Source: a virus. From it: a stretch of 26,309 nucleotides of DNA. Made by a program: the position numbers and the translations under genes. Under the pieces are notes generated by a model. It searched no databases, was not told where the DNA came from, and saw only the letters and a program-made list of their open reading frames with translations. Location: positions 1-26,309 of the IMG/VR virus record IMGVR_UViG_3300046002_000332; one strand, given 5' to 3'. Position 1 is the stretch's first letter; every line of letters begins with the position of its first letter. This document shows positions 1 to 26,309 of the stretch, piece by piece.

Positions 1-44
1 CACTTGCAGATGCGGCAGCAACACCAGCGCCTACTGAGGCATAG
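1..44 (+). CDS. C-terminal end of an upstream gene (partial)
   Basis: An open frame enters from the left edge and ends at a TAG at 42-44. The last residues read LADAAATPAPTEA, an Ala/Pro/Thr-rich tail. The stop lies 2 bp before the ATG of the next gene, which fits an operon. Ala/Pro-rich tails are common in phage head and scaffold proteins, but 13 residues do not allow an identification. The frame is inferred from the clean stop and tight spacing. Confidence 0.55.
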   Translation, partial: LADAAATPAPTEA

Positions 45-46
45 TG

Positions 47-241
47 ATGGACAGCGTTGAAAAGGAATTTGCTGTGCATGAGGCCGTTTGCGCTGAACGA
101 TACGCCGCGATAGAAAAGGCTTTTGTCGAAGGCGACAAGCGCATGACTCGCATTGAGTATCTGCTCTACATTGTGATTGGTGCGGTTCTATTAGGGCCAG
201 GCTTTGTTGGCACAATGGTCAACAAACTCATAGGCGGGTGA
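47..241 (+). CDS. Small C-terminal-anchored membrane protein, holin/XhlA-like
   Basis: This 64-residue protein has a charged, helical N-terminal half (residues 1-36, rich in Glu, Lys and Arg) and one membrane segment near the C-terminus (about residues 38-58, YLLYIVIGAVLLGPGFVG). A short helix before a C-terminal membrane anchor is the layout of XhlA-type haemolysin/holin accessory proteins. I started at ATG 47 because GAGG at 36-39 is 7 bp upstream; the GTG at 44 would have only 4 bp. It opens a run of membrane proteins that leads into the spanin and endolysin genes, so a role in lysis is the natural inference. No motif proves it. Confidence 0.7.
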   Translation: MDSVEKEFAVHEAVCAERYAAIEKAFVEGDKRMTRIEYLLYIVIGAVLLGPGFVGTMVNKLIGG

Positions 242-281
242 AATTGATCCGATTAGCATCCTCTTTGCAGCAAACGCTTGT

Positions 282-932
282 TTGGCGGGAATCACTGAGC
301 TTTGCTCAATGTACCGAGAAAGCAAAACCAATTTCCTTGAAGTCAAAAGCACAGTCGAGGAAATTGTTGGAGATGCAAAAGCTGTTAGGTCTTGGTGGCA
401 AAAGCTGTTTGGTGCAAAGCCAGCCGCAAGCACAAAGCCTGTGGCAAAAAAGAAAAAAGAAAAATTTGTTGCCTATGACGAAACTCAGGCAATGGCCGAT
501 ATCGTCAAGCAGCTTTCTAAATTCTGGAGCTTGCAGGATCAGTTAGCTGCATATCTGCGCGATGAGGAGGAGAAAGCAAAGGTCTACGATCCAAGTGTCA
601 GCAACGCTCAGATGATGGAAAGCGCCATGAATCGTGTCATGTGCCGCCAGCAGATGGAGCAGCTCTCAACAACAATTCGGGAAATAATGGTGTACCAAAC
701 GCCTGGCCTTGCCGATCTGTATTCGCAGACCTACGAAATGCGCGAAGTCATCTCAGAGGAACAGGAAAAAGCTAGACTCAAGCAGGAGGCCAAAAAGAGG
801 GAAGAGCAGTGGCTACGCAAAGAGGAGGAAAGAAACCTACAAGCAAAGCTCGCAGCAGTGGTAGCGACTTCTATATTCCTCCTTTACCTATGGATGTGGT
901 TGTTGTTCGTAAGTCATTGGGGGAAGAGATGA
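282..932 (+). CDS. Coiled-coil protein with C-terminal membrane anchor, lysis-region family
   Basis: From the TTG at 282 the protein has 216 residues. It has a helical N-terminus, a Lys-rich linker (about residues 45-62), a helical centre ending in REIMVYQTPGL, a highly charged coiled-coil stretch (about 150-188) and a membrane segment (about 190-210). This resembles a family I recall next to lysis genes of aquatic T7-like phages: helices, a (V/I)Y..PGL motif and a C-terminal anchor. Function is unknown. The frame stays open upstream to a stop at 231, and those codons read IDPISILFAANACLAGITEL, typical of the N-terminus of that family. The true start may be a rare ATT at 243. An overlapping frame at 238-546 lacks sensible composition and was rejected. 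Confidence 0.8.
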   Translation: MAGITELCSMYRESKTNFLEVKSTVEEIVGDAKAVRSWWQKLFGAKPAASTKPVAKKKKEKFVAYDETQAMADIVKQLSKFWSLQDQLAAYLRDEEEKAKVYDPSVSNAQMMESAMNRVMCRQQMEQLSTTIREIMVYQTPGLADLYSQTYEMREVISEEQEKARLKQEAKKREEQWLRKEEERNLQAKLAAVVATSIFLLYLWMWLLFVSHWGKR

Positions 933-1102
933 TTGCTTGGATAGCCTGCTGTGTGTTGATAGCTCTCTTACTTCCCTTGGGCGCAATGCTGTATTTGGAC
1001 ATCTTGGAAACAAAGAATGAAGTCAAGCAAGAGATTGTTAAGGTTGAACGATTAAGACGGCAAGTGGAGCAGCAACAAAGGAAAGGAAAGAATGATGATT
1101 AA
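929..1102 (+). CDS. 57-residue single-pass membrane protein
   Basis: The start is ATG 929, which overlaps the TGA of the preceding gene as ATGA and follows a strong GGGGGAAG ribosome site (919-926). The protein begins MIAWIACCVLIALLLPLGAM, a single membrane segment at residues 2-24. A charged helix follows (KNEVKQEIVKVERLRRQVEQ) and would extend into the cytoplasm as a coiled coil. An in-frame ATG at 890 would add 13 residues but has no ribosome site. The form suits a holin, antiholin or small spanin-like accessory protein, and its place in the lysis region supports that; the exact role is not known. Confidence 0.7.
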   Translation: MIAWIACCVLIALLLPLGAMLYLDILETKNEVKQEIVKVERLRRQVEQQQRKGKNDD

Positions 1103-1421
1103 GCAGCTTGAAAAAGATTCGACCTACAACCAATTTGATTCAGACGGTGACGGCGTTGTCACTGATGCTGAACTGTCCCGATCAGAGCGCATGATCACCA
1201 TTGAGAACATGGACAAGATGGCCGACCAGCAACGCATCATGGCGTGGGCTGCTTTAGTTGCGCCTCCTTTCATCATTGCTTTCATGGCATCAGAGTTTGT
1301 GACTCTGGAAAAGGTAAGCGCATTGAACGGTCTGGCGACCACCTACTGCGCCGCCATGGGTACGATTGTGGTGGCTTTCATGGCGGCACAAGCGTATGTG
1401 CGTGGCAAGGCTGAAGGATGA
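1092..1421 (+). CDS. EF-hand protein with two membrane segments, putative holin-like
   Basis: This 109-residue protein carries a canonical EF-hand loop at residues 16-27 (DSDGDGVVTDAE), with Asp16, Asp18, Asp20 and Glu27 at the calcium-binding positions. Two hydrophobic segments follow, about 48-67 (MAWAALVAPPFIIAFMASEF) and 84-101. The membrane topology resembles class II holins, and similar EF-hand plus two-segment proteins occur, as I recall, in marine and freshwater podoviruses. Start ATG 1092 has GGAAAG just upstream and overlaps the previous gene by 11 bp; the stop overlaps the next ATG. Calcium binding is inferred from the loop; holin function is inferred from topology and from the spanin and endolysin genes directly downstream. 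Confidence 0.85.
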   Translation: MMIKQLEKDSTYNQFDSDGDGVVTDAELSRSERMITIENMDKMADQQRIMAWAALVAPPFIIAFMASEFVTLEKVSALNGLATTYCAAMGTIVVAFMAAQAYVRGKAEG

Positions 1422-1897
1422 GTATCTTCAACCCTTGGGTGATCCTCGGCTTTGTCTTGGCAATGCTGTCAGCCTTTGGTAGCGGATACTACAAGGGCGA
1501 GAATGATGAGTCTCAGCGCCAGCAAGTCGAGATTGCCGAGTTAAACGCCAAGGCGCGTGAGACTGAGCAGGCGATGGCAAGGGTAGCGCAGACATACGGT
1601 GACACATTACGAAAGGCGAACAATGTTGCAAAGGCTAAAGAAAATCAGTTGCGTGCTGATCTTAGTAATGGCAGTCTCAAGCTGCGGCTTCCTGCAAAAG
1701 CGCCCAACTGCGCCGTTCCAGTGTCCGAAACCGCCACCGCTGCCAGCGGAAGTGACAGCGGAGAAGCAAGAGCCGAATCTAGTGGATCGGTTGATGTCGC
1801 TTCCGATCTTCTCCAGATCGCAGCCGATGGAGATGCCGCCATCAGAAAGCTCAACGCCTGCATCGAAACCTACGAAACCTTGAGGAACACCAAATGA
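1418..1897 (+). CDS. Rz: Rz-like i-spanin (inner-membrane spanin)
   Basis: This 159-residue protein has an N-terminal membrane segment (about residues 6-25, WVILGFVLAMLSAFGSGYY) and a long charged helix (about 28-90). A low-complexity Ala/Ser linker and a helical C-terminus follow. This is the layout of i-spanins, anchored in the inner membrane with a periplasmic coiled coil that contacts the outer-membrane partner and fuses the membranes in the last step of lysis. The strongest support is the embedded lipoprotein gene in the +1 frame, the hallmark of nested Rz/Rz1 pairs. The start overlaps the previous stop (ATGA), and its own stop overlaps the endolysin start in the same way. Confidence 0.88.
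   Translation: MSIFNPWVILGFVLAMLSAFGSGYYKGENDESQRQQVEIAELNAKARETEQAMARVAQTYGDTLRKANNVAKAKENQLRADLSNGSLKLRLPAKAPNCAVPVSETATAASGSDSGEARAESSGSVDVASDLLQIAADGDAAIRKLNACIETYETLRNTK
1623..1883 (+). CDS. Rz1: Rz1-like o-spanin lipoprotein nested inside Rz
   Basis: This 86-residue reading frame lies wholly inside the Rz gene, in the +1 frame. It has a lipoprotein signal: basic start (MLQRLKKIS), hydrophobic core (VLILVMAV) and lipobox VSSC with the lipidated Cys at residue 21. A proline-rich mature part follows (CPKPPPLPAEV). These are standard o-spanin features; the lipoprotein sits in the outer membrane and binds the Rz periplasmic domain. ATG 1623 is chosen because AAGG at 1613-1616 precedes it at good spacing; an in-frame ATG at 1599 would put eight charged residues before the signal. 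The mature protein, about 65 residues, is typical of the class. Confidence 0.88.
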   Translation: MLQRLKKISCVLILVMAVSSCGFLQKRPTAPFQCPKPPPLPAEVTAEKQEPNLVDRLMSLPIFSRSQPMEMPPSESSTPASKPTKP

Positions 1898-2358
1898 ACT
1901 TATCAGCCAATTTTTCTCTGCATGAGATGTGTAAGTCAGAAACAGCCCTACGCATGGGCTTTGACAATACGCCTGATGCAGAGGCCACCGAGAATCTGCG
2001 TCTGCTGTGCGAGAAGGTGTTGCAGCCGGTGCGTGACCATTACGGCAAAGGCGTGAAGGTGAACTCTGCCTATCGTAGTCCTGAATCTAATGCGGCTGTG
2101 AATGGCTCGAAGTCCTCAGACCATTGCAAGGGTATGGCGGCAGATATTGAGATACCTGGCGTTGCCAACGCCGACCTCGCACAGTGGATCATGGACAACC
2201 TTGAGTACACGCAATTGATTCTGGAGTTTTACACTTCCGGCATTCCCGACAGCGGATGGGTTCATGTCAGCTATGACCCGAACAACCTGAAAAAGCAAGA
2301 GTTGACTGCCACCAAGGTTGCCGGTAAGACCACCTACTTGAATGGCTTGGTGGCTTAA
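1894..2358 (+). CDS. M15-family peptidase endolysin (L-Ala-D-Glu or D-Ala-D-Ala type)
   Basis: This 154-residue zinc peptidase has the M15 fold signature: an arginine in NSAYRSPESN (Arg61), the first zinc motif SSDHCKGMAADIE (His77, Asp84) and the second motif GWVHVSY (His124). M15A phage enzymes of this length cleave peptide bridges in peptidoglycan. There is no secretion signal, so it should need a holin to reach the wall, which fits the membrane proteins just upstream. The start overlaps the Rz stop as ATGA, completing a holin-like, spanin and endolysin cassette. The family call is firm; the exact bond cleaved is not decidable from sequence. Confidence 0.93.
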   Translation: MNLSANFSLHEMCKSETALRMGFDNTPDAEATENLRLLCEKVLQPVRDHYGKGVKVNSAYRSPESNAAVNGSKSSDHCKGMAADIEIPGVANADLAQWIMDNLEYTQLILEFYTSGIPDSGWVHVSYDPNNLKKQELTATKVAGKTTYLNGLVA

Positions 2359-2361
2359 AAC

Positions 2362-3027
2362 ATGGCACTAAACCTTGATCAGCAGATTACACCGCCAACA
2401 GCGCCAAACCTTGGCTCGGCTGATGTTGCCTACGATCAGGGTTTCTTCACGCAATCCTTTGGCGGCCTGAATACCTACTTCAGCAAGCTCACAGCACTGT
2501 TCTCAGCGTTGTTCGGCAGGCGTGGTGGCAAGTGGATCAACAGTCCCTATGGCGCGTTTCAGGATGGCACAGATCAAGTGGCGGCCAATACGACAACGGC
2601 GTATGCCATCACATTTGACACCACCGACTTCAGCAATGGCGTTACCTTATCGAATTCGTCAAGGCTGAATGTGGCGCAGGCTGGAATCTACAACTTGCAA
2701 TTCAGCATTCAATTTAAGAACACCACCAATGACGGCCAAGATGTGGATGTCTGGTTTCGCAAAAACGGCACAAACATTGACAATTCAAACAGCAGATTTC
2801 ATCCTCCAGCAAGAAAAAGTGCTGGCGACCCATCTCACTTAATTGCTGCGCTGAACTTCTTTGTTAATTTGGCGGCCAATGACTATGTAGAGATCATGTG
2901 GCAAACAACGAATGTTGGTGTCAGCATTGAGCATTTTGCAGCCAGCAGCACACCCACTAGACCGGCAGTGCCATCAGTCATTGCCACCTTGTCATTCGTG
3001 TCCAATCTGTCAGTAGAAACAGCATAA
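2362..3027 (+). CDS. Virion protein with TNF/C1q-like jelly-roll C-terminal domain
   Basis: This is a 221-residue protein. The N-terminal 50 residues (TPPTAPNLGSADVAYDQGFF) look like an attachment segment. From about residue 57 a beta-rich domain begins with WINSPYGAFQDGTDQ, followed by TAYAITFDTT, GIYNLQFSIQF and VDVWFRKNGTNI. It ends with a YVEIMWQT strand and a hydrophobic final strand. The order GxYxxxxxxQ, (D)xWxRxNG and DYVEI is that of C1q/TNF-like jelly rolls found in phage fibre tips and head fibres. It starts the virion operon right after the endolysin. I infer a surface-exposed, probably trimeric decoration or receptor-binding role. Confidence 0.75.
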   Translation: MALNLDQQITPPTAPNLGSADVAYDQGFFTQSFGGLNTYFSKLTALFSALFGRRGGKWINSPYGAFQDGTDQVAANTTTAYAITFDTTDFSNGVTLSNSSRLNVAQAGIYNLQFSIQFKNTTNDGQDVDVWFRKNGTNIDNSNSRFHPPARKSAGDPSHLIAALNFFVNLAANDYVEIMWQTTNVGVSIEHFAASSTPTRPAVPSVIATLSFVSNLSVETA

Positions 3028-3034
3028 TTCAGCC

Positions 3035-4516
3035 ATGGCACTCATTCCACTCAAAATCCCTGCTGGCGTGTACCGCAACGGCACAGAGTATCAGTCTGCC
3101 GGACGCTGGTATGACGCAAATCTGGTCAGATGGTACGAAAACACACTGCGTCCCATTGGCGGCTGGCGTAAGAAGTCAGCCACCGCGCTGACCGGTTTGT
3201 GCCGTGGCATCTTGACTTGGCGTACCAATTCCGGTGCGCGTTACATTGCCGCTGGCACGCAGTCCAAGCTCTACGCCATGGACGAAAACAATGTCATCAA
3301 AGAGATCACGCCAACAGGTATTGCGTCTGGCCGTGCTGATGCCGTCAGCGGCACAGGCTATGGGTACAACACTTATGGCTCATTCGCCTATGGTGTAGCG
3401 CGTCCTGATGCCGGTGCTATTGCGCCAGCCACCACATGGAGTTTGGACACTTGGGGCGAGTATCTGGTGGCGTGCGCCGACACCGATGGCAAGCTCTATG
3501 AGTGGCAGTTGGGATTCACAACGCCAACCTTGGCGGTTGCCATCACCAACGCGCCAACCGGCTGCGCTGCCTTGCTGTCCACTGCCGAGCGATTCCTGTT
3601 TGCTTTGGGTGCGTCCAGCAATCCGCGTCTGGTCAAGTGGTCAGATCAAGAGGACAACACAACATGGACGGCGGCAGCCACCAATCAGGCCGGTGACTTT
3701 GAACTGAACACTGTTGGCGCTCTGAAGTGTGGAAAGCGCGTCAGAGGCATCAATCTGCTGTTCACTGATGTCGATGTCCACACCGCGACTTATGTCGGCC
3801 TACCCTATGTGTACAGCTTTGAGCGTGCCGGTTCAGGCTGTGGCGTGATTTCATCTCAGTCTGTGGCGGCCATCGACTCTGCCGCCATGTGGATGTCTCG
3901 ATCAGGATTCTGGACATTTGACGGATATGTCAAGCCAATGGCTTGCGATGTCTCTGACTATGTGTTCAGCAACATGAACTACAACCAAGCGTCAAAGGTC
4001 TACGCTGTCCACAACAGCAAATATGGCGAGGTCTGGTGGTTCTACCCATCAAGCGCAAGCAATGAAATCGATTCATATGTGATCTACAACTACCGCGAAA
4101 GCCACTGGAATATTGGCACTTTGGCGCGTACTGCTGGTGTTGACCGTGGTGTGTATCTCAACCCCATCATGGTTGACCCATCAGGCTACATCTACGAGCA
4201 CGAGGTTGGCTTTGGCTATGACGGTGGCTCTGTCTATGCCGAGTCTGGACCATACGAGATTGGCGTGGGAGAGAACATCATGTCGGTGCGTCAAGTCATT
4301 CCTGACGAGCAGACGCTGGGCGAGGTGCAGATCAGCTTCAAGTCTCGGATGTATCCGACATCGACAGAAACGACACACGGCCCATATTCAGCGTCACAGC
4401 CCACAGATGCGCGGTTCTCCGGCCGTCAGGTCAAGATTCGCTACACAGGCGCTGTGCTGCAAGATTGGCGCGTTGGCGTGACCAGAGTCGATGCGGTGGC
4501 GGCAGGTAAGCGTTGA
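3035..4516 (+). CDS. Tail/neck structural protein, possibly P22 gp10-like
   Basis: This 493-residue protein lacks membrane segments and is rich in Trp, Tyr and Gly. It has repeated short strands such as GWRKKSATALTGLCRGILTW, ARYIAAGTQSKLYAM, ATTWSLDTWGEYLVACAD and GKLYEWQ. The recurring W-strand-turn pattern suggests a beta-propeller. Length and position (between a fibre-like protein and the ejection proteins) are compatible with the head-completion/tail-hub role of P22 gp10 (472 residues). I recall related proteins labelled as phage stabilisation or tail proteins in metagenomic phages. No catalytic motif is visible. Start ATG 3035 is 8 bp after the previous stop. The structural assignment is fairly safe; the gp10 equivalence is inference. 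Confidence 0.75.
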   Translation: MALIPLKIPAGVYRNGTEYQSAGRWYDANLVRWYENTLRPIGGWRKKSATALTGLCRGILTWRTNSGARYIAAGTQSKLYAMDENNVIKEITPTGIASGRADAVSGTGYGYNTYGSFAYGVARPDAGAIAPATTWSLDTWGEYLVACADTDGKLYEWQLGFTTPTLAVAITNAPTGCAALLSTAERFLFALGASSNPRLVKWSDQEDNTTWTAAATNQAGDFELNTVGALKCGKRVRGINLLFTDVDVHTATYVGLPYVYSFERAGSGCGVISSQSVAAIDSAAMWMSRSGFWTFDGYVKPMACDVSDYVFSNMNYNQASKVYAVHNSKYGEVWWFYPSSASNEIDSYVIYNYRESHWNIGTLARTAGVDRGVYLNPIMVDPSGYIYEHEVGFGYDGGSVYAESGPYEIGVGENIMSVRQVIPDEQTLGEVQISFKSRMYPTSTETTHGPYSASQPTDARFSGRQVKIRYTGAVLQDWRVGVTRVDAVAAGKR

Positions 4517-4881
4517 TTGATTGGGAAGAGTTTGGGAGACTGCGCCATCATGTGGCTGCGGCACTAGAATACTCTGGAGGCAGTCACAGTGTTGAGGATA
4601 TTGCTGAAGGCATCAGACAAGGCCATTTCCAGTTTTGGCCTGCTCTTGATTCAGTAATAGTGACAGAGATCATTGTCTACCCGCAGTTAAAGGATTTGCA
4701 CTTCTTCCTTGCTGGCGGCGACCTAGATGAACTCCGATTGATGCAACCTATCATCGAATCGTGGGGGAAGAGTGAAGGTTGCAGCCGAGTGTCTCTCGCT
4801 GGCCGTAAGGGTTGGGAGAGATCATTTTTAAGAGACAGGGGATACGAGCCAAAGTGGTTCGTAATGTGCAAAGACTTGTGA
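4513..4881 (+). CDS. GNAT-fold-like small phage protein
   Basis: This 122-residue protein begins with a TTG at 4513 that overlaps the TGA of the preceding gene, with AGGT a few bases upstream. The first half is helical (WEEFGRLRHHVAAALEYSGG). The second has a strand, a strand pair (VTEIIVYPQLKDLHFFLAGG), a helix (LMQPIIESWGKSEGCSRVSL) and the closing motif GRKGWERSFLRDRGYEPK. The pattern 'GR.GWER.....GY' is typical of acetyltransferase-like proteins encoded among virion genes of many tailed phages. Whether it acetylates anything or is a structural relic is unknown. Translational coupling to the neck gene argues for production alongside virion proteins. Confidence 0.7.
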   Translation: MIDWEEFGRLRHHVAAALEYSGGSHSVEDIAEGIRQGHFQFWPALDSVIVTEIIVYPQLKDLHFFLAGGDLDELRLMQPIIESWGKSEGCSRVSLAGRKGWERSFLRDRGYEPKWFVMCKDL

Positions 4882-4889
4882 GGTGACTT

Positions 4890-5660
4890 ATGTCTAAGGG
4901 TGGAAGAAATCAAACGGTAACGCAAACAAACAAAATTGATCCAGAGGCGCGTGCGGCTTATTTGTCGAACTTAGATTTAGCGCGTTCTACCGCTGGCGGT
5001 CTTGGTGTTCAGCAATATGCTGGATTTGATCCGCGATATGAGGCTGGTGAAGCTGCTTTGTACGAGGCCAGCATGAAACCCTTTGGCGCTGAAGATATTC
5101 AAGCGTTCCAAAACCCATACGAGAATCAAGTCGTTCAGCAGTCTTTGCAAGACATTGAGCAATCTAGACAAATGGCGGCTTTGCGGGACGCACAGCAAGC
5201 TACTGCCGCCAAAGCCTTTGGCGGTTCACGCGCTGGCGTACAAGGCGCACTGACAAACGAGGCGGCATTGCGAGAAGCATCACGCACAGCATCTGGTTTG
5301 CGCTCTGCCGGTTATGGACAATCTGCACAGTTGGCAGCGGCAGCGCGCCAAATGAATATGCAGGGCTATCAAAACGCCATGAATCTTGGATTGACTAGAC
5401 AGCAATACGCACAGATGAAGATGGATGCAGAGCGCAATCTTCCTTTGCAGCGTCTTGCGATTCAACAATCTGCTATGAGCGCACAGCCTGCAAATCTTGG
5501 ATCGACATCAACATCAACTCAGCCGATGCAGCGTAATATTGGGTCTGGCATCTTAGGTGGTGCATTGGCAGGTGCATCACTTGCTGGAATGCCTGGCATG
5601 GCCGCCCTTGGACCATGGGGCGCACTTGGCGGTGCTGCACTTGGAGGCTTATTAGCATGA
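4890..5660 (+). CDS. Gly/Ala/Gln-rich internal virion protein
   Basis: This 256-residue protein starts at ATG 4890, with AGGTGA just before it. It begins MSKGGRNQTVTQTNKIDPEA and continues with a long helical region rich in Ala, Gln and Arg (about 75-195, e.g. QQATAAKAFGGSRAGVQGAL). It ends with a Gly/Ala hydrophobic tail (about 220-256, ILGGALAGASLAGMPGMAAL) that could insert in a membrane. This form, with its place before two long ejection-like genes, suggests an internal protein released with the DNA at infection. N-termini of this type followed by an 'AFGGSRAG' motif recur in aquatic podoviruses, as I recall. No enzymatic motif is seen. Confidence 0.65.
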   Translation: MSKGGRNQTVTQTNKIDPEARAAYLSNLDLARSTAGGLGVQQYAGFDPRYEAGEAALYEASMKPFGAEDIQAFQNPYENQVVQQSLQDIEQSRQMAALRDAQQATAAKAFGGSRAGVQGALTNEAALREASRTASGLRSAGYGQSAQLAAAARQMNMQGYQNAMNLGLTRQQYAQMKMDAERNLPLQRLAIQQSAMSAQPANLGSTSTSTQPMQRNIGSGILGGALAGASLAGMPGMAALGPWGALGGAALGGLLA

Positions 5661-6046
5661 ACTACCTAAACAACTTTTTTGGCGGTGGCAATGCCGCAGG
5701 TGGTATTCGTAAACCTGAGATGGGCGCTGGCATGGATTTTTATGGTGGTCAGCCGCCAAGCATGAATCTTGGCATGAGTCCATCGTCAATACCAACAAAT
5801 GCATTTGCTGATCCAGCAACCGGCACAGGCCTTAAAGCACCATCATCGTTTGGGCAGATGCCTGCTGGCGGCATGAATATGCAAACTGCACTTGGCGCAA
5901 TGCAATTATTGGGTGGGCTTATGGGTGGACAACAACAGCCGCAACCAGCGCCAATGCAGCCAGTGCAGTTGCCTATGGGCAGCAATCAGAGCTATGAAGA
6001 TTTGATGAAGATGTACGGTGTACGCAGTGGCGGCTTACTTGGATGA
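5657..6046 (+). CDS. Low-complexity Gly/Met/Pro/Gln-rich protein
   Basis: This 129-residue protein starts at ATG 5657, whose ATGA overlaps the preceding stop; a frame extension to 5615 was ignored because it would overlap coding sequence without a ribosome site. Composition is dominated by Gly, Met, Pro, Ala and Gln (MNYLNNFFGGGNAAGGIRKP; GGLMGGQQQPQPAPMQPVQL). No domain is recognised, and it is probably largely disordered. It ends with a short helix (SYEDLMKMYGVRSGGLLG). Tight coupling on both sides marks it as part of the virion/ejection operon, where a linker or internal protein would fit. Confidence 0.6.
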   Translation: MNYLNNFFGGGNAAGGIRKPEMGAGMDFYGGQPPSMNLGMSPSSIPTNAFADPATGTGLKAPSSFGQMPAGGMNMQTALGAMQLLGGLMGGQQQPQPAPMQPVQLPMGSNQSYEDLMKMYGVRSGGLLG

Positions 6047-6054
6047 GGTGAAAA

Positions 6055-7881
6055 ATGACTGATGAAGAATTGCAACAGATGTTTGCTGAAACCGCAAGGA
6101 TTAGAGAACTTGCTAATCCAGCGGCAGTGCCTTATTCCGACTTCCAAGTACCAACATCAAATGCTGCACCATCATCATTTGGATCAAACCTTGGCGGCTT
6201 ACTGTTTGGCGGTGCTGACTCAGGCATGAATGAGTATTTGAGCAGAGATCAGCAAAAGGCTATGCAGAATCAGGCGCTGATGAGCGCCGCCATGTCGCTG
6301 CTCAAGAACAGCGGATGGACTACGCAACCTGTTTCCTTTGGTCAGGCACTTGGTAGCGCGTATGAGGCTGGCACTGCCGGTTATCAAGGCGCACAAAAGA
6401 ATGCTATCGAGCAATTGATGACCAAGCAGAAGCTGGATGAGTACAAGCGAAAACAACAATTGCAACAAATGTTGACGCGGAATCTTATTGGAGATCAAGC
6501 ACCGCCAGCCGTTGCAGCAGAGCCTCAAACAGCGTTTCCGAGGGTTGGCGAAACCATCAGCCCACTCCAATCTCAACTTATTGGCGGCTTGCCTTTTGGA
6601 CCGACTAATGCTCGCCAAGCATTGATTGGTCAGCAGATGCCAGAAGGAGTTGGTCTACCATCATTGCCAGAAGTTACGGTATCCAACAAGCCCAAGCCAC
6701 AGCAAGATATTTTTGGTTCTTTATCGCCTCAACAAAAATTGTTGGTGGCAATGAATCCTGACGCTATGCTGCCAAAGGTGTTTGAAGAAAGCATGAGGCG
6801 TGAGAGTTTTGAAACCATTACTGGTCAAGATGCTGCCGACCTCGGACTTGATCCTCGCGGAAAATATCAGATCAACAATAGAACAAATCAGGTCAGCACG
6901 GTGCAAGCGCCTAGTGATGAGTACGAGATTGTGAGTGGTGCAAGTGCCGTCAAGGTTGGTTTGCCTGGCGTTGGTACTTACCAGTTGAACAGAAATACAA
7001 AACAAGCCACGCTGGTTGGAACTGCTGAAGGCGCATTCGGTGGCGGCACAACTGGCTTGGCTTACAACATATTGTTGACCGAAGACCCAAGCAGCGCCAA
7101 ATATGCTTTGGCGTATCGTGAGTTGAGCAAGCCAGTGCCAACCGAACGGGTTGGGCCTGACGGCTCTATTCGAACTGTGTATACACAGCCTGCGCCTCTT
7201 CCACCATCATTTCCACCGCCAAGCTACAAAGGCAAAATTCCTACGCCATCAACAACGCCAGCAACTATTGTTCAGCCAAGTGCTGTCAGTACGGCTGCGC
7301 CAGCTAGAAGAACAGTAACACCTCCGGTTGTTGCGCCTGCTGATGGTGCTGTCGCAGTCCCATTGGCTGCTGGTGTTAAGTCAACGCCATTTGCGCCAAG
7401 ACCAGAAGAGATTTCAAAGTCAAGGGAAGCAATAAAAGCTGCCGTTGACTTTGTAGCTGCGCTTGAAAAAATAGAAAATGTCGTTTCTCAAGAAGGAATG
7501 CAACTTGGTGGCATTGGATCGAAAGGCGCTACACAAACAGCAATTTATGAAGATTTGCTGACCAAAGCAAGAAAAGCGGCAGAGCTTGGCGTATTAAACA
7601 AAGAAGATTTACCAAGATTACAAGCCCAATTAAGTGACCCAACAAACCTTTCAACATACATAAAAGGTCTTGGCGGTCCAAGCTATTTCTTTGCTCAAAC
7701 AGGTGAAATGAAAGATCGCATGATTCAAGAAGCAATGAGAACAAATCTACAGTTTGGTCAACCGATCATGCAGTTGCCTAAATCATTTAGTGCACCTAGA
7801 CCAGCTCCAGCTCCAGCTAGACCGCCAACGCCTCCAGTAATTCAAGAATTACTAAAACTATATCCAGGAAGGAGTCAATAA
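6055..7881 (+). CDS. Long internal virion (ejection-type) protein with a duplicated motif
   Basis: This 608-residue protein has a good AGGTGA ribosome site 5-6 bp before ATG 6055. Residues 1-130 are helical with a Gly-rich patch. Two copies of a roughly 33-residue unit follow, at 252-284 (FETITGQDAADLGLDPRGKY...) and 290-322 (YEIVSGASAVKVGLPGVGTY...). A Pro/Ala/Thr-rich linker covers about 375-440. A helical C-terminal region (about 450-570) precedes a proline-rich tail (PAPAPARPPTPP). The repeat resembles 'xxLTPxExxxxGLPxGxYQxNxxTGxV' units I recall from large podovirus internal proteins. The stop overlaps the next start (TAATG). A core/ejection role is inferred from size, composition and location. 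Confidence 0.68.
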   Translation: MTDEELQQMFAETARIRELANPAAVPYSDFQVPTSNAAPSSFGSNLGGLLFGGADSGMNEYLSRDQQKAMQNQALMSAAMSLLKNSGWTTQPVSFGQALGSAYEAGTAGYQGAQKNAIEQLMTKQKLDEYKRKQQLQQMLTRNLIGDQAPPAVAAEPQTAFPRVGETISPLQSQLIGGLPFGPTNARQALIGQQMPEGVGLPSLPEVTVSNKPKPQQDIFGSLSPQQKLLVAMNPDAMLPKVFEESMRRESFETITGQDAADLGLDPRGKYQINNRTNQVSTVQAPSDEYEIVSGASAVKVGLPGVGTYQLNRNTKQATLVGTAEGAFGGGTTGLAYNILLTEDPSSAKYALAYRELSKPVPTERVGPDGSIRTVYTQPAPLPPSFPPPSYKGKIPTPSTTPATIVQPSAVSTAAPARRTVTPPVVAPADGAVAVPLAAGVKSTPFAPRPEEISKSREAIKAAVDFVAALEKIENVVSQEGMQLGGIGSKGATQTAIYEDLLTKARKAAELGVLNKEDLPRLQAQLSDPTNLSTYIKGLGGPSYFFAQTGEMKDRMIQEAMRTNLQFGQPIMQLPKSFSAPRPAPAPARPPTPPVIQELLKLYPGRSQ

Positions 7882-9974
7882 TGGCTGAACCAACTATTGA
7901 CGATCTGTATAAATCTTTGCAAGCTGCTGATGCGGCTGGTGATAGGCAGGCGGCTCAAGCCTTGGCCGACTACATCAGGTCATTGCAAGTACCAACGCCA
8001 AGCGAAAAACAGATTGAAATGACTACTGGTGCGCCTTTAGGTGTAAGGGCTGCTGTCGGCTCTTCCACCACCAGTGAAGATAAGTTGGCAACGCTAAAGA
8101 AATTCTTTCCTGACGCACAGCCATACGACAAAGACAACTTCATCTATACCGATCCAAAGACCGGTAGGCCAACACTGATGAATGAAAAGAATCCTGTACT
8201 CTTTGGCGTGCCTTTGCCCACTATGGGTGATATTGCTGGCGCTTTGCCAGAGATTTCAGAGTTTGTTGGTGCTGGTACTGGCGCTGCTCTTATGTCACCA
8301 TTTGGACCGGCAGGCATGGTTGCTGGCGCTGGTACTGGTGGCGCAGCATTCAAGAAGCTGTACGAGATGGGTATGCAATATGGCGGCCCATCAGTTGAAA
8401 CCAGAGGCGGTGCAGAGCAAGCCACTGGAGTCACAAAAGATATTTTGCTAAACGCTATTGGTCAGCGTGGTGGACAACTTGCGGAGAAGTATCTGCCGCA
8501 ATTGCTAACACCAATCCAACAAAAGCTGATGGGACTGCGCCAAGGCATACCGCAAGCAGCATCAAGACTCGGCATCAAACTGCCTGCCGGTGTCGCTACG
8601 CAAAGTCCTGCTGTGCAGCGTTTGGAGGCTGGACTCGCGCAAACGCCTGGCGGCGCTCAAGTCATTGCACCAAGGTACGAATTGATGCAAGAGCAGATGG
8701 GTACTGCATCAAGAAATATTGCCGAAGATATTTCTAGAGCAAGCAAGACACCTACACCGCAAATATTTACAGAAAAAGGTGGACTTGGAAAATTCTTACA
8801 AGAAGGCTCTCAAGCTGCTGGTAAAAGATTTGAGGAAAGACGCGAACAGATTGATGACATTGTGGCAAACGCTGTTGGCTCACAAAACCGATTCCCAGCA
8901 ACAAACACAGCCCAATTGGTTGCTCAACTTCAAGCTGAAATTGCCAAAAGTCCACAAACACTTGGACCAATTTATCAGCCAGTCATTGATCGCGCCATGC
9001 GTGTTGTGTCTGATGCCCAATCTGGGTTTGGTGGTGTTCCATTTGCTGCGCTTAGAAAAGAGCGAACAAGCATTGGAAAAGATTTAGCCCGACCAGATAT
9101 TTCTGGTCTTTCAGACACATCAAATTTTGCGCGTTTGTATGACGCATTGCGTAAGGATGTGGTGGCTGCGGCTAATCAGTCTGGCGACATTGCAAGCCGA
9201 GCAATCAAATTGCATGATCGATATGTACGGTTCAATCGTGAAGTCAATCTGCCTGCACTACAAAAAATCGTAGATCAAAATCTTGATGTGAATGCCGTCA
9301 ACTTTGCGATGGCAGGCACAAAAGATGGCATGGGTAGACTTCAACTGTTGATGCGTAATTTCAGACCAGAAGAGCGAGACACATTGGCCGCATCAGTTTG
9401 GCAACAGCTTGGCAATGCAAAAGCTGGCATGAAAGAAGGCGTAGATGTAGGGGCTGACAGCTATGAATTCAGCGCCAATACATTTTTGACAAACTGGAAC
9501 AACTTAAGCGACAGCGCAAAGCGAGTCCTGTTCTCTGGCGAGAGATACCGAAACATCATTCCATCCATCAATGACTTGGTTAAAGTAACTACAGGTGCGC
9601 GTGAAGCTGGCAAGGCCGTCAACACATCTAACACTGCTGGCGCTCAGATGGTTACATCAGCCTTATTAGGCGCTGGTGGTTTGGTTGGCGGTGGAGTTGG
9701 TGGCGATATGACGCAAGCACTTGTAGGCGGTTTATCTGCCCTGAGTGGACTTGTCTTGACCAGCAACACAGCAGCCAAGCTATTGGAAAGCCCAAGATTT
9801 ATTCGATGGGTTTCTGACACCAGTAAATTGGTTGCCAACAATCCCAACACACTGACAACACAAATCGCAAAACTGTCGGCAATTGCAACAGCAGAGCCAG
9901 GCATGAGCGATGCGATTGAAGCGTATTACAAACAAATCAAACCAATTGCTGCCGAAGTGCGTAGAGCGAGGTAA
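7881..9974 (+). CDS. Long internal virion (ejection-type) protein with hydrophobic C-terminal segment
   Basis: This 697-residue protein starts at an ATG overlapping the previous TAA. The N-terminus, TIDDLYKSLQAADAAGDRQA, matches a short helical-hairpin motif ('L.AAdaAGD..AA..LA.yIr') common at the start of phage internal proteins. Residues about 130-165 are Gly/Ala-rich and hydrophobic (FVGAGTGAALMSPFGPAGMV). A long helical body follows. Near the C-terminus lies a second hydrophobic stretch (about 590-632, VTSALLGAGGLVGGGVGGDM). Two potential membrane-inserting stretches fit a protein ejected into the cell envelope with the genome. No lytic transglycosylase motif was found. Confidence 0.7.
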   Translation: MAEPTIDDLYKSLQAADAAGDRQAAQALADYIRSLQVPTPSEKQIEMTTGAPLGVRAAVGSSTTSEDKLATLKKFFPDAQPYDKDNFIYTDPKTGRPTLMNEKNPVLFGVPLPTMGDIAGALPEISEFVGAGTGAALMSPFGPAGMVAGAGTGGAAFKKLYEMGMQYGGPSVETRGGAEQATGVTKDILLNAIGQRGGQLAEKYLPQLLTPIQQKLMGLRQGIPQAASRLGIKLPAGVATQSPAVQRLEAGLAQTPGGAQVIAPRYELMQEQMGTASRNIAEDISRASKTPTPQIFTEKGGLGKFLQEGSQAAGKRFEERREQIDDIVANAVGSQNRFPATNTAQLVAQLQAEIAKSPQTLGPIYQPVIDRAMRVVSDAQSGFGGVPFAALRKERTSIGKDLARPDISGLSDTSNFARLYDALRKDVVAAANQSGDIASRAIKLHDRYVRFNREVNLPALQKIVDQNLDVNAVNFAMAGTKDGMGRLQLLMRNFRPEERDTLAASVWQQLGNAKAGMKEGVDVGADSYEFSANTFLTNWNNLSDSAKRVLFSGERYRNIIPSINDLVKVTTGAREAGKAVNTSNTAGAQMVTSALLGAGGLVGGGVGGDMTQALVGGLSALSGLVLTSNTAAKLLESPRFIRWVSDTSKLVANNPNTLTTQIAKLSAIATAEPGMSDAIEAYYKQIKPIAAEVRRAR

Positions 9975-9977
9975 TAA

Positions 9978-11525
9978 ATGGCAACCTACCTAGACTATCT
10001 GACCGGCGCTGGAGAGACTGCTGCAACCCTTGGCAGCGGTGCGCTGGCCGGTTTGCTTGGTATGCCCTATGGCGTGTACAAGGGAGCGACCAGCGGCAAG
10101 CTGGGTACGCGAGAGGCTAACCGCATTGCTGAGGCAGAGGCAAAGCGTGTCATGCAACAGTACACCTATCAGCCCCGCGGTCAGGTTGCGCCAGAAATGT
10201 TGCAAAGCCTTGGTGGTCTGCTTGAGGCAAGCAAGCTGCCGCCAGTAATTCCAGAGGCTGCGATGCTGGCATCAATACCGCGTCAAGCTGTGGCCGCGCA
10301 AGCTGAACGCACTGGCATGGCCGCTGAACGCGCTATCACGCCAATGGTTAATCAAACAATGCAGCGTGGTGGGTTTGGCGCTGGTCTGCTTGGTGACTTG
10401 GCGCAGGGGACTACAAGCAATGTGTATATACCTGTCACACCTAAGAAGCCAAATCCGATAGTTGGTACAAGATATCAAACTCGGCAATTGCCTGGCATTG
10501 TTCCGAGACGAAAAGTTGATTACGAACAAATGCGTGGCGGCAGCATTTTTACATACCCAACTGATCAACTAAGTCGCAATGTCGAAGTCACCAATGTCAG
10601 CGACATACCACTTGGAAACAATTCGTTTGTCACGCCAGGCGGGTTGATGTACATGATGGATGAAAACAATATTAGACGCAATATTGGATATGCCTCCGGT
10701 CAGGCACAGGCTATGTCGCAAAATAATCGAGCCTTGCAGGCTATAGAAGAAAACCTAAAGATGGGCGGTACTGGGCGCGTATTTATGGCCCCACACACAA
10801 TGCCGCCAGGTGGCGAGAACTTCTCAACTGGTCCAACGCTTGGGCTTTTATCATTGATTGATGCAACAAACCCAAGTCCCAAATTATTGAATCAAATATC
10901 AGATCAGATGAGGGCAAAGACTATTAAAGGTAAGCCTGGTAAATACAAAGACTTTGTCGGATTGAATGATCCAGCATCGCGTTTGCAATTACTGACTGGA
11001 GAAGGTTTGCCTGTCGGTAGCGCAGGAGATTTGCGTAAAGTATTTGTGGAGAAGATGAGTAATGTTGGCGCAGAGCAAGGTCTTGGATTTAACTATCCCG
11101 ATCTGCAAAACGCGATGCTTGATCCAAATGTAATGTACAAACAACCATTTTTGATGGGTGACTCAATCTTTGAGGCATTACCAAAATTGGGAATTTCACG
11201 CGGTGCTCATGGCGCATATGGATATGACATTCCTGGCGTGTTCTTAGGAAACACTAGGGGCGCACCAATCAGCGAATTTATGCAACCCTTGTACAACCAA
11301 ATTTTGCCAACGCAAATGAACAAGCCTGGCTCAGATATAAAAAGAGCAAGTCTAGAAGATTTGTTTGTCAATTATCAATTCCATGGCGACATCCCCGCTG
11401 GTAGAACATATGCAGACCCAAACCAATTAACTCGCGGTGTGCTGTCCACTGCCGGCAAAGGTATCTCCATGTTCATGGATGACAAAGAGATAGCAAGACT
11501 CAAGCGTCTTCTTGGGGATCAGTGA
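9978..11525 (+). CDS. Virion protein with polyvalent-protein-like N-terminus
   Basis: This 515-residue protein begins 4 bp after the previous stop. Its first 90 residues carry a Gly/Ala hydrophobic helix (ETAATLGSGALAGLLGMPYG), a charged helix and the motif TYQPRGQVAPEMLQSLGGLL. This resembles the segment that begins or links polyvalent proteins ejected by phages and conjugative elements ('TYQPRT..G...L..L'). The rest (about 190-515) is globular, with motifs such as GRVFMAPHTMPPGGENFSTG and GLNDPASRLQLLTGEG near the middle and ISRGAHGAYGYDIPGVFLGN toward the end. I cannot assign an enzyme activity; an effector-like domain is possible. It is the last plus-strand gene, and its 3' end overlaps a convergent minus gene by 26 bp. 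Confidence 0.65.
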   Translation: MATYLDYLTGAGETAATLGSGALAGLLGMPYGVYKGATSGKLGTREANRIAEAEAKRVMQQYTYQPRGQVAPEMLQSLGGLLEASKLPPVIPEAAMLASIPRQAVAAQAERTGMAAERAITPMVNQTMQRGGFGAGLLGDLAQGTTSNVYIPVTPKKPNPIVGTRYQTRQLPGIVPRRKVDYEQMRGGSIFTYPTDQLSRNVEVTNVSDIPLGNNSFVTPGGLMYMMDENNIRRNIGYASGQAQAMSQNNRALQAIEENLKMGGTGRVFMAPHTMPPGGENFSTGPTLGLLSLIDATNPSPKLLNQISDQMRAKTIKGKPGKYKDFVGLNDPASRLQLLTGEGLPVGSAGDLRKVFVEKMSNVGAEQGLGFNYPDLQNAMLDPNVMYKQPFLMGDSIFEALPKLGISRGAHGAYGYDIPGVFLGNTRGAPISEFMQPLYNQILPTQMNKPGSDIKRASLEDLFVNYQFHGDIPAGRTYADPNQLTRGVLSTAGKGISMFMDDKEIARLKRLLGDQ

Positions 11526-11679
11526 TCATAATTATGTAGTGCTCAAGAGCGCGGATTGCTTCATTGACAATTGCCTCTTGTTCTGGCGCAGATAATTTGA
11601 GGATGCCGTCATCTGGCTGCACATCAATATTGATACCGTAGTCAGGTATCAGTTGAACATCTAAAGTTATCTTCATCAT
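11500..11679 (-). CDS. 59-residue acidic protein, last gene of the minus-strand operon
   Basis: Read directly from the sequence. On the minus strand ATG at 11679 overlaps the stop of the upstream gene as ATGA and runs 59 codons to a TGA at 11502-11500. The protein begins MMKITLDVQLIPDYGINIDV and ends YIIMITDPQEDA. It has a beta-like first half, an acidic helix (SAPEQEAIVNEAIRALEHYI) and no Cys. No family is recognised. The coupling and sensible composition support it as real. Its last 26 bp lie antisense to the end of the virion gene on the other strand. Confidence 0.65.
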   Translation of the reverse strand: MMKITLDVQLIPDYGINIDVQPDDGILKLSAPEQEAIVNEAIRALEHYIIMITDPQEDA

Positions 11680-12044
11680 CTATCCCCAAACAGTGCAGCC
11701 ACCAGCGGATCGCGCCTCGGCTTTAATCTCTTACCTCTTTCCCTTGCCAAGCGGAAAGCCTTATCGTCCAATGACTCACGCGCTCTGAATCGGCGTAGTC
11801 TCTCCACAGGTGTCAGCGGTGGCGGCTTGACAGCATCAGTGCCAATTCCATAACTGTACACCGCCACCAGCACATTGCCTGATCTGCGCCACTCCTGAAT
11901 GTGGACCGTGCCAGCAAGCCGCAGACGGTTGATCATCTGCTGCGCTGAACGCTCGGTGCAGTACACCTTACGGCCAAGCTCTGGCGCTGTGCAGGCGGTG
12001 CGTTGCAGCAGATCAATCACTCGCGGTAGTCTTGCAGATTTCAA
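11676..12044 (-). CDS. Winged-helix DNA-binding protein
   Basis: This 122-residue basic protein reads from the minus strand. The N-terminal 55 residues form a helix-turn-helix pattern: RVIDLLQRTACTAPELGRKV, a recognition helix around TERSAQQMINRLRLAGTV, then a wing-like strand pair (HIQEWRRSGNVLVAVYSYG). The C-terminal half is rich in Arg and Lys (VERLRRFRARESLDD..., RLARERGKRLKPRRD). Such wHTH proteins, often built on an MarR/DprA-like winged helix, are common in early operons of phages. It may regulate phage or host promoters. Start and stop overlap neighbours by 4 bp (ATGA), so it is translationally coupled. Target sites are unknown. Confidence 0.75.
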   Translation of the reverse strand: MKSARLPRVIDLLQRTACTAPELGRKVYCTERSAQQMINRLRLAGTVHIQEWRRSGNVLVAVYSYGIGTDAVKPPPLTPVERLRRFRARESLDDKAFRLARERGKRLKPRRDPLVAALFGDR

Positions 12045-12400
12045 GTGTTCTTCTCTCGAATCTTGGCTTGCAAAGCCTCCCCAAAGGCAAGCTGTCCTTC
12101 CATCTGATGACCACCGCGATGTTCCTTTAAAACTTCAAAATAAACATCTTGCATTTGCGTGCGAGTTAGGTCTACCCATGTGCGCTGTGGTGTAGGTGGT
12201 GGCTTATCGGGGCAATCTTCACACTTTGTCTTGCAGCCGTTCATCTTCATGCACCAAGGCTCTTGCTCTGGCTGTGCCAAGGCTTTGGCGGCTACCAGTT
12301 TGGCAAGTTTTATAGCCAACGCAGTCCCGTTTTCATACGCAGGTAAATCAATATCAAAGCCAGCTTGTTTAGCCATCTCAATGATTTCATCCTGTGTCAT
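12041..12400 (-). CDS. Hypothetical early protein with Cys cluster
   Basis: This 119-residue protein is preceded on the minus strand by AGGAGG, a strong ribosome site. It begins with an amphipathic helix (MTQDEIIEMAKQAGFDIDLP) seen at the start of many small phage proteins in Burkholderiales phages and prophages, as I recall. The middle has four cysteines, Cys50, Cys56, Cys60 and Cys63 (CMKMNGCKTKCEDC), which could bind a metal. The C-terminal helix includes LTRTQMQDVYFEVLKEH. No function is known. It sits in the run of overlapping genes of the minus operon. Confidence 0.72.
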   Translation of the reverse strand: MTQDEIIEMAKQAGFDIDLPAYENGTALAIKLAKLVAAKALAQPEQEPWCMKMNGCKTKCEDCPDKPPPTPQRTWVDLTRTQMQDVYFEVLKEHRGGHQMEGQLAFGEALQAKIREKNT

Positions 12401-12549
12401 TCCTGTGCCCTCCTTTTATAGCTCTCTGTCAGCATCTGCTTAAGCCACTTGGATGCGCCAAGCCTCTTCCATTCCTCATACTGCCATGTCGTCAGCTTTG
12501 CGCCAATGCGCTTTTGTGAGGTGGTCAATTCACTCTTAGGTCTAGGCAT
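12397..12549 (-). CDS. 50-residue basic protein, possible RHH-like DNA-binding protein
   Basis: Read directly from the sequence. ATG at 12549 immediately follows the TAA of the upstream small membrane gene, and its TGA overlaps the next start (ATGA at 12400-12397). The protein begins MPRPKSELTTSQKRIGAKLT and continues with a helix (WQYEEWKRLGASKWLKQMLT). The pattern, a basic 'PRPKSELT' start, a short strand ('IGAKLT') and a helix, recalls small ribbon-helix-helix-like phage proteins, which would bind DNA as dimers. The family call is tentative; the coding status is well supported by coupling on both sides. Confidence 0.65.
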   Translation of the reverse strand: MPRPKSELTTSQKRIGAKLTTWQYEEWKRLGASKWLKQMLTESYKRRAQE

Positions 12550-12724
12550 TTACTTGTCCTCTGTCTTGTCTAGTAAAAAATTGACGATGCAAAAAAGCAC
12601 CAGCAGCGTGATGGCAATACCGATCAAGCCGCCAAGCACAAATGTGATTACTGTCTCCATTGAATTCCTCCGAGTCAAAGTAAAACAGTGCCAGCACCGC
12701 CAGCACTAGGATGATGATCTTCAC
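12542..12724 (-). CDS. Alternative overlapping frame with N-terminal hydrophobic segment
   Basis: A GTG at 12724 overlaps the TGA of the upstream gene as GTGA and opens a 60-codon frame beginning with KIIILVLAVLALFYFDSEEF, a convincing short membrane or signal segment. After about residue 25 it runs across the 36-residue membrane peptide in another frame and its composition becomes shadow-like (CAWRLDRYCHHAAGAFL). Either the start is real and the tail tolerated, or the frame is a coincidence. The coupling and hydrophobic start argue for translation; the missing conserved tail argues against. Confidence 0.35.
   Translation of the reverse strand: MKIIILVLAVLALFYFDSEEFNGDSNHICAWRLDRYCHHAAGAFLHRQFFTRQDRGQVNA
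12550..12660 (-). CDS. 36-residue single-pass membrane peptide
   Basis: Read directly from the sequence. ATG at 12660 on the minus strand follows a near-perfect GGAGG ribosome site (GGAGGAATTCAATG). It encodes METVITFVLGGLIGIAITLL and ends with VNFLLDKTEDK. Almost the whole peptide is one hydrophobic helix with a short charged tail. The stop directly abuts the next gene's ATG. Function unknown; such peptides in early operons may alter host membrane proteins. It lies inside another frame (12542-12724), discussed separately; the ribosome site favours this one. Confidence 0.65.
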   Translation of the reverse strand: METVITFVLGGLIGIAITLLVLFCIVNFLLDKTEDK

Positions 12725-12990
12725 TTCTGGACCGCCAGCAACTCCATCTCAACATCTTTCACGCGGTCACGCAGTATGGTGACCTCATGCTCAAGCTCGG
12801 TGATCTTGCGCTGCATACGCTCTCTGGTCATGTTCTCCGCGTGCGCCCAACCGATCAACGTACCCTCGGTCACAGCCTTGCGTGCAAGCGTGGCAAAGTC
12901 ATCGCGGGAGAGAAATCCACCGCCCACTTCCATGGGTGGCGTGAAACGGTTAACTGCGCGGTCAATCTCAATTTGCATAGTCTGTGACAT
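12721..12990 (-). CDS. 89-residue early protein with C-terminal coiled coil
   Basis: ATG 12990 on the minus strand follows AAGGAG at ideal spacing. The N-terminal half (residues 1-45) includes AVNRFTPPMEVGGGFLSRDD, then a helix (FATLARKAVTEGTLIGWAHA). The C-terminal half is a heptad-like charged helix (ITELEHEVTILRDRVKDVEM), likely a coiled coil for self-assembly or partner binding. No known domain. It overlaps its upstream neighbour by 23 bp, more than the usual 4 bp in this operon, but both frames have good starts. Confidence 0.7.
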   Translation of the reverse strand: MSQTMQIEIDRAVNRFTPPMEVGGGFLSRDDFATLARKAVTEGTLIGWAHAENMTRERMQRKITELEHEVTILRDRVKDVEMELLAVQK

Positions 12991-13234
12991 GGTTTTCTCC
13001 TTGTGGTTGATTGTTCCAAGCCTGCACTAACAGGCTCGCGTTGTAGGGGATTGGTGTGACGGTGGACAGGAATAAGCCCTTGCCGCGCTGTTTACGCCCC
13101 CATGCGTCTACGGCATTGGTGTTCTTCAATTCGTTGCGCTTGACAGCGGCGTAGACCGTGTTGGGCTTGAATCCAGCCTCCACCAGATCGGACATGGTCC
13201 GAGGTTCTTGGCAGTAGTCTTGCAACTCAGTCAT
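12968..13234 (-). CDS. 88-residue protein with possible helix-turn-helix
   Basis: The start overlaps the upstream stop (ATGA at 13234-13231). The N-terminal 40 residues (ELQDYCQEPRTMSDLVEAGF followed by KPNTVYAAVKRNEL) have the helix-turn-helix spacing of small winged-helix regulators: a first helix, a turn at the Gly, and a recognition helix starting near TVYAAVKR. The remainder is a short beta-like segment (GLFLSTVTPIPYNASLLV). It may bind DNA. Confidence in coding is good; the function call is weak. Confidence 0.7.
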   Translation of the reverse strand: MTELQDYCQEPRTMSDLVEAGFKPNTVYAAVKRNELKNTNAVDAWGRKQRGKGLFLSTVTPIPYNASLLVQAWNNQPQGENHVTDYAN

Positions 13235-13506
13235 GCCTCCCTCGCTTTCAACATTGCGTCTGCATACTGGTAAGACGCAACAGCTACTGCATCTGCGGCA
13301 CGCTTTCCAGCATCAAAATTGAAATCGGCTGGGTAGGTGAAGTCAGGATGCCACCCCCTTGCTGAGACATATCCTTGCAAAGCCTTTGCCGCAAAGTAGT
13401 CACGCAATGTCATGCCTTGGTCTATCACGGTTTTTTTGCTGTTGTTGTGGCCGTTGTAATCGTCTGGCTCTTCATGGCTTGTTGGAAATGCTGGTGGGTT
13501 GTTCAC
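13231..13506 (-). CDS. 91-residue conserved small phage protein (MTLRDYFAAKALQG type)
   Basis: The start is taken as GTG 13506, which overlaps the TGA of the upstream membrane gene as GTGA; frames reaching 13773 run antisense to nothing plausible and are shadows. It reads MNNPPAFPTSHEEPDDYNGH, then the motif GMTLRDYFAAKALQGYVS and a helical end (AVAVASYQYADAMLKAREA). The motif 'GMTLRDYFAAKAxQG' is very common in small proteins of phages and prophages of Betaproteobacteria, as I recall, and no function has been assigned. Its place in the early operon fits that distribution. Confidence 0.78.
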   Translation of the reverse strand: MNNPPAFPTSHEEPDDYNGHNNSKKTVIDQGMTLRDYFAAKALQGYVSARGWHPDFTYPADFNFDAGKRAADAVAVASYQYADAMLKAREA

Positions 13507-13643
13507 GATGACCACCATGCTACGAGCAGTGCGGCCAAGCCAACGCCAATGACAAGGCACAGCAGATAGTCCAGAGCAGCCTCTGCGCGTTTGGACAGCT
13601 TGCGGTGTGCCTCTACCGTGAATGCGTGTTGTGTGTGGTTCAT
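13503..13643 (-). CDS. 46-residue single-pass membrane protein
   Basis: Read directly from the sequence. ATG 13643 on the minus strand follows AAGGAG at 5 bp. The protein is MNHTQHAFTVEAHRKLSKRA, a basic amphipathic helix, then a membrane segment (ALDYLLCLVIGVGLAALLVA) and WWSS at the end. The stop overlaps the next start (GTGA), so the two are coupled. The orientation should be N-terminus in the cytoplasm. Function unknown. Confidence 0.68.
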   Translation of the reverse strand: MNHTQHAFTVEAHRKLSKRAEAALDYLLCLVIGVGLAALLVAWWSS

Positions 13644-13659
13644 AGGACTCCTTAAAGAT

Positions 13660-13675
13660 GGGGGACGATGCCCCC
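13660..13675 (-). terminator. GC hairpin between the first and second genes of the minus operon
   Basis: Read on the minus strand, GGGGG and CCCCC flank a 6-nt loop (CATCGT), and ATCTTTAAGG follows. The stem is five G-C pairs, but the U-run is short. It is best seen as a leaky terminator or attenuator that could lower expression of downstream genes relative to the first gene. It might instead stabilise the 3' end of a processed transcript. Confidence 0.4.
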
Positions 13676-13684
13676 TTGGGTTGA

Positions 13685-14065
13685 TTAAGCTGCGGCTCTC
13701 TCTTCAAAAAAGCGCTTTGACTCTGTACCTTGATCGATGTAAGCGTCAGAGCCGTAAGCTGGATCGACTTCAAACCAGCATGATGCTGTCAAGGCTTTAC
13801 CTGATGCCAAGGTTGCATTAACTTTGGCGGCCAAATCTTCAACGATTGTCTTGGCAGTCTCACGAATATCAGCAAAATTAACTTCGCCAGTTTCTTCGCA
13901 CTCCACAACTTTTACGCCAGGAAAAGTTTTTTCGTGACGAAAGCGGCGACCAGCTGCATTCTCAATCAGGACATAGTATTTTTCAGCGATGAAAGGGTGA
14001 CCGTCACAAGCGAGACCGGCTTCGTAAAGGTCAGATACTGCATATGCTTGGTAAGTTGCGTTCAT
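13685..14065 (-). CDS. First gene of the minus operon, conserved hypothetical protein
   Basis: This 126-residue acidic protein is next to the operon promoter, with an AAGGA ribosome site 8-9 bp before ATG 14065. It begins with MNATYQAYAVSDLYEAGLAC and has an alternating strand pattern (KYYVLIENAAGRRFRHEKTF; VKVVECEETGEVNF). A helix (DIRETAKTIVEDLAAKVNAT) and WFEVDPAYGSDAYIDQGTES follow. No domain is recognised. Its position directly downstream of a near-consensus promoter and upstream of a hairpin suggests it is among the most strongly expressed early proteins. Confidence 0.75.
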   Translation of the reverse strand: MNATYQAYAVSDLYEAGLACDGHPFIAEKYYVLIENAAGRRFRHEKTFPGVKVVECEETGEVNFADIRETAKTIVEDLAAKVNATLASGKALTASCWFEVDPAYGSDAYIDQGTESKRFFEERAAA

Positions 14066-14100
14066 TTCGTTTTCCTTAGAGTTGCGTTATTGAGGAATTG

Positions 14101-14128
14101 ATAATATCACATTTACCGAACTTGTCAA
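14101..14128 (-). promoter_or_regulatory. Sigma70-type promoter of the minus-strand operon
   Basis: On the minus strand a perfect TTGACA (14128-14123) and TATTAT (14106-14101, 5 of 6 matches to TATAAT) are separated by 16 bp. Transcription would start near 14094, giving a leader of about 28 nt before ATG 14065. This is the strongest promoter match seen in the window and supports early expression by host RNA polymerase. Confidence 0.8.
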
Positions 14129-14150
14129 ATCACCTACAAGTTAGTCAAGT
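14119..14150. promoter_or_regulatory. Operator-like inverted repeat over the minus-strand -35 box
   Basis: AACTTGT (14119-14125) and ACAAGTT (14136-14142) form a perfect 7-bp inverted repeat with a 10-bp spacer. A further CAAGT half site (14146-14150) follows in the same direction. The left arm overlaps the TTGACA box, so a bound repressor would block the promoter. The nearby HTH regulator is the obvious candidate to bind here. This is inferred from position and symmetry only. Confidence 0.5.
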
Positions 14151-14161
14151 ATTCTATCATC

Positions 14162-14231
14162 TACAATGTGGGTTGCTGGTTCATGCTTCCAGCAGTTGCC
14201 TTTGGGGATCGGTTCGCTGATCCCCTTTTTT
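14162..14231 (+). ncRNA. Candidate short RNA in the divergent control region
   Basis: A TACAAT box (14162-14167) could start transcription near 14174; no convincing -35 accompanies it. From there two hairpins follow: TGCTGG/CCAGCA (14174-14194) and the terminator stem (14204-14225) with its T-run ending at 14231. A terminator reading rightward here, with no gene between it and the leftward operon, needs a short rightward transcript or serves as an insulator. The RNA would be about 58 nt. Confidence 0.3.
14204..14231 (+). terminator. Rho-independent terminator in the divergent intergenic region
   Basis: A perfect 7-bp stem, GGGGATC (14204-14210) and GATCCCC (14219-14225), has an 8-nt loop and is followed by six T (14226-14231). 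The T-run is on the plus strand only, so it stops rightward transcription. It lies upstream of the regulator gene and would shield it from read-through or end a short RNA. Confidence 0.85.
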
Positions 14232-14241
14232 GCCTGTACAC

Positions 14242-14271
14242 TTGACGCTTTCCACAAAACATGGTTAACAT
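14242..14271 (+). promoter_or_regulatory. Candidate promoter for the HTH regulator (leaderless)
   Basis: TTGACG (14242-14247) and TAACAT (14266-14271; T1, A2, A5 and T6 match) are spaced by 18 bp. The predicted start, six or seven bases after the -10 box, falls at or beside ATG 14279. No ribosome site is visible before either ATG, so a leaderless mRNA is plausible, as for lambda cI from PRM. The ACTTG at 14240-14244 repeats the operator half site. Confidence 0.5.
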
Positions 14272-14278
14272 TCTAGAC

Positions 14279-14515
14279 ATGAAAATCGCACAGCAAGCAA
14301 TTCTGGACATAAAAAACAAGGTGGAGTCTGCCGGATTCAAGATGTCTGACCTCTCTCGCGTGTCAGAGATCAATCAGGCGCAGATCAGTCGCTGGCAGAA
14401 CGGCATCACAGAGCCACTCTACAGCACCGTCATTCGCTTGGATGAGGCCGCCAATGCGCTGGTGTCAGCACGCATGACCATACTGAACAAGGCCATGGAA
14501 GAGGCCGTCAAATGA
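14279..14515 (+). CDS. HTH (XRE/Cro-like) regulator
   Basis: This is a 78-residue protein from ATG 14279; an in-frame ATG at 14261 would add six residues but lies inside the promoter and lacks a ribosome site. The HTH reads GFKMSDLSRVSEINQAQISR and ends with WQNGITEP, the typical 'SxxTISRWxxGxxxP' close of XRE-family helices. A C-terminal helix (LDEAANALVSARMTILNKAM) probably mediates dimerisation. It is the first gene of the rightward replication operon and faces the leftward operon, the classic position of a phage switch regulator. Its short length and missing cleavage domain make it Cro-like rather than CI-like. Confidence 0.8.
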   Translation: MKIAQQAILDIKNKVESAGFKMSDLSRVSEINQAQISRWQNGITEPLYSTVIRLDEAANALVSARMTILNKAMEEAVK

Positions 14516-14991
14516 GCAAATACAGCATTGGCATCGATCCTGGTCTCTCTGGCGCAATCGCCATCATCTCGACTGAGAGCCTCAAGATATTCGATATGCC
14601 AACCATGACGGTTGAGCGCAACGGCAAAGCCAAACGACAGGTCAGCGCCAGCGAGTTGGCCGAGATGCTCTACCTGTACTCCGGCAGAGACTGTCATGCC
14701 TACTGCGAGCGCGTAGGAGCAATGGCGGGCCAAGGCGTGACAAGTGTCTTCAGCTTTGGCCGCAGCTTTGGCATGATTGAGGGCATTCTGGCCGCGTTCA
14801 AGATGCCGGTTACCTTTGTACCGCCAGCGACTTGGGTGAAGGCCGTTGGCCGTGGACAGGGTAAGGATGCCAGCCGCGCTCGCGCCATGGAACTCTTCCC
14901 ATCAGATCAAGATCAATTCAAACGAGTCAAAGACGATGGCCGCGCTGACGCTGCGCTGATTGCCCACTGGGGGTCACGCCATGCAGGATAA
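14512..14991 (+). CDS. RuvC-like Holliday junction resolvase
   Basis: This 159-residue protein has the RNase H-fold resolvase pattern. It has YSIGIDPGLSGAIAII with catalytic Asp9, a second acidic site in CHAYCERV (Glu66), the mid-region SVFSFGRSFGMIEGILAAF, and the C-terminal pair DDGRADAALIAHW (Asp142, Asp146). These four acidic positions bind two magnesium ions in RuvC. Phage RuvC-like enzymes resolve branched DNA before packaging or act in recombination. Start ATG 14512 overlaps the regulator stop (ATGA), so the two are coupled. The C-terminal HWGSR...G ending also matches phage RuvC-like proteins. Confidence 0.92.
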   Translation: MSKYSIGIDPGLSGAIAIISTESLKIFDMPTMTVERNGKAKRQVSASELAEMLYLYSGRDCHAYCERVGAMAGQGVTSVFSFGRSFGMIEGILAAFKMPVTFVPPATWVKAVGRGQGKDASRARAMELFPSDQDQFKRVKDDGRADAALIAHWGSRHAG

Positions 14992-15211
14992 AGAACGACA
15001 GATATTGCGTGAGCACATCGTCTGGCTTGGCACTCAACTGGAACAGCAACGCAAAGCCAATCAGGACAAGATCGTATTACTCAAGCGCATCCTCGATCCG
15101 GAAGACCTCGGCCATGCAGTCAGCCACGAGGTGCGACAACTGGCTTATCAACTGGTCATCAATGACCATCATCTAGAAAGAGACACATGGCAATCAAACA
15201 AAGAAGGTTAA
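14981..15211 (+). CDS. 76-residue hypothetical protein
   Basis: The start is ATG 14981 (MQDKERQILREHIVWLGTQL), with GGGGGT 8 bp upstream and an 11-bp overlap with the resolvase gene. It is helical throughout, charged, and probably forms a coiled coil (QLEQQRKANQDKIVLLKRIL). The end reads INDHHLERDTWQSNKEG. It overlaps the nuclease gene by 25 bp. Function is unknown; its place between resolvase and nuclease genes suggests an accessory role in DNA metabolism. Confidence 0.65.
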   Translation: MQDKERQILREHIVWLGTQLEQQRKANQDKIVLLKRILDPEDLGHAVSHEVRQLAYQLVINDHHLERDTWQSNKEG

Positions 15212-16305
15212 GACCGTCAGCTTCATCGCGCTGGATAGCGTGTCCTGGCTCGGTGAAGCTCTGCGCTCAAGTACCGCAACGCCCATCAGGTGAGGCCGCA
15301 CAGCGTGGCACAGCCATTCACGCGCTGGCCGAGACTTGCTTTCAACTCGACACCGACCCCATGAAGTTTGTTGGTGAAACTATTGAAGGCGTGACTCTGG
15401 ACGCTGACGATTGTCAGATGGCCTTGGACTACTTGAATGAGATTTGGCACATTGAAGTCAAGACCGAGCGCATGAATGTCGAGTATCCGGTTAAGTACCA
15501 GAGCAAAGAATACATAGAGGTTGGCGGCACTGCCGATGTTGTTGGCTACTCAATGTTTGCAGGCACTGTTTATGTCGTAGACCTCAAGACCGGCAAGGGC
15601 TATGTGTCTGAGGACTCTACCCAGCTCAAGATATACGCGCTGGCTTACACGCAGGGCATGAGCCGCGATTGGATAAAAGAATTTCAACTCACCATTGTTC
15701 AGCCCTACTCTGGCGAGCCTCGCACACTGGTGATGACAGCAGCCGATATGTGGGAGTGGGAAGAGAAAGTCTTGCGGCCTGCAATGATCGCCACCCAACT
15801 CGATGATCCACCTCTGTATATGTCTGAGTCAGCTTGTCAGTGGTGTGACGCGAAGACCATTTGCCCTAAACAGCAACAGCAATTCGATGTCGTGGCCAAA
15901 CAACAGGACATCACCAAGCTGGACAAAGAAGAGATCGCAGAGGTGATGAAGACGCTCACACCGGATCAGATCAGCGCCATTCTGGACAAAGCCAATCATG
16001 TTGAGAAATTCATTGAGGCCGTCAAAGAGCACGCATTGCAGTCCATGGAGAAGGACGGCATGGTGCTGCAAGGCTGGCAGTTGCAACCCAAACGCGCAAC
16101 GCGCAAGTGGTTAGATGGCGACAAGGCAGCCGACAAGCTGGCCGAGTTGGGACTTACCCGAATTCAAATATTCGACACGACACTAATTACTCCAGCGGCA
16201 GCAGAGAAACTGCTACCAAAGGAAAACAGAGTTATCTTGGACGATCTCACGGTCAAGATATCAAGTGGACTCACACTTGCGAGAGATCGCAGTCTGAGTC
16301 AATAA
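15187..16305 (+). CDS. Cas4/RecB-type PD-(D/E)XK nuclease (DUF2800 family)
   Basis: This 372-residue protein begins with the DUF2800 motif PSASSRWIACPGS. The nuclease core shows GGTADVVGY (Asp117) and VYVVDLKTGKG (Asp132 and Lys134), then STQLKIYALAY with Gln146 and Tyr150 of the RecB QxxxY motif. Four cysteines, Cys19 near the N-terminus and Cys217, Cys220, Cys226 (ACQWCDAKTICP), match the 4Fe-4S pattern of Cas4 and AddB nucleases. It probably resects DNA ends for recombination with the SSB-like protein encoded next. The C-terminal 130 residues are helical with a variable end. The ATG has AGAAAGAG upstream. Confidence 0.9.
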   Translation: MAIKQRRLRPSASSRWIACPGSVKLCAQVPQRPSGEAAQRGTAIHALAETCFQLDTDPMKFVGETIEGVTLDADDCQMALDYLNEIWHIEVKTERMNVEYPVKYQSKEYIEVGGTADVVGYSMFAGTVYVVDLKTGKGYVSEDSTQLKIYALAYTQGMSRDWIKEFQLTIVQPYSGEPRTLVMTAADMWEWEEKVLRPAMIATQLDDPPLYMSESACQWCDAKTICPKQQQQFDVVAKQQDITKLDKEEIAEVMKTLTPDQISAILDKANHVEKFIEAVKEHALQSMEKDGMVLQGWQLQPKRATRKWLDGDKAADKLAELGLTRIQIFDTTLITPAAAEKLLPKENRVILDDLTVKISSGLTLARDRSLSQ

Positions 16306-16339
16306 TGCAACCCCTGAACTTTAGAAAGCAAAACGCAAA

Positions 16340-16927
16340 ATGCTAAACCTCTCATCTGCTGGCGGCTCTGGTAACTACATCCGCTTCTCTCCCCAAGCCA
16401 ACGCTTGGACAAACAATCTTGGCGAGGAAATCCAACTCAAAAAGGTTGTGTTCGACATCAATGATGTGCAAACCGGCTGGCTACAACTCGGTGTAGGTAT
16501 CCGCGATTGGCAGGCCGATGCAACGCTTGGACGCAAAGGCGCACAGCCAACACCGGATCACAAGCGTGGATTCATCATCAAGTTTTACAACAAGGAAATC
16601 GGCTTGGTGGAATGGTCATCCAACGGCGTAGGTCCTAACATGGGGCTTCAAGCTCTATACGAGGCGTGCGCGGCACAGCAAGCCGCCAATGCTGGCAAGT
16701 TGCCTGTGCTGGAATACATTGGCTCTAAACTGGAAAAGATCGGTAAAGGCACTACGCGCATTCCAGCGTTCGCAATCATCAGTTGGATTGATCGTCCCGC
16801 TGGCATGGACGCTGAAGGTGCGGATCACTCTGCGCCATTTGCTGCTCCGGCTGCCGCACCAGTTGCACCACCAGCGCCAGCGAAGAGCGTGATGGCCGCA
16901 GCAGTGGCTGATGACGAAATGTTTTAA
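16340..16927 (+). CDS. Single-stranded DNA-binding protein-like
   Basis: This 195-residue protein has a beta-rich N-terminal 160 residues (IQLKKVVFDINDVQTGWLQL; GFIIKFYNKEIGLVEWSSNG). It has a disordered Ala/Pro linker (APFAAPAAAPVAPPAPAKSV) and an acidic tip, ADDEMF. A compact fold, a Pro/Ala linker and a short acidic tail ending in Phe is the plan of SSB proteins, whose tip recruits partner enzymes. The order nuclease, SSB-like protein, then a terminator suggests a recombination module. The fold itself is unlike textbook OB-fold SSB, so the call rests on layout and tip. The start has no strong ribosome site. Confidence 0.7.
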   Translation: MLNLSSAGGSGNYIRFSPQANAWTNNLGEEIQLKKVVFDINDVQTGWLQLGVGIRDWQADATLGRKGAQPTPDHKRGFIIKFYNKEIGLVEWSSNGVGPNMGLQALYEACAAQQAANAGKLPVLEYIGSKLEKIGKGTTRIPAFAIISWIDRPAGMDAEGADHSAPFAAPAAAPVAPPAPAKSVMAAAVADDEMF

Positions 16928-16944
16928 CTGATCGGCTTTAAGCA

Positions 16945-16972
16945 CCGCTGGGTAGCACCAGCGGTTTTTTTT
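16945..16972 (+). terminator. Rho-independent terminator after the SSB-like gene
   Basis: CCGCTGG (16945-16951) and CCAGCGG (16958-16964) form a perfect 7-bp stem with a 6-nt loop (GTAGCA), followed directly by eight T (16965-16972). It ends the regulator-resolvase-nuclease-SSB transcript, 18 bp after the SSB-like stop codon. The following methyltransferase therefore needs its own promoter or read-through. Confidence 0.9.
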
Positions 16973-16989
16973 CCTCTAAAAAATACAAC

Positions 16990-18207
16990 ATGAAATATCT
17001 CTCACTTTGCAGTGGTATTGAGGCGGCAACAGTAGCATGGCATCCCCTTGGATGGGAGGCAGTAGCGTATTCAGAGATCGAAAAGTTTCCATCTCAGGTG
17101 CTGGCGCACCACTACCCACAAACGCCAAACCTTGGCGACATGACGAAATTTAAGGAGTGGTCAATTGAATCAAATGTCGATCTTCTCGTTGGAGGAACTC
17201 CCTGCCAATCATTCTCAGTCGCAGGACTCAGAAAAGGATTGGATGACCCGCGTGGCAACCTCATGCTTACCTATCTTGCCATTGCTAAACAACATAGCCC
17301 CAACTGGTTGGTCTGGGAGAACGTCCCCGGCGTTCTGTCCTCCAATGGAGGACGGGACTTTGGCAGCTTCCTTGGAGGGTTGGCAGAATGCGGGTATGGG
17401 TTCGCATACAGGGTGCTTGACGCTCAATACTTTGGAGTGGCACAGCGCCGCCGCCGTGTGTTCGTTGTCGGATACCTTGGAGACTGGCGATGTGCCGCAG
17501 CGGTTCTTTTTGAGCGCCACAGCCTGTCAGGGAATCCTGCGCCGAGCAGAGAAAAGAGGGAAGACCCTGCCAAGTGCCTTACACGAGGCGCTGGCCAGCG
17601 TTACGACTTTGAAACAGAAGACTTGATTCCAGCCTACGGCATACCTGGCAACTGGATTGGACGCAAGCCTGAGAACGGCGGCAACGCCACAGAGCCGATG
17701 CATGACATTGCACCATGTCTCACTAAGGCTGATCAGCATGGCGTGGCGCAACCCATCTGCCTGATGGATCAAGGCGGTAGCGTGATGAACATTGAGCACG
17801 ACATGACAGGAACTCTTAGGCGTGAAACGCATGGGCATGAACCTATCGTGATGCAACCTATTCCATCCAGCGCCCAAACGGCATGGTCAATGAACTTAAT
17901 GTCTCCTGGCCGTAAGGTTCGCGAAGATCATGGCGTTGGCGCTCTTACACAACAATGCCATTGTCCTACACAAGGAAATGAAGCAGTAGTAATTCAACAA
18001 GCCATGGCAGTGCGCCGACTCACGCCAAAGGAATGCGAGAGACTCCAAGGCTTTCCCGACAACTACACCGACATCCAAGCCAAGGGCAAGCCAACGCCAG
18101 ACGGTCCAAGGTACAAGGCCTTGGGCAACAGCATGGCAGTGCCTGTGATGGCGTGGATCGGACAACGCATCGAACAAGTAGAGGCAATATGCAAGCAGAA
18201 CAAATAG
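16990..18207 (+). CDS. DNA (cytosine-5) methyltransferase
   Basis: This 405-residue enzyme shows the C5-methyltransferase motifs in order. Motif I is LSLCSGIEAATVAW. Motif IV is GGTPCQSFS with the catalytic Cys72. Motif VI is ENVPG (110-114), motif VIII is QRRRRVF (152-158), and motif X is GNSMAVPV (379-386). The stretch between VIII and IX (about 190-336) is the target recognition region and contains degenerate repeats. It transfers a methyl group from S-adenosylmethionine to cytosine, probably to protect phage DNA from host restriction. No restriction enzyme gene is adjacent, so it looks like an orphan enzyme. The last 19 bp overlap the primase-helicase gene. Confidence 0.95.
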   Translation: MKYLSLCSGIEAATVAWHPLGWEAVAYSEIEKFPSQVLAHHYPQTPNLGDMTKFKEWSIESNVDLLVGGTPCQSFSVAGLRKGLDDPRGNLMLTYLAIAKQHSPNWLVWENVPGVLSSNGGRDFGSFLGGLAECGYGFAYRVLDAQYFGVAQRRRRVFVVGYLGDWRCAAAVLFERHSLSGNPAPSREKREDPAKCLTRGAGQRYDFETEDLIPAYGIPGNWIGRKPENGGNATEPMHDIAPCLTKADQHGVAQPICLMDQGGSVMNIEHDMTGTLRRETHGHEPIVMQPIPSSAQTAWSMNLMSPGRKVREDHGVGALTQQCHCPTQGNEAVVIQQAMAVRRLTPKECERLQGFPDNYTDIQAKGKPTPDGPRYKALGNSMAVPVMAWIGQRIEQVEAICKQNK

Positions 18208-20390
18208 CCAAGACGCTGGGCAACGCAAAGAAAGCAAACGGTCAGTGGGTGGCGAGTTGCCCTGTACCGAGTCACGGCAAAGGCAACGGCGACAAGAATC
18301 CATCACTCAGCATCGACATCAATGATGAGGGCAAGCCTCTCTTCCACTGTCATGGTGGGTGCAGCCAAGAGGATGTCTTTCACACCATCAGAGCATTGAA
18401 CTTGCTACCGGAACTCTTGGAAAGACCAGACCCACTCGCCAACATCAGACCAATCCCAAAGGTGGAATTCCAGCAGGAGTGGATTTACACCGATGAAGAC
18501 CGTCAGCCGGTATTCGTTAAGCAGCGGCTGCGCGTAGGGGAGTCAGGCAAGACATACCGTCTGTACAAGATTGACGAGGCAGGCCGAAAGCAGAGCACGC
18601 TGTCAGACGCACGCATCGTTCCCTACAACTTACCCGCGCTGCTGGACGCGAAGACCGCAGGCAGAAACATCTTCCTAGTTGAAGGCGAGAAGGCGGCAGA
18701 CGCGATCAAGTCAATTGGCATGATCGCCAGCACCGCGCACACTGGCGCTGGAAGCTGGCCTGCCGCCATCACAGAATACTTTGCTGGCGCTCAAGTGATC
18801 ATCCTGCCCGACAACGATGTGGCCGGCTGGGGCTATGCCTACAAAGCGGCAGAGGCAATATTGCCCATCGTCAAGTCACTCAAGGTAGTTGACCTCGGTC
18901 TGCAAGGCCAAGGGGACGATGCCTACGAATTCATCGAGGAGGGCGGCGGCAGGGATAAACTGGTGGCGCTGGTCAAGGCGGCAACCGTCATCACATCGTT
19001 GGATCAGCTAACGATGCCCGAACGGTTGAATCCAATTACCAAGTCATGTACACAAAACGAGGAAATGTGTACAGATCAACTGGATCATGTACAGAAAACA
19101 GCAGAAATTGAACATGAGTTTGCGGCAGAGCCAGCAGCACCACCAAAGCCGACAAAGCAAATCGCCATCGAGCACTGGGACTCGATACAAGATGAGCCGG
19201 TCAAGTGGCTGATCCACAGTGTGATTCCGGTGGGCGCGTTTACCGCCTTATATGGACCGCCAGGCTCATTCAAGTCCTTTATCGCGCTGGACATTGCCGA
19301 GTCAATCGCCACCGGCCGCACTTGGATGGGCAACGAAGTCACAGAATCCGGCGCTGTTTTATATATAGCCGGTGAAGGGTTCGGGGGAGTCGGTGCGCGG
19401 ATCAAGGCGTGCAAGCAGCACCATCAGACAGAGGACGGTGCGCCAATCTATGTGATCAGACACCAGCTAAACCTCAGATCAAGTGTGGAGGACTTCAACG
19501 CGCTGATGGTGGCCGTAGAGACGCTGGTTATGGAAACTGGCATGGACTTTAAGTTGATCGTTGTGGATACGCTGGCGCGAGCGTTTGGCGGTGGAGATGA
19601 GAACTCGGCCTCAGACATGATGCAGTTTGTGGTGACCTGTGGACGCATACAGCAGATCGTGCAAGGCGCTGCGCTGATGATTCTGCATCACAGCGGCAAG
19701 GACTCAGCCAAGGGAATGCGGGGATCGTCTGCGCTCTTAGGGGCTGTGGATACCGAACTGGAGTTGATCAGGTTTGAGGATTCTATGAAGGGCATCATCA
19801 GAACCGCCAAGCAAAAGGACGGTGAAGATGGGACGCGCTACGGCTTTGAGATGGTCAAAGTCGAACTGGCAGCGCCAGCCGGATCACTGCAAATCGGTGA
19901 CCCAATGACCAGCTTGGCGGTGCAAGCGTCAGATTCAGCCAAAACAGATCACACAAAGATGACTGAGAAAAAGCCACCAGCCAACAAAGATGGTGGCAAA
20001 TGGCAGCCATATGAGTTGCCAGCACTATATAGGGCAATTAAGAACAAAGGATTCACTGATGTAATAGATGGCGTAAGCCTGAAGGTGGTCAATATTGATG
20101 ACTGGAAAGAAGAATTGACGCTACAAGCCAGTGCCTATGACGCTACAAAGACGCAAATCAGTAACGCAATTTGGACAGCAAAGGGGAGACTTAAAACTAA
20201 AAAATTGGGTGGACATCACGGCAAAGTCGCATGGCTTAACCAAGATGTTTTGACAAAAATGGCAAGTGAGGCGGCTTACAAATTCAACAATCAGCAATCA
20301 GAAGCGATCAGAAGCGATCAGAAATCAGACGCTTCAGATGATCAGAAATCAGAATCGGAAACGAGAGTCTATAAGACTCGTAGTTTCTGA
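18189..20390 (+). CDS. Zinc-finger/TOPRIM primase fused to RecA-like replicative helicase
   Basis: This is a 733-residue protein from ATG 18189, with AGAGG upstream; an open frame back to 18033 lies inside the methyltransferase gene and was not used. The N-terminal CHC2-like zinc site uses Cys24, His29 (CPVPSH), Cys54 and Cys58 (HCHGGC). The TOPRIM domain has NIFLVEGEKAADAI (Glu165) and VIILPDNDVAG (Asp208, Asp210). After a linker (270-330), the RepA/DnaB-like ATPase has Walker A GPPGSFKSF (356-364), Walker B LIVVDT (Asp460) and MILHHSGKD. It should unwind DNA and, if the TOPRIM part is active, make primers. The C-terminal 90 residues are basic, then Ser/Asp-rich. Confidence 0.92.
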   Translation: MQAEQIAKTLGNAKKANGQWVASCPVPSHGKGNGDKNPSLSIDINDEGKPLFHCHGGCSQEDVFHTIRALNLLPELLERPDPLANIRPIPKVEFQQEWIYTDEDRQPVFVKQRLRVGESGKTYRLYKIDEAGRKQSTLSDARIVPYNLPALLDAKTAGRNIFLVEGEKAADAIKSIGMIASTAHTGAGSWPAAITEYFAGAQVIILPDNDVAGWGYAYKAAEAILPIVKSLKVVDLGLQGQGDDAYEFIEEGGGRDKLVALVKAATVITSLDQLTMPERLNPITKSCTQNEEMCTDQLDHVQKTAEIEHEFAAEPAAPPKPTKQIAIEHWDSIQDEPVKWLIHSVIPVGAFTALYGPPGSFKSFIALDIAESIATGRTWMGNEVTESGAVLYIAGEGFGGVGARIKACKQHHQTEDGAPIYVIRHQLNLRSSVEDFNALMVAVETLVMETGMDFKLIVVDTLARAFGGGDENSASDMMQFVVTCGRIQQIVQGAALMILHHSGKDSAKGMRGSSALLGAVDTELELIRFEDSMKGIIRTAKQKDGEDGTRYGFEMVKVELAAPAGSLQIGDPMTSLAVQASDSAKTDHTKMTEKKPPANKDGGKWQPYELPALYRAIKNKGFTDVIDGVSLKVVNIDDWKEELTLQASAYDATKTQISNAIWTAKGRLKTKKLGGHHGKVAWLNQDVLTKMASEAAYKFNNQQSEAIRSDQKSDASDDQKSESETRVYKTRSF

Positions 20391-20400
20391 TTGTTCTGAC
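20297..20400. repeat. Iteron-like ATCAGAA repeats at the 3' end of the primase-helicase gene
   Basis: Five exact ATCAGAA copies (20297, 20307, 20317, 20341, 20348) and one inverted copy (TTCTGAT, 20385-20391) lie within 95 bp. They include two tandem ATCAGAAGCG units and two exact 14-bp copies of GATCAGAAATCAGA (20316-20329, 20340-20353). They encode the low-complexity end of the protein. Repeats placed like this can be origin iterons, as in lambda O, or simple codon slippage. Confidence 0.6.
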
Positions 20401-20435
20401 GGCTGCTTCAGTAAATTTAGACAAGGATAAAAAAG

Positions 20436-21113
20436 ATGGCAACAAAGAAAAGCTCAAGACAGCATCCAGTGGCGGTGAGTCCAAGTCCACAGGCAGATGC
20501 GTGGACGGTTTATGTTCAATCCAAGTTGGTGGAGTTGGAGGCCGCCAAAGCGGTCAGCGACAGGAAATGGGGAGAAAATCGACTGATTACTTTAGTAGAC
20601 AGTGAACTCAGAGAGAAATTCTGGATTCAGAACAGCAGATTGCACCAAGCGATTGGCGCAAAGGATCGTGCGAAGTTTGATTCCAGTTTGGCGGGAATGG
20701 TCCGAGCGTATGCAGTGCTCGATCAGTGGGCAGCCGATCAAGGCATGAGTCCAGCCAGCGACAGCATTCCGAGGATTGAGTGGGAGATGCAGTCAGGTCA
20801 GGTTATGGTGATTGTCAGAACGGTCAACGAGACTCTGGCTATGCAGCGCGAGAGACAGGAACTGGACAACAAGTGTATTTGGAGCATGGAAGAGTTGGAG
20901 GTGATCTTCAACGATCCCTTTGTGCAGCAGGTCATTGCTGTCAAAACGTTTGATCCAACAGCAAAGGTGGTCAGCTTCAAAGCAAACGAGAAATTCGGTG
21001 GACAATCAGGCTTTGATGATTTAGAAAACGATCTTCATGCATTTGAAGGCGGTCAGCCAGAAATGAAATTCAACAGCAAACAAGCGGAGAAATACAAACA
21101 TGGAACAAATTAA
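20436..21113 (+). CDS. Conserved hypothetical protein upstream of terminase
   Basis: This 225-residue protein has AAGGA 8 bp before ATG 20436. Residues 1-22 are a basic Ser/Pro-rich lead (MATKKSSRQHPVAVSPSPQA). Helices follow (WTVYVQSKLVELEAAKAVSD; AGMVRAYAVLDQWAADQGMS). Then come a strand-rich part with QVMVIVRTVNETLAMQRERQ and SMEELEVIFNDPFVQQVIAV, and a charged tail. No domain is recognised. The position between replication and terminase genes is where phages often place packaging or late regulatory accessory genes. It overlaps a 29-codon gene by 14 bp. Confidence 0.7.
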   Translation: MATKKSSRQHPVAVSPSPQADAWTVYVQSKLVELEAAKAVSDRKWGENRLITLVDSELREKFWIQNSRLHQAIGAKDRAKFDSSLAGMVRAYAVLDQWAADQGMSPASDSIPRIEWEMQSGQVMVIVRTVNETLAMQRERQELDNKCIWSMEELEVIFNDPFVQQVIAVKTFDPTAKVVSFKANEKFGGQSGFDDLENDLHAFEGGQPEMKFNSKQAEKYKHGTN

Positions 21114-21189
21114 ACGATTAGCGGACTTGATCAAGTCACTGGTACTGGACATCGTCCAGCGCGTTAAAACAGCTTTAAAGCGGGTCTGA
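21100..21189 (+). CDS. 29-residue amphipathic peptide
   Basis: Read directly from the sequence. ATG 21100 to TGA 21187-21189 encodes MEQIKRLADLIKSLVLDIVQ followed by RVKTALKRV. Hydrophobic residues repeat every three to four positions, with Lys and Arg on the other face, so the peptide should form one amphipathic helix. GGAG lies about 10 bp upstream. The gene starts inside the preceding one and ends 2 bp before the small terminase GTG, so it fills the gap exactly. Function unknown; membrane-active peptides have this form. Confidence 0.5.
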   Translation: MEQIKRLADLIKSLVLDIVQRVKTALKRV

Positions 21190-21191
21190 GC

Positions 21192-21623
21192 GTGGCAGGA
21201 AGGCCGAAATTCAGGGAAGACATGGCATTGCTTGAGGATTTGCCCGATGACATGATTGTGTCCATGTTCGAGGCTGGCAAGTCGCAGACGCAGATTTGCT
21301 ATGAGCTTGGCATCGGGCGCAGGGCGCTAGAGCAATGGATCGAAGATACCGATCCCTCTATAATTGCGCGTGCGCGCGCGAAAGCCGCCGATAAACTCGC
21401 GGTGGAGACTCTGGACATTGCTGACAGCATGGCCGACAGCAACCCGCAGCGCGATGTCCAGCGCATCCGAACTAGGCAATGGCTGGCCGAAAGGTGGGAT
21501 CAGAAGACTTATGGCTTACAAAAAGCCGCCTCGGTAAACATCAACATCCAAGACCTACGCATGGCGGCACTGCGCCATGTCGAGGTTGTTGATGACTTAT
21601 CCACAGAAAATCGCAATGGTTGA
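21192..21623 (+). CDS. terS: Terminase small subunit (Sf6-like)
   Basis: This 143-residue protein starts at GTG 21192 (MAGRPKFREDMALLEDLPDD). An N-terminal helix-turn-helix covers about residues 20-50 (DDMIVSMFEAGKSQTQICYE, then GIGRRALEQW). A central helical region (ARARAKAADKLAVETLDIAD) would oligomerise. The motif RIRTRQWLAERWDQKTYGLQ and the C-terminal beta segment VNINIQDL are typical of Sf6/P22-type small terminases, which bind the packaging site and recruit the large subunit. It lies 280 bp before the large terminase gene, an unusually long gap. The stop is preceded by a perfect DnaA box. Confidence 0.88.
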   Translation: MAGRPKFREDMALLEDLPDDMIVSMFEAGKSQTQICYELGIGRRALEQWIEDTDPSIIARARAKAADKLAVETLDIADSMADSNPQRDVQRIRTRQWLAERWDQKTYGLQKAASVNINIQDLRMAALRHVEVVDDLSTENRNG

Positions 21624-21786
21624 GCACATTGGCCTGTGCATAACTGCAAAGCGCCTGCAAAACGAGCAGAAACAGGCCAGTTATCCACATTTGACTTAAC
21701 ATAATGGACATCGTGTTAAATGGATATTGTAAGCAATCTGTAAGAAAGCATATGAATCAATGACTTACGCTGAAAAGATATCCACA
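21597..21786. other. DnaA-box cluster between terminase genes, candidate origin
   Basis: Two perfect TTATCCACA boxes (21597-21605 and 21681-21689) and one near-perfect ATATCCACA (21778-21786) lie in the same orientation within 190 bp. The DNA from 21690 to 21780 is AT-rich compared with the flanks (e.g. TTGACTTAACATAATGG). This is the usual look of a DnaA-dependent origin. The first box is inside the end of the small terminase gene; the others are intergenic. No long gene is present in 21624-21903. Confidence 0.6.
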
Positions 21787-21844
21787 GGCAGAATCAACTG
21801 TCAAGTGGCCGCGGTGACCGGCCTGCTGGCTGGCGCGGCGCGAT

Positions 21845-21873
21845 GCCCCCCCCTTGCGATTTGCGGCGGGGGC
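21845..21873. other. GC-rich hairpin before the large terminase, possible packaging site
   Basis: GCCCCC (21845-21850) and GGGGGC (21868-21873) can pair with a 17-nt loop; an uninterrupted run of eight C lies at 21846-21853. The DNA from 21810 to 21880 is much richer in G+C than the AT-rich stretch before it. Position beside the terminase genes makes a pac or cos site conceivable, but nothing here proves cleavage. Confidence 0.35.
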
Positions 21874-21903
21874 GGTTGATGACGCAACCGAACACCTACC
21901 GAA

Positions 21904-23379
21904 ATGACTGACCCGACCCCCACCACCCCCACCGCGAAAAAGCGCGTCCCGAAAAAAAATTCCGAGGACTTGCTGACGAATAACCCTTTTGTCGAATTCG
22001 TCAAGCTGTACAAGAATAACCCTGTCCTGTTTGTTAAGGAAGTCCTTAACACCGAGCCTGACCCTTGGCAAGTGGAATTCTTGAATCACATCGCGTCAGG
22101 CAGCAGACGCATCAGCGTGAGATCGGGCCACGGTGTCGGCAAGTCCACGGCTAGTGCCTGGGCGATGATCTGGTATCTGCTGCTGCGCTTTCCGGTCAAG
22201 GTGGTGGTGACAGCGCCCACCAGCAGCCAGCTCTACGATGCCTTGTTTGCCGAGGTTAAGCGTTGGGTAAAGGTGCTGCCGCCAATGCTGGCCGATATGT
22301 TGGATGTGAAACAGGACCGTATTGAGGTGATTGGCGCAAACGAGGAGGCGTTTATCTCAGCGCGTACATCGCGTGCCGAGCAGCCCGAAGCCTTGCAGGG
22401 TGTCCACAGCGATCATGTGATGCTGGTGGGAGATGAGGCATCCGGTATACCTGAGAAGGTGTTCGAGGCGGCATCTGGATCAATGTCCGGCCACAACGCC
22501 GTCACGCTACTACTGGGAAACCCTGTGCGTTCCAGCGGATTCTTCTACGACACGCATAACCGATTGGCGGGAGATTGGGTGACGATGAAGGTGTCCTGCG
22601 CCGACTCGCCGAGGGTGAGCGAGGCGTACATCGAGGAGATGAAGTCGCGGTACGGTGAGGAGTCCAACGCCTACCGAATCCGCGTGCTGGGTGAGTTTCC
22701 AAAGTCTGACGAAGACACGGTGATACCGATGGAGTTGTTGGACTTGGCGATGAATCGGGATGTGGTGGCCTCGCCTTACGCGCCACTGGTCTGGGGCTTG
22801 GATGTGGCACGCTTTGGCTCTGACCGTTCGGCGCTGTGCAAACGCCGTGGGAACGCGGTGACAGAGCCGATCAAGACATGGAAGAACTTAGACCTGATGC
22901 AGTTGACCGGTGCGGTGGTGGCCGAGTACGAGGCTTTGGCGCCAAGCGACCGTCCAACCGAGATACTGGTGGACAGCATTGGTCTTGGCGCTGGCGTGGT
23001 TGACCGTCTGCGGGAGTTGAAGCTGCCGGCCAGAGGCATTAATGTCGCGGAGTCACCGGCCATGGGCGGTACTTACCGCAATCTGAAGGCTGAACTTTGG
23101 TACAAGGCCAAGGCGTGGTTGGAGCAGCGTGACTGTCGGTTGCCAAAGGATGAGCTGCTGATTGCTGAGTTGGCCACCGTGCGTTATATGTTTACGAGCA
23201 ACGGAAAGATTCAGATTGAGAGCAAAGATGAGATCAAAAAGCGGGGTTTGGCCTCACCTGACAAGGCTGATGCTTTCTGTTTGACCTTTGCATCAGATGC
23301 GGTGATTGGCATGATGGGATCGAAGGCTGGCAACAACTGGGCGCAACCGTTGAAAAGAAACCTCTCAAGGGTTGCATAA
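21904..23379 (+). CDS. terL: Terminase large subunit (P22/Sf6-like)
   Basis: This 491-residue protein has all hallmarks of the DNA-packaging motor. The ATPase has Walker A SGHGVGKST (74-82), Walker B VMLVGDEA with Asp177 and Glu178, and a coupling motif near TLLLGNPVRSSG. The C-terminal RNase H-fold nuclease has GLDVARFGSDRSAL (Asp300), ILVDSIGLG (Asp357) and SPDKADAF (Asp456). Length and motif spacing match P22/Sf6-type enzymes, usually associated with headful packaging. Start ATG 21904 is the only ordinary start in frame after a stop at 21880. It lacks its own ribosome site, but a 10-codon frame beginning at ATG 21879 ends just after it. The N-terminus is Pro/Thr/Lys-rich and probably flexible. 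Confidence 0.96.
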   Translation: MTDPTPTTPTAKKRVPKKNSEDLLTNNPFVEFVKLYKNNPVLFVKEVLNTEPDPWQVEFLNHIASGSRRISVRSGHGVGKSTASAWAMIWYLLLRFPVKVVVTAPTSSQLYDALFAEVKRWVKVLPPMLADMLDVKQDRIEVIGANEEAFISARTSRAEQPEALQGVHSDHVMLVGDEASGIPEKVFEAASGSMSGHNAVTLLLGNPVRSSGFFYDTHNRLAGDWVTMKVSCADSPRVSEAYIEEMKSRYGEESNAYRIRVLGEFPKSDEDTVIPMELLDLAMNRDVVASPYAPLVWGLDVARFGSDRSALCKRRGNAVTEPIKTWKNLDLMQLTGAVVAEYEALAPSDRPTEILVDSIGLGAGVVDRLRELKLPARGINVAESPAMGGTYRNLKAELWYKAKAWLEQRDCRLPKDELLIAELATVRYMFTSNGKIQIESKDEIKKRGLASPDKADAFCLTFASDAVIGMMGSKAGNNWAQPLKRNLSRVA

Positions 23380-23386
23380 TTGCGTT

Positions 23387-23402
23387 ATGCGTCAACACGC
23401 AT
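23387..23402. repeat. Short inverted repeat after terL
   Basis: ATGCGT and ACGCAT form a perfect 6-bp stem with a CAAC loop just past the large terminase stop. No T-run follows, so it is not a standard terminator. It could stabilise or process the terminase mRNA 3' end. Confidence 0.4.
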
Positions 23403-23471
23403 GGGGATTGCTTAATCTGCTGAGGGGGCGGTCTAGAACGCCATTAACCTAGGGCCGCAGTCTCCAGCCGT

Positions 23472-23537
23472 GTTGGTGCGGAGTAACTGGGTTATAAATT
23501 TCTAAGTGGGATTTTCCTCAGAACTCCCTGCACCAAC
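23472..23537 (+). promoter_or_regulatory. Long stem-loop leader upstream of the tandem small virion genes
   Basis: GTTGGTGC plus GGAGT (23472-23484) pairs perfectly with ACTCC (23523-23527) and GCACCAAC (23530-23537), giving a 13-bp stem with a 2-nt bulge (CT). Inside, CTGGG can pair with CCTCAG with one G-U pair. The loop holds TTATAAATT. The stem ends 25 bp before ATG 23563. It may be a regulatory RNA element or processing site for the downstream genes. Confidence 0.55.
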
Positions 23538-23562
23538 GCTTAATTCTTTAAAGGGGATTTGT

Positions 23563-23877
23563 ATGAGCAAGTTGACGAGAGATGACAACGGTCAGATAGC
23601 GACATTTGGCAAGATGGGTACAACTCAGGTGATTACTGTTGGCGCTACCACTGGTCAGTCTACTGCTGTGGCGGCCAACTGCACCATTGTGCGTTTGGCA
23701 AATACCAATGCCGCGCCAGCCTTTTTCACTGTTGGCGCAAACCCGACAGCGACTTTGACCACCAGCGCGATGCTGCCTGTTAACGCCATTGAGTATGTTG
23801 AAGTCACTGGCGGCGACAAGATTGCATTTATTCGTGGTGCTGTTGCCACCGATGTGTCTGTGACGCAGATTTCATAA
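23563..23877 (+). CDS. Small beta-rich virion protein, first tandem copy
   Basis: This is a 104-residue protein from ATG 23563, with AAGGGG 6 bp upstream; a frame start at 23506 lies inside the leader stem-loop and was rejected. It begins MSKLTRDDNGQIATFGKMGT and continues with alternating strands rich in Thr, Val and Ala (TTQVITVGATTGQSTAVAAN; CTIVRLANTN). It ends with a YVEVTGGDKIAFIRG motif and VSVTQIS. The composition, size and position after terL suggest a head decoration or stabilisation protein. A paralog follows directly, about half identical by eye. No domain name is certain. Confidence 0.75.
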   Translation: MSKLTRDDNGQIATFGKMGTTQVITVGATTGQSTAVAANCTIVRLANTNAAPAFFTVGANPTATLTTSAMLPVNAIEYVEVTGGDKIAFIRGAVATDVSVTQIS

Positions 23878-23886
23878 GGGGCTGAG

Positions 23887-24198
23887 ATGTCTAAATTAAC
23901 CCGCGATGACACTGGCAAGGTTTGCATATTTGGCAAGCATGGCGCGAGTCAGGTGATTACTGTCACCATAACAAGCCAGCAGTCTGCCGCCTTCGGAGCG
24001 CAGACCACCATTGTGCGTATTGCCAACGCTGGCACATCTCACTTGCACTATCAGGTTGGCTCAAATCCGACTGCATCAAATAGCACATCTACTCAGTTGC
24101 CCATCAACAAGGTTGAGTACATTGAGGTCAGTGGTGGTGACAAGATCGCCGTGATTGCGCCTGTCGCAACCATATTTTCTGTGACTGAGATCGTTTAA
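23887..24198 (+). CDS. Small beta-rich virion protein, second tandem copy
   Basis: This 103-residue protein is paralogous to its upstream neighbour. It shares the start MSKLTRDD, the FGK.G..QVITV stretch, the TIVR(L/I)AN motif and EY(V/I)EV(T/S)GGDKIA, and ends VTEIV. The paralogs diverge most at residues 45-70. AAGGGG, which begins in the previous stop region (23876-23881), precedes its ATG, just as for the first copy. Duplication with divergence suggests two related capsid or decoration subunits, or one exposed variant of the other. Confidence 0.75.
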   Translation: MSKLTRDDTGKVCIFGKHGASQVITVTITSQQSAAFGAQTTIVRIANAGTSHLHYQVGSNPTASNSTSTQLPINKVEYIEVSGGDKIAVIAPVATIFSVTEIV

Positions 24199-24205
24199 GG
24201 GGTAC

Positions 24206-24403
24206 ATGATGAAGATGACAAAGGCAGCAAAGAAGGTTGGCAAGGTGATGGGCGAGTACAAGGCTGGCACATTGCACTCTGGCAAAGGCGGCAAAGTGGT
24301 CAAGAGTCCCAAGCAGGCCGTGGCAATTGCGATGTCCGAAGCCAAGATGCCCATGCGCGGTGCTCGCACTGCCAAGAACATGAAGACCAAGGGGATGCGT
24401 TAA
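24206..24403 (+). CDS. DUF6496-like small basic protein
   Basis: This 65-residue protein is rich in Lys and Gly (MMKMTKAAKKVGKVMGEYKA). The core GEYKAGTLHSGKGGKVVKSP followed by KQAVAIAMSEA matches the DUF6496 signature (mG.yk.GtLhSgs...vt..kQAiAIalsEA) as I recall it. Members are common in phages and in bacterial genomes, with no proven function. AAGGGG (24197-24202) precedes the start. The stop overlaps the next gene's ATG. High lysine content and position near head genes would allow DNA binding, but this is inference. Confidence 0.82.
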   Translation: MMKMTKAAKKVGKVMGEYKAGTLHSGKGGKVVKSPKQAVAIAMSEAKMPMRGARTAKNMKTKGMR

Positions 24404-24891
24404 TGGCTACGCTACAGCGCACCATGGATCAGGCCATGGATCAGGATGAGGGCTATGAGGGTGGCGAAGAGAGCTGCCCCATGGCAACGCAAGACATCAC
24501 GCTTAATCTGAAGAATCGCGCCAAGGCGATTGACTCTGCGAACTACGGTCCTGAGAATCCCAAGCTGCCCAACAAGCAGTATTGGATGAAGATGGCTGAT
24601 CAGTGGGAAGTGTCCGAGGACGAGGCCAAGCAAAGCCTGTGCGGTAACTGCGCGGCTTTCAACCAAGATGATTCCATGCTGGATTGCATCGCCAAGGGCA
24701 TTGGTGACGAGGGTGACCCTTGGGCGGTGATTGATGCCGGTGACTTAGGTTACTGCGAGATATTCGACTTCAAGTGCGCGTCCAGCCGTACCTGTTCGGC
24801 ATGGGTTGCCGGTGGCGAGGGTGAAGAGGATGAGGGTGAAGAGCCTGAGTCATTGTTGACAATCAAGATTGGAATGAAAAATGAAGACTAA
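24403..24891 (+). CDS. Cys-rich virion-region protein, HiPIP-like cysteine pattern
   Basis: This 162-residue acidic protein starts at an ATG overlapping the previous TAA. The middle reads ANYGPENPKLPNKQYWMKMA, followed by a cysteine region: Cys80, Cys83, Cys95, Cys118, Cys125 and Cys131, in the pattern LCGNCAAF...LDC...GYCEIF...CASSRTCSAW. The C-x2-C...C...C spacing, with aromatic residues nearby, resembles high-potential iron-sulfur proteins (HiPIPs). I recall related proteins beside head genes of aquatic podoviruses. The C-terminus is highly acidic (GEEDEGEEPESL). A metal or cluster is an inference; a disulfide- or zinc-stabilised head protein is the main alternative. Confidence 0.7.
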   Translation: MATLQRTMDQAMDQDEGYEGGEESCPMATQDITLNLKNRAKAIDSANYGPENPKLPNKQYWMKMADQWEVSEDEAKQSLCGNCAAFNQDDSMLDCIAKGIGDEGDPWAVIDAGDLGYCEIFDFKCASSRTCSAWVAGGEGEEDEGEEPESLLTIKIGMKNED

Positions 24892-25045
24892 GCCTGGCCT
24901 CTACGCCAACATCAACGCCAAACAAAAACGCATCGCCGCAGGCAGCGGTGAGAAGATGAACAAAGTGGGATCAAAGGCAGCACCGTCTGCCGCTGACTTC
25001 AAGCTGGCGGCCAAGACCGCCAAGAAGCCAAAGTCAAAGAAGTGA
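24881..25045 (+). CDS. 54-residue lysine-rich protein (KRIAAGSGEKM type)
   Basis: Read directly from the sequence. ATG 24881 overlaps the end of the Cys-rich gene by 11 bp and the frame stops at 25043-25045. It reads MKTKPGLYANINAKQKRIAA and continues GSGEKMNKVGSKAAPSAADF before a Lys-rich end (KPKSKK). The stretch 'NI.AKrkRI.aGSGEkM' is one I recall from very short proteins encoded near head genes in many podoviruses. Function unknown; the high charge suggests nucleic-acid binding. The next gene's GTG lies within its stop region. Confidence 0.8.
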   Translation: MKTKPGLYANINAKQKRIAAGSGEKMNKVGSKAAPSAADFKLAAKTAKKPKSKK

Positions 25046-25740
25046 TCTCACCCATATGCATCTCGACAGTACACGCAAAAGGTTTGCGGGTGATGCTCAC
25101 AAGCATCGCCGAGTACTGTCCCGAAGTGCCTGTCTATTTGCGCGGTCCAGAGTCCATTATTGGCGGCTTTAACGCTGACCTGAAAGTCTTTGGTGCATCG
25201 CACAATTTCGGTGATGACTACAACGACATCATGGACAAAGCCTTTGCCGATGGCTTTGAGTCGGTGATTTGCGCCAATGACGATATTGTCCTGACTCCCA
25301 GCAGCTACCGGCTGCTGATGGAGGATGTGGCGCAGTTGAAAGCTGAAACTGGTGCGCCTGTGGGTTGGGTTTCTGCGCGTTGTGATGCGGCCAGACCTGT
25401 GCAAAATATTCGATCTAACCCCTTTGACCAGCAGCTGCACTACTTCAAGTACCCATACGAGGACGCAATTGTGCCGCTGGAATGCCCATCACCTATCTTT
25501 GCATGGATTGGGCGTGATGCGTGGGAGGCTGCAAAGTTTCCCCCACTAAATTGGTATTCTGATGATGTGCATTGTGAGGATTTGCGTGTCGCAGGCTTTC
25601 ACCACTACCTAAGCCGGTCATATGTGCATCACATTGGCAGCCAGACTGTGGGCATGAACGGTGACGCACTGACCAAGGCCGCAATACCGTGGCTCTTAAA
25701 GAACAGACCGGAATATGCAAAGCAGTGGTTTAACTCTTAA
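25042..25740 (+). CDS. Glycosyltransferase (GT-A fold, GT2-like)
   Basis: This 232-residue protein starts at GTG 25042, overlapping the previous TGA. It begins with ISPICISTVHAKGLRVMLTS, then a strand VPVYLRGPESII. The GT-A sugar-nucleotide/metal motif is in SVICANDDIVLTPSSY (Asp80, Asp81). Downstream come CPSPIFAWIGRDAWEAAKFP, an acceptor-site-like segment WYSDDVHCEDLRVAGF and a closing SRSYVHHIGSQT. The order resembles small GT2-like enzymes in phages that place a sugar on protein, DNA or glycan. The target is unknown. A methyltransferase gene overlaps its 3' end by 26 bp, suggesting the two act together. Confidence 0.8.
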   Translation: MISPICISTVHAKGLRVMLTSIAEYCPEVPVYLRGPESIIGGFNADLKVFGASHNFGDDYNDIMDKAFADGFESVICANDDIVLTPSSYRLLMEDVAQLKAETGAPVGWVSARCDAARPVQNIRSNPFDQQLHYFKYPYEDAIVPLECPSPIFAWIGRDAWEAAKFPPLNWYSDDVHCEDLRVAGFHHYLSRSYVHHIGSQTVGMNGDALTKAAIPWLLKNRPEYAKQWFNS

Positions 25741-26233
25741 TCTCGGTTCGGGCAAGGATCGCCGAGCCGATTGCGTGAATGCTGACATTCGCGCCGATGT
25801 TGGTGCTGATTGGGTGGTGGACATTGGTGCGCCAATGCAGATCGACCGACAGTTTTCCAAGATCATCGCCAATGATGTGTTGGAGCACATATCGAACTTA
25901 GTGCAGGCCATGACCAACTGTCGGGATTTGCTGGAGATGGGTGGCGAGATGCACATTCATGTGCCGTATGACTTGAGTCATGGCGCGTGGCAAGACCCAA
26001 CTCATGTGCGTGCTTTCAATGAGAAGTCATGGGTGTACTACTGCGAGTGGGCGTGGTACTTGGGTTGGAAGGGCAGTCGGTTTGAGTTGGAACATTTGCA
26101 AATGAGTCTCAGCAATTACGGTGCAAGCCTAGAATTGCCGCAAGATGAAATATTGCGACTGCCGCGTGCAGTTGATTCTATGTATGTGATTTTGAAGAAA
26201 GTGCCTTATGAAGACACCAGCGTGGCAGCGTAG
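25715..26233 (+). CDS. Class I SAM-dependent methyltransferase (type 11-like)
   Basis: This 172-residue enzyme has motif I LTLNLGSGKDRRADCVNADI (residues 6-25), an acidic motif II (VVDIGAPMQI), and IIANDVLEHISNLVQAMTNC with the DVLEH signature of type 11 methyltransferases. GGEMHIHVPYD then provides motif III-like strand and turn. The predicted fold binds S-adenosylmethionine. A small extra region follows (WVYYCEWAWYLGWKGSRFEL). Such enzymes often sit with glycosyltransferases and modify sugars or lipids. It overlaps both neighbours (26 bp each), so translation is coupled. Confidence 0.82.
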   Translation: MQSSGLTLNLGSGKDRRADCVNADIRADVGADWVVDIGAPMQIDRQFSKIIANDVLEHISNLVQAMTNCRDLLEMGGEMHIHVPYDLSHGAWQDPTHVRAFNEKSWVYYCEWAWYLGWKGSRFELEHLQMSLSNYGASLELPQDEILRLPRAVDSMYVILKKVPYEDTSVAA

Positions 26234-26309
26234 TGAAGGGAAAAATCCCAAAGGCGGCTTGAATGCCAAGGGACGCGCCAGCGCAAAGGCCGAGGGCATG
26301 AACTTGAAA
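26208..26309 (+). CDS. DUF6321-like protein (partial, cut by the window end)
   Basis: Read directly from the sequence. ATG 26208 overlaps the methyltransferase end and stays open for the remaining 34 codons. It reads MKTPAWQRSEGKNPKGGLNA followed by KGRASAKAEGMNLK. The motif PAWQR.EGK.P.GGLNAKGRAS is the DUF6321 signature as I recall it, widespread in phages and bacteria and without known function. The rest lies beyond the window. Confidence 0.82.
   Translation, partial: MKTPAWQRSEGKNPKGGLNAKGRASAKAEGMNLK

Follow-up and report, generated by a model that had tools for sequence, protein, structure and literature searches.

A putative DnaA–IHF–Xer element beside the terminase genes of tailed phages

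An element of about 300 bp, reaching from the 3′ end of the terminase small subunit gene (terS) of a freshwater phage towards the large subunit gene (terL), brings together four DnaA boxes, an exact IHF consensus and a dif-like XerC/XerD site. It was found in a 26,309-bp stretch of viral DNA, called the window below. The identities of these sites are well supported, and from them we infer their function: the element may be a DnaA/IHF origin run by the host and fused to a Xer site for resolution or circularisation, a reading to which we assign a probability of about 50%. This composition suggests that the phage borrows host machinery to start its replication and to circularise or separate the copies of its genome.

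Sites in the window

A preliminary description of the window reported two copies of TTATCCACA and one of ATATCCACA, all in one orientation and between the terminase genes, with AT-rich DNA between them. The three boxes were confirmed, each at its exact position, but their single orientation was not, because a fourth box (TTATGCACA, 21635–21643) had been overlooked on the minus strand. Thus, four DnaA boxes in both orientations lie within 190 bp of the 26,309-bp window. Boxes 2–4 are indeed intergenic, whereas box 1 is located inside the terS frame (21192–21623). The AT-rich DNA between the boxes was borne out as well, since nearest-neighbour energy places the lowest stability of any 100 bp in the window at 21681–21780. 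Boxes 1 and 3 are the only exact copies of TTATCCACA in the window. Chance was ruled out as the source of the boxes: 1500 sequences of the window's length (26,309 bp) drawn from a first-order Markov model never contained, within 190 bp, either four boxes with up to one mismatch or two exact boxes. The features of the region are as follows:

18033–20390, plus strand: primase-helicase of the replication module preceding the element (phrog_906/239/6088)
20436–21113, plus strand: conserved 225-aa protein between primase-helicase and terS (low-confidence model, pLDDT 66)
21192–21623, plus strand: terS, terminase small subunit (phrog_1482, E 1e-11; Pfam Sf6_terminase)
21597–21605, plus strand: DnaA box 1, TTATCCACA, overlapping the 3′ end of terS (codons TTA TCC ACA)
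21635–21643, minus strand: DnaA box 2, TTATGCACA; TTATCCACA or TTGTCCACA in relatives
21681–21689, plus strand: DnaA box 3, TTATCCACA; absent from one lineage (L066–L080)
21681–21780, no strand: least stable 100 bp in the nearest-neighbour energy scan, candidate DNA-unwinding region
21694–21721, minus strand: dif-like XerC/XerD site, ATTTAACACGA (XerC-like arm) TGTCCA (centre) TTATGTTAAGT (XerD arm)
21728–21744, plus strand: two TGTAAG repeats 11 bp apart; TGTAAG/TGTCAG echoed in most element copies in alignments
21755–21767, plus strand: IHF consensus AATCAATGACTTA (WATCAANNNNTTR), the sole exact match in 26.3 kb, conserved in relatives
21778–21786, plus strand: DnaA box 4, ATATCCACA; most relatives carry TTATCCACA/ATATCCACA close to this position on the other strand
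21846–21875, no strand: C-run facing a G-run (CCCCCCCC...GGCGGGGGCGG), conserved, 30 bp before terL
21904–23379, plus strand: terL, terminase large subunit (phrog_2, E 1.2e-48)

Besides box 2, the IHF site and the dif-like XerC/XerD site at the centre of the element had been missed, and with the latter the putative origin becomes a composite element of origin and recombination site. The conserved near-palindrome TTAACATAATGGACATCGTGTTAAA between boxes 3 and 4 is the dif-like site when read as a 28-mer. It has the layout of 11 + 6 + 11 bp with the XerD core TTATGTTAA, as in Xer recombination sites (dif, psi, cer). The chromosomal dif of Rhodoferax ferrireducens is ACTTGATACGA TGTATA TTATGTTAAGT (Carnoy and Roten 2009, PMC2731167), and by direct count the window site is identical to it at 23 of 28 positions. 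The XerD arms agree perfectly, and the XerC arms of both sites have the unusual end ACGA. The canonical XerC arm CGnATAA is absent from the window, where the arm ATTTAACACGA is close to the atypical Rhodoferax one, ACTTGATACGA. Based on this likeness to one chromosomal dif sequence, that of Rhodoferax, the host of the phage probably belongs to the family Comamonadaceae.

A weight matrix was built from 24 other proteobacterial dif sites taken from one published table, with Rhodoferax left out. The window site scored 20.3, the next locus in the window scored below 0, and the best scores of random 26-kb sequences had a mean of 2.4 (SD 3.2, maximum 9.9, n = 20). The dif-like site was also the top-scoring one in all eight related contigs scanned with the matrix. 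Between lineages, the inner arms of the Xer sites are conserved and the centre varies freely. From its sequence and conservation, the site is very probably a genuine Xer site.

Conservation and genomic contexts of the element

The preliminary description had proposed looking for the boxes in relatives. These were fetched by similarity of the TerL protein, so that the boxes themselves were not selected for, and each of the 67 related loci extending into the region kept three to four boxes with conserved spacing, in the order plus, minus, plus, the fourth box lying some −105 to −160 from terL. In 29 dereplicated relatives, nine of the nine columns of box 1 and seven of the nine of box 2 were invariant, and the mean major-allele frequency of most spacers was 0.56–0.81. 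The codons TTA, TCC and ACA of box 1 were identical in all 29, whereas the nine preceding terS codons vary synonymously. Since the wobble bases of box 1 are invariant and those of adjacent codons are not, the constraint acts on the DNA, and terS coding was ruled out as its cause. The window, its nearest relatives and some remoter lineages have box 4 on the plus strand, most of the other lineages on the minus strand; the box switches strand yet nearly holds its position, indicating that a box is wanted there and that its orientation is less important. In near-complete contigs (their completeness is uncertified; two have the 127-bp end overlaps typical of circular assembly), nearly all exact copies of TTATCCACA fall inside the element. 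All but a few of the relatives are metagenomic, and the copies of the element are correlated by descent. We conclude that the DnaA boxes are almost certainly under selection. Their conservation, together with the presence of an exact IHF site and of AT-rich DNA of low stability beside them, strongly supports the predicted use of host DnaA that the preliminary description had put forward.

The element had no match in Rfam, and a structured RNA was provisionally rejected because box 2 reads TTGTCCACA in many relatives, which breaks a possible stem between boxes 2 and 3 with no compensation. A comparison of the DNA of the element with phage and plasmid records gave no relevant match.

IMG/VR was scanned with a 25-mer that selects the dif-like core, not the boxes or the IHF site. 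About 120 stretches were obtained, about 40 of them with no terS/terL of the window's family nearby. DnaA boxes and the IHF consensus, the latter at +59 or +69/70, were present in 40 of 40 copies from such other contexts, and the number of boxes per element copy was 3–7. In a second context (contigs G025 and G026), the box layout is that of the window and the element is inverted relative to the genes, between a different terS and a 682-aa gene that precedes a different terL. In a third context (G024, G027, G028 and others), three plus-strand boxes lie at −111, −100 and −77, with variable boxes past the IHF site. Here, the element is placed between a different terL (419 aa) and a homologous replication module, whose primase-helicase is about 44–50% identical to the group-1 proteins and which also encodes a homologue of the 225-aa protein. 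Primase-helicase homologues thus precede the element outside the window's context too. The element has thus been transferred between phages, and since the terminases differ between contexts and one copy is inverted, it goes with the replication module and not with one terminase. The inverted copy also suggests that it would work in either orientation.

Several contigs of these sets call for separate mention. G024 carries two elements 33 kb apart, but a dif-flanked prophage was rejected, as the contig consists of two related phage sequences that have been overlapped. Likewise, L141 and L144, in which terS is followed by an inverted replication module, were not accepted as junctions and are most likely assembly or amplification chimeras; both break at or near a GC-rich stretch after crossing the element. 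In L221, tandem GTTATCCACAGGTTATCCACAG in the context-3 element (8860–9300) matches several Microviridae records (best match 30 bp, 96.7%, E 8e-4). In the window itself, near 14.0 kb, the minus-strand stretch 13685–14065 has about 85% protein identity to G024 and its neighbouring genes about 45–57%, which points to a recent exchange, perhaps of an immunity-type gene.

A sister group of 80 more loci was found with the TerL of L083, a MAG contig (59% identical to that of the window). Many of them come from saline-water samples, as judged loosely by metagenome codes. A canonical dif-type site was present upstream of terL, in constant orientation, in 72 of the 73 loci that cover this stretch, most of them with the canonical XerC arm. 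The exception, L236, has the upstream region and no dif-like site; its TerL is 94% identical to that of L083. The inner arms, ATAA and TTATGT-AA, were essentially invariant across 37 distinct sites, and the centres fell into 23 variants in the 72 sites, 27 of which begin with TGT. In the isolate record C72C1, the site reads TTGTCGCATAA CGTCCA TTATGTAATCT and is located between terS and terL. The DnaA box cluster was absent from all 43 sister-group loci checked in detail. As dif occurs here without the boxes, the two halves of the element are separable; the Xer site is thus older and more widespread, and the DnaA/IHF part is confined to the freshwater lineages.

Replication start, recombination and alternative explanations

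The preliminary description offered two uses of host DnaA, initiating replication beside the packaging genes and timing terminase expression. The first is the better of the two. Its candidate origin has the company expected of one: the least stable 100 bp, the single exact IHF site and a primase-helicase module that adjoins it despite the different terminases. On these features, we give origin function a slightly better than even chance. The second use would require that a terL promoter is repressed or timed by DnaA. DnaA is known to act as a transcription factor, and the element lies 280 bp upstream of terL; however, a consensus scan of 21100–22000 found no plus-strand sigma-70-like promoter and no terminator, the second context has the element in the opposite orientation to the genes, and the terminases differ between contexts. 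Timing of terminase expression is therefore disfavoured, and control of terL transcription is the least likely of the rivals, with very little probability left to it.

An iteron cluster had also been named as a competing origin. The only tandem array found near the replication genes that could correspond to it, 3.1 copies of the 10-mer AGCGATCAGA at 20293–20323, is a coding repeat inside the primase-helicase gene, in a C-terminal part that is unaligned in most relatives; it is thus a weak competitor and was rejected as an origin. Cumulative GC skew, another suggested check, was near-monotonic over near-complete relatives; it tracks gene direction, nearly all genes pointing one way, and so located no origin. 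Elsewhere in the replication module, an ORF for a cytosine-5 DNA methyltransferase (16990–18207) overlaps the primase-helicase ORF (18033–20390) by about 175 bp in a different frame. Structural matches of the 225-aa protein model were mostly unnamed phage proteins, and a search of the PDB gave no match.

The boxes and the IHF site could instead form a sink or converter of DnaA, like datA or DARS, that titrates host DnaA or changes its nucleotide state and would thereby restrain or stimulate host initiation during infection. At datA and DARS, DnaA boxes are paired with IHF or further factors, and such loci may also be carried by plasmids (ColE1 DARS; PMC5835720). Parts of this type are present in the sequence, with 3–7 boxes per element, but such a role leaves unexplained the central Xer site, the unstable stretch between the boxes and the constant place by the replication module, and we regard it as improbable.

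Under the preferred reading, a host-run origin joined to a Xer site, host DnaA would bind and oligomerise on the boxes flanking the unstable AT-rich stretch, and IHF would bind and bend the 50 bp between boxes. The AT-rich stretch would then open and the phage primase-helicase, encoded just upstream, would be loaded, as at a compact origin of the oriC type. Host XerC/XerD, bound at the dif-like site, would replace the missing phage recombinase and either resolve multimers of the circular genome or, if two copies of the element lie in terminal repeats, circularise incoming DNA.

Consistent with a missing recombinase, no tyrosine integrase (Phage_integrase) was found in 50 dif-bearing records by a Pfam-level search that was positive for 14 of 14 control genomes, and no serine resolvase was found in 30 such records. 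Two relatives of the same TerL family, MW202879 (68% identical) and Sinorhizobium phage phiM5 (55% identical), differ in having no dif-like site; the former carries a serine resolvase and the latter an annotated integrase. The dif site and recombinase genes thus appear complementary, but only suggestively so, as the recombinase-bearing relatives are two and divergent recombinases could be missed. Neither ParA/AAA_31 nor ParB_N was detected in 24 records, and stable plasmid prophages are therefore not evident; many phage-plasmids have no ParA or no ParB. The evidence for temperate life consists of a small HTH gene and a divergent operon.

The dif-like site could also serve as an attP by which XerC/XerD insert the phage at host dif, in the manner of IMEX, with the DnaA/IHF sites as an origin or as accessory sites. 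The presence of the site, the regulatory-looking HTH genes and the fact that no integrase was found agree with integration, as does the XerC-side TGT of the centre, which matches the dif of Rhodoferax (TGTCCA and TGTATA, respectively). However, the sites of TLCphi and the gonococcal island agree with the host on the XerC side and in the centre and diverge from it on the XerD side (PMC5357621). The phage sites are the contrary, with the XerD arm most conserved and the XerC side and centre variable, and in the saline-water group the 23 centre variants, with just 27 of 72 sites starting with TGT, also speak against integration. No host junction at the site was seen in any locus (although IMG/VR loci need not show junctions), and the upstream regions of the sister group are homologous to one another. 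A scan of a genome collection with TerL peptides returned one relative only, L083, in an Opitutae MAG; terS and terL are still joined on this contig, and the sole exact dif-type match in the MAG is on the phage contig itself. We therefore consider integration rather unlikely. With a conserved XerD arm and a variable XerC arm and centre, the candidate site resembles plasmid resolution sites more closely than an attP of IMEX, and the chances that resolution or circularisation is its role appear evenly balanced.

The place of the element between terS and terL raises the further alternative that the repeats together with the IHF site are bound by terminase, in the way of lambda cosB, or that the element belongs to a terminal repeat where packaging starts. 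The C-run facing the G-run before terL (21846–21875), kept in both the freshwater and the saline-water groups, is possibly related to packaging. In the phiM5 record, the annotated 357-bp terminal repeat ends 36 bp before terL. Contig ends also accumulate around the terL start (11 observed, 1.6 expected), which could mark a packaging terminus or a mere sequencing break at the C-rich stretch. The packaging alternative is nevertheless improbable: the same boxes occur with unrelated terminases and are inverted in the second context, and the repeat is the exact universal DnaA consensus with variable flanks. Location of the element in a terminal repeat is compatible with the preferred reading of an origin joined to a Xer site. 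It is speculation, by analogy, that ends like those of phiM5 would put the element in both terminal repeats, where XerC/XerD would join the ends.

Comparison with known systems

The origin of plasmid pSC101 contains a DnaA box and an IHF site. The phage element is similar in that host DnaA, host IHF and a XerC/XerD site would be combined on one small replicon. The psi site of pSC101, which serves to resolve multimers, differs from other Xer sites in its centre (PMC5357621), and the dif-like site of the phage also has a centre of its own. In contrast to the phage, pSC101 has RepA and iterons, and its psi lies apart from the origin with PepA/ArcA accessory sites; in the phage, the DnaA/IHF element encloses the Xer site, and the analysis identified no clear initiator. 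As in a bacterial oriC, consensus boxes of both orientations surround an unstable AT-rich stretch and an IHF site is present, but the phage element has only four boxes, a dif-like site inside and a phage primase-helicase adjoining. Phage-plasmid P1 has an oriR with DnaA boxes and uses Cre-loxP for dimer resolution. Like P1, the tailed phages described here would join an origin that relies on DnaA to site-specific resolution of dimers, but with host Xer in place of a phage recombinase; no ParA/ParB was found, and lysogeny as a plasmid would be hypothetical. Hijacking of host XerC/XerD is best documented for filamentous and other small phages and for islands. Like these IMEX (CTXphi, VGJphi, TLCphi, gonococcal island), the dif-bearing records have a dif-like XerC/XerD site and no integrase of their own. 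They differ in being tailed dsDNA phages of about 34–39 kb, in having a conserved XerD arm with a variable XerC side and centre, and in that no integrated copy was seen.

No description of a DnaA–IHF–Xer element in tailed phages was found in the open-access literature. We tentatively suggest, as a possibility less likely than not, that the element is a portable miniature cassette of oriC plus dif that moves between phages with different terminases and leaves circularisation, copy control and dimer resolution to the host, with DnaA and IHF starting replication and XerC/XerD joining the two ends or resolving multimers. Such a cassette would adjoin the packaging genes of integrase-less tailed phages, possibly inside terminal repeats.

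Large groups of tailed phages with no recognisable recombinases, in freshwater and in saline water, are characterised by conserved dif-like sites. If these sites are functional, many metagenomic phages called lytic because they have no integrase may have been classified wrongly or incompletely. With DnaA boxes, an IHF site and a Xer site within 300 bp, the element offers a clean, testable case of a virus that would use both the start and the end signals of the bacterial chromosome.
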